From Cloacibacillus sp. An23 (GTDB taxonomy: Bacteria; Synergistota; Synergistia; Synergistales; Synergistaceae), in NCBI RefSeq assembly GCF_002159945.1, contig NZ_NFJQ01000011.1:1-64000 (forward strand): a DNA stretch of 64,000 nt. The letters run 5' to 3'. Both the position numbers and the translations under genes were made by a program. The notes under the pieces are model-generated. The model did not search any database, was not told the DNA's origin, and saw only the letters and a program-made list of their open reading frames with translations. Positions 1 to 64,000 of the stretch are shown piece by piece. Position 1 is the stretch's first letter. The number at the start of each line of letters is the position of its first letter.

Positions 1-2
1 CA

Positions 3-188
3 GCATTTGTAAATACAATAATTAGTGGTGCAGCTTTTCTTAATACCTTTCCAGGGCGCAGGCTGATGGTATCAAACTACATTCCTGCAACTGGAACATT
101 GAGGATAATATTCTGGGGCATTTCCGGAGCTCCATCGGCGACATCGACAATTCCTATTCGCTGGTTCGCCATCGGCCGCTGGAAATAG
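3..188 (+). CDS. C-terminal end of an unrecognised prophage protein (partial)
   Basis: An open frame runs from the window edge to a TAG stop at 186-188 and gives about 61 residues. I recognise no family. The residues are a mix of small, hydrophobic and aromatic ones, ending in Arg-Trp-Lys. It lies directly upstream of a lysis cassette, where tail-fibre or other late structural genes usually sit, so a late prophage protein is a reasonable guess from position only. The start lies outside the window. The frame could also be open by chance, although its base composition differs little from the following region. Confidence 0.4.
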   Translation, partial: AFVNTIISGAAFLNTFPGRRLMVSNYIPATGTLRIIFWGISGAPSATSTIPIRWFAIGRWK

Positions 189-225
189 TCACGAATAAAC
201 ACACGTGTGCGTTAGAAACGCACGG

Positions 226-256
226 AGAGCACACGGGAGCTGCAAGGCTCTTTTTT
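226..256 (+). terminator. Weak candidate rho-independent terminator before the lysis cassette
   Basis: GAGC at 237-240 pairs with GCTC at 247-250, or AGAGC at 226-230 pairs with GCTCT at 247-251, and six T follow at 251-256. A second small hairpin (GTGCGTT, loop, AACGCAC, about 207-223) lies just upstream. The stems are short, so partial termination or attenuation before the lysis genes is the most that can be said. Confidence 0.3.
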
Positions 257-280
257 ATTGCCTTTCAGGAGGTGTAACGT

Positions 281-808
281 ATGAAGAAAATCTGTATCGA
301 CGCCGGACACGGCGGCAAAGACCCCGGGGCCTGCGCTGGCGGCGTACGGGAGAAGGACATCGCGCTCGTTGTGGCTCTTAAAATCGGCGCGCTGCTCACG
401 GACTACGAGGTCGTCTATACGCGCATGAAGGACGTGTACGTCGGCCTGTCGGAGCGCGCGCGTATTGCCAACCGCGCAGAGGCTGATATGTTCGTGAGCG
501 TGCATTGCAACTCTGCGCCCAGCACGTCGGCCAACGGCATGGAGGTCTACGTACACACGACACGCAGCGCCGCCTCCACGCGCGCGGCTCACGCCATATA
601 CGACAGGCTGCTTTCGGCTTCAGGGCTACGCGGGCGCGGCGTCAAGGCCAACGATTACGCCGTGCTGTGCGAGACATCCATGCCTGCTGTGCTCGTCGAG
701 CTTGGCTTTATATCAAACGATGGTGACCGTGAGCAGCTTGTCTCGGAGGGCTGGCAGGACAGGGCGGCGGAAGCGATTGCCGAGGGGATAATGGAGGTGC
801 CGGAATGA
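281..808 (+). CDS. N-acetylmuramoyl-L-alanine amidase (Amidase_3 family), prophage endolysin
   Basis: This is probably the phage endolysin. It should cleave the bond between N-acetylmuramic acid and L-alanine in peptidoglycan. The 175-residue protein is a single catalytic domain. It starts with the family hallmark DAGHGGKDPGA, whose His is the first zinc ligand. A second ligand lies in VSVHCNS near residue 75, and a C-terminal VELGFISN supplies the catalytic Glu. I see no signal peptide and no cell-wall-binding repeats, so release probably depends on a holin. The ATG at 281 has a near-perfect Shine-Dalgarno, AGGAGGTG at 267-274. The stop overlaps the start of the next gene in an ATGA arrangement, which indicates translational coupling within the lysis cassette. 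Confidence 0.88.
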   Translation: MKKICIDAGHGGKDPGACAGGVREKDIALVVALKIGALLTDYEVVYTRMKDVYVGLSERARIANRAEADMFVSVHCNSAPSTSANGMEVYVHTTRSAASTRAAHAIYDRLLSASGLRGRGVKANDYAVLCETSMPAVLVELGFISNDGDREQLVSEGWQDRAAEAIAEGIMEVPE

Positions 809-1014
809 GCGAAGAAACACTCAAAGCGCAGTTTGAACTTATCATCCAGGAGCTGCGGAAATTCCAGGACGAGGCACGTGAGACTCACCACGAAATATTC
901 GAGCGGCTGTCCATCGCTGAGAAGAAGCTCGCGCGCATGGAGGTCGTCGCGGGCGGCGGCATCTTTGCGGCGGGTGCCCTGCTCGGCGTCGTGATCCCGA
1001 AGCTGTTTGGGTAG
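805..1014 (+). CDS. XhlA-like small membrane-anchored lysis protein
   Basis: This 69-residue protein has an amphipathic, charged, probably coiled-coil N-terminal two thirds. A C-terminal hydrophobic segment (about residues 47-67, rich in Gly, Ala and Val) ends in a Lys. That layout matches the XhlA family (PBSX haemolysin, holin-associated). Together with an endolysin and a holin such proteins contribute to host-cell lysis. The ATG overlaps the amidase stop by four bases. The next gene encodes a two-TM holin candidate. The family call rests on architecture and gene order, not on a recognised sequence signature. Confidence 0.6.
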   Translation: MSEETLKAQFELIIQELRKFQDEARETHHEIFERLSIAEKKLARMEVVAGGGIFAAGALLGVVIPKLFG

Positions 1015-1018
1015 CGCT

Positions 1019-1309
1019 ATGGAATTGGTAAAAAAGAACCTGCTGAGCAAAGTCAACATCGATAAGCTCTTCGGCTATCTCAACCGCTTACCGTGGACGA
1101 AGCCTCTCGCGATACTCACATGGGCGGCTGTGATGCTCGTTTTTGTCCTATCGTGGGCGCTTGGGCGCGACATCCCGCCGAACGCGAAGGAGCTCGGCAT
1201 CTACTTCGGCGGTGTCGTGTTCGCGGCCGCAGCGGGGAAGTCCGGCTACGAGGCCGTGAAGCGGCCGCACGGAGGACGACATGAGCGTGAGCTTGAAAGA
1301 GATATTTAA
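1019..1309 (+). CDS. Putative holin: small two-TM membrane protein
   Basis: Starting at the ATG at 1019 the product has 96 residues. An upstream in-frame TTG at 1007 would add only four residues and lies inside the previous gene. Two hydrophobic segments are visible, about residues 28-48 and 60-78, separated by a short loop containing RDIPPNAKE. The C-terminus is strongly basic and His-rich. Size, two TM helices, charged tail and position between an XhlA-like gene and a spanin-like pair fit a phage holin, which would permeabilise the inner membrane and release the amidase. There is no strong ribosome site, so translation is probably coupled to the gene ending five bases upstream. I do not recognise the exact holin family. 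Confidence 0.55.
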   Translation: MELVKKNLLSKVNIDKLFGYLNRLPWTKPLAILTWAAVMLVFVLSWALGRDIPPNAKELGIYFGGVVFAAAAGKSGYEAVKRPHGGRHERELERDI

Positions 1310-1643
1310 CGAGCATAAATGGCTGTGGGGTATCGTGGCTCTCTCCGTATTCGCCGCCGGGGCTCTGACCGCCGTGTGGATCGGCGCGAGGGACGCCGGA
1401 GACATACGTGCGCCGGCCGAAGAGATTGCGGCCACGGAAGATGCGTCCAGGAAGATAAGCGAGACGATAGCCGAGGCGCAGAAGCAGAAGGACAAACTGC
1501 CGGAGGTGGTGAAAAATGCGAAGGAAAAAGCTGCTCAGAGTGTCGGCGCTGATAGTGACGCTGACATTGCTCGCCGCTGGAACGGCCTGCTCGGAAGATA
1601 CAGAGAACATAAGGCTCAAACCGAAAGGCTACGAGCTGACTGA
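1281..1643 (+). CDS. Putative inner-membrane spanin (Rz-like)
   Basis: The product has 120 residues. A single N-terminal TM helix (about residues 14-34) is followed by a periplasmic region dominated by charged residues and Ala, with predicted coiled-coil character (AEAQKQKDKLPEVVKNAKEK). This is the topology of an i-spanin, the inner-membrane partner that helps disrupt the outer membrane in the last step of lysis of a diderm host. GGAGG at 1271-1275 precedes the ATG. The start overlaps the holin candidate by 29 bases. A lipoprotein gene begins inside it in another frame at 1516, as expected of Rz/Rz1 pairs. Spanins diverge fast, so the call rests on architecture. Confidence 0.55.
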   Translation: MSVSLKEIFNEHKWLWGIVALSVFAAGALTAVWIGARDAGDIRAPAEEIAATEDASRKISETIAEAQKQKDKLPEVVKNAKEKAAQSVGADSDADIARRWNGLLGRYREHKAQTERLRAD

Positions 1644-1962
1644 ACCGGCCTACGTCGTCCCCATCCGCGACGGACGCGACACAGTGGAGCTCATAGAGAC
1701 GCAGGCGGCGGAGCTGATGGCGCTCAGAGAGTACCTTGTCGCGCAAAACGCAAGTCTTGAGCAGATAGAGGAGGAATTCGAGACGCTGGAGGCCGCCGTC
1801 GCGGAGGAACGCGCCGCGTGGAAGGCGGAGACTGAAAGGCTTGCGAAGCAGAACCGGAGGCTTTCGTCTCCGTGGGCCGTTGGGCTGTTCGGCGGGTACG
1901 ACCCATTCCGCAAAGAGGCCGTCTGCGGCGTCGGCGTTACTTATGCCATCATCAGGTTTTGA
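1516..1962 (+). CDS. Putative outer-membrane spanin lipoprotein (Rz1-like), starting inside the i-spanin gene
   Basis: The product has 148 residues. A basic N-terminus and hydrophobic stretch lead to a lipobox ending LAAGTAC, so Cys25 is the likely lipidated residue. A long charged helical region follows (about residues 55-112). It ends in an aromatic and Gly-rich tail. GGAGGTG at 1502-1508 sits at ideal spacing from the ATG at 1516. The first 128 bases overlap the upstream i-spanin candidate in another frame. Lipoprotein plus embedded start is the classical o-spanin arrangement. It is longer than lambda Rz1 and much of it extends beyond the overlap, so another phage lipoprotein role is possible. 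Confidence 0.55.
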   Translation: MRRKKLLRVSALIVTLTLLAAGTACSEDTENIRLKPKGYELTEPAYVVPIRDGRDTVELIETQAAELMALREYLVAQNASLEQIEEEFETLEAAVAEERAAWKAETERLAKQNRRLSSPWAVGLFGGYDPFRKEAVCGVGVTYAIIRF

Positions 1963-2011
1963 GGCGGTGAGTCCACCGGATAATCACACAACACTACATG
2001 TAGATCGCAGA

Positions 2012-2043
2012 GGGGCGGGGCTTAGGCTTCGCCCTGATTTTTT
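2012..2043 (+). terminator. Rho-independent terminator of the lysis operon
   Basis: GGGCG with an interrupted inner GC pairs with GGC..CGCCC around a TTA loop (about 2013-2034), and a T-rich run follows from 2038. It lies 50 bases after the spanin-like lipoprotein gene and fits the end of the late lysis transcript. Confidence 0.65.
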
Positions 2044-2064
2044 GTTTCTATATATTTTTGATAA

Positions 2065-2110
2065 AAACGCTATATAGATGCTTGAAATTATAGCGTTTTA
2101 CGCTATAATT
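2065..2110 (+). promoter_or_regulatory. Promoter with overlapping operator-like inverted repeats
   Basis: TTGAAA at 2082-2087 and TATAAT at 2104-2109 are separated by 16 bases and form a strong sigma-70 type promoter. It is covered by symmetric repeats. AAACGCTATA (2065-2074) is repeated inverted as TATAGCGTTT (2089-2098). AATTATAGCG (2086-2095) is repeated inverted as CGCTATAATT (2101-2110), the last copy containing the -10 box. Three copies of the same half-site over a promoter are typical of a phage repressor operator. The HTH protein encoded at 2498-2788 is the nearest candidate ligand. Confidence 0.6.
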
Positions 2111-2137
2111 ATAAATATCGAAAGGAGGTGAGGCGAT

Positions 2138-2290
2138 GTGGTAGAAGACAAGAAAGAGCTCCTTGAAATCACCGCAACAGCGCTCGAAATCATCACAATG
2201 CTTTTGGTAATTCGAGCGGAGCTTCGGAAGGAAATCAAAGAGCTCAAGAAAAACCGCAAGCGGGTCCGACCAAAGAGACGCAAGCGGTAA
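2138..2290 (+). CDS. Small charged protein of 50 residues, unknown function
   Basis: A GTG at 2138 preceded by AAAGGAGGTG at 2121-2130 (seven-base spacing) opens a frame of 50 codons ending TAA at 2288-2290. The product has an acidic start, a short hydrophobic helix (about residues 15-26) and a very basic C-terminus rich in Lys and Arg. The strong ribosome site and the promoter just upstream make expression likely. It is the first gene after the operator region, a position often taken by small phage regulators. I recognise no family. Confidence 0.55.
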   Translation: MVEDKKELLEITATALEIITMLLVIRAELRKEIKELKKNRKRVRPKRRKR

Positions 2291-2294
2291 ACGC

Positions 2295-2319
2295 GAGGGA
2301 GGAGTTTTCCTCCTCCCTC
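2295..2319. other. Perfect 10-bp stem-loop
   Basis: GAGGGAGGAG at 2295-2304 is repeated inverted at 2310-2319 around a TTTTC loop. There is no T-run on either side, so it may be an RNA-stabilising or attenuating hairpin, not a classical terminator. It separates the 50-codon gene from the next small gene. Confidence 0.5.
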
Positions 2320-2339
2320 ATTCTACCACAGTATGGAGG

Positions 2340-2501
2340 ATGAAAAGACAACATGTTATAGTAGCAGCCATATCGATACTATGTCTAGCAGGGCTTGTAA
2401 AAATGCCGTGGACGGCTGGCAACATTGCAATTTTTCTCAACGGCGTTCTCGGCGGCGTAGTCCTCAGTTACGTTGTCGTCTGGCTAGAAAGGAGGAAATG
2501 A
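2340..2501 (+). CDS. Small two-TM membrane protein of 53 residues, unknown function
   Basis: ATG at 2340 opens a frame of 53 codons to TGA at 2499-2501. Two hydrophobic segments (about residues 6-20 and 29-48) are separated by a short polar turn, and the protein ends in Glu-Arg-Arg-Lys. The stop overlaps the ATG of the following HTH gene in an ATGA arrangement, which supports a real, translationally coupled gene. The Shine-Dalgarno GGAGG at 2335-2339 abuts the ATG, which is unusually close. Size and topology would fit a small holin-like or toxin-like prophage protein, but I have no sequence evidence for either. Confidence 0.5.
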   Translation: MKRQHVIVAAISILCLAGLVKMPWTAGNIAIFLNGVLGGVVLSYVVVWLERRK

Positions 2502-2788
2502 TGTCTCAGAGTGTCGTCCCCGGACTGAGAGCTGCAATAAAACGAGCCGGGTATACGCAAACCTCGCTTGCTGCCGAGCTTGGCATAGCAATAAGCACAG
2601 TCGCACGCTGGCTTAGCGGACAACAGGAGCCGTCAATCGCGACGCTGAAACAGCTCACGGTTATACTAAATTGCTCTTTTGCCGAGCTCATAGGAGAGCC
2701 GGAACACAACGAGTTAAACGGTTGCAGTATTGTAGAAGTCAAGGAATGCGGCGGCGAAAAACTGATAACACTTAGAGTGAAGATATAA
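2498..2788 (+). CDS. HTH (Cro/CI-type) transcriptional regulator
   Basis: The product has 96 residues from ATG 2498, or 95 from the adjacent ATG at 2501. A longer frame opens at 2333, but AAAGGAGG at 2488-2495 and the four-base overlap with the previous stop favour the short form. Residues about 10-65 form an XRE-family helix-turn-helix. The recognition region reads YTQTSLAAELGIAISTVARW, followed by a typical SIATLKQLTVILNCSFAELI segment. The short C-terminus has no protease-like LexA/CI domain. It probably represses the prophage promoter at 2082-2109, whose inverted repeats are operator-like. That link is inference from proximity. Confidence 0.75.
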   Translation: MMSQSVVPGLRAAIKRAGYTQTSLAAELGIAISTVARWLSGQQEPSIATLKQLTVILNCSFAELIGEPEHNELNGCSIVEVKECGGEKLITLRVKI

Positions 2789-2868
2789 TGTAGAAAAAGG
2801 AGCGCCTCTGTGACTCGAAACGCTCCAGCCTTGCAATATAACTGAGCAATCGCATAAGATTGTAATTG

Positions 2869-2889
2869 AGCCGCCAATAGGCGGCTTTT
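2869..2889. terminator. Bidirectional hairpin terminator between the regulator and the integrase
   Basis: AGCCGCC at 2869-2875 pairs with GGCGGCT at 2880-2886 around AATA, followed by TTTT on the plus strand. It lies between the plus-strand HTH gene and the minus-strand integrase, whose stop codon it touches. A second inverted repeat (GGAGCG near 2801, CGCTCC at 2821-2826) lies upstream. Confidence 0.6.
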
Positions 2890-4090
2890 ACGTTATCTTT
2901 TCTACCGCCTCGCGCATCTTCTCTGGCGCTAGGTGAGCATATCGCAGCGTCATCTTGATGTCCGAATGCGTCATGAGCTCGCGCACGGTGTTGAGATCGA
3001 CGCCCGCCATGACCAGCCTTGATGCGAAGTCGTGCCTCATGTCATGCCAGCGGAAATTCGTGATGCCTGCCTCCTTGAGCAAGCGCGCGAAGGTCGTGTC
3101 GCAGTTATCCATGATGCCGCCGGTCTGGGGCGACGGGAACACCAGCGGGTTGCCGTCTACGCGCTGCGCGTGCCATTGGCGCAAAACATTGAGTGCCATG
3201 CTGTTGAGGGGAAGAACAGCCGTTTTTTTACTCTTCGCCGTTTCAGCCCGCAGTGTCACTGTGCCGGCCTCCAGATCAACGTCGTCCCATCGTAGAGACA
3301 GTAATGCGTGTCTGCGAATACCTGTGTTGAGTGAAAGTAGTATAACGGGTTTGAAATAGTTCGCGAAAGCCCATCCTTCCATTGATGGCAGATGTTTGCC
3401 TTTTTCGTGCTGGCGTGTCCGGCGACGCGCTTCGCGTTGTTCTATATCGTATTTGTTGAGGGCTGCCAAAAGCCTGGCACGTTCGTCTTCAGTGAGATAG
3501 CGCGTCTTTGCTACAGAATCGATTTCTTTGAGCTTTTTTATTTTTGCAACCGGATTATGATCAATGAGCTCCCTATCAACTCCAAAATTAAGGATGGTCT
3601 TAAGGGCCCCAACCTGCTTATTGATAGTTGAATCCTTATTGCCTGTCACTTTTTTATTGTTGGTACGCCAAGTTTCTATTTCAATCGGAGTTAAGCTCTC
3701 TGCTTCACGGTCAAAAAACACAGATAGAGCAGTTATCATATCAACGGTAAACTGAGACCCTCCTGCTGCCACATAGGCATCTATGAGGTCGCGAACAGTC
3801 ATTCCTCTAGCCTTTTTCCTTTCGCGCTTAATGTCAGTTCCCGCGACGGCCATCTCGGCGAGAAATTTCTTTGCGGTTTCTCTGGCCTGCGTTGGTGTAA
3901 ATAATTTTTCATCTCCAATTTTATATGAATCGCTTTTTCCTTTTGAATTTTTGTATTTTAAATAATAAGTCTTTCCATGTTTGCCGACATAAAGTCGCAA
4001 GCACGGCAAAGTTTCGTCAAGTATCCAGTACCCCTTCTCTGGTACAGGCAAAGAGTTGATATAACTTTGAGTTAGTTTTACGGTCGGCAT
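2888..4090 (-). CDS. Tyrosine site-specific integrase of the prophage
   Basis: This tyrosine recombinase should integrate and excise the element at the tRNA-Pro attachment site 170 bases upstream of its start. The 400-residue protein has the usual layout of phage integrases: an N-terminal arm-binding DUF4102-like domain (residues 1-90), a core-binding helical domain (about 95-185) and the catalytic domain. Catalytic residues can be seen in order. Arg is in NTGIRRHALL, Lys in TAKSKKTAVL, His and Arg in WHDMRHDFAS, a second His in LMTHSDIKMT, and the nucleophile Tyr in LRYAHL. The gene is intact. It is AT-richer at its 5' end than the host genes, in line with foreign origin. Confidence 0.93.
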   Translation of the reverse strand: MPTVKLTQSYINSLPVPEKGYWILDETLPCLRLYVGKHGKTYYLKYKNSKGKSDSYKIGDEKLFTPTQARETAKKFLAEMAVAGTDIKRERKKARGMTVRDLIDAYVAAGGSQFTVDMITALSVFFDREAESLTPIEIETWRTNNKKVTGNKDSTINKQVGALKTILNFGVDRELIDHNPVAKIKKLKEIDSVAKTRYLTEDERARLLAALNKYDIEQREARRRTRQHEKGKHLPSMEGWAFANYFKPVILLSLNTGIRRHALLSLRWDDVDLEAGTVTLRAETAKSKKTAVLPLNSMALNVLRQWHAQRVDGNPLVFPSPQTGGIMDNCDTTFARLLKEAGITNFRWHDMRHDFASRLVMAGVDLNTVRELMTHSDIKMTLRYAHLAPEKMREAVEKIT

Positions 4091-4107
4091 TTCTATTCTT
4101 CTCCTTC

Positions 4108-4128
4108 TTAACCTCTATTTAACCTCTA
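4108..4128. repeat. Two direct 10-bp repeats upstream of the integrase
   Basis: TTAACCTCTA occurs at 4108-4117 and again at 4119-4128, a period of 11 bases or one helical turn. It lies between the integrase start and its promoter. Such helically phased repeats near int are often arm-type integrase or excisionase sites; here that is inference. Confidence 0.5.
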
Positions 4129-4159
4129 AGTTTTGACTTATTGCTCTTATGTATATCTA

Positions 4160-4188
4160 ATTGTAATCATTTATTTTTTGTCAATCAA
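4160..4188 (-). promoter_or_regulatory. Promoter of the integrase gene
   Basis: Read on the minus strand, TTGATT (4188-4183) and TACAAT (4165-4160) are separated by 17 bases. They lie about 70 bases upstream of the integrase start. Confidence 0.45.
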
Positions 4189-4254
4189 GTAATAGACAGA
4201 TTTCTGTGTTGCTTTTATATCAATACAAGTGTACAATACGTCAGTTGCGCCTTT

Positions 4255-4299
4255 TTTGGGAGCAGGGGGTCGTCGGTTCGAATCCGACCATCCCGACCA
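4255..4299 (+). other. attR-like site: 3' part of tRNA-Pro(UGG)
   Basis: The segment matches a tRNA from the anticodon loop to CCA. Loop TTTGGGA is at 4255-4261, the 3' anticodon stem GCAGG follows, and the T-arm is GTCGG-TTCGAAT-CCGAC at 4272-4288. The acceptor strand CATCCCG is at 4289-4295, then discriminator A and CCA. The sequences 5' of 4255 do not form a matching D-arm or 5' anticodon stem (CCTGC is absent), so it is not a complete tRNA. The implied acceptor 5' strand CGGGATG and anticodon UGG point to tRNA-Pro. A 3' tRNA fragment next to an integrase is the standard footprint of integration into a tRNA gene. Confidence 0.82.
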
Positions 4300-4315
4300 G
4301 AATTTAGAAATTTCT

Positions 4316-4341
4316 ACGGGGTGCGCGCCCCGTATTTTTTT
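4316..4341 (+). terminator. Rho-independent terminator, probably of the original tRNA-Pro gene
   Basis: ACGGGG at 4316-4321 pairs with CCCCGT at 4328-4333 around TGCGCG, followed by A and a run of T. It directly follows the tRNA-Pro fragment and isolates it from tig. The stretch 4091-4449 otherwise holds only the integrase promoter, the attachment site and the tig promoter. Confidence 0.75.
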
Positions 4342-4375
4342 ATGCGCAGGAAAATATTTTTCGCGCGTATGGTGT

Positions 4376-4400
4376 ATAAAACGTATTGTTATGGTACAAT
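4376..4400 (+). promoter_or_regulatory. Extended -10 promoter candidate for tig
   Basis: TACAAT at 4395-4400 is preceded by TGG, an extended -10 element. The hexamer 17 bases upstream (GTGTAT) is a poor -35. It lies 50 bases before the trigger factor start. Confidence 0.4.
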
Positions 4401-4449
4401 GCTATGGTTAAGCTAAGGCAGTCGTAATATCTGGAAAGGGGAAAATAAA

Positions 4450-5805
4450 TTGAAGACCGAAATTTTATCTCAGGAAAAAAATGTTGTGGAGGCTAAGGCC
4501 CAGTTCACGGCAGAAGAGGTAAATAAAGCGATAGAAAATACATATAAGGATATCTCCAAGAAAGCCAACATCAAGGGCTTCCGCAAAGGCAAGGTCCCGC
4601 GCAGGATGCTTGAGCTCTACTTCCCGAAGGACGCGGCCTGCGCCGAGACTCTCGAAAAGCTGCTGACGGACGCGATAGACAACATGGTGGAGGAGTTCGA
4701 GCTCAAGCTTATCGCAGACCCGGATCTCAAGCCCCAGCCGCTTAAGGAAAACGAGCCCTACGAGTTTACGGTCACCTTTGAAGTCTCGCCCGAAGTCACG
4801 CTGCCCGAGCTCGGCGAAATAGAGGCTGAGAAGACTATATATGAAGTCACCGACGCAATGGTCGACGAAAGGGTCGCCAACATACTCGACTCCCGCGCTG
4901 AAATCGTCCCGACCTACGAAGAGCGCCCGCTCACGAAAGACGACTATGTCTCCGTGAAGTATGATACCTTCGTGACCTACGAGGACGGAGAAGAGAAAAA
5001 AGAGCAGGACGGCATGAAGACCGAGATATTCCTCGGCTCCGACACGATCCGCCCTGAAGTAGCCGAAGCGCTTATCGGCAAAGCGCCGGGAGAGAAAGTT
5101 TCGATAGAGCTTCCGAACGAAGGCGAAGAGGCGAAGAAAGCGAAAGCCGTCAAAAGCCGCTATGAGATAGAGGTCCTAGGCGTTATGAAAAAGAACACGC
5201 CTGAGCTGACCGATGAGCTGGCGGCCGAAATCACACACAACGGGCAGAAGACGGTGGACGAGTTCAAGGCTAACATAAGGAAGCAGCTTGAGACAGCCGC
5301 AGGACGTCAGAGCGAGTCCAGCCTTAAGGATTCCGCCGTCGAGAAGGTAGTGGATCTCTCGGAAGTGGAAATTCCTGAGAAGATGATAGAGCGTCAGAAG
5401 AGCGCCATGAGAGAGCAGCAGGCGGAGCGTATCAAGCGCGAAAGCAACATGAGCATGGACGATTTCTTCGAGAAGACGGGAATGGACAAGGATTCCTATG
5501 AGGCTGAGCTCGACTCGACCGCGAGAAGGATCGTGAAGCGTTCGCTCGTACTCGAGGCTGTAGCCGACGAGAACGACATCAACTGGACGCCCGAAGAGCT
5601 CAGACAGGAAATCAACTCGCTAGCGCTCATGTCTGGAGTGGAGCCGCAGAAGCTTCAGGAATACATCTACGGAGACCGCAACAGGCTTTACGATATAGCG
5701 GAGAGACTCCGCGCACGCAAGACGATAGACTTCATCAGCAAGACTGTGAAGTGCGTGGAAGTTCCCGAGAAGAAGGTAACACCGGCTGAAAAGGAAGCCG
5801 AATAA
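4450..5805 (+). CDS. tig: Trigger factor, ribosome-associated chaperone and prolyl isomerase
   Basis: Trigger factor binds the ribosomal exit tunnel and shields nascent chains. The 451-residue length is normal. The N-terminal ribosome-binding domain carries the signature GFRKGKVPRRM at about residues 39-49. An FKBP-type PPIase domain spans about 150-240 (DDYVSVKYDTF to YEIEVLGV), and a helical C-terminal chaperone domain follows. The start is TTG at 4450, with GGAAAGGGG about eight bases upstream as ribosome site. It is the first gene of a run with clpP, clpX, lon and engB, which couples folding to degradation; tig-clpP-clpX-lon is a conserved order in many bacteria. Confidence 0.96.
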   Translation: MKTEILSQEKNVVEAKAQFTAEEVNKAIENTYKDISKKANIKGFRKGKVPRRMLELYFPKDAACAETLEKLLTDAIDNMVEEFELKLIADPDLKPQPLKENEPYEFTVTFEVSPEVTLPELGEIEAEKTIYEVTDAMVDERVANILDSRAEIVPTYEERPLTKDDYVSVKYDTFVTYEDGEEKKEQDGMKTEIFLGSDTIRPEVAEALIGKAPGEKVSIELPNEGEEAKKAKAVKSRYEIEVLGVMKKNTPELTDELAAEITHNGQKTVDEFKANIRKQLETAAGRQSESSLKDSAVEKVVDLSEVEIPEKMIERQKSAMREQQAERIKRESNMSMDDFFEKTGMDKDSYEAELDSTARRIVKRSLVLEAVADENDINWTPEELRQEINSLALMSGVEPQKLQEYIYGDRNRLYDIAERLRARKTIDFISKTVKCVEVPEKKVTPAEKEAE

Positions 5806-5845
5806 ACTTATAGCATAATTTTTACGGAAAAGGAGGAATATTATA

Positions 5846-6430
5846 ATGTCCTATTACGTACCTATAGTAGTCGAACAATCCGGGAGAGGCGAACGTTCAT
5901 ACGATATATACAGCCGCCTCCTGAAAGACAGGATAATATTCCTGGGGACGGCTATCGACGATACGGTGGCCAATCTCGTCGTAGCCCAGCTCTTGTTCCT
6001 TGAGAGCGAGGACCCCGACAAAGACATCTCGATTTATATAAACAGCCCCGGAGGCTCTGTGACGGCCGGGCTTGCGATATACGATACGATGCAGTATATC
6101 AAGCCGGACGTCTCTACGATATGCCTCGGAATGGCCGCAAGCATGGGGGCGGTGCTCCTTACCGCCGGCGCCAAGGGCAAACGTATAGCTCTCCCTAATT
6201 CGCGCATAATGATCCATCAGCCTATGGGCGGTATGCAGGGGCAGGCTTCGGATATAGAGATACACGCCAAAGAGATTCTCAAAACGAGGGCGAAGCTGAA
6301 CGAGATACTCGCGAAGCATACGGGGCAGCCGCTTGATAGGATAGAGGCGGATACGGACAGAGATTTCTATATGTCAGCCGAAGAGGCTCAGCAGTACGGG
6401 ATCGTCGATAAAATAATCGAAAAACGCTAA
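5846..6430 (+). CDS. clpP: ATP-dependent Clp protease proteolytic subunit ClpP
   Basis: ClpP forms the tetradecameric serine protease chamber used by ClpX and, in this organism, probably ClpC. At 194 residues it has the usual length. The catalytic triad is visible: Ser99 in [11 protein letters not shown], His124 in MIHQPMGG, and Asp near residue 173 in [11 protein letters not shown]. The AAAGGAGGAA ribosome site sits upstream of the ATG. No propeptide is evident beyond the first residues. It lies 40 bases after tig. A hairpin with a T-run follows, so clpP may be expressed partly independently of clpX. Confidence 0.97.
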
Positions 6431-6443
6431 GGACACAGTCTGA

Positions 6444-6479
6444 CGGGGGGATTCCGCGTACGGGGTCCCCTCGTTTTAT
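6444..6479 (+). terminator. Terminator or attenuator between clpP and clpX
   Basis: CGGGGGGA (6444-6451) pairs with TCCCCTCG (6466-6473), one pair being G-U, and TTTT follows. Because clpX starts 20 bases later, this may set the clpP:clpX ratio by partial termination. Confidence 0.5.
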
Positions 6480-6497
6480 TGCGAGGTGCCAGTTCGC

Positions 6498-7823
6498 ATG
6501 TATGAGAACGGAAATATATTCAAAGACAGAAAAAAGAACTATTGCTCGTTCTGCGGAAAGTCGCAGGACGAGGTGCCGAAGCTCTTTTCCGGCCAGCTTC
6601 CAAACGTTTTTATCTGCTCCGATTGCGTACGCATATGCAGCATTATGCTAAGGGGCGAACGTCCGCAGCCGGATTACCCGGCTAAGGGGCTTGGGAACAG
6701 CGCAAAAGCAGATTATGTTTCGCTTCCCGCGATGGAAGAACTGCCCAAGCCCGTTGAAATAAAAGAATTCCTCGATCAGTACGTTATTGGGCAGGCGCAG
6801 GCGAAGAAGGTTCTTTCCGTAGCCGTATACAACCATTATAAGAGACTTCTGAACCCGGCTTCTGACGATGACGACGTCGAGCTGCCGAAGAACAACGTGC
6901 TGCTTGTCGGCCCGACCGGCAGCGGCAAGACTCTGCTTGCCCAAACGCTGGCTAAGATGCTGCATGTCCCGTTCGCGATGACCGACGCGACGACGCTCAC
7001 CGAGGCCGGCTACGTCGGAGAAGACGTGGAGAACATTCTGCTTCGTCTGCTGCAGGCGGCGGATTTCGACATACAGTCCGCAGAACGCGGAATAATCTAC
7101 ATAGACGAGATAGACAAGATAGCGCGTAAGTCGGAGTCTGCCTCGATAACGCGCGACGTTTCCGGCGAAGGCGTTCAGCAGGCGCTTCTCAAAATCATCG
7201 AAGGAACGGTGGCCAACATTCCGCCGAAGGGCGGCCGCAAGCATCCGAGCCAGGAAATGATCCCTATAGATACGAGCAACATCCTGTTCATCTGCGGCGG
7301 CGCGTTCGACGGAATCGAGAAAATAATCTCTCATCGCGTGAACGAGAAGCAGCTGGGATTCGGCGGAGAGATAAATTCCAACGTCGGCAAACACAACGCT
7401 TCCGAGCTTCTGAAGAAGCTCGAGCCGGACGACCTGCGCGCCTACGGCTTCATTCCGGAGTTCATCGGACGCCTGCCTGTCCTCGTCGCCCTCGAGCCGC
7501 TTACGGAAGACGCGCTGGTGCAGATACTCAAAGAGCCGAAAAACGCTCCTTTGAAGCAGTACAAAAAACTTTTTAAGCTTGAAGGCATAGACCTCGAATT
7601 TACAGACGACGCCGTGCGGACTATAGCGCAGAAGGCGCTCAAGCTCAACACCGGCGCGCGCGGTCTGCGCACGATTCTGGAAAAGCTTATGCTCGACCTG
7701 CAGTACGAGATACCGAGCAAGCATTCCAACGTGACTAAGCTCACGGTGACGAAAGAGGCCGTCGATGGCGGCGCGAAGCCTGTCGCGGAAACGGACGGAA
7801 CGAACGATGGCGGAGCAGAATAG
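6498..7823 (+). CDS. clpX: ClpX, AAA+ unfoldase subunit of ClpXP
   Basis: ClpX unfolds tagged substrates and feeds them to ClpP. The N-terminal C4 zinc-binding domain is intact (CSFCGKSQ, then CSDCVRIC). The AAA+ module shows Walker A GPTGSGKT, Walker B IIYIDEID, the pore loop AGYVGED and the RKH loop (GGRKHPSQE). The ClpP-docking loop reads LGFGG, a variant of IGF. The ATG at 6498 is chosen because GAGGTG at 6484-6489 then has good spacing; an in-frame GTG at 6486 lies inside that ribosome site. The product has 441 residues. The last 17 bases overlap the preferred lon start. Confidence 0.97.
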
Positions 7824-10137
7824 AACGCTCGTCTACCCGGTGGTCCCGATCAGGGATCTGGTGATATTCCCTGGGGTAGTCTCGCCGCTCTTCATAAGCA
7901 GGCCGAAATCAATCCGCGCCGTCGAAGAGGCAGCCGAGCGCGACCGCACGCTCTTCATCGTAGCCGAGAAACGCCCTTACGGCGATACGCTCCAGCCTGA
8001 CGGACTTTACAAAGTCGGCACGGTGTGCAAGATGCTCCAGAACGTGCGCCTGCCGGACGGAACGCTGAAGGTGGTAGTCGAGGGGGGGGAACGCGCCGAG
8101 GTCAAGAAAATGGCGTCGAACGACTCCTTCATGCTCGCCTCTGTCTCCATTCTGGCTTCCGAACGTCCCGCAGTCTCTACCGAGCTCCGCGCGCTAATGC
8201 GCGCCGTGCTGCGCGAGTTTGAGAACAACGTGCGGCTTGACCCGAAGCTTCCCGAAGAGATAGCGCGTTCGGTGCGCGACATAGACGACCCCGCAGTGCT
8301 CTGCGACATCATAGCTTCGCACGGTAATTTCGATATAGCGGACAAGCAGAAAATTCTCGAGACCGCCGGCGTCGAGGACAGGCTCGATCTGCTTATGAAG
8401 ATGCTCGTCAACGAGAACGAGCTGCTCGGCTTCGAGCGCGACCTTGAAGAAAAGGTACGTTCGGAGATCGACCGCGACCAGCACAATTATTACCTGCGCG
8501 AGCAGCTTAAGGTCATCAACGACGAGCTCGGCGAGGAAAGCCCTACCTCTGAGGCAGACGAGATGAGAGAGGCCGCCGCGGCGTCCGGTATGCCGGATGA
8601 TATACTGCAGAAAGTGAACAAGGAGATAGGTCGCTTCTGCAAGCTGCCGCCGCTTTCGCCGGAGGCCGCTGTCGCGCGGAACTATATCGAGACCCTGACT
8701 GAGCTCCCGTGGAACGTTTCAACCGAAGACGATCTTGACATATCGAACGCGCGTAAAGTCCTTGACGAGGATCACTACGGCCTCGAGGACGTGAAGGAAC
8801 GCATTCTCGAATTTCTCGCGGTCAAGAAGCGCGCTGGCGAGGACATGCGCGCCCAGGTGATATGTTTCGTCGGCCCTCCCGGCGTAGGCAAGACCTCGCT
8901 CGGGAAATCCATCGCGCGCGCGATGGGGCGCAAGTTCGTCAACATTTCGCTCGGAGGCATGCACGACGAAGCCGAGATACGCGGACACCGCCGTACATAC
9001 GTAGGGGCTCTTCCCGGCCGCATCATCCACAAGATAAAGCAGTGCGGGACCAACAACCCGCTGATACTCATGGACGAGATAGACAAGCTTTCGTCAGATT
9101 ACCGCGGCGATCCCGCTTCCGCTCTGCTTGAAGTGCTGGACCCGGAGCAGAATAAGAGTTTCACGGACAACTTCCTCGAAGTCCCCTTCGACCTAAGCCG
9201 TGTGATGTTCATAACCACCGCCAACTCGACCTCGACGATACCGCGTCCGCTGCTCGACCGCATGGAGGTAATTTCGCTTCCTGGATACGTCATGGAAGAG
9301 AAACTGAAAATTGCAAAAAAGCACCTTATTCCGAGGATACTCAGGGAGCACGGGCTCTCCGCAGAGGAATTCTCAGTAACAGACGCGGCTATAAAAGAGA
9401 TAATCTCTTCGTACACGATGGAGGCCGGTGTGCGCGGCCTCGACAGGCAGCTCGCGAAAGCGGCGCGAAAGGTCACGGCGTCGCTTGCCGGGGAAGGCGA
9501 AGAAATCAAGGGACAGATAACGAAAGAGAAGCTCCATGTCCTGCTCGGAGCGCCGAAGCTGTACGCGACGAGGATACCTAAGGGAGACGCCGTCGGGACT
9601 GCCATAGGGCTCGCGTGGACGGAAGCGGGCGGCGACGTGATACTGATCGAGTCCGCCGTGATGGACGGAGCCGGCAAGGTCGCCTACACCGGCAACCTCG
9701 GCGACATAATGCAGGAATCAGCCGTGACTGCGCTCGCCTACCTGCGCTCCAACGCCGAACGCTGCGGCCTGGCAAATTTTGACTGGAACAAAAAGGACAT
9801 ACAGATACACGTCCCGGCAGGAGCTGTGCCTAAGGACGGCCCGTCGGCCGGAATCACGCTCGCGCTTTCGTTGTGTTCGTCGCTTACCGGGCGTTCGATA
9901 AACACCGAATACGCGATGACCGGGGAAATGACGCTTCACGGCAACGTGCTTCCGATCGGCGGCGTGCGCGAGAAGATACTTGCTGCAAAACGCCTCGGCA
10001 TAAGGAATGTAATACTGCCCGACGACAACAAGCCGGACGCCGCGGAGCTTAGCCCGTGGGTGCTTAAGGGCATGAAGCTTCATTACGTCTCCAACGTCTC
10101 GAAAGTTTTCGAGCTTGCGCTGAGGCCGGGCGAGTAG
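7807..10137 (+). CDS. lon: Lon ATP-dependent serine protease
   Basis: Lon degrades damaged and short-lived regulatory proteins. The order is an N-terminal substrate domain (residues 1-200, opening with [14 protein letters not shown]), an AAA+ module and a C-terminal protease domain. The AAA+ module has Walker [10 protein letters not shown] and Walker [11 protein letters not shown]. The protease domain carries catalytic Ser in PKDGPSAGI and Lys in [11 protein letters not shown]. The start at 7807 gives 776 residues and places the conserved [10 protein letters not shown] at the N-terminus. An in-frame start at 7765 would add 14 residues and lies deeper in clpX. The stop is four bases before engB, so the two are cotranscribed. 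Confidence 0.97.
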
Positions 10138-10141
10138 CGTT

Positions 10142-10771
10142 ATGGCTCACTGGAAGTCGGAACTTTTCTGCACGGCTTTCAACAAAGGCCAGCTTCCTCC
10201 GCCGGAAAGGGCGGAGATAGCTTTCGTCGGGCGCTCTAACGTCGGGAAGTCGACCCTCATCAACGCTCTGCTCGGCAGAAAGATCGCGAAGGTCAGCTCG
10301 AAGCCTGGCAAGACGCGCAGCATAAATTTTTACAACGTGGACTGCGGCGAGCAGAAATTTTCACTCGTCGACCTTCCGGGGTACGGCTACGCGGCGCGCG
10401 GCATGGACGAACGCCGAAGCTGGTGGAAATTCATCGAGGAATACTTCAATGCCGGACGCAATATATCGTACGTCGTGCATCTGATTGATTTCCGCCACGG
10501 CCCGCTAGCGAACGACGAAGAACTCATCGCGTGGCTCGACAGGATGGACATGCCGCGGCTCGTCGTATTCACAAAAGGCGATAAAATCTCGCCTGGACGG
10601 CGCAAGGGGCAGTATAATACGATAATGCGCGGCGGCCTCGATTCCGTGCTGCCGCCCTTCATCACCTCGGGAGTCAACAATTCGGAGATGGAGAAGCTGC
10701 GCGAAGGAATCACGGAGGTGCTGCGTGAGATGGAGCGCCTCGACGCGCTCGAAGTGGCGCGCGGCGAATAA
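10142..10771 (+). CDS. engB: Ribosome-biogenesis GTPase EngB (YsxC/YihA)
   Basis: This is a Ras-like GTPase of the TrmE-Era-EngA-YihA group, needed for late assembly of the 50S subunit. GTPase motifs are G1 GRSNVGKST (about residues 30-38), G3 DLPGYGYA and G4 TKGDK (TKAD/TKCD in many relatives). The length of 209 residues is typical. It follows lon by four bases, an order seen in many bacteria. The C-terminus ends in an Arg- and Glu-rich helix. A gap of 95 bases before valS shows no terminator that I can see. Confidence 0.95.
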   Translation: MAHWKSELFCTAFNKGQLPPPERAEIAFVGRSNVGKSTLINALLGRKIAKVSSKPGKTRSINFYNVDCGEQKFSLVDLPGYGYAARGMDERRSWWKFIEEYFNAGRNISYVVHLIDFRHGPLANDEELIAWLDRMDMPRLVVFTKGDKISPGRRKGQYNTIMRGGLDSVLPPFITSGVNNSEMEKLREGITEVLREMERLDALEVARGE

Positions 10772-10866
10772 CGCATAAACATGCCCGATGTTCCGGAACG
10801 GCCGGCTGTCGGGAATGTTAATAGAAACGGCGCGCCACCAGGCGCGTCAGCTGAGGAGGAAAACGG

Positions 10867-13527
10867 ATGGATTCCGAGAGAACGCAGTTGGGCAAGAGTT
10901 ACGACCCGGCGCCCATCGAGGACAAGTGGTACTCGCAGTGGGTAGAGAACGGGCTTTTCAAGGCCGACGCCTCGTCGCCGAGGCCGGCTTTTTCGATAGT
11001 CATCCCGCCGCCTAACGTCACGGGCTCGCTGCATGTCGGCCACGCTCTGGACAATACTCTCCAGGATATACTGAGCCGCACGAAAAGAATGCAGGGCTAC
11101 GAGGTTCTGTGGCTTCCCGGAACCGACCACGCAGGCATCGCGACGCAGAACGTCGTCGAGCGTTCGCTCGCGAAGGAAGGGGTTTCACGCCACGACCTAG
11201 GACGCGAGGAATTCGTCAAAAAGGTCTGGGAGTGGAAAGAGCTCTACGGAAGCACGATAATCAATCAGCTGAAGAAGCTCGGCGCCTCCTGCGACTGGAG
11301 CCGCGAGCGCTTCACTATGGACGAGGGCCTTTCGCGCGCCGTGCGCAAGATATTCGTCCAGCTCTACAAGAAAGGGCTCATCTACCGTGGCAAATATCTT
11401 ATAAATTGGTGTCCTCGCTGCCAGACGGCGCTCTCCGACCTCGAAGTCGAGCACGAGGACGAGGACGGCAAGTTCTACGAGGTCGCCTATAAGTTCGCCG
11501 ACGGATCCGACGGAGCGGTGGTCGTAATGACGACGCGTCCGGAGACGATACTCGGTGACAGCGCGATAGCGATACATCCGCGCGACGAGAAGAACCGCCA
11601 CCTCATCGGCAAAAAAGTCGTCGTGCCGCTCGTCGGGCGCGTCATCCCAGTTATTGAAGACAACATGGTCGACCCGGAGTTCGGCTCCGGCTGCGTCAAG
11701 ATAACGCCTGCACACGACCCGAACGACTTCCTTGTCGGTCAGCGCCACAACCTTGAGCAGATACAGGTCATAGACGGGCGCGGCATAATGAATGAAAACG
11801 CCGGCAAGTACGCGGGAATGGACCGCTTTGCGGCGCGTGACGCTGTGGCCGCAGACCTTGAAAAAGAGGGCGCTCTGCTCTCCGTCAAAGACCTGCGCCA
11901 CTCTGTAGGCCACTGCTACCGCTGCCATACGGTCGTCGAGCCGTACCTCTCCGAGCAGTGGTTCGTCCGTACGCGCACTCTCGCCGACGCCGGAGTAGCC
12001 TCCGTACAGGCCGGGAAAATCAAGTTCATCCCAGAGCAGTGGACCAACGTCTACTATCAGTGGATGGAGAATATCCGCGACTGGTGCATATCGCGTCAGC
12101 TATGGTGGGGACACCGCATCCCGGCGTGGTACTGCGACGAGTGCGGCGAGGTCATAGTCGAAGAAAACGCGCCGGAGAAATGCCCGAAGTGCGGGTGTAC
12201 ACACCTGCATCAAGACGAAGACGTCCTCGATACATGGTTCTCAAGCGGGCTCTGGCCCTTCTCGACGATGGGCTGGCCCGACGATACCGAGACGCTCCGC
12301 AAGTTCTATCCGACATCGGTGCTCGTCACGGGCTTCGACATAATTTTCTTCTGGGTCGCGCGCATGATAATGTTCGGCCTCGAAGCTATGCATGAGGTGC
12401 CGTTCCGCGACGTCTACATCCACGCGCTTGTCCGCGACGAGAAGGGGCAGAAGATGAGCAAGTCGCGCGGCAACGTCATAGACCCGCTGACGATAGTCAA
12501 GGACTACGGAGCTGACGCGCTGCGCCTCACGCTCGCCGCCCTCACGGTGCAGGGACGCGATATATTCCTCTCTACGGAAAGGATCTCCACCTACCGCCTG
12601 TTTATGAACAAGCTGTGGAACGCGAGCCGCTTCGCGCTCATGAACCTCGAAGATGCTGAGGCGGGACAGAAGATAGACGACAACGAGCTCCAGCTCCAGG
12701 ACAAATGGATACTCAACCGTATCTCACAGGTCTCGTCCGAGATGACGCGGCTGCTTGACGGATACTTCTTCGGCGAAGCGGCGCGCCTCATGTACGACTT
12801 TACCTGGGGCGAGCTCTGCGACTGGTATCTCGAACTCGCAAAGCCCGCGCTGCGAGGCGAAGAGGGCGAAGCGCGCAGAAAGACCGTGCAGGCCGTCATG
12901 CTCGCCGTATTCGAGGACGTCCTCAAGCTGCTGCATCCGATAATCCCGTTCGTGACGGAGGAGCTGTGGCACGCCTTCCCGTTCGGGACGGACTTCATCA
13001 TGCGCAGCGGCTGGCCGAAGCCGAGGCTTGCCGAGATCGACGAAAAAGTGATTTCCGACATGAACTTCGTGCAGGAGACCATACGCGCCGTCCGCAACCT
13101 CAGAGCCGAGGCGCGCATAGCGCCGCAGCAGACGATACCGGGCGTCACGCTCGCAGTACACGACGCGGCGAAGCTTGAGCTTCTCAAAGAATGCGAGAAG
13201 CAGATAAAGCTGCTTACAAAGGTCGAAACGGTGAGCTTCGCCGGCGAAGGCTGCAAGCCGGAGAAGAGTCTCGCGACGGTCCTTGACGGCGCGCAGGTAT
13301 ATCTCCCTGTCGGCGAACTGCTCGACGTCGAGAAAGAGATGCAGCGCCTCCGGAACGACCTTGCAAAGCTCGAAAAAGACATAGAGAAGAGCAGAGCGAA
13401 GCTCGCGAATGAAAAGTTCGTCGAGCGCGCGCCCGCCGAAGTTATAGAAAAGGAAAAGAATACGCTCGCCGACAACGAAGCCAAAGCCGAGAGAACGAAG
13501 GCGAACCTGGCGAGCCTGTCCGAATAA
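10867..13527 (+). CDS. valS: Valyl-tRNA synthetase
   Basis: This class I synthetase charges tRNA-Val. The 886-residue protein has the HIGH-type motif in PPNVTGSLHVGHALD, an editing domain in the first half, and KMSKS in GQKMSKSRGN. An anticodon-binding helical domain follows, with the C-terminal coiled coil characteristic of ValRS (about residues 815-886). Cys pairs (CDEC and CPKC, about residues 424-442) suggest a bound zinc. AGGAGG at 10854-10859 precedes the ATG. I looked for a T-box leader upstream and found none. folC starts one base after the stop, so the two are in one operon. Confidence 0.97.
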   Translation: MDSERTQLGKSYDPAPIEDKWYSQWVENGLFKADASSPRPAFSIVIPPPNVTGSLHVGHALDNTLQDILSRTKRMQGYEVLWLPGTDHAGIATQNVVERSLAKEGVSRHDLGREEFVKKVWEWKELYGSTIINQLKKLGASCDWSRERFTMDEGLSRAVRKIFVQLYKKGLIYRGKYLINWCPRCQTALSDLEVEHEDEDGKFYEVAYKFADGSDGAVVVMTTRPETILGDSAIAIHPRDEKNRHLIGKKVVVPLVGRVIPVIEDNMVDPEFGSGCVKITPAHDPNDFLVGQRHNLEQIQVIDGRGIMNENAGKYAGMDRFAARDAVAADLEKEGALLSVKDLRHSVGHCYRCHTVVEPYLSEQWFVRTRTLADAGVASVQAGKIKFIPEQWTNVYYQWMENIRDWCISRQLWWGHRIPAWYCDECGEVIVEENAPEKCPKCGCTHLHQDEDVLDTWFSSGLWPFSTMGWPDDTETLRKFYPTSVLVTGFDIIFFWVARMIMFGLEAMHEVPFRDVYIHALVRDEKGQKMSKSRGNVIDPLTIVKDYGADALRLTLAALTVQGRDIFLSTERISTYRLFMNKLWNASRFALMNLEDAEAGQKIDDNELQLQDKWILNRISQVSSEMTRLLDGYFFGEAARLMYDFTWGELCDWYLELAKPALRGEEGEARRKTVQAVMLAVFEDVLKLLHPIIPFVTEELWHAFPFGTDFIMRSGWPKPRLAEIDEKVISDMNFVQETIRAVRNLRAEARIAPQQTIPGVTLAVHDAAKLELLKECEKQIKLLTKVETVSFAGEGCKPEKSLATVLDGAQVYLPVGELLDVEKEMQRLRNDLAKLEKDIEKSRAKLANEKFVERAPAEVIEKEKNTLADNEAKAERTKANLASLSE

Positions 13528-13528
13528 T

Positions 13529-14827
13529 ATGAACGAAAAAAATAAATTTGAGCTTGTCGAAGCAAAGCTGGCTCAGATGGCGAGTCCGGGCATACGCCCC
13601 GGGCTCGCCCGTCTCGCGCGGCTTCTTCGCGAAGCCGGTTCGCCGCAGGGAAAGTTCCCTGCGGTTTATATTGTCGGGACGAACGGCAAAGGATCGACCG
13701 CAGCCGGTATCTATTCCGTGCTGAGGGCCTCGGGCTACGGCGCCGCTCTCTACACCAGTCCGCATCTCGTCGACTTTTCGGAGCGTCTCGTGATAGACGG
13801 CGAACGGGCGCTGGCGGAAGAATGGCTCGACGCCGCGTCCGAACTTGAGGGCATAGTTCATAGTGCCGACTATTTCAGGGACAATCTGCCGACCTACTTT
13901 GAACTCGTCACGGCGGCCGCGATACTGATACTTGCGCGCAGAAAGCCCGACGCCGCCGTATTCGAGGCCGGAATGGGCGGCCGGCTGGACGCGTCGAACA
14001 TCCTTAGCGACGTCGCGCTCAGCGTCGTCGTCCCGATCGGCATGGACCACACGGAATTTCTCGGAGATACGATTGAAAAGATAGCGGCCGAGAAGTTCGC
14101 AGTAATGCGGAAGGATACGCCGGCGCTCTTCTTCGGGGACGAACGGCTTGACGGACTGTTCCGCGAAGCCGCAGCGCGCTGCGGCGCCCTTGCGCATGTG
14201 TTCTCGGAGGAATACAGGATAACGGAGCGTTCGTACTCTCTCGACGGCACGCGCTTCACGCTCTCCGACGGCGCGGGCTCGCGGGAATATTTCACGCCGC
14301 TCGTAGGCTCTTTCCAGGCCGACAACGCCGCCATGTCTGTCGCGGCCTCGCGGCTTCTCGCGGGACGCTTCCCGCACATTACAGAAGATTCCATAAAACG
14401 AGGGATTTCCGAGACGGAATGGCATGGACGCATGGAGATAGTCAGCCGTTCGCCGCTTGTAATCGTCGACGGAGGGCACAACCCGCACGCTATGAAGCGG
14501 CTGTCTGAGACCCTCGCGGGAATTTTTCCGAAGGGCGGCCTTTCTGTAGTGCTTGCCATGATGAAGGACAAGGACATCTCTGGCGCGCTCTCTCTGATGC
14601 GTCCGCTGGAAGCCGAAGTGTACTGTACCGAGGTGCCGGGGCTCGAACGTTCGCTCGGAGCGGACGGCATGAGGGAAACCGCGGAGCGCGCGGGGCTGCG
14701 CGCCGCCGGAGCCTACAGCGACCCGATTGCGGCGATACGCGCCGCTGCCGGCGGCGGCCTGCCAGTCGTCTGCTGCGGCAGCCTCTACCTAGTCGGATAC
14801 ATAAAAGCGCATATAGATGAACTGTAA
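13529..14827 (+). CDS. folC: Folylpolyglutamate synthase / dihydrofolate synthase
   Basis: FolC adds glutamate to folates (and usually to dihydropteroate) with ATP. The Mur-ligase fold shows the P-loop GTNGKGSTA at about residues 50-58 and a following YTSPHLVDFSER segment that binds folate. FEAGMGGRLDASN and DHTEFLG lie in the central domain, and VDGGHNPHA marks the C-terminal domain. The length of 432 residues is normal. It is translated right after valS, a gene pair common in several phyla, and overlaps pgeF by 11 bases. Confidence 0.95.
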   Translation: MNEKNKFELVEAKLAQMASPGIRPGLARLARLLREAGSPQGKFPAVYIVGTNGKGSTAAGIYSVLRASGYGAALYTSPHLVDFSERLVIDGERALAEEWLDAASELEGIVHSADYFRDNLPTYFELVTAAAILILARRKPDAAVFEAGMGGRLDASNILSDVALSVVVPIGMDHTEFLGDTIEKIAAEKFAVMRKDTPALFFGDERLDGLFREAAARCGALAHVFSEEYRITERSYSLDGTRFTLSDGAGSREYFTPLVGSFQADNAAMSVAASRLLAGRFPHITEDSIKRGISETEWHGRMEIVSRSPLVIVDGGHNPHAMKRLSETLAGIFPKGGLSVVLAMMKDKDISGALSLMRPLEAEVYCTEVPGLERSLGADGMRETAERAGLRAAGAYSDPIAAIRAAAGGGLPVVCCGSLYLVGYIKAHIDEL

Positions 14828-15731
14828 AGAACCGGCCGGATTCAGACTGAGCCGTTCGGCCCACGGCGTGGAAGTCGAATTCGTAATGCCGCGCGAACTC
14901 GACGGCAAATTCTTCGCGCGCCTTTACGCGCGAGGGCCGCTCAACGACGAAGCCGAAGGCGACCCGGCGCGCGTCTGGGCGTCGCTCGCACCGGAGTATG
15001 AAGGCCGCCCGCTCGTCGCGCCGCGCCAGGTGCACGGCGTGAAAATTATAGAAGCGTCGAAGTGCGAAACGCTTCCTCTGCGGAGCGAGGCCGACGGAGT
15101 TTTTATCCGCGAGGGGGATTACGCGCTCGCGAGCCTGCGTTTTGCGGACTGCGCCCCAGTAGTCGCAGCGCACGCCGGGGAAGAATCGTGGATGGCGGTC
15201 CTGCATTCCGGCTTCAAAGGCACGCTGCAAAACATTTCCGCCGCCGCGCTTGAACGTTTCGGCGGAACGCGAGGGAGCGGAAAGACATGGGCATGGATCG
15301 GCCCATGCATAGGGCCATGCTGCTACTCGCGGCGTGAGGACGATCCCGCGACGCGCGAGGCTCTTGCGAAATTTTCTCTGGACAGCGTAAGGTTCGCCCG
15401 GGAATTAGATTTGTATGACTTCGCGGCGGCATGTCACGGCGGAGTAACGGACGCGCCGCTATCGCAAAACGAAAGCGCCGGGGCGGACGGCGTCGCTGTG
15501 CGCGCGGCTATGCCGGGCGCCGAGAAACGGCGGCATGACGCCGCGTACTTCGACATCGGCGCAGAGATACGGCGGCAGCTCGCCGGCTTCGGCGTGCCTG
15601 AAGAAAATATATTCAGCTTCGGAGGCTGCACCCGCTGCGGAAACGGACTGTTTTATTCCTATCGCGCGGGCGACAAAGAAAAAAGGAATTTTTTACTTGC
15701 GGGACGCTCCACAATCCGCGAAAATATGTGA
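14817..15731 (+). CDS. pgeF: Laccase-domain (YfiH/YlmD) purine nucleoside phosphorylase / peptidoglycan editing factor
   Basis: This DUF152 / multicopper-polyphenol-oxidase-like protein belongs to the family that includes E. coli YfiH (PgeF). Members have purine nucleoside phosphorylase-like activity, and PgeF prevents misincorporation of L-Ser into peptidoglycan precursors. The family residues are present: His in RQVHGVKI, Cys in FADCAPV, His in VLHSGFKGT and a Cys-rich GPCIGPCCY motif. At 304 residues it is slightly long because of a 35-residue N-terminal segment. The ATG lies inside folC. Which of the two described activities matters here cannot be told from sequence. Confidence 0.85.
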   Translation: MNCKEPAGFRLSRSAHGVEVEFVMPRELDGKFFARLYARGPLNDEAEGDPARVWASLAPEYEGRPLVAPRQVHGVKIIEASKCETLPLRSEADGVFIREGDYALASLRFADCAPVVAAHAGEESWMAVLHSGFKGTLQNISAAALERFGGTRGSGKTWAWIGPCIGPCCYSRREDDPATREALAKFSLDSVRFARELDLYDFAAACHGGVTDAPLSQNESAGADGVAVRAAMPGAEKRRHDAAYFDIGAEIRRQLAGFGVPEENIFSFGGCTRCGNGLFYSYRAGDKEKRNFLLAGRSTIRENM

Positions 15732-15777
15732 AAATAATTATATAAGCAGTACACCGCGTTCCGGGGAGTGAAGCATT

Positions 15778-16749
15778 GTGGACACAGTACGGGTAGGAGT
15801 CGTGGGCGTAGGACATCTTGGGATGCACCACGCGAGAGTATATACGGAGATATTGGGAGCTCAGCTCGTCGGCGTCGCGGACATCAACGAGGAGCGCGCC
15901 CAATCTATCGCGGAGCCTCTCGGCGTCAGCGCCTACGGCGATTTTGAAAAACTTATAAAAGAAAAACATCCTGACGCCGTGAGCATAGTCGTCCCGACCG
16001 TCGGCCACTACGAGGTCGCGAAGATAGCGATGGAGCACGGCATACACGTGCTTGTCGAGAAGCCGGTGACGACGAGCGTAGACGAGGCGGAAAAGCTTCT
16101 CAACCTCGCTGTCGAGAAGAACGTAATACTCCAGGTAGGACACATAGAGCGATTCAACAGCGCGGTGCAGCACGCGCGTGAATTTATCAAGGACCCGTAT
16201 TTCATACAGACGCGCAGGATGGGCCCGTTCTCGCCGCGCATCAGCGACGTCGGCGTCGTGCTCGACCTGATGATACACGACGTGGACATCATACTCTCGA
16301 TGGTGCACTCCGACCTCGTCTCTATATCTGCGGTCGGAAGCTGCATACGCACGCCGCACGAAGACATCGCCTCCGTACAGCTGCGCTTTGCGAACGGTAC
16401 GATCGCCCAGATACTCGTCAGCCGCGTCTCGGAGAAGCGCCAGCGGCAGATGGAGATAACGGAGGCCGAGCGCTACATCACCGTAAACTACGAGGCTCAG
16501 GACATCACCGTACAGCGCTGCGTGAGACAGAGCGGCGGCAACGTGGTCGAGGTTATGGAGCACCCCGTCTTTCCGAAAACGGAGCCGCTCAAGATGGAGC
16601 TGCAGCATTTCATCTCATGCGTGCGCGACGGGCGTCAGCCTATGGTCGGCATCAGGGACGGCAAACGTGCGCTCGAGGTCTGCGTCGCGGCTCTGCGCCA
16701 GATACACGAGGACAAGCGTCAGGCGGACGCCATTCTCTCCGCAATCTAG
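15778..16749 (+). CDS. Gfo/Idh/MocA-family NAD(P)-dependent oxidoreductase
   Basis: The protein has an N-terminal Rossmann domain with VGVVGVGHLGMHHARVY and the family motif EKPVTTS (about residues 95-101). The C-terminal alpha/beta dimer domain contains GHIERFN and DLMIHDVDI. The length of 323 residues is standard. Family members oxidise sugars or sugar nucleotides. UDP-GlcNAc 3-dehydrogenase (GnnA, used for amide-linked lipid A) is one relative and would fit a diderm, but no GnnB-like aminotransferase is adjacent, so substrate is left open. The start is GTG at 15778 after GGGGAGTGA. It stands alone: 46 bases after pgeF and followed by a terminator. Confidence 0.85.
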   Translation: MDTVRVGVVGVGHLGMHHARVYTEILGAQLVGVADINEERAQSIAEPLGVSAYGDFEKLIKEKHPDAVSIVVPTVGHYEVAKIAMEHGIHVLVEKPVTTSVDEAEKLLNLAVEKNVILQVGHIERFNSAVQHAREFIKDPYFIQTRRMGPFSPRISDVGVVLDLMIHDVDIILSMVHSDLVSISAVGSCIRTPHEDIASVQLRFANGTIAQILVSRVSEKRQRQMEITEAERYITVNYEAQDITVQRCVRQSGGNVVEVMEHPVFPKTEPLKMELQHFISCVRDGRQPMVGIRDGKRALEVCVAALRQIHEDKRQADAILSAI

Positions 16750-16793
16750 CGCGGCGGTACATGACATTCGGCGTGATAAGCGTTATCATGTAG

Positions 16794-16820
16794 AGAGAGG
16801 GATATTTCCCCTCTCTTTTG
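16794..16820 (+). terminator. Rho-independent terminator after the oxidoreductase gene
   Basis: AGAGAGGG at 16794-16801 pairs with CCCTCTCT around ATATTTC, followed by TTTG. A small dyad, TGATAA-GCG-TTATCA, lies just upstream at about 16774-16788. Confidence 0.75.
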
Positions 16821-16852
16821 TTTATCCGCCGTTCGAGAAAGGGTGAGCGTAG

Positions 16853-17089
16853 TTGTTCGATTTTCTTAAAAACGTGCCTTCCGTAAACATTCAGGCGTTC
16901 GTCGCGCTCGCCCTCTTCGGAGTCTCTTTATTTCTCGCGCGCATGGTCGTCAACATCAGCTCGGGGAAATGGCCCGGAGACGGGATGTGGGTTACATATC
17001 TCCGCGTCGTGCTCGGCTTCACCTTCGCAGCGTCGATAGGCCTCGGCATCTACAGTTTCGCGGGGATAGACGTCCTCTTCGGCAACTAG
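16853..17089 (+). CDS. Small two-TM membrane protein, unknown function
   Basis: The TTG at 16853 after GGGTGAG gives a 78-residue protein. Two hydrophobic segments (about residues 13-32 and 50-72) flank a polar loop with SSGKWPGDGMW. The C-terminus is probably short and exported or cytoplasmic depending on topology. I recognise no family. It precedes meaB by seven bases and may share its transcript, but nothing links the two functionally. The start codon is uncertain because no ATG is available near the ribosome site. Confidence 0.55.
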   Translation: MFDFLKNVPSVNIQAFVALALFGVSLFLARMVVNISSGKWPGDGMWVTYLRVVLGFTFAASIGLGIYSFAGIDVLFGN

Positions 17090-17153
17090 CTTCGTTATGA
17101 ATGAAGGCAATGATTTCACCTCACAAAATAAAAGCAGGGAGCGTTCGATATTT

Positions 17154-18089
17154 ATGGATAAGCTGCTAACTCGCGCTTTCGACGGCGACCCGAGATCGAT
17201 CGGCCGCCTTATCAGTCTTGTGGAGGCAGAATCTCCCGAGTCCAAGGAAATTATGAAAAAGATATACCCGAGGACGGGCGGGGCTCACGTCATCGGGATA
17301 ACCGGAAGCCCGGGCGCGGGCAAGAGCACCTTCGTCGACAGGCTCATATCGCAGTTCAAGGCCGATGGGAAGAAGGTCGGAGTCATAGCGATAGACCCGT
17401 CGAGCCCGTTCACCGGAGGCGCGATACTCGGCGACCGCCTGCGCATGCAGGACCACGCCGTAGAAGAGGGCGTATTCATCCGCAGCATGGGCTCGCGCGG
17501 AAATCTCGGCGGCGTCAGCCGCGGCACGCACGAAGCCGCGCTCATACTCGACGCCTGCGGTTTCGACATAGTGCTGATAGAAACGGTGGGAGTCGGCCAG
17601 TCTGAGGTCGATATCGTAAAGATCGCCGATACGGTCTGCCTCATTCTCACGCCAGGCATGGGCGACGACGTACAGATAATGAAGGCCGGCATCATGGAGA
17701 TAGCCGACGTATTCGTCGTCAACAAGGCGGACAAAGAGGGCGCCGACAAAGTCGCTGCGGACGTGCAGGTGATGCTCAAGATGCTCGGCGAACGCGAGTG
17801 GGTGCCGCCGGTCGTGCTCGTCTCGTCGAATAAGAACACCGGCGTGGACAAGGTAAAGGACATCATCGGCGCGCACGAAAAATATCTCAATGAAAGCGCC
17901 GAGGGCCGCCGCCGCCGCTGGTCGCAGCTTGAAATGGAGGTCGAGTCGATACTGCGCGGAGAAATTTCCGCAGTCGTGGAAAAATCGTGGAAGGCGCGTA
18001 AAAACGACGAGCTCATGTTGAGCCTTTCGGAGCGCCGTTCCGATCCCTACACGCTCGCCGGCGAAATAATGGAAGAAATAATGAAGTAA
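17154..18089 (+). CDS. meaB: MeaB/ArgK-family GTPase, chaperone of methylmalonyl-CoA mutase
   Basis: MeaB-type G3E GTPases protect and reload cobalamin in methylmalonyl-CoA mutase or related B12 acyl-CoA mutases. Visible motifs are Walker A GSPGAGKST, DPSSPFTGGAILGDR (a MeaB hallmark), ETVGVGQSEVDI and NKADKEG. From ATG 17154 the protein has 311 residues. An in-frame ATG at 17097 would add 19 polar residues without a ribosome site, while AGGGAG at 17136-17141 serves the later start, at slightly long spacing. No mutase gene is in the window, but the following rpiB-upp gene is only 27 bases away. Confidence 0.9.
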   Translation: MDKLLTRAFDGDPRSIGRLISLVEAESPESKEIMKKIYPRTGGAHVIGITGSPGAGKSTFVDRLISQFKADGKKVGVIAIDPSSPFTGGAILGDRLRMQDHAVEEGVFIRSMGSRGNLGGVSRGTHEAALILDACGFDIVLIETVGVGQSEVDIVKIADTVCLILTPGMGDDVQIMKAGIMEIADVFVVNKADKEGADKVAADVQVMLKMLGEREWVPPVVLVSSNKNTGVDKVKDIIGAHEKYLNESAEGRRRRWSQLEMEVESILRGEISAVVEKSWKARKNDELMLSLSERRSDPYTLAGEIMEEIMK

Positions 18090-18116
18090 AAAACTTTTGA
18101 CGGAGGAATAGATGAT

Positions 18117-19217
18117 ATGAAAATTTCGATGGGCGCTGACCACGCCGGCTATAAACTCAAGGAAGACATCAAAGCCGCTCTTATCGAGGCCGGACACGAG
18201 GTCATAGACTGCGGCACGGCGTCTGGAGAGGTCCGCGTAGACTATCCCGACTGGGGCTTCATGGCGGCCGAGGCCGTCGCGAGCCATAAGGCGGAGCGCG
18301 GCATACTGATCTGCGGCACCGGCATCGGCATGAGCATCGTCGCGAACAAGGTCAAGGGAGTCCGAGCTGCGCTCTGCCACGACCACTTCACCGCCGTGAT
18401 GAGCCGCCGCCACAACGATGCGAACGTGCTCGTCCTCGGCGCGCGCGTGCTTGGATCCGACGTCGCGGCGGACATCGTGAAAGCTTGGCTCGCGGAGCCT
18501 TTTGAGGGAGGCCGCCACATATACAGGCTCGAAAAGATAAGCGCCTACGAAAGCGCCAACTCCAACGCGATAGAGTCCGCCCCGGCCGGAGGCCGTACCG
18601 TAGTCATCGACCATCCGCTCGTGCGCCACAAGCTCGGCCTCATGCGCAACAAGGAGACGTCGTCGAAGGACTTCCGCGACCTCGTGCAGGAGGTCGCAGG
18701 CCTCATGGTGTACGAGGTGACGCGCCATCTGCCGCTTGAAGAGGTCGAGATAGAGACCCCCGTGGCGAGGACGAGCGTATTCACCCTATCCGGCAAAAAA
18801 CTGGCGATCGTCCCTGTGCTGCGCGCAGGTCTCGGCATGGTCGAGGGCATACTCAAACTCGTACCGAACGCCAAGGTCGGGCACATCGGGCTGTACCGCG
18901 ATCCCGAGACGCTGAAGCCCGTCGATTATTACTGCAAGCTTCCCGCGGATATATCCGAGCGCGACATCTTCGTCGTCGACCCGATGCTCGCGACCGGCGG
19001 CTCGGCGGCGGCCGCGGTCAGCCACATCAAGGCGCGCGGCGGAAAGCGCGTCTCGCTCGTGTCGCTGCTCGCCGCGCCGGAAGGCATAGCCAAGTTCCAC
19101 GAAGAGCACCCAGACGTTGACATTTACGTCGCCGCGGTAGACAGCCGCCTCAACGACCACGGCTACATCGTTCCGGGTCTCGGAGACGCCGGCGACAGGC
19201 TTTTCGGCACCAAGTAA
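18117..19217 (+). CDS. rpiB-upp: Fused ribose-5-phosphate isomerase B and uracil phosphoribosyltransferase
   Basis: The first 150 residues are a complete Rpi[12 protein letters not shown] at the start, catalytic Cys in [12 protein letters not shown] and His in [10 protein letters not shown]. Residues about 160-366 are a complete Upp. It starts at [14 protein letters not shown], continues with [10 protein letters not shown] and the PRPP-binding [13 protein letters not shown], and closes with [18 protein letters not shown]. RpiB interconverts ribulose-5-P and ribose-5-P. Upp makes UMP from uracil and PRPP. The frame is continuous through a short Ser/Asn/Ala-rich linker with no internal stop or restart signal. 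A GGAGG lies upstream of the ATG. Confidence 0.93.
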
Positions 19218-19230
19218 CACGGAGGCGTTC

Positions 19231-20121
19231 TTGTTTCCCGTATACCTCTTTACGCTTATGACCTTCCTCTGGGGGCTCGTCGGCACGCCGATGGCGATCG
19301 CGCTTGCCGAGAAATTCAGGCTGCTCGACGTCCCCGGAGGAAGGAAGAAGCATCGCAGCGTGATGCCGCGCGGCGCCGGGCTCGTCCTTTGGAGCGGCTA
19401 CCTCATGTGGGCGCTCTTCACCGGGAATCCCGGCGTTGAGGTGCCGTACATCGCTACAGGCGCGACTATGATATTCATAGTCGGCTACATGGACGACATG
19501 CACCCGCTGCCGCCGCTCGTCCGGCTCATCTTTCATCTTCTGGCGGCGGCGTGGGTCGTCTGCGCTCTGCCGGTGCCGCTGTGGCAGCGAGCTCTGCTCG
19601 TGCTGTGGATCGCGGGCGCGACGAACGCCTATAACCTCATCGACGGCATGGACGGGCTGTGCCTGACGATAACTCTGATAACGGCGCTCTGCGCGCTCAT
19701 GCTCGGGAACGGGGGCGTGTGGCTGCCGCTCGCCGGACTCGTCTTCGGCGTGCTGTTGTGGAACTTTCCGCAGCCGCGCACATTTCTCGGCGACGGTGGG
19801 AGCACTCTGCTCGGCTACATCTGCGCGTCTCAGCTCGCGTGGAGCATTTTCCCCAATATATTTGAGAAAGGATTTTTTCATCTCGCCTTTGTGCTATTAT
19901 TTCTTGGGGGCGTGCCTGTGGTCGATACGCTTGTCGCTATGACGCGCAGGATATTGACGCACAAGTCTCCCTTCGAGCCTGACCGCGGCCACGCGCATCA
20001 CAAGCTCCAGGACGCCGGGCTGCCGAAGTTCGCCGTGCTGGTCGTTCTCGGCGCGGCGCACAGCCTTTTTCTCAGCTTCGGAATGAGGCTGCTCGGGCTG
20101 CAGGTCTTTAACATTTTGTAA
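19231..20121 (+). CDS. wecA: MraY/WecA-type undecaprenyl-phosphate sugar-1-phosphate transferase
   Basis: This glycosyltransferase family 4 membrane enzyme transfers a sugar-1-phosphate, probably GlcNAc-1-P, from UDP-sugar to undecaprenyl phosphate. About nine TM segments are visible. Diagnostic motifs are GYMDDMHPL (Mg-binding Asp pair), NAYNLIDGMDGL and FLGDGGSTLLGY. The cytoplasmic FEPDRGHAHHKL separates WecA/TagO-type enzymes from MraY. The 296-residue length is slightly short. The start TTG at 19231 follows GGAGGCG. The next gene makes ManNAc from the same nucleotide sugar, so both probably feed a surface polysaccharide or teichoic-like linkage unit. Confidence 0.85.
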   Translation: MFPVYLFTLMTFLWGLVGTPMAIALAEKFRLLDVPGGRKKHRSVMPRGAGLVLWSGYLMWALFTGNPGVEVPYIATGATMIFIVGYMDDMHPLPPLVRLIFHLLAAAWVVCALPVPLWQRALLVLWIAGATNAYNLIDGMDGLCLTITLITALCALMLGNGGVWLPLAGLVFGVLLWNFPQPRTFLGDGGSTLLGYICASQLAWSIFPNIFEKGFFHLAFVLLFLGGVPVVDTLVAMTRRILTHKSPFEPDRGHAHHKLQDAGLPKFAVLVVLGAAHSLFLSFGMRLLGLQVFNIL

Positions 20122-20146
20122 ATTTGTAAATGTGTGGAGGTTCCCG

Positions 20147-21271
20147 ATGGATAGGAAAACGGTCGTCTGCGTTATAGGGACCCGTCCCGAAGCTATAAAA
20201 ATGGCTCCTGTAGTCATCGCCCTGCGTGAGCAGGACGTTTTCGACGTAAAGGTGCTGGCTACAGGACAGCACGCTGCAATGCTCGACCAGGTGCTCGACT
20301 TCTTCAAGATAGCCGCCGACAGAAATCTTCATATAATGAAAGAGCGCCAGACGCTCGATTATATAACCGCCTCCGTGCTTACCGGCGCCGGGGAATATTT
20401 CGACGAGACGCGCCCGTCCGCCGTACTTGTGCACGGCGACACGACGACGACATTCGCGGCGGGGCTGGCGGCTTTCTATCGCGGCGTTCCGGTAGGGCAC
20501 GTCGAAGCCGGGCTTAGAAGCTGGAATATGCGTCTGCCCTTCCCCGAAGAGATGAACCGAGTTCTGGTGGACAAGTTCGCCGCGTGGGGCTTCGCTCCGA
20601 CGCAGCTTGCGGCTGAAAATCTCAGAAAAGAGGGCATGGCGGAGCGGGCCATAAGCGTGACGGGAAACACTGTCATCGACGCTCTATTCTACACCGTCGC
20701 GGCGCGCGCCAAGCCAGAAAGCCCCGAGCTCGCGGCTCTGCCGGACGGGGCTCCGTTCGTGCTCGTCACGGCGCACCGGCGCGAGTCGTGGGGCGCGCCG
20801 CTCGAGGGCATCTGCTCCGCGCTCACCGACATACTGGACGCACACCCGGAGCTCTGGATGGTGGTCCCGATGCACAAAAACCCCGCCGTGCGCGAGATAA
20901 TACGCAAGCATCTCGGCGGGCGCGGAAACGTCATACTCTGCGACCCGCTCGACTATCCCGACTTTGTATGGGCGATGAACAGTTCGAAATTTATATTGAG
21001 CGACAGCGGCGGCGTGCAGGAGGAGGCGTCGGCCATAAAGAAGCCCGTGCTTATACTGCGCGACGTCACCGAGCGCCCCGAGGCCGTCGAACACGGCAGC
21101 GGAGTGCTCGTCGGCGTGGACCGCGGAAGGATAGCCGCAGCCGCGCTGAAACTGCTTGAGGACGAAGCGGCGATACCGGAGATAGAACGCCGCTGCGCCG
21201 CGCAGCCGTTCGGCGACGGAAAGGCGTCGCAGAAGATCGCCGAAATTTTAAAGGAGAGCCTGCTTAGCTAA
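20147..21271 (+). CDS. wecB: UDP-N-acetylglucosamine 2-epimerase (non-hydrolysing)
   Basis: The enzyme interconverts UDP-GlcNAc and UDP-ManNAc. The 374-residue protein has the family start VCVIGTRPEAIKMAPV, catalytic-region VHGDTTTTFA and HVEAGLRSW. LVTAHRRESWG and the C-terminal LSDSGGVQEEAS complete the GT-B-like fold. ATG 20147 is preferred because GGAGG at 20135-20139 lies eight bases upstream; a GTG 15 bases earlier overlaps that site. It lies between wecA and murA, 26 bases after the former and touching the latter. Confidence 0.95.
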   Translation: MDRKTVVCVIGTRPEAIKMAPVVIALREQDVFDVKVLATGQHAAMLDQVLDFFKIAADRNLHIMKERQTLDYITASVLTGAGEYFDETRPSAVLVHGDTTTTFAAGLAAFYRGVPVGHVEAGLRSWNMRLPFPEEMNRVLVDKFAAWGFAPTQLAAENLRKEGMAERAISVTGNTVIDALFYTVAARAKPESPELAALPDGAPFVLVTAHRRESWGAPLEGICSALTDILDAHPELWMVVPMHKNPAVREIIRKHLGGRGNVILCDPLDYPDFVWAMNSSKFILSDSGGVQEEASAIKKPVLILRDVTERPEAVEHGSGVLVGVDRGRIAAAALKLLEDEAAIPEIERRCAAQPFGDGKASQKIAEILKESLLS

Positions 21272-22564
21272 ATGGTGACGCAAGGAGAAAAAAGATTCGC
21301 TGACGAGATGACTTTGACGGGCGGCAGGCCGCTCGTCGGAACGATAGACGTACAGGGCGCGAAGAACGCCGCGCTCCCCGTCATGGCGGCGGCAATACTG
21401 CTGCGGGGGCAGAGCCTGCGTCTCGAGGGCGTGCCTGAGCTTTACGACATACAGACCATGTGCCACCTTCTGCGTCATCTTGGCGCGGAGGTCGAATTTG
21501 AAAACAGATGCATGACTATCAGCGTGCCGGACGAGATAGAGTGCGAGACGCCGGTCGAGCTCGTGCGCAAAATGCGCGCGTCGTCGCTCGTTCTAGGCCC
21601 GCTCGTCGCCAGGTGCGGACGCGCCCTCATGCCGCTGCCCGGAGGCTGCGTGCTCGGCAGCCGTCCGCTTGACTTCCATCTCAAGGGGCTCGCTAAGATG
21701 GGCGCCGACATCGAACTCAAAGCCGGAGCCGTGACCGCGACCGCGGGGCGGCTGAAAGGCGCTACGATACAGCTCGACTTTCCGTCGGTCGGCGCGACCG
21801 AAAACCTCATGATGGCGGCGGCGCTCGCGGACGGCACGACGTATATAGAAAACGCGGCGAAGGAGCCCGAGATATCGAATCTCGCGGAGATACTCAGACT
21901 CATGGGCGTCCAGATAAAGGGAGACGGCACCGAAAACATCAAAATAACCGGCGTGAGCGAGCTGCACTCGGCGAGCGGCGAGATAATCCCCGACCGCATA
22001 GAGGCCGCGACATATCTCATGGCCGGAGTCATAACGAAAGGCTGCGTCACAGTGCGCGGCATCCCGCAGGAATATCTTGAGTCGGTGCTGAACAAGCTGG
22101 AAGAAGCGGGAGCGGACATCGACGTCTTCAACGGAGAGATAACCGCCAAATGGAAAGGCCCGCTCCAGGGAGTCACGGTCAAAACTCTTCCTTATCCGGG
22201 CTTCCCGACGGACACACAGCCGCAGATAATGGCTTTGCTGACGCTTGCCGAGGGCAACAGCGTCATACACGAGAGCGTCTTCGACTCCCGTTTGATGCAT
22301 ATAGACGAATTCAGAAAAATGGGCGCCAAGATAGAGGTGCAGGACAACATAGCGATAGTCACCGGAGTGAACAAACTTACCGGGGCCGAGGTGCTCTCGT
22401 CCAATCTTCGCGCTGGCGCGGCGCTCATAATGCTGGGCCTCGCCGCCGAGGGAAAGACGACCGTGCGGGGCCTCGAGCATGTATGGCGCGGCTACGAAGG
22501 GCTCGTTGAAAAGCTCCGCTCTCTTGGGGCGGAGATAGAGATGGAAGCCCCGTCGGTGGAGTAA
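21272..22564 (+). CDS. murA: UDP-N-acetylglucosamine 1-carboxyvinyltransferase MurA
   Basis: MurA transfers enolpyruvate from PEP to UDP-GlcNAc, the first committed step of peptidoglycan synthesis. The EPSP-synthase-like fold is complete at 430 residues. The conserved QGAKNAALPVMAA is near the N-terminus. The catalytic loop reads LPGGCVLGSRP, with the Cys that fosfomycin alkylates, so intrinsic resistance by Cys-to-Asp exchange is not expected. DRIEAATYLMAG and YPGFPTDTQPQ follow. The ATG at 21272 directly follows the wecB stop. A later ATG at 21308 would start closer to the usual MurA N-terminus but lacks a nearby ribosome site. Confidence 0.96.
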   Translation: MVTQGEKRFADEMTLTGGRPLVGTIDVQGAKNAALPVMAAAILLRGQSLRLEGVPELYDIQTMCHLLRHLGAEVEFENRCMTISVPDEIECETPVELVRKMRASSLVLGPLVARCGRALMPLPGGCVLGSRPLDFHLKGLAKMGADIELKAGAVTATAGRLKGATIQLDFPSVGATENLMMAAALADGTTYIENAAKEPEISNLAEILRLMGVQIKGDGTENIKITGVSELHSASGEIIPDRIEAATYLMAGVITKGCVTVRGIPQEYLESVLNKLEEAGADIDVFNGEITAKWKGPLQGVTVKTLPYPGFPTDTQPQIMALLTLAEGNSVIHESVFDSRLMHIDEFRKMGAKIEVQDNIAIVTGVNKLTGAEVLSSNLRAGAALIMLGLAAEGKTTVRGLEHVWRGYEGLVEKLRSLGAEIEMEAPSVE

Positions 22565-23398
22565 ATGGCGGACGGCCTCATCGAAGGGATCACTACCTCC
22601 GCATTCGTCGGCTCGGCCGGCACAGGCAAGAGCCAGCGCGCTCAGCTCATCGCGTCCTTTGTGAACGCCGACTTCATCATAGACGACGGCCTAGTTATAC
22701 ACAAGGGAAGCATTGTGTGCGGCAAGAGCGCGAAATCCGAGCGCAATCAAATAAGCGCGATAAGGCGCGCTCTCTTCGAGTTCGACGACCATCGCAGGGA
22801 GGTCGTCTCCTATTTCAGATCGGTAGCTCCGTGCTCCGTGATGGTGATAGCGACCTCGGACAATATGGCGCTTAAGATATTGAAGAAGCTCGACCTGCCG
22901 GCCCCGCAGCAGATAGTCCACATAGAGGACGTGGCGACTCCGGAAGAGATAGTCAAAGCGCGCCGCGAGCGCTTCGGGAAAGGCCAGCACGTCATTCCCG
23001 TCTCGCACGTGCTCGTGCGCAAAAATTTCGCGGGAAAGCTCGTCGGACAGCTCCGGGTGTTCTGGAAGTCAAAGGACAAGCACGAGGGAGAAAAGACTAT
23101 CGTGCGCCCCCCCTTCAGCTTCTACGGCGAGGTGCATATAGAAACCGAAGCCATAGAACAGCTTGCATCGTTCATAGCCGGCAGGACGGCGCAGGTCGTC
23201 AAGGTCAACGAGGTCAAGGCCGTGCCGGGCGAGGAGGAGACGCTGGTTATAGACCTGAAGCTGACTGTCGCTCTGGGCGAAAGGAACCTTGTCGGCGTCG
23301 CCGCGCTGGTCAAGGAACGCATCGCGGCCAGCATCAGGTATTTCACAGGACTCGACGTGAAGAGCGTCAACGTGGTCATTGCGGAGGTGGTTGTATGA
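22565..23398 (+). CDS. P-loop NTPase fused to an Asp23/Gls24 domain, unknown function
   Basis: The first 175 residues look like a P-loop ATPase or kinase-like domain: Walker A is [11 protein letters not shown] (about residues 17-27), followed by a hydrophobic strand ending IIDDG and a second one, VMVIATSDN. From about residue 180 the sequence matches an Asp23/Gls24 domain ([35 protein letters not shown], then a terminal NVVIAEVVV). Asp23-type proteins are membrane-associated envelope-stress or cell-envelope factors in Gram-positives. A nucleotide-dependent envelope role is therefore an inference. It starts immediately after murA and overlaps the UDG gene by four bases (ATGA), so it is tightly embedded in the cell-wall operon. 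Confidence 0.75.
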
Positions 23399-24057
23399 GC
23401 GAAGCCGACGAAGTACTCCTTAAGCTCTCGCCGGAGGAACGCGCTGAGATGAAACGCAGGCTCTGGGAGGAGACGAGGAGGAACGCGCTTGAATGCGCCT
23501 CATGTCCGCTCGCGGCGACGCGCACCAAGGTCGTCTTCGGAGACGGAGACCCGGACAGCAGGCTGATGTTCATAGGAGAGGGGCCAGGCGCCGACGAAGA
23601 CGAACAGGGGCTTCCTTTCGTCGGACGGGCCGGGCAGCTTCTCACTCAGATACTCACGGCCGCCGGCATAAGCCGCAGGGAAGTATACATCACCAACATC
23701 GTAAAGTGCAGGCCGCCGGGAAACCGCGTGCCTACGCCGGAAGAAAGCGTGATGTGCGACAGGCACCTGCAGACGCAGATAATGCTCGTCAACCCGATGC
23801 TGATCGTTCTGCTCGGCAACACTCCGACCAAATGGATACTGAAGACGGAGGGCGGCATCACGAAGCTGCGCGGACGCTGGTTCGAGTGGCGCGGCGCGGC
23901 TGTCATGCCGATGTTTCACCCGAGCTACCTTCTGCGCAACGCGAGCTCGAAGGAGGGCAGCCCGAAGCACCTGACGTGGCTGGACATCCAGGAGGTCAAG
24001 CGCCAGTGGGACGAAGTGAAGCGCACCGGCACTCTGGACTCCGTTAAATTCGGTTAG
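23395..24057 (+). CDS. Uracil-DNA glycosylase, family 4 (Fe-S type)
   Basis: Family 4 UDGs excise uracil from DNA and carry a 4Fe-4S cluster. Here the cluster Cys are CASC near residue 38, one in [11 protein letters not shown] and one in MCDRHLQ. Motif A reads [12 protein letters not shown] and the C-terminal motif is HPSYLLRN. The length of 220 residues is typical. The start overlaps the P-loop/Asp23 gene and uppS follows after 11 bases. The enzyme is out of place functionally in a cell-envelope operon, but such pairing is common when housekeeping genes are packed tightly. Confidence 0.92.
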
Positions 24058-24068
24058 GCGGAAAAGAA

Positions 24069-24758
24069 ATGGAAACAAAGAAACTCGAACACATAGCGAT
24101 CATTATGGACGGCAACGGACGCTGGGCGAAGTCGCGCGGGCTGCCGCGCATTATGGGGCATCACGCCGGAGTGAAGGCCGTCGAACGCACTGTGCGTGCC
24201 GCGAAGGAACTCGGGATACCCTGTCTGTCGCTCTACGCATTTTCGACCGAGAACTGGAAGCGCCCTCGCGGCGAGGTGCTCGGCCTCATGGGGCTCTTCC
24301 GCTATTATCTGCGCTCCAAGCTCGAAGAGCTGTGCAAGGAGGAAGTCAGGCTGCGTTTCGCAGGCGACCTGTCGGCCCTTCCGCACGACATCGCCGCCAT
24401 ACTCGAAGAGACTGCTGAGAAGACGAAGGCTTTCACCGGCACGCAGCTCGTCACCTGCGTCAACTACGGCGGGCGGCGCGAGATACTCGAGGCGGTGGAC
24501 AAGCTGATAGCCTCCGGCGCGGAAGGCCCTGTGACGGAGGATATGCTGCGCGCTCATCTCTACCTGCCGGATCTGCCTGATCCGGACCTCATCATACGGA
24601 CGAGCGGCGAGCTGCGCCTGTCGAACTTCTGGCTGTGGCAGAGCGCCTACAGCGAATATTACTTCACGGATAAATATTGGCCCGACTTCGACAAACAGGA
24701 CCTTCTCGACGCGGTCGGTGATTACTACGAAAGGGAGCGGCGTTATGGAAAAGCTTAA
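24069..24758 (+). CDS. uppS: Undecaprenyl diphosphate synthase
   Basis: UppS makes the C55 cis-prenyl carrier used for peptidoglycan and surface glycans. The catalytic start IIMDGNGRWAK (Asp binding Mg-pyrophosphate), the following GHHAGVKAV, and the C-terminal IRTSGELRLSNFWLWQ with YSEYYF are all present. Length is 229 residues. A GGCGGAAAAG segment lies upstream of the ATG. cdsA begins within its last codons, as in many bacteria where uppS-cdsA-dxr-rseP are clustered. Confidence 0.96.
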   Translation: METKKLEHIAIIMDGNGRWAKSRGLPRIMGHHAGVKAVERTVRAAKELGIPCLSLYAFSTENWKRPRGEVLGLMGLFRYYLRSKLEELCKEEVRLRFAGDLSALPHDIAAILEETAEKTKAFTGTQLVTCVNYGGRREILEAVDKLIASGAEGPVTEDMLRAHLYLPDLPDPDLIIRTSGELRLSNFWLWQSAYSEYYFTDKYWPDFDKQDLLDAVGDYYERERRYGKA

Positions 24759-25578
24759 GGAATTTTTCTATTCTAGTCCTGACATCCAGCTCAGGGCCTT
24801 CAGCAGCGTCTTTATCGTCCTGGCGATAGTGGGGGGCGTCATACTCGGAGGAATAGTCTGGGACGTTATAGCCTCCGCCGCGGCTCTGCTTTCGCTGTGG
24901 GAGTTCTATAAGCTCCAATCGTCGCGCGTACACGCCTCTCCGATCCTAGTGATGGCCTCCGCGTTCGTGATACTCTTCGGCGCGGCCTTCGGCCTGATGG
25001 ACGTAACTGCGATACTTTGCTCCATCTCCGCCATCGCCTTCATCGCGCTTTTCCTCGAAGTGATGAAGCGCCAGGTCTCCGACGGCAGCGACGCTCTGGC
25101 GGCGGTCGGAGCCACCGTCGCCGGCATAGCCTATATCGTCCTTCCGTGGACCTTCATGATGCTGATACGCGCCAGGGAACACGGGGCGATGTTCCTTCTC
25201 ACTCTGTTTTTCTGCACGTGGTGCTGCGACGTCGCCGCGTATTTCACCGGCAGCCACTTCGGTAAGACCCCGCTGTGCAGCCAGGTCAGCCCGCATAAGA
25301 CGTGGGAGGGCTTCGCTGGCGGCGCCGCGGCGAGCTTTATGTGCGGAGGCCTGCTCGCCCTGATATTTTCCTTCCCGCCGCTCCCGCTTCTGCTGCTGGG
25401 GCTTCTCTGCGGCGTCGCAGGACAGCTCGGCGATCTTGGCGAATCTGTGCTGAAACGCGAGGCCGGCGTGAAGGACACCGGTAATTTGATACCTGGCCAC
25501 GGAGGCGTTCTCGACAGATTCGACAGCATTCTCGTGAACGCTACGCTCGCCTTCGTAATATTCGAGCTGGTGGGCTAA
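24745..25578 (+). CDS. cdsA: Phosphatidate cytidylyltransferase (CDP-diacylglycerol synthase)
   Basis: CdsA activates phosphatidic acid with CTP to give the precursor of membrane phospholipids. It is a polytopic protein of 277 residues with about eight TM helices. The family signature is complete near the C-terminus: ESVLKREAGVKDTGN followed by GHGGVLDRFDS. The ATG at 24745 follows AAAGGGAG at suitable spacing; an in-frame GTG at 24718 lies inside uppS. dxr starts at the base after its stop. Confidence 0.95.
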   Translation: MEKLKEFFYSSPDIQLRAFSSVFIVLAIVGGVILGGIVWDVIASAAALLSLWEFYKLQSSRVHASPILVMASAFVILFGAAFGLMDVTAILCSISAIAFIALFLEVMKRQVSDGSDALAAVGATVAGIAYIVLPWTFMMLIRAREHGAMFLLTLFFCTWCCDVAAYFTGSHFGKTPLCSQVSPHKTWEGFAGGAAASFMCGGLLALIFSFPPLPLLLLGLLCGVAGQLGDLGESVLKREAGVKDTGNLIPGHGGVLDRFDSILVNATLAFVIFELVG

Positions 25579-26748
25579 GTGTCTGATAAAATTCGGCTCG
25601 CGGTAACTGGGGCTACCGGCAGCGTCGGAGGCGCGGTGCTCGACATATGCGCGCGTTTCCCTGACATTTTCGAGATAACCGCGCTCGCCGCCCGCCGCGA
25701 CGCCAAGAAGCTCGCGGAGCTCGGCCGTCGGCACGGGGCGAAGATACTGTGCCTCACGGAGCCGGCCGTTCCGTCGTGGCGCGAAGAAGGCTTCGTCTGC
25801 CTCACTGGCGAAGCGGCGCTGACTGATATTGTAACGGACGGACGAGTGGAACACGCGGTGTTCGCTTCGTCCGGCATCACGGCTATAAAGGCGCTTCAGG
25901 CGGCGCTTGAACGCGGCATAGACGTATCTCTCGCCAACAAAGAAAGTATCGTAGTAGGAGGCCCGTGGGTCATGCCGTTAGTGAAACGGCGCGGACAGCT
26001 CCGTCCGGTGGACAGCGAGCACAGCGCCGTCTGGCAGTGTGTGCGCGACTCCGAAAAGAAAGAAATCTCGCGTATCTGGCTCACTGCTTCCGGCGGGCCG
26101 TTCCGCGGCTATACCGAGGAGCAGATGGAGCGCGTGACCGCGGCCGACGCGCTGAAGCACCCCGTATGGAAGATGGGGCCGAAGATAACGATAGACAGCG
26201 CTACGCTGATGAACAAGGGTATAGAGTGCATCGAAGCGATGCAGCTCTTCGGCCTTCCGTCGGAAAAAGTCGGAGCGCTCATTCATCCTCTGTCGCAGGT
26301 TCACGGCATCGCTGAGTTCATAGACGGCACTGTCAAGCTTCTGCTCTCGCGCGCGGACATGAGGCTGCCTGCGGCTGCGGCGCTCGCGTGGCCCCGCAGA
26401 CTTCCGCTAGTGGAGAAGGGCTTTCCGCCCGTCGAGCCTTCCGCGTGGGAACTGCGGTTCAGCGAAATCGACGAAAAGCTCTTCCCGTGCTTCGCGCTCG
26501 CGCGCGAGGCCGGGCGTATGGGCGGCGCGTACCCGGCGCTGCTCGTCGGCGCGGACGAGAGCGCCGTGGAATATTTTCTGAAGGGCGAAATTTCATACCG
26601 CGGCATCGCGCGCGTCATATCGTCGGTTCTCGAAGAATATAACGGCGGAGCGCCGTCGTCGCTCGACGAAGCGATATCGCTGGTCGAAACCGGCCGCCGC
26701 GCCGCCGTCGAAAAATGTAAAAAATTCAACGGAGGCATACTTAGTTGA
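25579..26748 (+). CDS. dxr: 1-deoxy-D-xylulose-5-phosphate reductoisomerase
   Basis: Dxr converts DXP to MEP with NADPH, the committed step of the non-mevalonate isoprenoid pathway. The protein has 389 residues. The Rossmann motif GATGSVGGAVLD is at residues 10-21, LANKESIVVGG and VDSEHSAVWQ lie in the metal site, and ASGGPFRG with DSATLMNKGIE form the flexible substrate region. The start is GTG at 25579. Isoprenoid synthesis is completed in the same cluster by ispG, and the product feeds UppS. Confidence 0.96.
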   Translation: MSDKIRLAVTGATGSVGGAVLDICARFPDIFEITALAARRDAKKLAELGRRHGAKILCLTEPAVPSWREEGFVCLTGEAALTDIVTDGRVEHAVFASSGITAIKALQAALERGIDVSLANKESIVVGGPWVMPLVKRRGQLRPVDSEHSAVWQCVRDSEKKEISRIWLTASGGPFRGYTEEQMERVTAADALKHPVWKMGPKITIDSATLMNKGIECIEAMQLFGLPSEKVGALIHPLSQVHGIAEFIDGTVKLLLSRADMRLPAAAALAWPRRLPLVEKGFPPVEPSAWELRFSEIDEKLFPCFALAREAGRMGGAYPALLVGADESAVEYFLKGEISYRGIARVISSVLEEYNGGAPSSLDEAISLVETGRRAAVEKCKKFNGGILS

Positions 26749-27797
26749 TAAGCTTGATATCTTTCCTGATAGTCATAGGAATATGCGTCATTTCGCACGA
26801 GGGCGGGCACTTCTTTGCGGCGCGTTTCCGAGGCGTGCTGGTACATGAATTCTCCTTCGGCATGGGGCCCGAGATATGGCACCGCAAAAAAGGCGAGACG
26901 CAGTATTCATTTCGCGCCTTCCCGATAGGCGGATTCGTCAGGCTCGAGGGCGAAGACGACGAGACGTCGGAGCCGCACGAGCCGGGATACGATCCCAGCC
27001 GCTCGCTCGCCAACAAAAAACCGTGGGAGCGGATTCTGATAATGGGCGCGGGGGCTTCCGTCAACATCGCGCTCGCGTGGCTGCTGACGGCCCTTTACTT
27101 GGCCGGAAACGGCGCATACGACATGAGCGCGCCGAGACTGGGCGTAATAATGGAAAACACACCGGCCTACACGGCGGGGCTCAAAAGCGGGGACGTAATC
27201 GAGAGCATCGACGGCAAGCCGCTCGACAGGTGGGGGGACATACAGAAAATCATCCGCGACGGAAGCAAGTCGGGCGACACCTTCGACATCGTCGTTTCGC
27301 GCGGCGGGGAAGAGAAGAAACTCTCCATAAACATCCCCTATTCGGAGGAAGCCGGCGGAAGGCTGCTCGGCGTGCAGCCTCCGTATAGAAAATATCCGTT
27401 CATCCAGGCCCTCGGAGCTTCGTTCAGCTATTCGTGGAGCATGAGCGTGGCGATACTGAAAAGCCTCTGGCTCACGGTGACCGGACAGATGCGCGCAGAC
27501 GTAACCGGCCCGGTCGGCATCGCCGTAATGGCCGGCGACGCGCTGACGGCGGGCTTCTGGGCGTTCGTCGGGTTCCTGGGCGTCATCAATCTGAACCTGG
27601 GACTGCTGAACCTTCTGCCTTTTCCGGCGCTTGACGGCGGGCGCATCGTGTTCGTGCTCATCGAAATGGTGACCAGGCGCAAAGTTCCGGAGAAGGTCGA
27701 GACGATAATCCACTACGGAGGGTTCATCGTGCTCATCGCGCTCATAACGCTCGTCACGGGCAAGGACATATTCAGACTCTTTATCTCAAACCTTTAG
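26745..27797 (+). CDS. rseP: Site-2 intramembrane metalloprotease RseP
   Basis: RseP-type proteases cut membrane-bound anti-sigma factors or remnant signal peptides. The 350-residue protein has the zinc motif HEGGHFFAA at residues 18-26. A PDZ domain spans about 120-205 (with AYTAGLKSGDVIESIDG), and the third metal ligand region is NLLPFPALDGGRI. The start is TTG at 26745, overlapping the dxr stop by four bases. A sigma factor with a single-pass membrane partner lies 6 kb downstream and is a conceivable client, but that is speculation. Confidence 0.94.
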   Translation: MISLISFLIVIGICVISHEGGHFFAARFRGVLVHEFSFGMGPEIWHRKKGETQYSFRAFPIGGFVRLEGEDDETSEPHEPGYDPSRSLANKKPWERILIMGAGASVNIALAWLLTALYLAGNGAYDMSAPRLGVIMENTPAYTAGLKSGDVIESIDGKPLDRWGDIQKIIRDGSKSGDTFDIVVSRGGEEKKLSINIPYSEEAGGRLLGVQPPYRKYPFIQALGASFSYSWSMSVAILKSLWLTVTGQMRADVTGPVGIAVMAGDALTAGFWAFVGFLGVINLNLGLLNLLPFPALDGGRIVFVLIEMVTRRKVPEKVETIIHYGGFIVLIALITLVTGKDIFRLFISNL

Positions 27798-27826
27798 ATC
27801 ATATCTCAGCGGAGGCGGATAATACG

Positions 27827-28888
27827 ATGGGAAGCGCGCGCTCGGTGACAATTAACGGATTGAAGATAGGGGGCGGAGCTCCCGTCAGGGTCGAGAGCAT
27901 GCTGAAAAGCCGCCTCACCGACCTCGCGGCCTGTGTCGGCGAGACAGAAAGGCTCCGCGACGCAGGGTGCGAGCTCGCGCGCGTCGCTCTGCCGGACTCC
28001 GCGCTTGCGCCGGCCTTCGCGTCGCTCGTCAGAGAATCGCGGCTCACTCTCATGGCGGACATACACTTCGACCACAGGCTAGCGCTCGCAGCCATCGAAG
28101 CCGGCTGCCCGTCCGTACGCATAAACCCTGGTAACATGAGCGGCGCGGCGCGTCTCGCGGACGTCGTGGCGGCGGCTAAGGAACGCGGCGTCGTCATACG
28201 GATAGGCGCGAACGGCGGCTCGCTCGGAAATTCGCAGCTCGAACGCTGCGGCGGCGACCGCGGCGCGGCGCTGGTCCTTGCTGTTGAAGAACAGCTAAGG
28301 CCGCTGCTGGACATGGACTTCACCCGGATAATCATATCGGCGAAATCGTCCTCGATAGCGGAGACGGTGCGCGCCAACGCTATACTGGCTGGCAGATACC
28401 CGTTCCCGCTCCACATCGGCGTAACCGAGGCCGGAAACGGCAATTCCGGCGTCGTCAAGGGAGCCGCGGGAATATCCATGATGCTCGCGCAGGGCATAGG
28501 CGACACTCTGCGCGTCAGCCTCACCGCGCCCGGAGAAGAAGAAGTCGAAACAGGCTATAACATCCTGAAGGCCCTCGGACTGCGCAGCCGCGGCTGGGAG
28601 CTCGTAAGCTGTCCGACGTGCGGACGCCGCCGCGTGGAAGTCGCGGAGCTCGTCGAACGCCTGAAGAAAATACTGCCTCCCTCCGCCGCCTCAGGCTTAA
28701 CGGTAGCCGTTATGGGCTGTGAGGTGAACGGGCCGAAGGAGGCGGCCGGCGCGGATCTCGGCGTCGCGGGGTGCCCGGACGGGTTCATAGTTTTTAAAAA
28801 AGGCGCGTTCCTCTGCCGCGGCTCTATGGATGTATTTGAAGAAATTGTCCGGCGCGAAATCAACTCCATACTAAACCATAAAAAATAA
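27827..28888 (+). CDS. ispG: 4-hydroxy-3-methylbut-2-en-1-yl diphosphate synthase IspG
   Basis: IspG reduces MEcPP to HMBPP using a 4Fe-4S cluster, the penultimate MEP-pathway step. The 353-residue TIM-barrel plus Fe-S domain shows MADIHFDH, RINPGNM, GVTEAGNG and the cluster region SCPTCGRR and MGCEVNGPKEA. The last Glu and three Cys are the usual ligands. It follows rseP by 29 bases with AGCGGAGG upstream, the last gene of the run starting at 16853. A promoter for arcA follows directly. Confidence 0.95.
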   Translation: MGSARSVTINGLKIGGGAPVRVESMLKSRLTDLAACVGETERLRDAGCELARVALPDSALAPAFASLVRESRLTLMADIHFDHRLALAAIEAGCPSVRINPGNMSGAARLADVVAAAKERGVVIRIGANGGSLGNSQLERCGGDRGAALVLAVEEQLRPLLDMDFTRIIISAKSSSIAETVRANAILAGRYPFPLHIGVTEAGNGNSGVVKGAAGISMMLAQGIGDTLRVSLTAPGEEEVETGYNILKALGLRSRGWELVSCPTCGRRRVEVAELVERLKKILPPSAASGLTVAVMGCEVNGPKEAAGADLGVAGCPDGFIVFKKGAFLCRGSMDVFEEIVRREINSILNHKK

Positions 28889-28920
28889 CAAGTTCATAAA
28901 AACTTTATCCTTTCGGTGTG

Positions 28921-28951
28921 TTGACTTATCTTCGATAAAACTATAAGATAA
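28921..28951 (+). promoter_or_regulatory. arcA promoter with an overlapping dyad
   Basis: TTGACT at 28921-28926 and TAAGAT at 28944-28949 are spaced by 17 bases, a good sigma-70 type promoter. TTATCTT (28926-28932) and AAGATAA (28945-28951) form an inverted repeat across the promoter and could be an operator. An untranslated leader of about 90 bases would precede the chosen arcA start. Confidence 0.6.
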
Positions 28952-29047
28952 AGCCGCAACTTAGATAATTCAAAGATTTTTATGAAGACGGCGTCCGCCG
29001 CCGCAATCGGCGTATATCTTGAAGACGGAATGAAAAGAGGTGCAAAA

Positions 29048-30283
29048 ATGAACTCAAATACCGAGTTTAGTGTATTCTCTGAGACCGGGCAGCTTAAGCA
29101 GGTGATGCTGCACCGCCCGAGCAGAGAGATCGACCGCCTGACGATAGACAACATGGACGAGCTTCTCTTTGACGACCTCCTGTGGCTGGAGCAGGCGCAG
29201 CGCGAGCACGACGGCTTTGCGAAGCTGCTTAGGGACAACGGCACGGAGGTTCTCTACTTCAGCAGAACTCTCGCCGAGACTATGGCCGTCCCCGACGCGA
29301 AGGAAGAACTGATAAACGACGTCTTTCGTTTTGAATGCCTTGACCGCCGCATCTCTGACGAATTCCGCCCAGTGCTCATGGAGATGCCGGAAAGCGAGCT
29401 GGCCGGCCACCTTATAGAAGGCTGGACCAAGAAAGAGGCGAACGGCGTTTGCCGGCGCGCTCCCAGCCTCGTCGCATCAGTCTCGAACGGCAGCGATTTT
29501 CTGATTCATCCGATCCCCAACCTGTACTTCCAACGTGACCCTGCGATAACAGTCGCCGACGGCATAATATTTGGACAGATGACCTTCGAGGCGCGAAGGA
29601 TAGAACCGCTGTACTGGAAATACATCATACGCTTCCATCCGAGATTCGCCGGCATGCGCGTACTCTTCGGAGACGCGCCGGACGAGGTTTGGCCGCAGAA
29701 AGCCGAAGGGGGCGACATACTCGTCCTGTCGGACAAAGCCGTCGCGATAGGCGTGTCTCAGCGCACCGCGCCTACGACAGTCCAGCGCATCGGGCGCAAC
29801 CTCGCTGCGAAAACCTCGATAAAGCGCGTATTCGCCTTCGAGATACCGCGCGGGCGCTACTGCATGCACCTGGACACGGTCTTTACGATGGTGGACAAGG
29901 ACGCCTTCTGCGTATATCCGCCGCTGCTGGAGTCCCTGAAAGTCTGGCAGCTCGACTATTCCGACGGCGGCACGCTTGAAACGCTCGAGCAGAAAAAAGA
30001 CTGGCAGGCGGCGATAGCATCTACGCTCGAAGTCGAAAGGCTGCGGCTCATAGTCATGCGCGGACGCGACGACGCTGAGACTGCGCGCGAGCAGTGGCAC
30101 GACGGCTGCAACACCCTCGCCGTCGCCCCTGGCAAGGTCGTCGTCTACAACCGCAACGTCAACTCGGCTAAGCTGCTCCGCGACAACGGGGTAGAGGTGC
30201 TCGAGCTCGAAGGGCCTGAGCTCGGACGCGGACGCGGCGGCCCGCGCTGCATGTCGATGCCGCTCAACAGAGCCCCTGTATAA
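29048..30283 (+). CDS. arcA: Arginine deiminase
   Basis: ArcA hydrolyses arginine to citrulline and ammonia, the first step of the fermentative ADI pathway. The 411-residue protein has the family motifs LYFQRDPA, EGGDILVL, HLDTVFTMVD and the catalytic Cys in GGPRCMSMP at the C-terminus. ATG 29048 is chosen over one at 28982 because AGAGGTG at 29037-29043 serves it and the protein then begins FSVFSETGQLKQVMLHRP, as in relatives. It is followed by arcB with its own promoter. No carbamate kinase (arcC) or antiporter is in the window. Confidence 0.95.
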   Translation: MNSNTEFSVFSETGQLKQVMLHRPSREIDRLTIDNMDELLFDDLLWLEQAQREHDGFAKLLRDNGTEVLYFSRTLAETMAVPDAKEELINDVFRFECLDRRISDEFRPVLMEMPESELAGHLIEGWTKKEANGVCRRAPSLVASVSNGSDFLIHPIPNLYFQRDPAITVADGIIFGQMTFEARRIEPLYWKYIIRFHPRFAGMRVLFGDAPDEVWPQKAEGGDILVLSDKAVAIGVSQRTAPTTVQRIGRNLAAKTSIKRVFAFEIPRGRYCMHLDTVFTMVDKDAFCVYPPLLESLKVWQLDYSDGGTLETLEQKKDWQAAIASTLEVERLRLIVMRGRDDAETAREQWHDGCNTLAVAPGKVVVYNRNVNSAKLLRDNGVEVLELEGPELGRGRGGPRCMSMPLNRAPV

Positions 30284-30306
30284 AATTTAGTTGATATTGA
30301 TTAATT

Positions 30307-30346
30307 TTGTAAAAACTATTTACAAAAAGATAAAATAGAGTAAAAT
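30307..30346 (+). promoter_or_regulatory. arcB promoter with perfect dyad over the -35
   Basis: TTTACA at 30319-30324 and TAAAAT at 30341-30346 are spaced by 16 bases. TTGTAAA (30307-30313) and TTTACAA (30319-30325) form a perfect inverted repeat with a five-base spacer, and the right half contains the -35. The whole interval is AT-rich compared with the genes around it. Confidence 0.6.
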
Positions 30347-30382
30347 ACAAATCTACAATAAAAAGTGAAGGGAGTTTTTTCT

Positions 30383-31336
30383 ATGCCTGTGAATCTTCGC
30401 AACCGTCATCTTATCTCTTTGAAGCACCATACGCCGGCGGAGATTGAATATCTCCTCGACCTTGCCGCCGACCTCAAAAATAAAAAGCGGGCCGGCATAA
30501 AGGGCAACCTGCTGGAGCGTAAGAACGTGGCGCTCATCTTCGAAAAGCCGTCTACCCGCACCCGCTGCGCATTCACGGTCGCGGCAATCGACGAGGGCGG
30601 ACATCCAGAGTACCTCGGAAAGAACGACATCCAGCTCGGACACAAGGAAGACGTGGCCGACACTGCGCGCGTTCTCGGGCGTATGTTCGACGGCATAGAG
30701 TTCCGCGGATTCAGCCAGAAGGTGGTCGAAGACCTCGCGAAGTACGCGGGCGTCCCAGTCTGGAACGGACTCACCGACGATTATCACCCGACGCAGGTTC
30801 TCGCAGACTTCCTCACTATCCGCGAGAACTTTGGACGCCTTAAGGGCATCCGCCTCGTCTATGTCGGCGACGGACGTAACAACGTAGCCAACTCCCTCAT
30901 GATAGGTGCGGCGAAGATGGGGATGCACTTCGTCATAGGCTCGCCGAAGGAGCTCTTCCCGGACCCGGCGCTCGTCGCCGAGTGCGAGCAGATAGCGAAG
31001 GAGTGCGAGTCGGGCGCGACCATAACCATCACCGACGACCCGAAGGCCGCCGTCAAGGGTGCGGACGCGATATACACAGACGTCTGGGCGTCGATGGGCG
31101 AGGAGGCTAAAGCCGCCGAGCGCAAAGCGCTGCTTCAGCCCTATCAGGTAAACCGCGAGCTTATTGAAGCGGCCGGCAACGACGACGTTATCTTCCTCCA
31201 CTGCCTGCCGGCGGTGAAGGGCAACGAAGTGACGGAAGATGTATTCGAGTCCCGCCACGCGCGTCAGTTCGACGAAGCCGAGAACCGCATGCATACGATC
31301 AAGGCCGTCATGGTAGCGAGCATCGGCAACCTCTAA
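30383..31336 (+). CDS. arcB: Ornithine carbamoyltransferase, probably catabolic
   Basis: In the ADI pathway this enzyme converts citrulline and phosphate to ornithine and carbamoyl phosphate. The 317-residue protein has the carbamoyl-phosphate motif [23 protein letters not shown] and the ornithine-binding HCLPA. A catabolic role is inferred from the adjacent arcA; no biosynthetic arg genes are near. ATG 30383 has AAGGGAG eight bases upstream. A GTG 18 bases earlier is in frame but lacks a ribosome site. Confidence 0.95.
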
Positions 31337-31362
31337 TCCGGCCTTTCGCTTTTAAGTAAAAA

Positions 31363-31396
31363 ACAAAGGGACGCCGCAAGGCGTCCCCTTGTTTTT
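31363..31396 (+). terminator. Strong rho-independent terminator after arcB
   Basis: ACAAAGGGACGCC pairs with GGCGTCCCCTTGT around GCAA, followed by T5. It closes the arc transcript before the minus-strand tRNA genes. Confidence 0.85.
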
Positions 31397-31471
31397 GCCG
31401 TCTCTCATGTTCAAGCCAATAGCTGAAAAACAAAAAAGCTCTCCCGACGGAGAGCTTAAAATCTCAAAGAA

Positions 31472-31547
31472 TGGAGCCAGCGTCCGGACTCGAACCGGAG
31501 ACCTGCGCATTACGAGTGCGCTGCTCTACCAACTGAGCTACGCTGGC
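31472..31547 (-). tRNA. tRNA-Thr (anticodon CGT)
   Basis: The minus strand folds as a 76-base cloverleaf beginning GCCAGCGTAGCTCAGTTGG. The anticodon stem GCGCA/TGCGC encloses loop CTCGTAA, so the anticodon is CGU and reads ACG. The T-arm is CTCCGG/TTCGAGT/CCGGA and the encoded 3' end is CCA. tRNA-Gly lies seven bases upstream on the same strand, so the two are probably one transcript. Confidence 0.95.
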
Positions 31548-31554
31548 CTCTCTT

Positions 31555-31630
31555 TGGAGCGGACAACGGGATTCGAACCCGCGACCCTTAGCTTGGGAAG
31601 CTAATGCTCTACCAACTGAGCTATGTCCGC
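31555..31630 (-). tRNA. tRNA-Gly (anticodon CCC)
   Basis: The minus strand gives a 76-base cloverleaf beginning GCGGACATAGCTCAGTTGG. The anticodon stem TTAGC/GCTAA encloses TTCCCAA, so the anticodon is CCC and reads GGG. CCA is encoded. The 220 bases between this gene and the next plus-strand gene at 31854 hold AT-rich sequence and the promoter at 31789; no further gene is visible there. Confidence 0.95.
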
Positions 31631-31788
31631 AATTCAACGGAGAGAATAATATCATAACTTTTGAATTAGCGCCACTCCTTTTTTGAAAAAAATTAAGATA
31701 AATTTTCATGAGCCTCCTTGCCGCCTTCCATCGCGTCGCCGGCATTGTAACAGTAAAATGAAACTTTCATCACGCGGCGGCGGGGATA

Positions 31789-31817
31789 TTGTCAACGCTG
31801 TGAACCGTTGATATTAT
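31789..31817 (+). promoter_or_regulatory. Promoter of the phosphoglycerate-mutase-like gene
   Basis: TTGTCA at 31789-31794 and TATTAT at 31812-31817 are spaced by exactly 17 bases, about 36 bases before the start codon. Confidence 0.6.
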
Positions 31818-31853
31818 AAAAACAGTTGAGATGCTGAAAAGAGGCGTATTGCA

Positions 31854-32564
31854 TTGACGGAACACATCAGGAAGGACACGGACGAGGCGCCGGGGCTCAG
31901 CGCGCCCGAAAACGGCAGAAAGATATATTTCGTGCGGCACGGCAAGACTGAATGGAACAACCTGTTCCGCTATCAGGGCGTCACCGACGTCCCGCTCTGC
32001 GCTGAGGGCGAGGAGCAGGCGCGGCGCGCGGGGCTGCGGCTCGCGCGTTTGAACGTAGGCGCCATAGTTTGCAGCCCTCTGTCGCGCGCCTTCGAGACCG
32101 CGAAGCGGATCGCGGCGCACCACCCAGGCGTAATCGTAGAAAAAAATCCGCTCTTTATAGAAATTAACTTCGGAGAGTGGGAGGGGCTGACCGTCCCGGA
32201 AATCAAAGCGCACAGCGGAGAAGAGCTCTTTTATAAATGGCGTTCGAACGAGCTTCACGTAACGGTCCCGGGCGGCGAGGAGGCCGATGCAGTTTTCGAC
32301 CGCGCGTCGCGTGCGGCTGACGAACTTATATCGCGGCGCGAGGAGAACATAGTCGTCGTCGGACACGGCGCGATGTTCCGCGCTCTTCTGCTGCCGCTGC
32401 TCGGCGTCCCGCGCTCCAACGTGTTCTGGAAGACGCGCGTGGACAACTGCTCTATCTCGGCCCTCTGCGTGGAAAATAACGGAAAAGCGACGCTCTCGTT
32501 CCTCAACGACACGCTCCACCTCCATGCGGACGAGGACAAAATCGCTGATTTGCCGCTCTCTTAG
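31854..32564 (+). CDS. Histidine phosphatase (phosphoglycerate mutase-like) family protein
   Basis: The catalytic RHG motif is in YFVRHGKTEWN at about residues 24-34, and the second His is in VVGHGAMFRALL. This family includes cofactor-dependent phosphoglycerate mutases, alpha-ribazole phosphatase (CobC) and broad phosphatases. The 236-residue length and the second motif fit the small phosphatase type better than true mutase. The start is TTG at 31854, with AGAGG upstream at long spacing, so a nearby alternative start is possible. The product's substrate cannot be read from the sequence. Confidence 0.85.
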   Translation: MTEHIRKDTDEAPGLSAPENGRKIYFVRHGKTEWNNLFRYQGVTDVPLCAEGEEQARRAGLRLARLNVGAIVCSPLSRAFETAKRIAAHHPGVIVEKNPLFIEINFGEWEGLTVPEIKAHSGEELFYKWRSNELHVTVPGGEEADAVFDRASRAADELISRREENIVVVGHGAMFRALLLPLLGVPRSNVFWKTRVDNCSISALCVENNGKATLSFLNDTLHLHADEDKIADLPLS

Positions 32565-32657
32565 CGCAAAGACGTTAGGTGTGTGGTAAAATAGAAAAAA
32601 TTGTGCAGACCTTCGCCTATTCGCATTGCGCGGACATGGCTGCAAAGGTGGGGTAAC

Positions 32658-33260
32658 ATGAAAAAAACAACAGAATACGACGGCGGACGCCGCGACGATT
32701 CCAAGCTGTGGGCCGAGTGCGCCGCCGGCAGCGACGCGGCTAGAGAAGAGCTGATCCTCGCCAACAGGCCCATGGTCTATTGGCTCGCCAAGAAGCTGAA
32801 GGTTCCATACAACACATACCATGATCTGATCCAGGAGGGGATGCTCGCGCTTATAAGCGCGGTCGATTCTTTCGATCCGAGCCGGAACATCTGTTTTTCC
32901 ACGTACGCATATTACAAAATCAACGGCAGGATGATAAATTTCCTGCAGCGCGTAGAAGCGAAAGCCCCGACGCCTGTGGAAGACGCCGTTTTCGAAAGCG
33001 GAGAGGACGGCGGCGCTGCCCTTTACGACGCGCCGGAGCGCAGAGAATGGTCGATAGACCTTGAGAACGCGCTGTCGCAGCTTTCGGAACGCGAGTCCGA
33101 CATCATCAACGCGCTCATCATGGAAGGGCGCGTAGCAAACGACGTGGCGGCGGAAAAGTCAATCGACGTGAGCAACGTCTATAGGATACGCCGCAAGGCG
33201 CTCGCCAAGCTTAAATCGTGGCTCGGCATAGAGAGCGCGCAGGAGGCATCCAAGGCCTGA
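32658..33260 (+). CDS. Sigma-70 family RNA polymerase sigma factor
   Basis: The 200-residue protein has sigma region 2 (DLIQEGMLALISAVDSFDP, then CFSTYAYYKINGRM) and region 4 at the C-terminus (LSERESDIINALI followed by an HTH ending VYRIRRKALAKLKSWL). Regions 1 and 3 are reduced, so it is an alternative factor closer to the FliA/SigB or minimal type than to RpoD. ATG 32658 follows GGTGGGG. An extended -10 (TGG TAAAAT, about 32583-32591) lies upstream. The next gene, 37 bases on, encodes a single-pass membrane protein, which suggests a sigma/anti-sigma pair placed before bamA. Confidence 0.85.
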   Translation: MKKTTEYDGGRRDDSKLWAECAAGSDAAREELILANRPMVYWLAKKLKVPYNTYHDLIQEGMLALISAVDSFDPSRNICFSTYAYYKINGRMINFLQRVEAKAPTPVEDAVFESGEDGGAALYDAPERREWSIDLENALSQLSERESDIINALIMEGRVANDVAAEKSIDVSNVYRIRRKALAKLKSWLGIESAQEASKA

Positions 33261-33297
33261 CGGCTCACATGCCGCGCGGCTGAGGACGAAATTCAAA

Positions 33298-33897
33298 ATG
33301 ACGCAAAAGACTGCGAGACTTCAAAGATGGCTCGACCGGCTGACGGCGGCCTGCGACAATAAAAAATGGAAATCGGCTGTGGCGGAGGCGGACTGCCTGT
33401 CGGCGGAGCTTCGCCTAGTGCGAGAGGAGCTGTGGGAGAAGGCCGAGGAATCCGCGGCCCCAAAGCGCTCGTTCAGCTTCAGGACGTGCGCTTCGTTCGG
33501 CGCCCGTTCATTCGGCATCGCCATGGCTATAGTGTGTCTCTGCACGTTCCCGATAGCAGTGGAGAGCGGAAAGCCGCAGAACATAGCCGCGCTTCCGACC
33601 GGCGCCGAGAACAAATTCGAAGAGTTCACGCTCGTGACCGCGGAAGAGAAAGAGCTGCTCCAGATGCTGCGCGCCAACCTCAAAGAAAGCAACGTGGCCG
33701 TCAAAAAAGCGGAGAAGTCTCTCCCGGCGAAGCCGAAGCTCGCCGCAAGGACGGCCGAGCGCCACATCACGGACATCCCCGAGCGACCCGCCGCGCCGCG
33801 CGCCGAGAAAATCCGGCCGGAAGAGCTGCTGACGCTCATTCAGATAGGAGAGAAAAGCCTCAGAGGGGACACCCCGGCTATTAAGATAATAAACTAA
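33298..33897 (+). CDS. Single-pass membrane protein next to a sigma factor, unknown (candidate anti-sigma)
   Basis: The 199-residue protein has a charged cytoplasmic-like N-terminal third (about residues 1-60, helical). A single hydrophobic segment follows at about 74-92 (FGIAMAIVCLCTFPIAV). The remainder is probably periplasmic, with Ala, Lys and Pro-rich stretches. I recognise no domain; no zinc-type HxxxCxxC anti-sigma motif is visible. Topology and position directly after a sigma-factor gene fit an anti-sigma or envelope-sensing protein. The next gene, 43 bases on, is bamA. An unrelated envelope role is equally compatible with the sequence. Confidence 0.6.
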   Translation: MTQKTARLQRWLDRLTAACDNKKWKSAVAEADCLSAELRLVREELWEKAEESAAPKRSFSFRTCASFGARSFGIAMAIVCLCTFPIAVESGKPQNIAALPTGAENKFEEFTLVTAEEKELLQMLRANLKESNVAVKKAEKSLPAKPKLAARTAERHITDIPERPAAPRAEKIRPEELLTLIQIGEKSLRGDTPAIKIIN

Positions 33898-33940
33898 GCT
33901 TGAAGCTGATTCAGTTTTTTGTTTCAAGGAGTGGTACTTT

Positions 33941-35983
33941 GTGTTGATGCGAACCAAATTGCTGGCGTTCTCTGTGGCTTTGCTTATGCTCGCCGCCCAG
34001 GCCGGGTATGCGGCCGGCGGCGGCTCGGAAACGCCGGCGGCGCAGCAGCCGGAAGTCTCGGCGGAGGCGCCGGCCACGGCGGACGAGCCGCCTGTATCCG
34101 GCGACGTCAGCGCCGAAGGACCGTCGGAGAGACCGGCCGCACCTGAGGGCGCACGCGCCGAAGGGGAGGGCGTCGCCGAGAGGCTGCCGGAACCGCCGTC
34201 GCTTGAGGAGCTGGCGGGGCCGGTGATCGTCGGCATCGGCGTCGAGGGAAACAGCGAAGTGGCGACGGAGCACATCATGAGCGTCGTGACGTCGAAAGTC
34301 GGAGAGCACGTTGATGAGGAAAAGCTCCGTAAGGACGCCGAGGCCATATTCGAGCTCGGATTTTTCAACGCCACTGACTACAGGGTGACGGACGAAGAGG
34401 ACGGAGTCCGCGTCACTTATCTGGTGCAGGAAAACCCGAAGGTCGGAGAAATTAAATTCGTCGGCAACACCGTATACACCGAGGACGAGCTGCGCAACAT
34501 CATATTCACGCAGCCGGGGATGATATTCAACCGCACCTTCTTCCGCAACGACCTCCAGAGGATTAAGGAGAAATACCAGGCCGACGGCTACGTGATGGCT
34601 AACGTCAAGGACGTCAGGATTGACGGCGACGTCATCACGGTCGAGATAATCGAGCCGAAGGTCTCCGAGATAGTCATACAGGGCAACAGGATAACGAAGA
34701 CGAAGATAATCGAGCGCTACATCAGGGTCAAGGTCGGCGAGAGGTTCAACTCCAACGAACTGCGCCTGACTCTGAACCGCCTGCAGGGACTCGGCTACTT
34801 CAGCGACGTCAACGTCAACTTCGAACCGGGACAGAACCCCGACGAGGTCGTGCTCGTCCTTACGGTCGAGGAGGCGCGCACCGGCAGACTCGGCTTCAAC
34901 GTCGCCTACGGCACGCAGAGCGGCTTCGGCGGAGGTATGAGCTACGAGAACTCCAATATATGGGGCAGCGGCCTGCGTCTCAGCGTCGGCTTCGAGCTCG
35001 GCGACCGCGAGGAGTACTGGCTTACGGTCGAGCAGCCCTATATGAGCCATAAAATATTCGCCTGGCGCGTCGGCGTCTACAGACGTGCCTGGGACGACAT
35101 CTATTACTATGAAGACGACACAGAGTACCTGGAGTACGACCGCGACCGTTTCGGAGCATTCGTCGGCTTCGGTAAGAAATTTGCTGAGGACTCGCAGTAC
35201 AACTGGTACGTCTTGCTCGACTGGCACAACACGAAAAATGATAATGTCAGAAATAATGCCAACGATGCGGCGTGGGATCAGTATGCTAAAAATTATTATT
35301 CAAGTTACGGAACGCCCAATCAGCCTTCTACACAAGATATGATTAACGACATAAAGCAGCAGGAACTTGGCGAGGGCGATTACTATTCCGCAACGTTTAC
35401 TTTAAGACGTTTCAATCTTGACGAATATCTGCCATATCAGAAAGGCGACATAGAATCTTTAAACGTTCAGGTTGGTCAGGCCGACGTTGAAGGTATCGAC
35501 TATACTTACGTGAAATACTGGCTTGAAGGCAGATTCTACTACCCGATAGGAAACTTCCTCAAGGATATATTCGAAACATCGTTCCTTGACGGAGTAGACG
35601 GCAAGCCCGTCATCCTTGCGGCGCGCGTCGTCGCGGGGTCTGCGAGCGGCGATGTCCCGTACGACGAACTCTATGAAATCGGCGGAGATACTACGCTGCG
35701 CGGCTACGACGACGACTATTTCCATGGCCGCAATATGGTACTGGGCAACGTTGAGCTTCGCATACCAATACAAAAGATGTTCAGCCTTGTATTCTTCTAC
35801 GATATAGGAAGAGCGTGGGATTCTGGCGGGTTGTTTGGCCGCGATAAGAAATATGGCGGCGAAGAATGGGGCGATTCTCCCGGAGTCGGCGTAAGGCTCA
35901 ACACCCCGCTCGGCAACCTCCGCCTCGACTACGCGAGCGGCGATGAGGACAGATTTGTCTTTGGCTTCGGAGAGCTCTTCTAG
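33941..35983 (+). CDS. bamA: BamA/Omp85 outer-membrane assembly factor with three POTRA domains
   Basis: BamA inserts beta-barrel proteins into the outer membrane. After a signal peptide (residues 1-24) comes a Pro/Ala/Glu-rich linker to about residue 92. Three POTRA domains follow (about 94-165, 168-238, 240-318), fewer than the five of E. coli. The 16-strand barrel then ends in Phe (FVFGFGELF), with the conserved lid motif GGDTTLRGYDD. The start is GTG at 33941, six bases after AAGGAGTGG. A patch at about 35225-35530, encoding Asn/Gln/Tyr-rich barrel sequence, is clearly AT-richer than the rest and looks like replaced DNA. The gene precedes an exported protein and the lipid A genes. Confidence 0.93.
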   Translation: MLMRTKLLAFSVALLMLAAQAGYAAGGGSETPAAQQPEVSAEAPATADEPPVSGDVSAEGPSERPAAPEGARAEGEGVAERLPEPPSLEELAGPVIVGIGVEGNSEVATEHIMSVVTSKVGEHVDEEKLRKDAEAIFELGFFNATDYRVTDEEDGVRVTYLVQENPKVGEIKFVGNTVYTEDELRNIIFTQPGMIFNRTFFRNDLQRIKEKYQADGYVMANVKDVRIDGDVITVEIIEPKVSEIVIQGNRITKTKIIERYIRVKVGERFNSNELRLTLNRLQGLGYFSDVNVNFEPGQNPDEVVLVLTVEEARTGRLGFNVAYGTQSGFGGGMSYENSNIWGSGLRLSVGFELGDREEYWLTVEQPYMSHKIFAWRVGVYRRAWDDIYYYEDDTEYLEYDRDRFGAFVGFGKKFAEDSQYNWYVLLDWHNTKNDNVRNNANDAAWDQYAKNYYSSYGTPNQPSTQDMINDIKQQELGEGDYYSATFTLRRFNLDEYLPYQKGDIESLNVQVGQADVEGIDYTYVKYWLEGRFYYPIGNFLKDIFETSFLDGVDGKPVILAARVVAGSASGDVPYDELYEIGGDTTLRGYDDDYFHGRNMVLGNVELRIPIQKMFSLVFFYDIGRAWDSGGLFGRDKKYGGEEWGDSPGVGVRLNTPLGNLRLDYASGDEDRFVFGFGELF

Positions 35984-37238
35984 GCCGGGTTACAGACGCT
36001 ATAAACGGATAGTTGCGGCAATTTTCATTGCCGCAACATTTTTGCTTGCTTCCGGCCGGGCGTGGGCCGTCAGTATTACGACTGACGGCCTCGCGGAATG
36101 GCAGGAGGAGCTCGCCGTCCAGACGCTGACCGCGGTCGCCGAAAGCATACCGCAGTCTGGCGGCGCGGAATACAGGGCCGAGATATTGCAGACCGTCGCC
36201 CGCCGCCTGTTCGCGGGTTATCGCGTGACGGTGACGCCGCGGGGCAAGGGGGCCGCGGTCGTGCGTTTCGACGCGCAGGACGGCACGCTTCTCTGGCGTG
36301 TGGAGCTCGCGACGCCGTCGCTGCGCGACATGCCGCTTGAATGGTTCGGCTCGGATGTCGAGGGCTTCGCATCAGAGATTGCGTCGCTGCTTGACGGGGT
36401 GCCGCTGGAATCTCTCTCGTGGTCCGACAGGGCGCTGCAGGATAAGATAAACGCCCTCGCGGCGGAGCGGCTGCCGGGCTGGACGCCCGAGATGCTCATA
36501 ACGCGCGGCGAAGCCGAGGCTGTGCTGAGCGTCTCGTTTGTTCCGCAGATGCCGATGATTCTTGCAGTCAACCCGTCGTTTACATCGACTTCGCTGCCGA
36601 CGCTGTTTTACGGTGAGTTCCGCGAAGAGCTGCAGGGGCACTATGCCCCTCTGGTCGGCCTTCCGGTCAAATGGGCCGCGAAGCATTCCCGCGACCTCGC
36701 CGAATGGACGGAGGATTATATAAACGAGCAGATGCTCGTGCGGCGTTCAAATTCGTCCGCCGAGGCAAGTTTCCAGGCCTCGCAGATTTCGAACATGAAC
36801 GTCAAGATAGACAGCCGGAACTATACCATCGCGGCGTGGGCGACGATTTACGCCGGTACGTCGGATAAGTCGGCGGAGCTGGGGCTGCACCTCGGGCGTA
36901 AGGTCGAGCTGATACCCGACCTGGACATGGAGGCATACGCCGAAGGGATACTCGGCCTGCAGGACTGGCAGATAGACGGACGCTTCGGCCTTCGTTTCCG
37001 TCCGATGGTCCGCAGCCTGTGGCTGGGCGGCGAATGGGATACAGAAGATGAAATGTGGTGGGGCAAACTGTCGCTCGACGCCGAGCTGCACAAGCCCTAC
37101 GCATGGGTGCGGCTGCGCGAGGACGGAATTTTCAACGGCGCCCTCGGGTGGCGCGCCACAGAATATATATCGTTTGAAGTCGAATACGACGAGCGCGACG
37201 GCGACAGGTGGAGCCTTAAAATGATAGGCAACCTGTAG
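35943..37238 (+). CDS. Exported protein of unknown function after bamA
   Basis: The 431-residue protein has an N-terminal signal peptide (about residues 22-42, ending in GRAWA). The rest is rich in alternating hydrophobic and polar residues. In the C-terminal third many Trp, Tyr and Gly alternate with charged residues, as in beta-strands, so an outer-membrane barrel or periplasmic beta-protein is possible. I recognise no family. The ATG at 35943 lies inside the end of bamA; no better start with a ribosome site exists downstream, and upstream residues before the signal are polar. It lies between bamA and lpxD, so a role in outer-membrane biogenesis is plausible by context alone. Confidence 0.65.
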   Translation: MRTDLSLASESSSRPGYRRYKRIVAAIFIAATFLLASGRAWAVSITTDGLAEWQEELAVQTLTAVAESIPQSGGAEYRAEILQTVARRLFAGYRVTVTPRGKGAAVVRFDAQDGTLLWRVELATPSLRDMPLEWFGSDVEGFASEIASLLDGVPLESLSWSDRALQDKINALAAERLPGWTPEMLITRGEAEAVLSVSFVPQMPMILAVNPSFTSTSLPTLFYGEFREELQGHYAPLVGLPVKWAAKHSRDLAEWTEDYINEQMLVRRSNSSAEASFQASQISNMNVKIDSRNYTIAAWATIYAGTSDKSAELGLHLGRKVELIPDLDMEAYAEGILGLQDWQIDGRFGLRFRPMVRSLWLGGEWDTEDEMWWGKLSLDAELHKPYAWVRLREDGIFNGALGWRATEYISFEVEYDERDGDRWSLKMIGNL

Positions 37239-37263
37239 GCCCGCGCGGAGAGGACTTGTTAGG

Positions 37264-38307
37264 ATGGCTAAGACCATAACCCTTGCACAAATTGCGGAAC
37301 TGACCGGCGGCAGAGTCGTCGGCGACCCTGAGATAATAATATCGTCCATTTCCGACCCGCGGACGCCGAAGGAGGGCGCCATATCGCCGCTCTGGGAAAA
37401 GAAGCTCGAGCGCTTCGCGCCGGGCTGCCCCGTGCTTTTCACCAAGAAAGGGTGGATAAAGGAGGGACAGAACGGCGTCGAGCTTGACGACCCGCGCGCC
37501 GGCCTCATCGCGCTGCTGACATTTTTCGACAATGCACCGAAACGCGAGCGCCGGGTGTCCGAGCGCGCATTTGTGGACGAGGCGGCGAAGCTCGGTGAAA
37601 ACGTCGCTGTCGGAGCCGGAAGCGTCGTAAAGTCCGGCGCGTCAGTCGGCGACGGTACGGTGATAATGGAGAACGTCTTCATAGACCATGACGTGACTAT
37701 AGGCAAAAACTGCCTGCTCGAGCCCGGGGCCGTAGTGTTTCACCACTGCGTGCTCGGCGATGCCTGCGTGCTGCACGCGAACGCAGTGATAGGCTGCGAC
37801 GGCTTCGGCTTTATGCCGGACCCCAAAGCCGGGATGGTGAAGATTCCGCAGATAGGCACGGCGCGCCTCGGCGACGGCGCCGAAATAGGCTGCTTCAGCT
37901 CTGTAGACAGGGCGACCTTCGGCGAAACCTACATCGGGCCGCAGACGAAGATAGACAGCCACGTCAAGATAGGACACAACTGCGTGATAGGCGCTTATAC
38001 GATAATAGTGGCTCAGTCCGGCATAGCTGGCAGCAGCCACGTCGGCAGCCGCGTCATTATGGCGGCGCAGTCCGGCGCGGCGAACCACGCCACCATCGGC
38101 GACGGCTGCACGGTCGGCGGCCGCGCAGGGGTGTCGTCCGACATTCCGGACGGGGCCGTCGTTTCCGGCTTCCCGGCGCAGGACCACAGGAAAGAGCTGC
38201 GCGTCCAGGCAGCCGTACGCCAGCTTCCAGAAATGGCGTCGAACGTGAAGGCCTTCGCGAAACGCATAGAGGCTCTGGAAAAAAGGCTGAACGATGAAAA
38301 CGCTTAA
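37264..38307 (+). CDS. lpxD: UDP-3-O-acylglucosamine N-acyltransferase LpxD
   Basis: LpxD adds the second, amide-linked hydroxyacyl chain in lipid A synthesis. The 347-residue protein has the uridine-binding N-terminal domain (DPRTPKEGAIS). A left-handed beta-helix of hexapeptide repeats (about residues 105-290) carries the catalytic His in GAVVFHHCVLG-type context. A C-terminal helix follows. ATG 37264 follows AGAGGA. The stop overlaps lpxC by 14 bases. Lipid A genes lpxD-lpxC-fabZ-lpxA in one run match the order of many diderm phyla. Confidence 0.95.
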   Translation: MAKTITLAQIAELTGGRVVGDPEIIISSISDPRTPKEGAISPLWEKKLERFAPGCPVLFTKKGWIKEGQNGVELDDPRAGLIALLTFFDNAPKRERRVSERAFVDEAAKLGENVAVGAGSVVKSGASVGDGTVIMENVFIDHDVTIGKNCLLEPGAVVFHHCVLGDACVLHANAVIGCDGFGFMPDPKAGMVKIPQIGTARLGDGAEIGCFSSVDRATFGETYIGPQTKIDSHVKIGHNCVIGAYTIIVAQSGIAGSSHVGSRVIMAAQSGAANHATIGDGCTVGGRAGVSSDIPDGAVVSGFPAQDHRKELRVQAAVRQLPEMASNVKAFAKRIEALEKRLNDENA

Positions 38308-39115
38308 GGAAGAAATAAAAATTTCCGGCGTCGGCCTGCACTCGGGCGAGACGAGCACGGTGCGGCTGATGCCGTCGGAGCGCGCCGGGGTCTGGTTCGT
38401 GAACGGCGCGGGCGAGGCTTCCAACGTAACGTGCTCCGTCGTGGAGGAGGATCAGCGGCTTACCGGTTTCTCTCTGCCGAACGGAGTTGTCGTAAGGACT
38501 GGCGAGCATATGCTCGCGGCGATAACCGGCATGGGGCTTGAAGCCGTCGAGATACTGCTCGAGGGCAGCGAAGTCCCGATAACGGACGGGAGCGCTTTCC
38601 CGTTCGCAGAAGCGATAAACAGCGCGGGATTCTGCGACGTGCCGGGCGAAGCTCCGAGACGCGCTCTGTCCGCGCCGGTCGCGGTGGAAGAGAACGGAGG
38701 GAAGCGTTTCCTCGCCGCGGTGCCGTCGGACAGGCTGACGGTGAGCTACGTCATAGATTATTCGGGCACGCCGGTCGGCACACAAAATGTCTTCTATGAT
38801 GTCACACGCGACAATTTTTATAATATAATCTCTAGAGCAAGAACGTTTGGGCTGACGTCCGAACTTGATTATCTTAGGCGGCACGGGCTCGTGAAGGGCG
38901 GAAGCCTCGACAACGCCCTGGTATTCGACGAATGCGGCCTTGTGGGCGGCGCGCAGCTGCACTTCCCGCTGGAGTGCGTCACGCACAAGGTCATCGACCT
39001 GCTCGGCGACCTTACGCTCGCCGGCCCCGTCCCGACGGCTCACTACGTCGCCGTCGCGGCGGGACACAGCATTCACGGCAAGCTCGTCGGGCGGATACGG
39101 GCGATTTTCGCATAA
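38294..39115 (+). CDS. lpxC: UDP-3-O-acyl-N-acetylglucosamine deacetylase LpxC
   Basis: LpxC is the zinc amidase that commits the pathway to lipid A. Zinc ligands are visible: His72 in RTGEHMLAA, then His and Asp in THKVIDLLGD. The catalytic His is in AGHSIHGK. At 273 residues the protein is a little shorter than the usual 300, mainly at the C-terminus. The ATG lies inside lpxD. There is no adjacent lpxB or lpxI in the window. fabZ follows after 43 bases, with its own strong ribosome site. Confidence 0.95.
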   Translation: MKTLKEEIKISGVGLHSGETSTVRLMPSERAGVWFVNGAGEASNVTCSVVEEDQRLTGFSLPNGVVVRTGEHMLAAITGMGLEAVEILLEGSEVPITDGSAFPFAEAINSAGFCDVPGEAPRRALSAPVAVEENGGKRFLAAVPSDRLTVSYVIDYSGTPVGTQNVFYDVTRDNFYNIISRARTFGLTSELDYLRRHGLVKGGSLDNALVFDECGLVGGAQLHFPLECVTHKVIDLLGDLTLAGPVPTAHYVAVAAGHSIHGKLVGRIRAIFA

Positions 39116-39158
39116 TCCACGGCTACGCGCCGCGACGCCATTAGGAGGAAGATTTTTT

Positions 39159-39638
39159 ATGCAAGTAAACATCAACCAGATAATGGGGCTGCTTCCGCAC
39201 AGATACCCCTTTCTGCTTGTTGACCGGATCGAAAACATAGTAGACACGGATACCGTAAAAGAGGTTACGGGCTATAAGAACGTGACCTTCAACGAGCCCT
39301 TCTTCCAGGGACATTTCCCCGACGAGCCCGTTATGCCGGGAGTGCTTATACTCGAAGCTATGGGGCAGGTCGGCGCAGTCCTCATGAAAATGCAGAAGGA
39401 ATTCCAGACGGGCGAACGCAAGCTCGTCTACCTCACTTCCATAGACCACGCTAAATTCCGCAGGCCCGTGAAGCCCGGCGACCAGCTCCGCACGACCGCG
39501 AGGCTCAAGAGGCGCCGCGGCAGCATGGGAAAATTCGAATTCGTCGCCACAGTCGACGGCGAAGTTGTGGCTGAGGCGGAGATGGGCTTTCATATCGCTT
39601 CCGGCCTTACGCTTGTCGAGGCGGAAGATAAGAAATGA
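39159..39638 (+). CDS. fabZ: 3-hydroxyacyl-[acyl-carrier-protein] dehydratase FabZ
   Basis: FabZ dehydrates hydroxyacyl-ACP in fatty-acid elongation and competes with LpxA/LpxD for the same substrate. The 159-residue hot-dog protein has [14 protein letters not shown] and the catalytic [20 protein letters not shown] (His and Glu). ATG 39159 is clear from the strong TTAGGAGGAA. A longer open frame extends upstream but is in the lpxC coding region and unrelated. The stop overlaps lpxA by four bases. Linkage with lpxA and lpxC balances phospholipid and lipid A synthesis in other bacteria. Confidence 0.96.
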
Positions 39639-40447
39639 GCGTCCAAATACACCCCACAGCGATAGTGGCCAAAGAGGCCGAGCTCGGCGAGGACGTAAAG
39701 ATAGGACCGTACTGTATAGTAGACCCTAAGACGAGGATAGGCGACGGTTCGGAACTCCGCGCTTTTGCGCGCGTCTGCGACTATACTGAGATGGGCGCGG
39801 GCTGCGTGATCCACGAGCACGCCGTCATCGGCGGAATACCTCAGGATTTAAGCTACCGCGGCGAGGAGACCTGGGCCATCCTCGGAGACAGAGTCGTATG
39901 CCGCGAATACGTCACCGTGAACCGCGCCGCTGGCGAGGGCAACGTGACGAAGGTCGGAGACGGCTGCTTCATCATGGAGAACGTCCACCTCGCGCACAAC
40001 GTCCGCATCGGGCGCGAATGCACTATAGCCAACAAAGCCGGACTTTCCGGGCACGTCGTCGTCGGCGACTATGTCGTCATAGGCGGCATGACGGGATTCC
40101 ACCAGTTTACTCATATCGGCTCGTACTGCATGATAGGCGGGCTTTCGCGCATTACGCAGGATGTGCCTCCCTACTGTCTCGCGGCTGGGATACCGCTTCG
40201 CGTCTTCGACATCAACAAGGTCGGGCTGCGCCGTCGCGGCTTCGAGTCCGCGTCGCGCCGCAAGATACGCGATATGTATAAACTCATTTATAATTCGTCC
40301 TTGCAGCTGAAAGAGGCGCTGCGCCGGCTCGCAGAGAAATATCCGAACGACCGTGAGGCGCAGATGATCATCGACTTCGCGGCGGAAAGCACCCGCGGCT
40401 TCACTCCGCGCGTAACGCACGACTGGGAACGCAAGTCGGAGGAATAA
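39635..40447 (+). CDS. lpxA: UDP-N-acetylglucosamine O-acyltransferase LpxA
   Basis: LpxA puts the first hydroxyacyl chain on UDP-GlcNAc (or its 3-amino analogue). The 270-residue left-handed beta-helix starts IHPTAIVAKEAELGEDVKIG. It carries the catalytic His in ENVHLAHNVRIG, and ends in the helical domain (NKVGLRRRGFES). The length and features are canonical. It overlaps fabZ and is followed by kdsC after two bases. Confidence 0.96.
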   Translation: MSVQIHPTAIVAKEAELGEDVKIGPYCIVDPKTRIGDGSELRAFARVCDYTEMGAGCVIHEHAVIGGIPQDLSYRGEETWAILGDRVVCREYVTVNRAAGEGNVTKVGDGCFIMENVHLAHNVRIGRECTIANKAGLSGHVVVGDYVVIGGMTGFHQFTHIGSYCMIGGLSRITQDVPPYCLAAGIPLRVFDINKVGLRRRGFESASRRKIRDMYKLIYNSSLQLKEALRRLAEKYPNDREAQMIIDFAAESTRGFTPRVTHDWERKSEE

Positions 40448-40449
40448 GA

Positions 40450-40929
40450 TTGATAAAACTGTTCGCTATGGACGTCGACGGCACTTTGACCGACGGCGGC
40501 ATCTACATGGACGGCTCGGGGAACGAAATGAAGCGCTTTGACGTCCAGGACGGGCAGGGAATAGCGGCGCTCATCAAAAAGGGCGTGAAGGTCGCCTTCA
40601 TCAGCGGGCGTTATTCAGCGCCGACGCAGAAGCGCGCGGAAGATTTGAAGATAACGCGCTGCGTCAACGGCGTCAAAGACAAGCTGCCGGAGCTTAGGAA
40701 GATAGCGGCGGAGCTTGGCGTGACGGCGGACGAGACGGCCTACGCCGGAGACGACGTCCCGGACGTCGAGTGCATCGAATGGGCCGGTCTCGGCATAGCG
40801 GTTGCGAACGCCTGCGCCGAGGCGAAGAAGGCCGCCGGTTATGTCGCCAAGCGCGGCGGAGGACGCGGCGCCATACGTGAGTGCGCGGAAATGATAATCA
40901 GAATCAACGACGGAGAGGCTGCCGATTGA
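40450..40929 (+). CDS. kdsC: 3-deoxy-D-manno-octulosonate 8-phosphate phosphatase KdsC
   Basis: KdsC (HAD superfamily) removes phosphate from Kdo-8-P to give Kdo for the LPS inner core. The 159-residue protein begins KLFAMDVDGTLTDG (nucleophile Asp and general acid Asp). It has ISGR and YAGDDVPDVECI as motifs II and IV, and like other KdsC proteins it lacks a cap domain. The start is TTG at 40450. The stop overlaps the following permease gene. kdsA and kdsB are not in this window. Confidence 0.92.
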   Translation: MIKLFAMDVDGTLTDGGIYMDGSGNEMKRFDVQDGQGIAALIKKGVKVAFISGRYSAPTQKRAEDLKITRCVNGVKDKLPELRKIAAELGVTADETAYAGDDVPDVECIEWAGLGIAVANACAEAKKAAGYVAKRGGGRGAIRECAEMIIRINDGEAAD

Positions 40930-42044
40930 ATATATCATCCTTTAAAGTAAGAGCTCTTGACCGTTTTATACTGAACGAGCTGAAAGCGCCGTTTTTCTTC
41001 GGCCTCGTCGCTTTCACTATAATCCTGGTGGCGGGAGGACTTCTCTTCCAGATGGCCGAGCTCATAATACAGAAGGGCGTTTCCATAGGCATAGTCATAA
41101 GGCTGTTCATATATTACATGCCGAGGCTCGTCGTCTTCACAATACCGATGAGCTGCCTTCTCGCGGCGCTGCTGGGCTTCGGCAAGCTTTCGGCTAATTC
41201 CGAGATAGTCGCGCTCAAGTCCGCCGGGCTTTCCTTCCAGCGCATCGTGCGCCCGGTCGTCGCGGCGGCCTTCGTCATATCCATCTGCGCCCTCGTCATA
41301 AACGAGAGCGTCGTCCCTGTCAGCGAGCGCGCGGCGGCGAACGTCATGAAGTACGAGGTGCTCCACGAATCTGCGCCGGTCTTCACTCAAAAAGTGTTCC
41401 TTAAGGAAGAGGGCGGCGGTTCCGTCGAACGCGTCATATACATAGACAAGATGGACAACGAAACAAAGGAGATGGAGAACGTCGTCGTAGAGGAATTTGA
41501 GGGCGGGCGGCTCGCCCGCATAATCGCGGCGAAAAGCGGGGAATGGCTCTCCGGAAGCTGGTGGCTGACTGACGGCGCCGTCTACGAGATAAAGAAAGAG
41601 ACCAAGGAGGTCGGGCTGCTCTTCAAGTTCAACCGCCAGGCGCTCATGCTCAACATGGAGCCGGACGAGATATCCGCGAACGACAGGAAGCCCGACGAGA
41701 TGACGATACCTGAGCTGCTGCGCGCGATAGAGATACGCGGCAAGACAGGCGCGGAGGCCGGAGACCTGTGGATGGCCTTCCATCTGCGCCTCGCCGTCCC
41801 GTGGGCCTGCCTCATCTTCGGCATACTCGGCGCGGCGCTCGGCAGCAGGCCGCAGCGTTCGAGTTCGAGCGTCGGCCTCGGCTTCAGCGTCATAATAATA
41901 TTCGTCTATTACGTTATCATGTCCTTCGGACGGGCGCTCGGCGAAAGCGGCTCGCTGCCGCCCATACTCGCCGCATGGGTTGCTAACTTCGTATTCCTTG
42001 CGATAAGCGTCTTCTTCTGTCTGAGGGCGAACAGACTCGGCTGA
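40926..42044 (+). CDS. LptF/LptG-family LPS export permease
   Basis: These six-TM permeases partner LptB to extract LPS from the inner membrane and pass it to LptC/LptA. The 372-residue product has three N-terminal TM helices (about residues 22-130), a large periplasmic beta-jellyroll domain (about 140-270), and three C-terminal helices. The segment RFILNELKAPFFFGL at the N-terminus is typical. The TTG start at 40926 overlaps the kdsC stop (TTGA) and has GGAGAGG eight bases upstream. Only one LptF/G gene is here; a second copy would be expected elsewhere. Confidence 0.9.
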   Translation: MNISSFKVRALDRFILNELKAPFFFGLVAFTIILVAGGLLFQMAELIIQKGVSIGIVIRLFIYYMPRLVVFTIPMSCLLAALLGFGKLSANSEIVALKSAGLSFQRIVRPVVAAAFVISICALVINESVVPVSERAAANVMKYEVLHESAPVFTQKVFLKEEGGGSVERVIYIDKMDNETKEMENVVVEEFEGGRLARIIAAKSGEWLSGSWWLTDGAVYEIKKETKEVGLLFKFNRQALMLNMEPDEISANDRKPDEMTIPELLRAIEIRGKTGAEAGDLWMAFHLRLAVPWACLIFGILGAALGSRPQRSSSSVGLGFSVIIIFVYYVIMSFGRALGESGSLPPILAAWVANFVFLAISVFFCLRANRLG

Positions 42045-42063
42045 AGTCAGATTGTGATTATAG

Positions 42064-42109
42064 TACGGGCATCGCCGGCTTTCTTTTCAGGAAGCCGGCG
42101 ATGCCCGTA
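42064..42109. other. Long perfect stem-loop after the permease gene
   Basis: An 18-bp perfect inverted repeat (42064-42081 and 42092-42109; TACGGGCATCGCCGGCTT and its complement) encloses a ten-base loop that can pair further. No T-run follows on either strand. It directly follows the lipid A/LPS operon, so it may end or protect that mRNA, but it is not a standard intrinsic terminator. Confidence 0.8.
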
Positions 42110-42141
42110 TATTCCCATCAGGCGCGCGCGATACTGCTTTT

Positions 42142-42306
42142 ATGAACGTACTTATCGAAGGGCGCGCAGAGTATATGAAGTCGTCGAACGTCTGCATAAA
42201 ACCGGGCACCGACGAGGCCTATATAACATGCGCCGGTACGGGCGGCTCCGGAATTTTTACTTTCAAAGCCCCGGCTGAAGCGATAACGATGTTCTCGCAT
42301 CAATAG
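42142..42306 (+). CDS. Possible 54-residue ORF or gene remnant, unknown
   Basis: An ATG at 42142 opens 54 codons to TAG at 42304-42306. The composition looks protein-like (Gly, Thr and aromatic residues) but there is no ribosome site, no family and no neighbour in operon arrangement. It could be a decayed fragment of a larger gene. The interval 42045-42429 otherwise holds the long hairpin, a small inverted repeat near 42319-42339 and the terminator at 42377. Confidence 0.2.
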   Translation: MNVLIEGRAEYMKSSNVCIKPGTDEAYITCAGTGGSGIFTFKAPAEAITMFSHQ

Positions 42307-42376
42307 ATTTGTCTTAAAAACCGCTCTGCAGAGTGGAGCGGCTCTGTAAGACTCCATTCCTTCATCTGAAACAAGA

Positions 42377-42406
42377 CGGGCGTTCCTTAATCCGGCGCCC
42401 GTTTTT
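42377..42406 (+). terminator. Rho-independent terminator facing the Lrp-type gene
   Basis: CGGGCG at 42377-42382 pairs with CGCCCG at 42396-42401, followed by T5. Read on the minus strand it also forms a hairpin followed by a weaker T-rich stretch, so it may serve the convergent Lrp-type gene. Confidence 0.65.
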
Positions 42407-42429
42407 ATGGGTTCTGCGGCGTTAACGTC

Positions 42430-42912
42430 TTATCTTCCGCTTCTGTCAAGCGCAGGCAGCTCTCCCGTGTCGCTTAGTATGAGGTATGTGGTCGTCGCGA
42501 AACCGATGGCGCTGAACTGCGCGAGCGCGGCGTCGAGCTCTTTTGTCGAAGGCACGGCCACCTCTGCTATGCACTCGACGTCCCCGGTCACGTCCCAGGC
42601 GCGGACGACGCCGCGAATCTTCTTTATCTCGTAAATGTAAGCCGCGCCTCTCTTCTCGGAAAATCTATCATAGTTTTTGACTTTAAGCATGACGACGGCG
42701 CGGAGCTGACGTCCGAGCATCGAGTAGTCTAGCTCGGCCCTGTAGCCCTTTATCAGCCCGGCCTGTTCCATACGCACGACGCGTTCTTTGACGGCGGGCG
42801 AGGTGAGCCCGACGGCCCGTCCTATCTCCGTGAAAGCCGCCCGCGCGTTCTCCTGCAATATCGCAAGTATCCGCCTGTCGGTATCGTCCAGCGTTATTCC
42901 GTCTTTTTCCAT
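42430..42912 (-). CDS. Lrp/AsnC-family transcriptional regulator
   Basis: The 160-residue protein has the N-terminal HTH of the family (LDDTDRRILAILQENARAAF to SPAVKERVVRMEQAGLIKGY). A C-terminal RAM/AsnC domain (about residues 65-150) binds amino acids and mediates octamer formation. Such regulators control amino-acid metabolism or transport. It stands alone on the minus strand, divergent from a small plus-strand gene. The last 15 residues after the RAM domain are Leu/Asp/Arg-rich and unusual. Targets cannot be inferred. Confidence 0.92.
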   Translation of the reverse strand: MEKDGITLDDTDRRILAILQENARAAFTEIGRAVGLTSPAVKERVVRMEQAGLIKGYRAELDYSMLGRQLRAVVMLKVKNYDRFSEKRGAAYIYEIKKIRGVVRAWDVTGDVECIAEVAVPSTKELDAALAQFSAIGFATTTYLILSDTGELPALDRSGR

Positions 42913-42949
42913 CGTCCGTCAGCCTCGCACGAAAAATTTTCCATTTTTG

Positions 42950-42979
42950 ATTATATCAGAAAGTTTAGCGGTTCTGTAA
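42950..42979 (-). promoter_or_regulatory. Promoter of the Lrp-type regulator
   Basis: On the minus strand TTACAG (42979-42974) and TATAAT (42955-42950) are spaced by 18 bases, about 38 bases before the start codon. Confidence 0.5.
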
Positions 42980-43126
42980 TAATTGAAGCAATGCCGTCGC
43001 TTCATTTTAATTCTTAAAGACGCAGGACCTCGCCGCTTTTACGGCTCTATAGCCTTTGCGGCTAGCTTCTGCGATAATATGAGCCGCCCGGAAATCGGGA
43101 ATGTTTTTGAGAAAGAGGTGTTTTGT

Positions 43127-43306
43127 ATGAGTGAAGCCCTTCGTATGATAATTTTCCCGCAGAACGCGATGAAGAGCGGCATGGACGTGAGCCGTTTCCT
43201 CGAGCGCAAATGGCCGAAGGAGGACGTCGAGAAGGCGGATTCCCTCTGCTTCAAGATGACGGCTGTGCTTGCTCTGGTGCTCTGCGCTATGATAGCGGCC
43301 GCGTAA
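43127..43306 (+). CDS. Small tail-anchored protein of 59 residues, unknown
   Basis: ATG 43127 follows AGAGGTG at ideal spacing and opens 59 codons. The first 40 residues are polar and charged; the last 17 are hydrophobic (MTAVLALVLCAMIAAA), so the protein is probably anchored by its C-terminus. A longer frame extends upstream to 42983 but without ribosome site. It has its own strong terminator downstream. No family is recognised and no operon partner is visible, which makes it a free-standing small protein. Confidence 0.6.
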   Translation: MSEALRMIIFPQNAMKSGMDVSRFLERKWPKEDVEKADSLCFKMTAVLALVLCAMIAAA

Positions 43307-43326
43307 CGGCGCCATGTCTTCAGAGT

Positions 43327-43360
43327 GAAAGCGGGCCCTTCGATAAAGGCCCGCTTTTTT
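43327..43360. terminator. Strong terminator between convergent genes
   Basis: AAAGCGGGCC (43327-43336) pairs with GGCCCGCTTT (from 43347), followed by T-run on the plus strand. It separates the small plus-strand gene from the minus-strand selD. Confidence 0.8.
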
Positions 43361-43372
43361 CGTGTTTTGCGA

Positions 43373-44404
43373 TTATTTGAGGTAAAGTTTTTCGTCTCCT
43401 GCGACGAAGCGTCCGATTATCTCGGAGCGCTCGAAGCCGTTCGCGCGCAGTATGGGCAGCATTTCTTCGCATGCGCCGCGCGGCGCCGCTATGAGCAGCC
43501 CGCCTGAGGTCTGCGGGTCGAAGGCTATGTCCTCGGCGAAGCGTCCGAGCGGCGATTCGTTTATCACCCTGTCTCCTACATATTTCTTATTCTCGTACGA
43601 TCCGGCCGGGAGCAGTCCCATGTTCGCCATCTCCTCGATGCCGGGGAGGAGCGGGACCCTTGCGCATTCTATCTCGAGCGACGTCCCGCCGGACGCGAGG
43701 TCGAGCGCGTGGCTCGCGAGGCCGAAACCGGTAAGGTCTGTGCAGGCGCTCACCTTTTCGCGCAGCTTTTTCGGGAAGAGCGGCGGCACGGCGTTGAGCT
43801 TCGCCATGTTGAGCTCAGCCGCCTCGATGTTCTCCTGTGCGAACAGCCCTGCTTTGATAGCGGTGACGGCTATGCCGGTGCCCAGCGGTTTCGTCAGTAT
43901 CAGCGCGTCGCCCTCGCGAGCAGTGCCGACCGTCCACATGGCTTTGGCATCTACCTCTCCGAATACGACGAGGCCGTATTTAGGCTCCTGGTCCTGCACA
44001 CTGTGGCCTCCTGCGAGCATCGCGTTCGCCTCGATTATCTTGTTCGCGCCTCCGTCGAGTATCTCCTGAAGCACGGAGAGAGGTTCGCACGAGGTCGGGA
44101 AGCACACGACGTTGAGAGCGATTATAGGGTCTCCGCCCATCGCGTAGACGTCGCTGAGGGAGTTCGCGGCGGCGATTTCGCCGAAGCGCCTCGGGTCGTC
44201 GACGACCGGCGTAATGAAGTCTATCGTTAGTATCCCGATTCGGTCCTCGGTTATCTTCCAAAGCGCGGCGTCCTCGCCGTGGTTCCACGACGCCAGCAGC
44301 CTGTCCGTCTTGAGCACGGGCAGCCCCTTCAATATCTTGTCGAGCTCCGCCGGAGCTATCTTGGCGGCTCAGCCGCTTGTGCGCGCGCGTTCCGTCAGTC
44401 TCAT
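43373..44404 (-). CDS. selD: Selenide, water dikinase SelD, itself a selenoprotein (in-frame UGA)
   Basis: SelD makes selenophosphate, the selenium donor for Sec-tRNA and selenouridine. Reading from ATG 44404-44402 (TAGGAGG at 44421-44415 upstream) gives MRLTERARTSG, then TGA at 44371-44369, then AAKIAP. The TGA falls exactly where SelD proteins have the active-site Cys or Sec before the catalytic Lys. The frame continues without interruption for 343 residues: DFITPVVDDP, AMGGDP, LAGGHSVQD, TDLTGFGL and DPQTSGG are all family motifs. Eleven bases after the UGA the mRNA can form AGCUCC-GGC-GGAGCU, placed like a bacterial SECIS apical hairpin. A gene finder that stops at TGA would start at the TTG at 44332 and lose the active site. 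It lies 13 bases after birA. Confidence 0.92.
44336..44374 (-). promoter_or_regulatory. Candidate bacterial SECIS element in selD mRNA
   Basis: Downstream of the UGA the RNA has AGCUCC-GGC-GGAGCU, a six-pair stem with a GGC loop beginning 11-12 bases after the UGA. GAGC and CGCC just after the UGA can pair with GGCG and GCUC to extend the lower stem. Position and size agree with known bSECIS elements, which direct SelB binding. The loop does not show an obvious E. coli-like AGGU, but SelB specificity differs between lineages. Confidence 0.6.
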
Positions 44405-44417
44405 TGGAATCTGCCTC

Positions 44418-45428
44418 CTAAACCGCGCGCAGATGCTGAACGTCCGCCGCGGCGAATATTTTTTCTTCCGAACCGATTCTCACGACGAGCGCGCCTTCGT
44501 CGGTCACGTCTTCGGCGCGCCCCGTGAAGGTCTCGTCGTCCTGTATGACTTTTACGTCTTTGCCTAGAGTGTCGCACTCGCGGCGGTACAGATTTATAAG
44601 TTCCGCGCCGCCAGCCTTCGAGCAGAGCAGTCCCGTGCATTCGGCCAGGCGCGAGAGCAGTTCGACGAATACGCGCCAGCGCGGGAGAAGCTTTCCGCTC
44701 TCGATGCGGGCGGAGGTCGCCGATCCGAGCAGCTCTCCGGGAATCTCGTCCTCGGTCATGTTTATGTTAGCGCCTATTCCCGTGACGGCGTAGTAGACTC
44801 TGTCAGGTTCGCCGGCCGCCTCGCTGAGTATGCCGCATAGCTTGCGTCCGCGGCAGAGTATGTCGTTTGGCCATTTCAGCTCCGCGGGGATGGAGTAGAG
44901 CGTGCGCAGGGTGCTCTTTACCGCGACGCCCGCCGCGAGGTTGAGAAGCTGGACTTCGCCGGGCCTGATGTTCGGCCGCAGAAGCACCGAGAAGGTTAGG
45001 TTCTTGCCTGGCGCGCCGGCCCAGCTCCGTCCGCGCCGGCCTCGCCCCGACGTCTGTATCTCGCTGAAAGCGGCGACGCCGGCGGGCGCTCCCTGGCGCG
45101 CCAGGCTTTTTATCACGCTCTGCGTGCTGTCCGTCTCTTCGAGATATATGAATTTGTTAAAGAGCGGATTGCCGCGCAGAAAATATTCTATCAGCGTAGG
45201 CGGCATCGCCTGGACGCCGTCGAGACTGCCGAGCCTGTAACCTTTCTGCGGGACCGACTCGACGGGCACGCCCTCGTCGCGCAGCGCGCACACCGCCTTG
45301 AATACGGCCTGACGCGACGCGCCGAGGCGCTCCGTAACGCGCGAGCTCGAAACTATCTCGCCCGGGCTCGCGGCGAGCGCTTCGAAGAGCCTCGTCCTGC
45401 TTGTTTCCTCGCCGCAGTTTTTCGTCAT
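44418..45428 (-). CDS. birA: BirA, biotin-protein ligase and biotin operon repressor
   Basis: BirA activates biotin to biotinyl-AMP, attaches it to carboxylase or decarboxylase carrier proteins, and represses biotin genes when biotin is plentiful. The 336-residue product has an N-terminal HTH (VTERLGASRQAVFKAVCALR), a ligase core with SGRGRRGRSWAGAPGKNL and KWPNDIL, and a C-terminal SH3-like domain. The HTH means it can bind DNA. A matching operator lies at the bioY promoter, 9.5 kb downstream. ATG 45428 follows GGAGG. It is cotranscribed with selD. Confidence 0.94.
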   Translation of the reverse strand: MTKNCGEETSRTRLFEALAASPGEIVSSSRVTERLGASRQAVFKAVCALRDEGVPVESVPQKGYRLGSLDGVQAMPPTLIEYFLRGNPLFNKFIYLEETDSTQSVIKSLARQGAPAGVAAFSEIQTSGRGRRGRSWAGAPGKNLTFSVLLRPNIRPGEVQLLNLAAGVAVKSTLRTLYSIPAELKWPNDILCRGRKLCGILSEAAGEPDRVYYAVTGIGANINMTEDEIPGELLGSATSARIESGKLLPRWRVFVELLSRLAECTGLLCSKAGGAELINLYRRECDTLGKDVKVIQDDETFTGRAEDVTDEGALVVRIGSEEKIFAAADVQHLRAV

Positions 45429-45531
45429 CGCGCCACATCCTCCGTTCAAAATTGCCTAGATTATATACGATTTTTCGCAAGTTGAGGTTATAATAATGGG
45501 TAATTTGTGTATATTCAGGGGAGGGGTATTG

Positions 45532-46642
45532 ATGGTTTCGCTTCCGACGTCGACCGTCATTACAAACCTGCGTTCATCGTTTGATGAGCTGCGTGAGAGT
45601 CTTTGACCTGCCTGCGTCAGAGACAAGAATCGAAGAACTTCGCAAAATAACCGAAAAGCCGGACTTCTGGGGCTCGGACGGCTCGCAGGAGGTAACGCGC
45701 GAGCTTTCACGGCTTCAGTCAAAGCTTGACAAAGTCTCTGAAATGAGCGGCGAGCTCGATGAAATAGCGGCGATCGCTGAAATTCTGTCCGAGGGCGCGG
45801 ACGCCGAGCTCGAAGGGGAATTTTATACGCGCGCCGAAAAGCTTTCAAAGACTATAGAAGACTATCAGACCTTCGTCCTTCTCGACGGCGAATACGACGC
45901 GGGGGACGCGATAATGACGATACACGCCGGGGCCGGCGGCCTCGACTCTCAGGATTGGGCGCAGATGCTCTGCCGCATGTATATGAGATGGACTGAATCG
46001 CACGGCTACTCCGTGAAGGTCATAGACGAACTGCCCGACCAGGAAGCGGGAATAAAGAGCGTGACCTTCTCTGTTTCCGGAGATTACGCATACGGCTATC
46101 TCAAAGGCGAGCAGGGAGTCCACCGGCTCGTGCGCATATCTCCATTCGACTCGGCCAAACGCCGCCATACCAGCTTCGCGTCCGTCGAGGTCATGCCGGT
46201 GCTGCCGGAAAGCGTTCAGATAGAGATACGTCCGGAAGATCTAAAGATGGATACCTTCCGCTCGAGCGGCGCTGGAGGGCAGTACGTCAACATGACCGAC
46301 TCCGCGGTGCGCATCACGCACATCCCGACTGGGATAATAGTATCCTGCCAGACTGAGCGCTCGCAGCACATGAACCGTGCGACCGCGATGCAGGTGCTCC
46401 GCTCCAAGCTCTTCGAACGCATGATGCGAGAGCGCCAGGAGCAGCTGGACAGCATACAGGGAGAAAAAAGAACGATAGCGTGGGGCAGCCAGATACGCTC
46501 GTACACGCTACAGCCATTTCAGCTCGTGAAGGATCACCGTTCCGGCTGCGAGATAGGAAACGTGCAGGCCGTGCTCGACGGAAACATCGACGAGCTCATA
46601 ATCGCTTATCTGCGTTTCCTGAAAAACGACAAAAAACAGTAA
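45532..46642 (+). CDS. prfB: Peptide chain release factor 2, with programmed +1 frameshift
   Basis: RF2 terminates at UGA and UAA. ATG 45532 (after GGGGAGGGG) opens 24 codons ending CTT at 45601, followed by TGA at 45604-45606 and C. A +1 slip on CTT continues with GAC at 45605 and gives DLPASETRIEEL, in frame to 46642, for 369 residues. CUU UGA C is the classical RF2 autoregulatory site. The body has the RF2 anticodon-like SPF in RISPFDS and the catalytic GGQ in GAGGQYVN. The Shine-Dalgarno-like stimulator upstream is weak (GUGAG). It is divergent from birA. Confidence 0.95.
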
Positions 46643-46660
46643 CGGAGTTGACTGCAAAAA

Positions 46661-48874
46661 ATGAAAAAGATCACAGCTATGATAGCTGCGCTCGCGGCGG
46701 CCCTTGCGATCTGCGGCGCAGCGGCGGCTGAGAAGCCTTCTAAATTCGTCCCGACTGAGCCGGTGATGCCGCTCTCCGAGGTGAAGCCCGGCATGAAAGG
46801 CTATGCGAAGACGGTGTTCTCCGGGACGAAGATAACGCCATTCGAAGTCAGCGTGATCGGCATACTGCCGCGAAAAACCAGCCCGAAAAACCTCATCGTC
46901 ATAGAGGTGCAGGACAAATACGTCCGTGAGCACGGCGGAATAGCCGCCGGTATGAGCGGTTCGCCCGTCTACATAGACGGTAAGCTCATCGGAGCCATCG
47001 GCTACGGCTGGGCTTTCGCGGACAGCAACCTCGGCATGGTCACGCCGATAGAAGAAATGACGCAGGCCATGGATTGGGAGGACGACCTGCCTGGCTTCGG
47101 CATCCCTCCCGTCCCGCTTGAAAAGCCCGCCGCCGCCGGCGCGACGGCAGAGCCGGCTTCGGCTGACAAAGCGCCAAAGGCGAAGGACGGCGCGCAGAAT
47201 CCGGATGGCAAGGACGGCCCGGCGGATGTTTCCGGCGAAAAAACTCTTCCCGGAGGCAGGCTCGAAAAGAAGGCCATGCCGCTCATGGTGGACGGCATCA
47301 GCGAAAGGATGGCGAAGCGGCTTGAAAGCCAGTTCGGCGTCGAGGTAGTACCCTTCGGCGCGAAGGCCGGAGCGGAAAGTCCAGTCAACCTCGGATGGAA
47401 GCCTGAGCCGGGCGCTGCGATAGGGGCCGCGCTTGCGTGGGGCGACTTTTCGGCCGGCGGCATAGGCACGCTGACGGCGCTCTCGAAAGACGGGCGATTC
47501 ATCGCCTTCGCGCATCCGATGTTCAATCGCGGCGCGGTCTCATACGCGATGACCGAGGCGGGGATAGTGAAGATAATACCGAGCCTCACCAGCTCCTTCA
47601 AACTCGGCTACATAGATAAAATAGGGGGCGTCGTGACGCAGGACAGACCGCAGGCCATCGGCGGAAAACTCGGGCAGCTGGCGGCCGCCTACAGCTACAC
47701 CGTGAACTTCAAGGACGCCGACACCGGCCGCGTCGAAACGAAGCGTTTCCAGACGATAGCCGATCCGTTCACGGGGCCGGAAATCGGCACGACCGGCATA
47801 CTCGGCCTGATAGACTCGATGTGGGGGCGCAAAGGTCAGGGAACCGCTATGCTGACCTATTCCGTCTCGGGCGGCAACATGGAACCGCAGTGGAAACGCC
47901 GCGACATATTCTTCTCCGATAAGGACGTCGTAAAGTCGCTCCAAAAAGAGGTCGAAGCTATGGGCAAAATCATAGCCCACAACAAATTCCGCGAGATAAA
48001 TCCATACGGAGTCACCGTGAACGTGGAGATGACTCGCGACCCCCGCATAGTCTACATCGAAAAAATTGAGATCCGCGACAAAAAGGACGTCTACGAGCCT
48101 GGCGACAAACTGACTGTAGACGTCACCTGCCGTCCTTGGCGCAGGGATGCCGTCGTACACACCTTCGAGCTCACGGTTCCAGAGAACGCGATGGCCTTCT
48201 GCGAGATAGCCGCCCGCGGCGGCGGCATAGAAGAGCCGGTGCAGGAGCCGCTCATCACCGGAACGCGCGCCATAACGTCGTTCAAAGAGATGATAAGGGA
48301 ACTCAACGCCAAGGAGACCAACAATCAGCTCATTGTCGAAATAGGCGGCCCTGAAAATCCTGGAGCCGGCAAAGACGGCGCCAAGACTCAGCCTGAAAAA
48401 GGCAGGGGCAAACTCTCGGCTGTCGGCGGCGCATCGAAGGACAAAGACAAGAAAAGACCGGAAGCCCCGGACAGAGCCAAGCGCGGAGAAGGCCGGAAAG
48501 GCGGCGGGGAATCATTCTCGCCGGAGGATCTTCTTGAAGACCGCTTCGTCAGCGAAATCAAGGCAGAGCTGATAAAAGAAGGCGCGATGGTCATAGCCGA
48601 CACGAACTACTACGTAGAGGGAGTACAGCGCACCTTCATCAAAATTAAATCGAAGGGCGGAGAAGACGGCGAAATCACCGACGAACAGCTCGCCGCGCTC
48701 ATAGCCTCAGTGCAGTCCTCAAAGGCCTCTGACGGCGCGAAAACCGACGACGGAGCGGACGCCGGCGAGGAAGGACCGGACGACCCAGACGCACCGGACG
48801 ATCCCGGCGACGATGGGGATGACGACGGAGACGACGAGGAGAACTTCAAAATAATCTCGCAGAAACGCGGATAA
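46661..48874 (+). CDS. SpoIVB-type S55 peptidase domain protein, exported, with acidic tail
   Basis: The 737-residue product has a signal peptide (residues 1-23). Residues 35-150 match the S55 (SpoIVB) core as found in several non-sporulating diderms: KPGMKGYAKTVFSG, then the serine motif GIAAGMSGSPVYIDG with Ser99 as candidate nucleophile. IAFAHPMFN lies at about 288-296. The middle is a large beta-rich part without recognised domain. The C-terminal 220 residues include a Lys/Gly/Glu-rich linker and an acidic tail dominated by Asp. In Bacillus the S55 enzyme triggers regulated membrane proteolysis by an S2P protease; here RseP is present, but a link is speculation. Confidence 0.75.
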   Translation: MKKITAMIAALAAALAICGAAAAEKPSKFVPTEPVMPLSEVKPGMKGYAKTVFSGTKITPFEVSVIGILPRKTSPKNLIVIEVQDKYVREHGGIAAGMSGSPVYIDGKLIGAIGYGWAFADSNLGMVTPIEEMTQAMDWEDDLPGFGIPPVPLEKPAAAGATAEPASADKAPKAKDGAQNPDGKDGPADVSGEKTLPGGRLEKKAMPLMVDGISERMAKRLESQFGVEVVPFGAKAGAESPVNLGWKPEPGAAIGAALAWGDFSAGGIGTLTALSKDGRFIAFAHPMFNRGAVSYAMTEAGIVKIIPSLTSSFKLGYIDKIGGVVTQDRPQAIGGKLGQLAAAYSYTVNFKDADTGRVETKRFQTIADPFTGPEIGTTGILGLIDSMWGRKGQGTAMLTYSVSGGNMEPQWKRRDIFFSDKDVVKSLQKEVEAMGKIIAHNKFREINPYGVTVNVEMTRDPRIVYIEKIEIRDKKDVYEPGDKLTVDVTCRPWRRDAVVHTFELTVPENAMAFCEIAARGGGIEEPVQEPLITGTRAITSFKEMIRELNAKETNNQLIVEIGGPENPGAGKDGAKTQPEKGRGKLSAVGGASKDKDKKRPEAPDRAKRGEGRKGGGESFSPEDLLEDRFVSEIKAELIKEGAMVIADTNYYVEGVQRTFIKIKSKGGEDGEITDEQLAALIASVQSSKASDGAKTDDGADAGEEGPDDPDAPDDPGDDGDDDGDDEENFKIISQKRG

Positions 48875-48896
48875 ACGAAGCCTTTGCAACAAATTC

Positions 48897-48946
48897 ATAC
48901 AGTGCCAAGACGGCGGCCCGGACGGACCGCCGTCTTGGCACTGTAT
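48897..48946. other. Long perfect stem-loop between convergent genes
   Basis: A 20-bp perfect inverted repeat (48897-48916 and 48927-48946) encloses a GC-rich ten-base loop. No T-run follows on either strand. It sits 22 bases after the S55 gene and 11 bases before the end of the convergent dgkA. It resembles in size and lack of T-run the element at 42064-42109. Confidence 0.8.
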
Positions 48947-48957
48947 GCGGGAGAACG

Positions 48958-49323
48958 CTAAAAGAAAATGATCTTGACGCAAAGTCCGTATGCTATAAAG
49001 AGGCTTAGAAAAACCGCCGCTGAGAGCGTATCCTTTTGAATACGCACATCCTCGCGGAAAGCGGGGCCGTCGTTCGTGTCGATGCGCCGCTCGACCGCCG
49101 TGTTTATGAGTTCGACGACGACTGGGGCGAGGGAGGCCAGAAAAACAAGAAAAACGTCGTCCGGATCGCAGTCAAAAAAGAAAGCAATCGCGACGAACCC
49201 GGCCGACGTCAGAAACTCATTGCGCACGGCCTTCTCCGTCATAAAAGAAACGCGCAGCCCGTTAAGCGAGTACAGCGTTTTGTTGAATAGGTTTCCGTTC
49301 TTCCACTGCTCCAACGCGCACAC
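48958..49323 (-). CDS. dgkA: Diacylglycerol kinase (DgkA type)
   Basis: DgkA phosphorylates diacylglycerol, or undecaprenol in Gram-positives, at the inner membrane. The 121-residue protein has three TM helices and the family's conserved region VVVELINTAVERRIDTND, where the first Glu is catalytic and the second binds metal. The N-terminal amphipathic helix contains FMTEKAVRNEF. GTG 49323 is used here; a TTG nine bases later also fits the GGGGGTG ribosome site. A TATAAT box for the minus strand lies at 49335-49340. Confidence 0.9.
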   Translation of the reverse strand: MCALEQWKNGNLFNKTLYSLNGLRVSFMTEKAVRNEFLTSAGFVAIAFFFDCDPDDVFLVFLASLAPVVVELINTAVERRIDTNDGPAFREDVRIQKDTLSAAVFLSLFIAYGLCVKIIFF

Positions 49324-49393
49324 CCCCGGCGCTAATTATAGCAGAAGCCCAGCGCCCCTTCCCGCCGGCAATATAGTCCGGCGGCGCGTGCGT

Positions 49394-49422
49394 TTGTATA
49401 TTTGCCTGCGTTTCGCTATAAT
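49394..49422 (+). promoter_or_regulatory. ileS promoter
   Basis: TTGTAT at 49394-49399 and TATAAT at 49417-49422 are spaced by 17 bases, about 60 bases before the ileS start. I saw no T-box-like conserved sequence in the short leader. Confidence 0.6.
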
Positions 49423-49484
49423 AACAAAGTTGTATATCGTGGAGTTCCGAGCGGATTCCATTCTCTTTAGACGGAGGTTTTTTT

Positions 49485-52265
49485 ATGGCGAACGACTATA
49501 AGGATACGCTGTTTCTGCCCAAGACGGATTTCCCGATGCGCGCGAACCTGTCGCAGAGGGAGCCGGAATTTCTGAAATTCTGGTACGACATCGACGTTTA
49601 CGGCGAGCTGAAGAAAAAGAATAAGGACAAGCCCTCCTTCATTCTTCACGACGGGCCGCCCTACGCGAACGCGAGCATCCACATCGGAACCGCGACGAAC
49701 AAGATACTCAAGGACTTTATCGTTAAATATAAATGGCAGCGCGGATACTTCGCGCCCTACGTGCCCGGCTACGACACGCACGGGCTTCCGATAGAGCTGA
49801 AGGTTCTGAAGGAGCTGAACGTCGGCAAGGACGAGATCTCGCCGGTCGAGCTGCGCGCGAAGTGCGCAGCCTACGCGCGTTCGTTCGCGGACGTGCAGAC
49901 GGGGCAGTTCAAGCGTCTCGGCGTCATCGGCGACTGGGACCATCCGTACATGACGCTCGTTCCGGCTTACGAGGCGACGGAGCTTGAAGGACTCGCCGTG
50001 ATGGTTGACAAGGGGCTGGTCTATAAGGGACGCAAGGCGATCTACTGGTGTACGGACTGCCAGACGGCTCTCGCCGCGGCTGAGATCGAGTACGGCGACG
50101 AGACTTCGCCGTCGATTTTCGTGGCTTACGAATACACCGACGCAGCGAAGGTGTTCCCGGAGCTTGCCGGAAAAGACGTAAACGTCATAATCTGGACGAC
50201 TACGCCGTGGACTCTGCCCGCGTCGATGGCCGTCGCCGTCCATCCGCGCTACGACTACGGGTTCTACGAGTGCGGCGGCAAGGTGTATCTCATTGCCGTC
50301 GGCCTCAAGGGCGAGGTGGAGAAGGCGACTGGCCTCGAGCTCGGAGAGCCTATCCTCGTCTGCAAGGGGCAGCAGCTTGAATTTTCGCTCGCGAAGCATC
50401 CTTTCTACGACAGGGCCGTCCCGTTCGTGCTCGCCGACTACGTTACGCTCGACTCCGGCACCGGCTGTGTCCACACCGCGCCCGGACACGGAAGCGACGA
50501 CTACGAGACCGGCGTCCGCTACGGTATAGAAGTCTACAACCCGGTCGATCCGACGGGACATTATTATGCCGATACGCCGATTTTCGGCGGTATGTCGCTC
50601 GCCGAGGGAGAGAAGAAGGTCTTCGAGCTTCTCGAAGGCTCGCACCGCCTTCTCGGAAAACTGAAGATAACGCACTCCTATCCGCACTGCTGGAGGTGCA
50701 AGAAGCCCGTCATCTTCCGCGCGACCGACCAGTGGTTCGTCGCGGTCTCCGAGTTCCGCGACCAGGCGCTCAAGTGCATAGACGACGTCAGATGGATACC
50801 CGACTGGGGCAAGGACCGCATCACAAACATGGTGCGCGACCGTTCCGACTGGTGCATCAGCCGCCAGCGTACGTGGGGCGTTCCGATTCCGGCGTTCTAC
50901 TGCGAGGACTGCGGCGAGGTCATCCTGACGGGCGACCGCGTGCGCCGCGTGGCGGAGAAGGTGCGCGAGCACGGAAGCGACTGCTGGTGGACGATGACTC
51001 CGGAAGAGCTCGTCGGCGACCTCGCGGTCTGCCCGAAGTGCGGCGGCAAACATCTGCGCAAGGATTCGGACATTATGGACGTATGGTTCGACTCCGGCAC
51101 AAGCCACTCCGCCGTCCTCGACAACTGGGAGGACCTCAGCTGGCCCGCCGACCTCTACCTCGAAGGCAGCGACCAGCACCGCGGCTGGTTCCAGACGTCG
51201 CTTTTAAACAGCGTCGCGACGCGCGGACGCGCACCGTACAGGATGGTGCTCACGCACGGCTTCATAATGGGCCCAGACGGGCAGAAGATGTCGAAGTCTC
51301 TCGGCAACGTCATGAAGCCGGAGAAGATAATTGAAAAGAACGGCGCGGACATACTGCGCCTCTGGGTCGCCTCGTCCGACTACCGCGGCGACGTGCGCAT
51401 CTCGGAGGAGATATTCCGCAACCTCATAGAATCCTACCGCAGGATACGCAACACAGCGCGCTTCCTGCTCGCGAACCTCTCCGGCTTCAACCCGGCCGAG
51501 GATATGCTGCCGCACAGCGAGCTCGCTCCGGTCGATCAGTACATACTGCTGAAGCTCGAGCGGCTGCGTTCGCGCGTGATGGCCGGCTTCGACGACTATG
51601 AGTTCCATCAGCCTATGACGCTTATCCACCAGTTCTGCGACAACGAGCTGTCGTCGTTCTACATCGACGTGAGCAAGGACAAGCTCTACGCCGACGCCGA
51701 ACACGCGAAGAGCCGCCGCTCGATCCGCACCGTCATGTGGCAGGTGCTCGAGACCATCACTCAGATGATGTCGCCGGTGCTTTCGTTCACGGCTGAGGAA
51801 ATCTGGCAGAAGATGCGTGAGATGGATGCGACTCTGCCGCAGAGCGTACTTCTCGCAGACTGGCCCGATCCTCTCGCCGAGGGCATAGACCCGTCGGTGG
51901 AGGAGGAGTGGGACCTACTGCTCATGGCTCGCCAGGGAGTGCTCCGCGGCCTCGAAGCGGCGCGCGGCAAGGGCATCATCGGACACCCGCTCGACGCGGA
52001 GGTGCAGGTGAAGCTCAGCGACTACTATAAGCCGCTCGCCGGAAAGATAAGCGACGAGACGTGGGAGAACATACTCATCGTCTCCGCCTGCCGTGTAGTA
52101 GACGAAATCTCTGGGGCAGAAAACGTCTACGAGGACGAGACGACCGGTCTCACGATAGGCGTAAGCAAGTCGAAGGACGAGAAATGTCCGCGCTGCTGGA
52201 AGCACCGTCACGAAGTCGCGGAAAAGGGAATCTGCGACCGCTGCGCCGATGTCGTCGGAAAATAA
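49485..52265 (+). CDS. ileS: Isoleucyl-tRNA synthetase
   Basis: This class I synthetase of 926 residues charges tRNA-Ile. The HIGH motif is in GPPYANASIHIGTATNK, the large CP1 editing domain follows, and the KMSKS motif is GQKMSKSLGN. The C-terminal zinc finger has CPRCWKHRHEV and CDRC. This layout is the bacterial type (IleS1) that is sensitive to mupirocin in other species; sequence alone does not show resistance. ACGGAGG precedes the ATG. The stop overlaps the pseudouridine synthase gene. Confidence 0.97.
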   Translation: MANDYKDTLFLPKTDFPMRANLSQREPEFLKFWYDIDVYGELKKKNKDKPSFILHDGPPYANASIHIGTATNKILKDFIVKYKWQRGYFAPYVPGYDTHGLPIELKVLKELNVGKDEISPVELRAKCAAYARSFADVQTGQFKRLGVIGDWDHPYMTLVPAYEATELEGLAVMVDKGLVYKGRKAIYWCTDCQTALAAAEIEYGDETSPSIFVAYEYTDAAKVFPELAGKDVNVIIWTTTPWTLPASMAVAVHPRYDYGFYECGGKVYLIAVGLKGEVEKATGLELGEPILVCKGQQLEFSLAKHPFYDRAVPFVLADYVTLDSGTGCVHTAPGHGSDDYETGVRYGIEVYNPVDPTGHYYADTPIFGGMSLAEGEKKVFELLEGSHRLLGKLKITHSYPHCWRCKKPVIFRATDQWFVAVSEFRDQALKCIDDVRWIPDWGKDRITNMVRDRSDWCISRQRTWGVPIPAFYCEDCGEVILTGDRVRRVAEKVREHGSDCWWTMTPEELVGDLAVCPKCGGKHLRKDSDIMDVWFDSGTSHSAVLDNWEDLSWPADLYLEGSDQHRGWFQTSLLNSVATRGRAPYRMVLTHGFIMGPDGQKMSKSLGNVMKPEKIIEKNGADILRLWVASSDYRGDVRISEEIFRNLIESYRRIRNTARFLLANLSGFNPAEDMLPHSELAPVDQYILLKLERLRSRVMAGFDDYEFHQPMTLIHQFCDNELSSFYIDVSKDKLYADAEHAKSRRSIRTVMWQVLETITQMMSPVLSFTAEEIWQKMREMDATLPQSVLLADWPDPLAEGIDPSVEEEWDLLLMARQGVLRGLEAARGKGIIGHPLDAEVQVKLSDYYKPLAGKISDETWENILIVSACRVVDEISGAENVYEDETTGLTIGVSKSKDEKCPRCWKHRHEVAEKGICDRCADVVGK

Positions 52266-53250
52266 CGAAGAGCTTCTGATAAACGGACTGAGCGAAGAGG
52301 GGGAGGGCGAGCGGCCCGCTCCCTCTTCTTTTCAGGAGTTCGAGATAGCCGCGGAGCTTTCAGGCCACAGGCTGGATTTCGCGCTCTCGCGTCTCATTGG
52401 GATAAGCCGGGCGTACGCGCAGAAGCTCATTAAAGAAGGCAATGCGGCCCTCACGCCCGAGCGGCGTATTAAGCCGTCGGTCAAGGTCGCGGAAGGCGAT
52501 AGGCTCGGCGTCGAGATCCCCCCCGCGGAGACGCTTGACCTCGAGCCTCAGGATGTACCGTTCGAGGTCGTCTACGACGACGAGGATATAATAATCGTCA
52601 ATAAACCAGCCGGTCTCGTCGTCCATCCCGCGCCTGGCCATTGGAGCGGTACTCTCGTACACGGCCTGCTGTTCCGTTATCCCGGCCTGGGCGCGCTCAA
52701 CGGAGTCCAGCGTCCCGGCATAGTCCACAGGCTCGACGCAACTACGTCTGGGCTGATGGTAGTCGCGCGCAGCGGCCTGGCGCAAGAGGGGCTTTTCAAA
52801 GAATTCAAGGAAAGGCGAGTAAATAAAGAATACCTCGCTCTCTGCTGGGGAGAGCCGCCGGCGGCGGAAGGGACGGTCAAATACCCGATCGGGCGCGATC
52901 CGTACAACAGGCTCAAAATGGCCTGCGTCGAGGACGGGCGAGAGGCGTGGACGGATTATAAGAAAATATGGACGCGAGGCGGAAAGTCGCTTGTCATATG
53001 CCGTCTACACAGCGGGCGGACGCATCAGATTCGGGTTCACATGCAGGCTCTGCGTTGCCCGCTTGTCGGAGACAGGCTCTACGCGCCGTCGCGCCCTTCG
53101 CCGTTCGGCCCTGAGCGGCTTTTCCTTCACGCGTGGAAGCTCGGCTTCAAACACCCGCGCACGCACGAGGACATGAGCTTCGTTCAGCCTCTCCCGCCAG
53201 AGCTATCCTCTTACCTGGAAGAGCTGCGCGCGGGGACTAATCCCGTTTAG
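52249..53250 (+). CDS. RluA/RluD-family pseudouridine synthase
   Basis: The enzyme isomerises uridines, probably in 23S rRNA. The 333-residue protein has an S4 RNA-binding domain (about residues 35-95) and a catalytic domain with HRLDATTSGLMVVA, where the Asp is the nucleophile. RTHQIRVHMQ follows. The first 30 residues are a Glu-rich extension. The ATG lies within the last codons of ileS, so it is cotranslated. RluD-like is the best subfamily guess, but target positions cannot be told. It is convergent with rqcH and overlaps its end by 14 bases. Confidence 0.9.
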   Translation: MSSENNEELLINGLSEEGEGERPAPSSFQEFEIAAELSGHRLDFALSRLIGISRAYAQKLIKEGNAALTPERRIKPSVKVAEGDRLGVEIPPAETLDLEPQDVPFEVVYDDEDIIIVNKPAGLVVHPAPGHWSGTLVHGLLFRYPGLGALNGVQRPGIVHRLDATTSGLMVVARSGLAQEGLFKEFKERRVNKEYLALCWGEPPAAEGTVKYPIGRDPYNRLKMACVEDGREAWTDYKKIWTRGGKSLVICRLHSGRTHQIRVHMQALRCPLVGDRLYAPSRPSPFGPERLFLHAWKLGFKHPRTHEDMSFVQPLPPELSSYLEELRAGTNPV

Positions 53251-54877
53251 GCGCCTTTTCGCTCCACAGCGACGGCTCTCCGGTTATACTCGAAAATTCC
53301 TTATACGTTACGTTCGCCTCGCCGCCGCGTATCGGGCTGACGTATTTGCGGCGCGTGTAGTCCACGCGATGGCGCGGCTCGTTCTTGGCCTTGCTGTAAA
53401 AGACCGCGAGCGAGGCGCAGAATGCCGCGAGTTCGCCGAATTCCTCGCTGGTCAGCGTATCCGCCGCACGCAGTACGACGTGGGCGCCCGGCACGCCCTG
53501 CGCGTGGAACCACCAGTCGTCGGGCGAGGCGAAGCGGAAGGTCAGCCAGCGGTTGCCCTTCGCGGATAATCCTGCGCAGACTATCGCCTTCTCAAATTCA
53601 AAGCGCACATGCGGTGGGAGCTGCGGCTCTTTTTTGCCTCCGCGTTTCTGATTCTGCGTCTTCGACATGCCCAGCTCCTCTTCAAGCATCACGAGCGCCT
53701 GCGCTTCGTCTATCGACGAGGCGAGCGCCAGCTCTTCACGCAGTTCGTCGAGCTCTTCTTCCACCTTCCGCACGAGCGACGATGCGCGTTCCTGCGCCGA
53801 CGTTATTTTCTTGTATTTCGCGAAATACGCAGCCGAGTTCTGAGACGGCGAGAGGCGCGGATCAAGCGGCACTTTGCGTGAAATCTCGTTCCCGGCGTCG
53901 TCGTAGCCTGCCAGCTCCGCCTCCGCAGCGCCGTGTTTTATATTCCACATGTTGGCGACTATCAGCTCGCCCCAAAGCTTGAAGCGCGCAGGGCTCCCGT
54001 CCGTTAGCAGGTTTCTGATGTCTCCGAGCTGCCGTTCGCGTCGAGTGATTTCTTTTTCGATGTGTTTGACTATATTTTTGCGGCGGCTTTCGATCGAGCC
54101 GTCCTTCATTGGCGCGAGCGCGATGAGCGCGTACGTGGAGCCGTCGGGCAGTTTTTCAGCGTCGGGCAGAAGTCCCGGAAGCGCCGTAACATATTTTCCT
54201 ATCCTCTGCGGCGTCATAGGCGCGCCGGAATCGCAGTAAAGCCCGCGAAGATATTCGGCGGCGAGCGCGGCTGGGTAAGCGGCGAGCAGTTTCAGCAGCG
54301 GCCTGCCGACGCCTGCGACCTTCATCAGCGTATCCCTGCGCGGCTCCGCGAGCCATTCCTCGAGCGGCGTTCCTCCGAAGAGCGGCGGCATGTGGTAAGG
54401 TACGCCCGGGAGGACGGTCCTGAAGCTGTTGTCAGCGGGATGTACGTGCTTCGCGGTTTCTATGATCGTCCCGTTCTCGTCGGTGATGACGAGATTGCTG
54501 AAGCGCTCCATTATCTCGAGCACTAGCCGCCTCTCGGTGGAGAAGCCGGCCCCTATCGTTTTCCTGAATGTGAATTCCAGTATTCTGTCACGGTGGAGCT
54601 GCGCGACGGAGACGAGCTGCGCTCCGGTCAGATGGCTTTTCACGGCGTTAGCTATCGGCGGGGTCTGGCGCGCGGCTGCGAGCAGAGACTTCTTGTCGCC
54701 TGCGCTGATGACCGCGGCTCCGCAGTTCTGCGCGCCCCACGAGAGCAGCAGCTCAGCGCCGCCGGCGAGCGAGATTATGACGGCGCTGCCTCCGCCGTCG
54801 ACGCGCTGCGCCCGTCTTCCGGCGAGCGCGGAAAGCTCACGGCTCCAGCTCCATATAAGTTCGGGACCGAAGGACAA
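53237..54877 (-). CDS. rqcH: RqcH (NFACT/Rqc2 homologue), ribosome quality-control factor
   Basis: RqcH binds peptidyl-tRNA-bearing 50S subunits and recruits Ala-tRNA to add alanine tails to stalled chains. In bacteria these mark the chain for ClpXP. The 546-residue protein has an NFACT-N domain (residues 1-190), helical hairpins, a coiled coil (about 365-425) and a C-terminal NFACT-R domain with DDWWFHAQGVPGAHVVL, the Asp-Trp/His signature. It was formerly called fibronectin-binding protein. ClpX and ClpP are encoded in the same window. The start ATG 54877 has AGGAGG upstream. Confidence 0.9.
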   Translation of the reverse strand: MSFGPELIWSWSRELSALAGRRAQRVDGGGSAVIISLAGGAELLLSWGAQNCGAAVISAGDKKSLLAAARQTPPIANAVKSHLTGAQLVSVAQLHRDRILEFTFRKTIGAGFSTERRLVLEIMERFSNLVITDENGTIIETAKHVHPADNSFRTVLPGVPYHMPPLFGGTPLEEWLAEPRRDTLMKVAGVGRPLLKLLAAYPAALAAEYLRGLYCDSGAPMTPQRIGKYVTALPGLLPDAEKLPDGSTYALIALAPMKDGSIESRRKNIVKHIEKEITRRERQLGDIRNLLTDGSPARFKLWGELIVANMWNIKHGAAEAELAGYDDAGNEISRKVPLDPRLSPSQNSAAYFAKYKKITSAQERASSLVRKVEEELDELREELALASSIDEAQALVMLEEELGMSKTQNQKRGGKKEPQLPPHVRFEFEKAIVCAGLSAKGNRWLTFRFASPDDWWFHAQGVPGAHVVLRAADTLTSEEFGELAAFCASLAVFYSKAKNEPRHRVDYTRRKYVSPIRGGEANVTYKEFSSITGEPSLWSEKAPKRD

Positions 54878-54909
54878 GGCTATACCTCCTAACGTAATTT
54901 CTCGCCGAG

Positions 54910-54915
54910 ATTATA
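54910..54915 (-). promoter_or_regulatory. -10 element of the rqcH promoter
   Basis: Read on the minus strand this is a perfect TATAAT, about 30 bases before the rqcH start. The -35 is poorly defined (ACTACA at 17-base spacing). The upstream part lies close to the BirA operator, so rqcH could be affected by BirA; that is inference. Confidence 0.45.
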
Positions 54916-54934
54916 CACCATCGGGGTTTTACTG

Positions 54935-54989
54935 TAGTCAACTTAACAGACATGTATAGGTTGACATAATCAATGCCTCATGTCATACT
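54935..54989 (+). promoter_or_regulatory. BirA operator overlapping the bioY-bioB-bioD-bioA promoter
   Basis: TAGTCAACT (54935-54943) and GGTTGACAT (54959-54967) are inverted half-sites separated by 15 bases. The known BirA box is of the form TTGTNAACC-N15-GGTTNACAA; both halves match well. The right half contains TTGACA at 54961-54966, the -35 of a promoter whose -10 is CATACT at 54984-54989 (17-base spacing). BirA binding would therefore block the -35. birA is present at 44418-45428 and its product has an HTH. Confidence 0.75.
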
Positions 54990-55024
54990 TCATTTGTAAA
55001 GACGTTGACATAGGAGGCGGGCGG

Positions 55025-55585
55025 ATGAAAGAAAGGGGAAGCGGCAGCAGGGATATGGCGCTGACAGCGCTTTTCGCGGCGCTGATTGCGGTCGGGGCGT
55101 TCATCAGAATTCCCGTGCCCGTGGTGCCTTTTACGCTTCAATTTCTTTTCGCGAACCTCGCCGGACTTCTGCTCGGGCCGAAGAGCGGAGCGTCGGCGGC
55201 GGGACTTTACATGGCTGCCGGGCTGATAGGGCTGCCTGTGTTCACAGGCGGCGGCGGTCCGTGGTACGTGATGAATCCGACGTTCGGCTACATCGTAGGC
55301 TTCGCGGCCGGCGCGTGGATCGCAGGCAAAATTGCGTGGTCGCGCGAAAAAAAGAGCTTTGCTCTGCTTCTCTGCGCGAGCTTCGCAAATATCGCCGTCG
55401 TGTATCTCTTCGGCGTCGTCTATTATTGGTTCGCGGCATCGTACTTTGCAGGCTCGCCGGTGGCCGTCTTGACGCTTCTGCTGTACTGCGTGGTTTTGGC
55501 TGCGCCCGGCGACGTCGCGCTCTGCTTCGTATCGGCGGCTATCGCCGTAAAAGTCATACCACGCATCGGAGGCGGAAAACATTAA
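55025..55585 (+). CDS. bioY: BioY, biotin transporter substrate-binding subunit
   Basis: BioY is the S component of an ECF-type vitamin transporter. The 186-residue protein has six TM helices, with ALTALFAALIAVGAFIRIP at the start, then VPFTLQFLFANLAGLLLGP and GGPWYVMNPTFGYIVGF, typical of BioY. ATG 55025 follows AGGAGG at seven-base spacing. It is the first gene of the biotin operon and its stop shares a base with the bioB start. No EcfA/EcfT genes are nearby, so it probably uses a shared energy module. Confidence 0.93.
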   Translation: MKERGSGSRDMALTALFAALIAVGAFIRIPVPVVPFTLQFLFANLAGLLLGPKSGASAAGLYMAAGLIGLPVFTGGGGPWYVMNPTFGYIVGFAAGAWIAGKIAWSREKKSFALLLCASFANIAVVYLFGVVYYWFAASYFAGSPVAVLTLLLYCVVLAAPGDVALCFVSAAIAVKVIPRIGGGKH

Positions 55586-56547
55586 TGAAAATCGGCGAAT
55601 TAAAAGAAAAAATTTTTTCCGGAGAAAGCATAACGAGGGCAGAGGCCCTTTCGCTTGAGAATGCGGATATAGAAGAGCTTTCAAGCGCCGCCGACGATAT
55701 ACGCAGGCGGTTTTCGGGAAGCGGCTTCGACGCCTGCACGATAATCAACGCGAAAAGCGGACGATGCACCGAAAACTGTAAGTTTTGCGCGCAGTCGGCG
55801 GCCTACCGCTCCGGCGCTAAGGAATATCCCCTGATAGGCGCCGAAGAGGCATTGCGCGAGGCGCGCTACAACGAGGAACGCGGCATAGGCCGCGTCGCGC
55901 TCGTCACCTCGGGAAGAAAGCTAGCCGGCGGCGAAGTGGGGCGCGTCTGCGAAATATACGCTTTTCTCCGCGAGAAATGCGGAATAAACCTCTGCGCTTC
56001 ACACGGGCTGCTCGGATACGAAGATTTTGTGAAGCTCAGGGAGGCCGGCGTCACGCGTGTGCACAACAACCTCGAGACTTCGCGCCGCAACTTCCCGAAC
56101 GTCTGCACGACGCACGGCTATGAAGACAAGATAGCGGCGATAAAGGCCGCCATGCGCGCCGGGCTGGAGGTATGCAGCGGAGGGATAATCGGCATGGGCG
56201 AGAGCTTCGCCGACCGCGCCGACATGGCTCTCGAGCTGCGCGGGCTCGGCGTGAAATCCGTGCCGCTCAACGTGCTCAACCCTATCAAGGGCACTCCGTA
56301 CGAAAACATGCCGCCGCTCGGATACGGCGAAATCCGGCGGACTGCGGCGCTCTTTCGGTTCATTCTGCCGGATGCGGCGATACGTATGGCCGGCGGCCGC
56401 GGCCTGCTCGCCGACAAGGGGCGCGCCGTGTTCCGCTCTGGCGCGAACGCGGCGATATCGGGCGACATGCTGACGACCGCCGGAATCTCTATCGAGGAGG
56501 ATATGAAAATGATAAACGAACTCGGCTACGAGGCGAGAAGGCCGTGA
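55585..56547 (+). CDS. bioB: Biotin synthase BioB
   Basis: BioB is a radical SAM enzyme that inserts sulfur into dethiobiotin. The 320-residue protein has the cluster motif CTENCKFCAQS (about residues 61-71). YEDFVKLREAGVTRVHNNLET and the 2Fe-2S cluster region with CSGGIIGMGE and an Arg in RMAGGR also match the family. ATG 55585 shares its A with the bioY stop; a longer frame upstream lies within bioY. It overlaps bioD by four bases (GTGA). Confidence 0.94.
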   Translation: MKIGELKEKIFSGESITRAEALSLENADIEELSSAADDIRRRFSGSGFDACTIINAKSGRCTENCKFCAQSAAYRSGAKEYPLIGAEEALREARYNEERGIGRVALVTSGRKLAGGEVGRVCEIYAFLREKCGINLCASHGLLGYEDFVKLREAGVTRVHNNLETSRRNFPNVCTTHGYEDKIAAIKAAMRAGLEVCSGGIIGMGESFADRADMALELRGLGVKSVPLNVLNPIKGTPYENMPPLGYGEIRRTAALFRFILPDAAIRMAGGRGLLADKGRAVFRSGANAAISGDMLTTAGISIEEDMKMINELGYEARRP

Positions 56548-57245
56548 GCCGCGCGATATTCGTCACCGCGACTGGAACGGACGTCGGGAAGACCTACGTC
56601 ACGGCGCTGATTGTAAAAAAGCTGCGCGATGCCGGAATAAACGCCGGTTATTACAAGGCGGCGCTCAGCGGCGCGGAGGAGCGCGGCGGCAAGCTCGTCC
56701 CCGGCGACGCGGATTTCGTCGCCCGTATGAGCGGCATGACAGAAGCGCCGGAGAGCCTCGTCTCCTACATTTACAAAAATCCTCTGTCGCCTCACCTCGC
56801 TGCGCGCATCGAAGGTGATCCGCCTAATCTTAACGTAATACGCCGTGATTTCGCGCGCGCCCTGAAAAAATACGAATACCTATGCGTCGAGGGCAGCGGC
56901 GGCATCGTCTGCCCGATACGCTGGGACGGCGAGCGCATTATGCTCTCGGACATAATCAATGCCTGCGGCCTCTCCGTCGTGATAGTTTCGCCTTCGGGCC
57001 TCGGCTCGATAAATTCCGCAGTCCTGACCGCCGGGTATGCGCGCGCGAACGGCATAGAAGTCCGCGGCATAATCATGAACGACTACGACGAAACACAAAT
57101 CATGCACAGGGACAACAAATATATGATAGAAGAGCTCGCCGGCGCGCGCGTCGCGGCATGCGTGAAACGCGGCGACACGGAGCTGTCCATAAGCGCGGAG
57201 GGACTTTGCGGACTTTTCAAGGAGGCGGAAGAAATTGACGCTTGA
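56544..57245 (+). CDS. bioD: Dethiobiotin synthetase BioD
   Basis: BioD closes the ureido ring of DAPA with CO2 and ATP. The 233-residue P-loop protein starts AIFVTATGTDVGKTYVTALI. It has KAALSGAEE (substrate-binding Lys), VEGSGGIVCPI and SPSGLGSINS. The start is GTG at 56544, overlapping the bioB stop, and the stop overlaps bioA. A much longer frame upstream corresponds to bioB DNA and is not coding. Confidence 0.93.
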   Translation: MSRAIFVTATGTDVGKTYVTALIVKKLRDAGINAGYYKAALSGAEERGGKLVPGDADFVARMSGMTEAPESLVSYIYKNPLSPHLAARIEGDPPNLNVIRRDFARALKKYEYLCVEGSGGIVCPIRWDGERIMLSDIINACGLSVVIVSPSGLGSINSAVLTAGYARANGIEVRGIIMNDYDETQIMHRDNKYMIEELAGARVAACVKRGDTELSISAEGLCGLFKEAEEIDA

Positions 57246-58575
57246 GGAGAGAGACCTGAAACACATTTGGCACCCGTGCTCGCAGATGAAGGACTACGAG
57301 GATCTGCCGCCGATAGTGATAGACCATGGGAAAGGCGTGTACCTCTACGACGTTTACGGCAAAGAGTACATAGACATCGTCAGCTCGTGGTGGTGCAACC
57401 TTCTTGGGCACTGCAATCCTACGATAAACGCCGCTGTCAAAGAACAGATAGACCGCCTCGAGCACGTGATATTCGCGAACTTCACGCACGAGCCGGCGAT
57501 ACGTCTGTGCGAGGAACTTTCGGAAGTCGTGCCGCGCGGCCTCACGAAGTTCAACTTCTCGGACAACGGCTCAGCCTCCGTCGAATGCGCGCTGAAGATG
57601 GCCTTCCAGTACCAGCACCAGACCGGGCGCCCGGAAAAAACTAAATTCATCTGCCTCTCTGACGGCTATCACGGCGAGACGATAGGCGCGCTCTCCGTCG
57701 GCTGCCTCGACCTTTACGCGAAGATATACAAGCCGATGCTTATGGACGTAGAACGCATAGAAGCGCCTGACTGCTACCGCTGCCCATGCGGCAGAGAGCG
57801 CGGAAATTGCTCAGTCGAGTGTTTCGCCTTCGCGGAACGGCTCTTCGAGGAACACGCCGCCGAATGCTGCGCCGTCATAGTAGAGCCTCTGCTGCAGGGC
57901 AGCGCCGGCATGCGCATCTATCCGGCAGAATATTTGACGAAGCTGCGCGCGCTCTGCGATGAATACAATGTGCTGCTCATAGCCGACGAAATAGCGACCG
58001 GCTTCGGACGCACGGGGAAAATGTTCGCCTTCGACCACGCCGGAGTAAGTCCGGACATAATGTGCATATCGAAGGGGCTGACGGGCGGCTATATGCCGAT
58101 GGCTATAACCGTGGTGACCGACGAAATATACGGCGCCTTCTACGCGGACTATCGCGAAGGCAGGGCCTTCATGCACAGCCATACGTACAGCGGCAACCCG
58201 CTCGGATGCTCGGCTGCGCTCGCCGTGCAGAAAATCCTGCGAGAAGATAAAACAATAGAAAAAGCAGCGCCGCGCGCGAAATATCTCAACGAGTTGCTGA
58301 ACGACACATTCGCGGCGCATCCGAACGTCGGCGAAATCCGCCATATCGGCCTCATAAACGCGATAGAGCTGGTGGCTGACAAAAAATCGAAAAAAGGTTT
58401 CGACGGTGAAAAGCGCACCGGCTACGCAATTTACAAAGAAGCTCTCAAACGCGGCCTTATCCTGCGTCCGCTCGGCGACGTCATATATTTCAATCCGCCG
58501 CTGACTATAACGGAAAGGGAGCTCGAAGAGGCTGTGGCCCGCGCGAAGAGCGCGCTGGACGCAGTGCTTGGGTGA
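57235..58575 (+). CDS. bioA: Adenosylmethionine-8-amino-7-oxononanoate aminotransferase BioA
   Basis: BioA converts KAPA to DAPA using SAM as amino donor and PLP as cofactor. The 446-residue fold-type I aminotransferase starts LKHIWHPCSQMKDYEDLPP. It has SSWWCNLLGH, the PLP-site DGYHGETIGA and IADEIATGFGRTG, and SKGLTGGYMPMA, whose Lys forms the Schiff base. The start is TTG at 57235 with AAGGAGGCGG upstream. No bioF, bioC or bioH is in the operon; the source of KAPA is therefore elsewhere or absent. Confidence 0.95.
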   Translation: MTLEERDLKHIWHPCSQMKDYEDLPPIVIDHGKGVYLYDVYGKEYIDIVSSWWCNLLGHCNPTINAAVKEQIDRLEHVIFANFTHEPAIRLCEELSEVVPRGLTKFNFSDNGSASVECALKMAFQYQHQTGRPEKTKFICLSDGYHGETIGALSVGCLDLYAKIYKPMLMDVERIEAPDCYRCPCGRERGNCSVECFAFAERLFEEHAAECCAVIVEPLLQGSAGMRIYPAEYLTKLRALCDEYNVLLIADEIATGFGRTGKMFAFDHAGVSPDIMCISKGLTGGYMPMAITVVTDEIYGAFYADYREGRAFMHSHTYSGNPLGCSAALAVQKILREDKTIEKAAPRAKYLNELLNDTFAAHPNVGEIRHIGLINAIELVADKKSKKGFDGEKRTGYAIYKEALKRGLILRPLGDVIYFNPPLTITERELEEAVARAKSALDAVLG

Positions 58576-58601
58576 GATGCGAATTCGTAAGATAAAACGT
58601 G

Positions 58602-58629
58602 TTGACAAAATCGTAAAATGCTGTAAAAT
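58602..58629 (+). promoter_or_regulatory. Promoter of the tRNA-Lys / tRNA-Glu operon
   Basis: TTGACA at 58602-58607 and TAAAAT at 58624-58629 are spaced by 16 bases, 21 bases before tRNA-Lys. Confidence 0.75.
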
Positions 58630-58650
58630 ATCTCCTCGTGATGCGCGAGT

Positions 58651-58726
58651 GAATCGCTAGCTCAGTTGGCAGAGCACCGGACTTTTAATCCGGGTGTCCC
58701 GGGTTCAAATCCCGGGCGATTCACCA
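58651..58726 (+). tRNA. tRNA-Lys (anticodon TTT)
   Basis: The 76-base cloverleaf begins GAATCGCTAGCTCAGTTGG. The anticodon stem CCGGA/TCCGG encloses CTTTTAA, so the anticodon is UUU. The T-arm CCCGG/CCGGG is complete and CCA is encoded at the 3' end. Confidence 0.96.
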
Positions 58727-58733
58727 CTTTTGC

Positions 58734-58809
58734 GGTCCTATCGTCCAGAGGCCTAGGACACCGCCCTTTCAAGGCGGCGACACGAGTTCGAATCTCGTTA
58801 GGACCGCCA
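58734..58809 (+). tRNA. tRNA-Glu (anticodon TTC)
   Basis: The 76-base cloverleaf begins GGTCCTATCGTCCAGAGG. The anticodon stem CCGCC/GGCGG encloses CTTTCAA, giving anticodon UUC. CCA is encoded. It lies seven bases after tRNA-Lys and shares its promoter. Confidence 0.96.
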
Positions 58810-58823
58810 TTTCAGGCCTCAAT

Positions 58824-58858
58824 AAGCGGGAAGCATTTGCGGATGTTTCCCGCTTTTT
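58824..58858 (+). terminator. Terminator of the tRNA operon
   Basis: AAGCGGGAA with an inner GCAT pairs with ATG and TTTCCCGCTT, followed by a T-run. Confidence 0.8.
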
Positions 58859-58897
58859 CGTATTTATGGCTTCGAAGATAGGAAAGGGGAGGCAACT

Positions 58898-59563
58898 GTG
58901 GAAATCAACTTGAACGAATGGTGCGGCGAGTTTTTGAGCAAGCTTGAAAAAGTTTTCGGAGACGCGCTGGTTTTTGCCGGGCTTCAGGGCAGCCGGGGAC
59001 GCGGCGAGGCGGCCGCGGACAGCGACATCGACCTCGTGGTAGTGCTCGCGGAGCTGACCGGGAGGGAGCTGGAGCTCTACTCCGGGATAATATCCTCAAT
59101 GCCGTACTCCGAAAAGGCGTGCGGTTTCATCTGCGGCGCGGAGGAGCTTCGCGCCTGGAGTCCTTCGGAACTTTTCCTTCTTTATCACGATACCGCGCCT
59201 CTGTACGGTTCGCTGGGGTTCATAACGCCAGCCTCTTGGAAGGCGGCTGCGGAAAAGGCGCTCAAGGACGGAGCCTGCGCCATCTATCACGGATGCTGCC
59301 ACAACCGCCTTTACGCGAGGGACATGGAGACGCTTTCCGCGCTCTATAAAGCCGCCTTTTTCACTGCGCGCGTAAAGCACTATTGCGAGACGGGAATATT
59401 CCTCAAGAAAGTAAGCGAGCTGACGCCTGTCGCCGGCGGAGCGGATCTTGAGATTTTGGCTGGTTTCGACGCTTTTCGAAACGGGGAGGCGCGCGCCGGT
59501 GATTTTGACAAACTCTCCGACGCCCTCGCAGCATGGAGTTCCGGTGTGATAAAAAGCTCGTAG
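58898..59563 (+). CDS. Nucleotidyltransferase-domain protein with helical C-terminal domain
   Basis: The N-terminal domain has the minimal nucleotidyltransferase motif GSRGRGEAAADSDIDLVVV (Gly-Ser, ten residues, Asp-X-Asp) at about residues 31-49. It should bind ATP and metal. The C-terminal half (about 115-215) is helical and recalls HEPN-type substrate domains; the sequence shows RLYARDMETLSALYKAAFF. Family members nucleotidylate small molecules, tRNA or toxin partners. There is no adjacent toxin gene, so a MntA/HepT type two-gene system is not evident unless both halves are fused in this one protein. GTG 58898 follows GGGGAGG at 58886-58892. Confidence 0.75.
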   Translation: MEINLNEWCGEFLSKLEKVFGDALVFAGLQGSRGRGEAAADSDIDLVVVLAELTGRELELYSGIISSMPYSEKACGFICGAEELRAWSPSELFLLYHDTAPLYGSLGFITPASWKAAAEKALKDGACAIYHGCCHNRLYARDMETLSALYKAAFFTARVKHYCETGIFLKKVSELTPVAGGADLEILAGFDAFRNGEARAGDFDKLSDALAAWSSGVIKSS

Positions 59564-59621
59564 CGCTTGCTGAACGGGCTGGGCTTACAGCGGGATACAT
59601 AATTTTACACATGCCGTAAAA

Positions 59622-59638
59622 GGTCAGCGAAGGGCAGA
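59622..59638 (+). promoter_or_regulatory. Degenerate second CtsR-like box
   Basis: GGTCAGCGAAGGGCAGA reads on the plus strand as an imperfect tandem of two CtsR heptads (GGTCAAA-NAN-GGTCAAA), with four mismatches at informative positions. It lies 9 bases before the good box. Confidence 0.3.
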
Positions 59639-59646
59639 AAATTTTA

Positions 59647-59686
59647 TTTGTCCTTTGTTGACCTTTTTGTGATAATAGAGTAGAAT
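59647..59686 (+). promoter_or_regulatory. Promoter of ctsR-mcsA-clpC with CtsR operator over the -35
   Basis: On the minus strand 59663-59647 reads GGTCAACAAAGGACAAA. That is 13 of 15 informative positions of the CtsR box GGTCAAA-NAN-GGTCAAA. The same bases contain TTGACC at 59658-59663, a -35 element with TAGAAT at 59681-59686 (17-base spacing). CtsR, encoded immediately downstream, should thus repress its own operon and release it on heat stress. Between the promoter and ctsR lies a leader of about 200 bases with small hairpins and no gene that I can support. Confidence 0.75.
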
Positions 59687-59899
59687 ACCTCACATGGACA
59701 GAATGAAAACATTCTGAAAACAAAGCACGGCGGAAGGGCGCTGGAGCGTGCTGTCAGACGAAATACCAGGCTTGCGCTTTAAGCCCGCGAAACGCCGCCT
59801 TTTCCATGATTCAGGCAGGCTTGCTGGATTGCATCCCTTCCCGCGCGGGCCCGCACGACAGAGCCCGGCGGACAAAAAATTTGAAACGGAGTGAGCGCG

Positions 59900-60385
59900 G
59901 TGGCTGCGTCAAGTCTTACGAGAAGGATAGAGGAATATATAGGCCATCTTCTTGAAGAAAACGGCGGGGGTACGATTCTGCTTCGGAGGAAAGATCTCGC
60001 GGAGCTGTTTGAATGTGTGCCGAGCCAGATAAATTACGTGCTCAGGAGCCGGTTTGCGCCGGAGAACGGCTTTATAGTCGAGAGTCAGCGCGGAGGCCAC
60101 GGGTATATTCGGGTCGTCCAGCTCACCTTCAAAAGCTGCGACGAAGAGGCCGTCCACCTGGAGGACCTTGTAGGCAACAAAATTTCCGAACAGGATTCCC
60201 GCAGGCTTCTGATGAATCTGCAAAACAGAAAAATAATATCCGCGAGGGAGCGCCTCATAATAGAGGTGGCATTGCGCGACCAGGAAGAGAACGGCAAAAA
60301 TCTGTATGACATTTCGATACATAAAAGAGAGATAATGAGAGCGGCACTGCTCAAAAAATTACTTACTAGCCTTGCGCTTAGTTAG
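59900..60385 (+). CDS. ctsR: CtsR, repressor of class III heat-shock (clp) genes
   Basis: CtsR is a winged-HTH dimer that represses clp genes and loses DNA binding on heating. The 161-residue protein has the family's N-terminal region (SLTRRIEEYIGHLLEENG, then RRKDLAELFECVPSQINYVL). The wing reads ESQRGGHGYIRVV, a variant of the Gly-rich thermosensor loop RGGGGYIRI, with His in place of one Gly. The C-terminal dimer domain follows. GTG 59900 is served by GGAG at 59888-59891; a GTG at 59891 would overlap it. mcsA follows after 12 bases. Confidence 0.93.
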   Translation: MAASSLTRRIEEYIGHLLEENGGGTILLRRKDLAELFECVPSQINYVLRSRFAPENGFIVESQRGGHGYIRVVQLTFKSCDEEAVHLEDLVGNKISEQDSRRLLMNLQNRKIISARERLIIEVALRDQEENGKNLYDISIHKREIMRAALLKKLLTSLALS

Positions 60386-60397
60386 GAGGCGGGTCAT

Positions 60398-60916
60398 ATG
60401 CTTTGTGAACATTGCGGAACAAGACGTGCGGAGATACACCTCGTCAATGTGGTGAACGGTGAACGGCACGTGCAGCACCTTTGCAGGGAATGCGCCGGAG
60501 AGTATTTCAAAATAGACGACGCAACCAATTTAATGAGGATGTCGTTTTCGGTCGAAGGGCTGATGGGGATAGATCAGGCGTTCAGGGATTTGGTCATGCC
60601 GGCGCTTCGCAGCGCCTACGCTCACAAAAAGGAAAACCGGCGCGTATGCCCGCACTGCGGCGGCGTGCTGCCGGACTCCATGTTCGAGCGTAAAGACGAT
60701 GAAACCGCGCCTGTCGAGAACGCGGCCCCGGCGGCGGAAGAAGGCATCATGACCGCCGAGGAGGAGATGTTTTCGCTCGAGCGCAAAATGCGCGAGGCCG
60801 TGAAGGCTGAGGACTACGAAACAGCCGCGAAGCTCCGCGACAGAATGGCGGAACTCAAAAATACCGACATAAAAAATACCGACATAAATGAAGCGAATGG
60901 AGAACATAACGTATAG
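60398..60916 (+). CDS. mcsA: McsA-like protein with UVR motif, second zinc finger incomplete
   Basis: McsA modulates CtsR and, in Bacillus, activates the arginine kinase McsB. The 172-residue protein has the first finger (CEHCGTRRAEIHL and CREC). The second begins CPHCGGVLPDSM but the partner CxxC seen in Firmicute McsA is missing. A C-terminal UVR motif follows (EEEMFSLERKMREAVKAEDYE). Near the end a 15-base sequence is duplicated exactly in frame (60857-60871 and 60872-60886), giving Lys-Asn-Thr-Asp-Ile twice. AGTTAGGAGG upstream is a good ribosome site. clpC starts at the base after the stop; no mcsB lies between. Confidence 0.9.
   Translation: MLCEHCGTRRAEIHLVNVVNGERHVQHLCRECAGEYFKIDDATNLMRMSFSVEGLMGIDQAFRDLVMPALRSAYAHKKENRRVCPHCGGVLPDSMFERKDDETAPVENAAPAAEEGIMTAEEEMFSLERKMREAVKAEDYETAAKLRDRMAELKNTDIKNTDINEANGEHNV
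60857..60886 (+). repeat. Exact 15-bp tandem duplication in mcsA
   Basis: AAAAATACCGACATA occurs twice head to tail and adds five codons to the variable C-terminus of McsA. It may be polymorphic by slippage. Confidence 0.85.
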
Positions 60917-63379
60917 ATGGCTCAGGATTTTACGGAACGCGGAAAACGCGTATTTCAAATAGCACAAAAAGAGGCCCTCAGAATGGGGCATGACGTCATA
61001 GGAACCGAGCATATACTGCTTGGGCTGCTCTATGACAACGACACCATAATCTCGCGGGTGCTCGCATATAACGGGACGTCGCCGGAGGCCATCGTGAGCG
61101 AGATAGAGCGCAACGCCGGGGTCGGCACTCCTTACACGGAGCCGCGCGACCTTCCGATGAGCACCCGCGCCAAGTACGTCATCGACCTCGCGATGCGCGA
61201 GGCGCGGCGCATGGGCATGAACTACATCGGTACGGAGCATATCTTTCTCGCCATACTCGCGGAAAAAGGCGGAATGGCGGCGCAGGTGCTCGAGGCGCAC
61301 GGAATGACGCTCGCGGGATGCCGTGCTCTTATCGCGGAGCTGCGCGAAGGCGGCAGAACGGTCGGCTCCGGCGCTCCTAAGGAGCAGCGTCAAAGCCAGC
61401 AGGGTGCGGGGCGAGGAACGCCGTCGAACACGCCGATGGTGGATCAGCTTGCGACGGATCTGACGAAGATGGCCGCGAACGGCGAGCTCGACCCGGTCAT
61501 AGGACGCGCGAAGGAGATACAGCGCGTCGTTCAGATACTTTCGCGCCGGACTAAAAACAATCCGGTGCTCATCGGCGAGCCCGGCGTTGGAAAGACGGCT
61601 GTGGCCGAAGGGCTGGCGCAAAAGATCAACTCGGGCGACATCCCGGAGGTGCTTAAGGGCAAGCGCGTCATGCAGCTCAACGTAGCGAACCTCGTCGCCG
61701 GCACAAAATACCGCGGCGAATTCGAGGAGCGCATGAGACGGCTCGTCAAGGAAATCAGAGAGACGAAGGGGATCATCCTTTTCATAGACGAGATACATAC
61801 CATCGTCGGAGCAGGCGGAGCCGAAGGCGCCGTCGACGCTGCGAACATACTCAAGCCGTGCCTAGCGCGCGGAGAGTTCCAGGTAATAGGCGCGACGACG
61901 ATAAACGAGTACCGTAAATATATCGAAAAGGACGCGGCGCTCGAACGGCGGTTCCAGCCCGTCCAGGTGGACGAGCCGAGTGAGGAGGAGACCGTGCTCA
62001 TACTGAAGGGGCTCCGGGACAGATATGAGGAACACCACAGAGTGCGCATAACCGACGCTGCGCTGGAGGCTGCGGCTTCTTTATCGAAACGCTACATTAC
62101 AGACAGGTTCCTTCCGGATAAAGCGATAGACCTGATCGACGAAGCGTCCGCGCGCGCGCGTATAAAGACGCTCGAAGCTCCCGACGAGCTAAAGGCCCTC
62201 GAGAGAAGCATAGACGACCTTAGAAAGGAAAAAGAGGAGGCCGCGGCGGCGCAGGAGTTTGAGAAAGCCGCATATCTGCGCGACGAGGAGCGTAAGGCCA
62301 AGGAGCAGAGCGAGCAGTGGCGCAGGGAATGGACTGAAAAGCAGAACAAGCTGAAGCCGGAGATAAAGGCCGAGGATATAGCGGAAATAGTCGCGGAAAG
62401 CACGGGCATCCCCGTGACGCAGCTTACGGAAGAAGAGAGCCGCCGCCTGCTCCGCATGGAGGACGAGCTCAGAAAACGCGTCATTGGGCAGGACGAGGCG
62501 CTTCACGCCGTAGCCAGAGCCGTGCGCCGCGCCAGAAGCGGAATGAAAGACCCGAAACGCCCCGTAGGCAGCTTCCTATTTCTGGGACCCACCGGGGTCG
62601 GCAAAACGGAGCTGGCGCGGTCGCTTGCGGAGTTTCTCTTCGGCAGCGAGGACGCCATGATACGTGTAGACATGAGCGAATACATGGAGCGCCACGAGGC
62701 GGCCAAGCTGATAGGAGCGCCGCCTGGGTACGTCGGATTCGAGGAGGGCGGCAAGCTTACCGAGGCTGTGCGCCGCCGCCCGTACTCCGTGGTGCTGTTC
62801 GACGAGATAGAGAAAGCGCATCCGGACGTATTCAACATTTTGCTCCAGCTGCTCGAGGACGGACGGCTGACCGACGGCAAGGGCCACGTCAGCGACTTCA
62901 GAAACTGCGTCGTCATCATGACGAGCAACGTCGGCGTGACGGAGAACATGAAGACGCGGGCTCTCGGCTTCGGCGGCACGGAGAGTGCGGAGGCCGCCGG
63001 CAGACGGCAGATGCGCGAGACCGTTATGGAGGCGGCGCGCAAAGCGTTCCGCCCCGAATTCCTGAACAGGATAGACGAAATACTCGTATTCGAGCCGCTC
63101 GGACGCGAAACACTTCTGAAAATAGTAGACGTCATGCTGGACGAAGTCGTCAAACGCGCGCGCAGCAACGGCGTCGAGATAGAGGCGGACGAAAGCGCGA
63201 AAAAATACATCCTCGACAAGGGCTACGACCCCAAATATGGAGCCAGGCCGCTTCGCCGTACAATTCAGCGGATGGTGGAGGACGAAATATCAAACCGCCT
63301 GCTCGAAGGCGCGGTAAGCTCAGGCGACAGGATAAAGGTCACGTCGGATGGCGAACGCCTCGATTTTGAGAAAATATAG
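60917..63379 (+). CDS. clpC: ClpC, AAA+ unfoldase of the HSP100 family
   Basis: ClpC works with ClpP and adaptors to degrade misfolded and regulatory proteins. The 820-residue protein has two Clp_N repeats (residues 1-145, [17 protein letters not shown] at the start) and an AAA-1 domain with [10 protein letters not shown] and [10 protein letters not shown] middle UVR segment (about 430-470) precedes an AAA-2 domain with [10 protein letters not shown] and [11 protein letters not shown]. The ClpP-docking loop reads ALGFGG at about 682. In Bacillus McsB targets phospho-arginine proteins to ClpC; here that kinase gene is absent from the operon. Confidence 0.96.
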
Positions 63380-63400
63380 CGCGTAAAGCGCACGTCATGG

Positions 63401-63439
63401 CGAATCCGGGAAGGCCATCCTTCTCGGATTCGTTTTTTT
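63401..63439 (+). terminator. Terminator of the ctsR operon
   Basis: CGAATCC (63401-63407) pairs with GGATTCG (63426-63432), with an inner GAAGG/CCTTC stem, followed by T7. A 12-base palindrome, TATGCTAGCATA, follows at 63439-63450. Confidence 0.85.
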
Positions 63440-63490
63440 ATGCTAGCATATCCGGGACGAAAGCCTAACGTATTCAAGGGGGAGACCAGT

Positions 63491-64000
63491 ATGTCAGTAA
63501 AGAAGAAAGTTCTCGCGGGTATTTTGACCGCGTTATGCGCCGCGGCGTTCGCCTCCGCCGGCTTCGCCGAAGAAAAGAGCGCGCCAGCCGAGTCGCCGAA
63601 GCCTGTCGTGACGGCGGGACAAGAAACTCTGACCGACAGGGAAATGCTGCAGCTGCTTCAGAGCTCCGCCGGCGGCAACGTGATGATGGTGGGGCTTATG
63701 CTCACCCAATCGACGCTCGCCGACAGAGTGGAAATGGCGAATCAGATGGCGGACACTCTGCTCTTTGCGGAAGGCGCGCGGCTCGAGGGCCTGGCCGAGC
63801 GCGATGACATCGCCTTCAGATTGAAATGGCAGCGCGTACAACTATTGGTCGAGGCGTACATACAGGAACGCAGCGCCAAATGGGACATGAGTGAAAAGGC
63901 TTTGAAGAATTACTACAACGCGCATAAGGACGAATTCGTCCAGGCCGCAGGCGCGCACGTGCGTCACATCCTTACCTCGTCGGAAAGCTCGGCGACCAAC
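63491..64000 (+). CDS. SurA/parvulin-type periplasmic peptidyl-prolyl isomerase (partial, cut by window end)
   Basis: ATG 63491 follows GGGGGAG and opens a frame that continues past the window end. The first 26 residues are a Sec signal peptide ending in GFAE. A helical segment with the pattern of SurA-like N-terminal domains follows (LTDREMLQLLQSS, then SEKALKNYYNAHKDEF). The last residues, AGAHVRHILTSS, match the first strand of a parvulin domain. SurA-type foldases bring outer-membrane proteins to BamA. It follows the ctsR operon terminator, so it has its own promoter or leader in 63440-63490. The rest is outside the window. Confidence 0.8.
   Translation, partial: MSVKKKVLAGILTALCAAAFASAGFAEEKSAPAESPKPVVTAGQETLTDREMLQLLQSSAGGNVMMVGLMLTQSTLADRVEMANQMADTLLFAEGARLEGLAERDDIAFRLKWQRVQLLVEAYIQERSAKWDMSEKALKNYYNAHKDEFVQAAGAHVRHILTSSESSATN

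Follow-up and report, generated by a model that had tools for sequence, protein, structure and literature searches.

The selD locus and its neighbors

The window (i.e., the whole stretch of DNA analyzed; 64,000 nt) comes from a gut bacterium of the family Synergistaceae and carries, on the minus strand at 43373 to 44404, a gene for selenide, water dikinase (selD) with an in-frame UGA codon. From the ATG at 44404, the frame runs through ten codons (RLTERARTSG), reaches TGA at codon 12 (44369 to 44371), continues with AAKIAP, and ends with TAA at 43373. The product has 343 residues when the residue at the UGA, a predicted selenocysteine (Sec12), is included. Re-reading and translation reproduced exactly the start codon, the ten codons, the TGA, and the open 343-codon frame that a first-pass annotation of this DNA had described.

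The read-through protein matched TIGR00476, the NCBIfam SelD equivalog, over residues 2 to 308 (327 bits; cutoff, 125 bits), and the solved SelDs of Aquifex (2yye) and Escherichia coli (3u0o) align with it over nearly their full lengths. In both alignments, U12 is opposite a Cys residue, and K15 (codon at 44360 to 44362), three residues farther on, is opposite the next Lys; we take these to be Cys17 and Lys20 in the numbering of the E. coli protein. The Cys or Sec residue and the Lys have a catalytic role in the SelD family. The alignments thus bear out the earlier placement of the TGA at the Cys/Sec site near the Lys. A standard open reading frame (ORF) caller gives only 43373 to 44332, from an internal TTG, so routine annotation would shorten the protein and lose its active site.

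Directly upstream of selD lies birA (biotin ligase, NCBIfam TIGR00121; 44418 to 45449, minus strand), the stop codon of which overlaps a GGAGG ribosome-binding site of selD read from the sequence (44414 to 44418). A likely intrinsic terminator hairpin (GCGGGCCC...GGGCCCGC-TTT; 43331 to 43354, minus strand) was likewise read 3' of selD. On the other strand, prfB, the gene for release factor RF2 (45532 to 46642, plus strand), contains the well-known site for programmed +1 frameshifting, CUU UGA C (slip site, 45601 to 45607), which comes after 24 codons from the ATG at 45532; the TTG start given for prfB in the ORF list is wrong. Such a site is known for RF2, and it was present in all 29 loci scanned. 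Since prfB adjoins birA-selD (43373 to 46642 and related loci), two UGA-recoded genes stand together. Of the 46 SelD loci examined, 26 have prfB as the divergent neighbor of birA-selD. RF2 competes with Sec insertion, and the neighborhood is possibly only conserved gene order.

Conservation of the UGA codon among relatives

SelD relatives were sought in 61 genomes from this family and order. UGA-type SelDs were found at 45 loci in 44 of the genomes (41 to 100% identity), all having the UGA in the position of codon 12, and a Cys-type SelD was found in one genome only (G047). This protein (L067, contig C79; SGGCGAK), the sole Cys-type SelD seen in the family, may be foreign sequence, because the genome that carries it has 6% contamination. 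The closest named genome is the metagenome-assembled genome Candidatus Caccocola faecipullorum (91% identity), on the basis of which the window is assigned to a gut Synergistaceae.

The flanks of the UGA are conserved on both sides across the order (RLTE..TSGUAAKI), and G11, U12, A13, A14, and K15 are invariant in 40 SelD sequences. A wider set of 80 relatives, drawn from many phyla, has UGA (45 sequences), UGU (26), or UGC (9) at the site, with no other codon seen; homologues with only UGA or Cys at the site are the mark of a bacterial selenoprotein. Codon 25 of the relatives, where the internal TTG lies, is TTA, TTG, CTG, or CTC (i.e., a conserved start is absent). No conserved downstream start was found in the selD genes of the relatives, which keep the UGA with coding sequence before and after it.

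A second, divergent SelD lineage (41 to 49% identity) occurs in a few Synergistaceae (L066 in G036, L068 in G004, and L069 in G037). These SelDs likewise carry the UGA (motif, U-A-A-K or U-M-A-K), and they form a separate clade in the tree, which suggests that the lineage was acquired horizontally. At another locus (L051 in G059), selD lies inside a selenium gene cluster; judging from the translations, its other genes code for a transporter resembling YedE, a protein resembling SirA, and one similar to cysteine desulfurase/Sec lyase.

A predicted bSECIS hairpin after the UGA

Bacterial Sec insertion sequences (bSECIS) are small stem-loops that lie directly past the UGA within the coding sequence and have a small apical loop with G (PMC1088965). 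The selD gene has a stem-loop of this kind (AGCUCC-GGC-GGAGCU; 44343 to 44357, minus strand) that begins 11 bases past the UGA, as the first-pass annotation had stated; the stem is 6 bp, and the G-containing apical loop (GGC) lies 17 nt past the UGA. An Rfam scan of the 64,000-nt window matched tRNAs only and no SECIS. In a single-sequence fold, the 57-nt stretch with the UGA was no better than shuffled sequences (z = -0.21), the hairpin being short and not unusually stable.

The hairpin reaches significance only when relatives are compared with synonymous recodings of their codons, the control used here in place of single-sequence folding. For all 40 sequences, the hairpin energy was lower than the mean of the synonymous recodings (mean z, -2.0), and the P value was ≤0.05 for 21 of them; the relatives are not independent of one another. 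In the same 40 sequences, codons 16 to 23, which form the hairpin, showed the highest synonymous constraint of the whole selD gene (277 scored columns). At codon 19, all sequence pairs with Ala in both members use GCG (observed, 1.00; expected, 0.28), and codons 13 to 25 are more constrained than the rest of the gene (P = 0.0007). The middle base pair of the 6-bp form is G-C in 18, C-G in 9, and G-U in 3 of 30 sequences, and the compensatory exchange of G-C and C-G also swaps Gly and Ala at residue 17 and Asp and Glu at residue 20. The constraint peak coincides with the hairpin, which is retained through the compensatory change and through a slipped 8-bp version of the stem (see below). These results show selection on the hairpin and support its reading as a predicted bacterial SECIS, and the earlier claim of a bSECIS-like element is strengthened by the constraint and the compensatory change across relatives.

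Sec machinery and other selenoprotein genes

The source genome (2.9 Mb; 99% complete) has the genes required to decode UGA as Sec. Adjoining selA and selB genes (569 and 384 bits, respectively) were found at positions 85857 to 89165 of contig C1, and a tRNA-Sec with the anticodon UCA (76.9 bits) was found at position 180129 of contig C8. The absence of selA, selB, and selC, which had been named in advance as contrary evidence, is therefore not the case. Together with the conserved UGA, these genes support the view that the source organism decodes UGA as predicted Sec. Further in-frame UGA codons occur in a gene for GrdA and in those for five GrdB-type proteins (context, T(S/A)TUGT(C/S)(T/S)RCG). 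At least seven selenoprotein genes are thus present when selD is counted, and the expectation of other Sec genes in this genome holds. A search of the same genome for formate dehydrogenase (FdhA) found none. Amino acid fermentation by selenoenzymes of the glycine reductase type is probable in this organism.

Among the relatives, selA, GrdA, and SelD are all absent together from six genomes (G002, G007, G012, G013, G016, and G018). The concordance of the gene set is imperfect, because three genomes (G005, G011, and G024) have selA, selB, and tRNA-Sec while no SelD was detected in them, the SelD family model included in the search. In two of the three (G005 and G024), birA matched in the middle of a contig, and selD was not found. 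Most simply, the missing SelDs are gaps in draft assemblies.

Reading of the UGA codon

We are nearly certain, on the grounds of sequence comparison, that this is a Sec-type SelD, in which the UGA at codon 12 is read as a predicted Sec in the active site. A true stop at the UGA, with a SelD that starts at the TTG at 44332 and has neither the Sec/Cys residue nor the Lys, would agree with the output of the standard ORF caller (43373 to 44332). It is very improbable and was rejected, since residues flanking the UGA on either side are conserved throughout the order, codon 25 is not conserved as a start, and the shortened protein would be without Lys15. The relatives with a normal stop and a downstream start that the first-pass annotation had named as counterevidence were not found, the UGA being kept at all 45 UGA-type loci. 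UGC or UGU becomes UGA by one change, and Cys-type SelDs exist in other groups, as would fit a sequencing error or a recent mutation of a Cys codon in a gene that is a pseudogene or Cys-type; the sharing of the same UGA by 44 genomes, other families of the order included, led us to reject this explanation, which we regard as extremely improbable.

Also very unlikely is a UGA that is reassigned throughout the genome (e.g., to Trp) or read by a near-cognate tRNA instead of as Sec. No support for such reassignment or near-cognate reading was found. Nearby genes (40450 to 40929 and 40881 to 42044) terminate in UGA, RF2 is present and has its own UGA-dependent frameshift site, the relatives have Cys and never Trp at the site, and tRNA-Sec, SelA, and SelB are all encoded; on these grounds, genome-wide reassignment was rejected.

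If the UGA of selD is read as Sec, ribosomes would arrive at codon 12, and SelB with Sec-tRNA(UCA) would bind the hairpin past the UGA, by analogy with the known family, so that Sec is inserted in place of termination by RF2. Beside Lys15, Sec12 would serve as the redox or nucleophilic residue of the active site, where selenide and ATP would yield selenophosphate; both this catalytic role and the SelB-hairpin binding are inferred from known systems. The selenophosphate would pass to SelA for the synthesis of further Sec-tRNA. That SelD depends on its own product has been noted before as a curiosity.

Relation to known Sec-type SelDs

Sec-type SelD is textbook knowledge, already well described in many bacteria and in Synergistetes. 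In a reference set of 223 genomes, Sec is present in 19% of SelDs, always at the same position (Mariotti et al. 2015, PMC4561486), in agreement with the first-pass statement that several bacteria have this type, and an earlier survey, which listed 38 SelD sequences, places SelD among the bacterial selenoproteins of widest distribution (Zhang et al. 2006, PMC1794560). The gene described here shares with known Sec-type SelDs (COG0709, TIGR00476) the whole protein, the position of the UGA, the Sec-x-x-Lys motif, and a hairpin directly after the UGA, and no essential difference was found. The motif is U-A-A-K here, C-G-C-K in E. coli SelD, and C-A-A-K in Aquifex SelD. Synergistetes are a selenoprotein-rich phylum, with Sec used in 13 of 14 genomes (2016 survey, PMC5029168); relative to that work, the source species, with its set of selenoprotein genes, appears to be individually undescribed.

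Slipped forms of the hairpin in Synergistales

In contrast to the general bSECIS form, the stem after the selD UGA occurs in three versions within the order, one of which is a register-shifted stem of 8 bp. In eleven members of the family, the GAG codon is present but the GCU codon is not, a combination that breaks the 6-bp form. Most of the eleven could pair instead in a shifted register, giving a stem of 7 to 8 bp closed by a GGA loop, and so could a fragment from G017, where the loop is GGU; in two loci (L039 and L040), the shifted stem forms only with an internal mismatch. The protein tree places the GCU/GAG group as a single clade (support, 100/99) inside the slipped-form lineages, with the group that has GGU and GAC or GAU on the opposite side (97/86). 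From these clade positions, the slipped form lies between the two 6-bp forms, while the direction of the change depends on the root of the tree, which is uncertain.

We give an even chance to a history in which the hairpin swapped its base pair by way of a slipped, longer stem. The 6-bp forms GGU..GAC and GCU..GAG would be bridged by lineages with GGU or AGU..GAG (up to 8 bp; GGA loop), and the signal would never have been lost while codons 17 and 20 changed. This history was not found in the literature compared (i.e., on Sec-type SelD, bSECIS, and Synergistetes selenoproteins) and is a small new detail. The hairpins of these relatives provide a clean natural series for testing which SECIS forms SelB tolerates.
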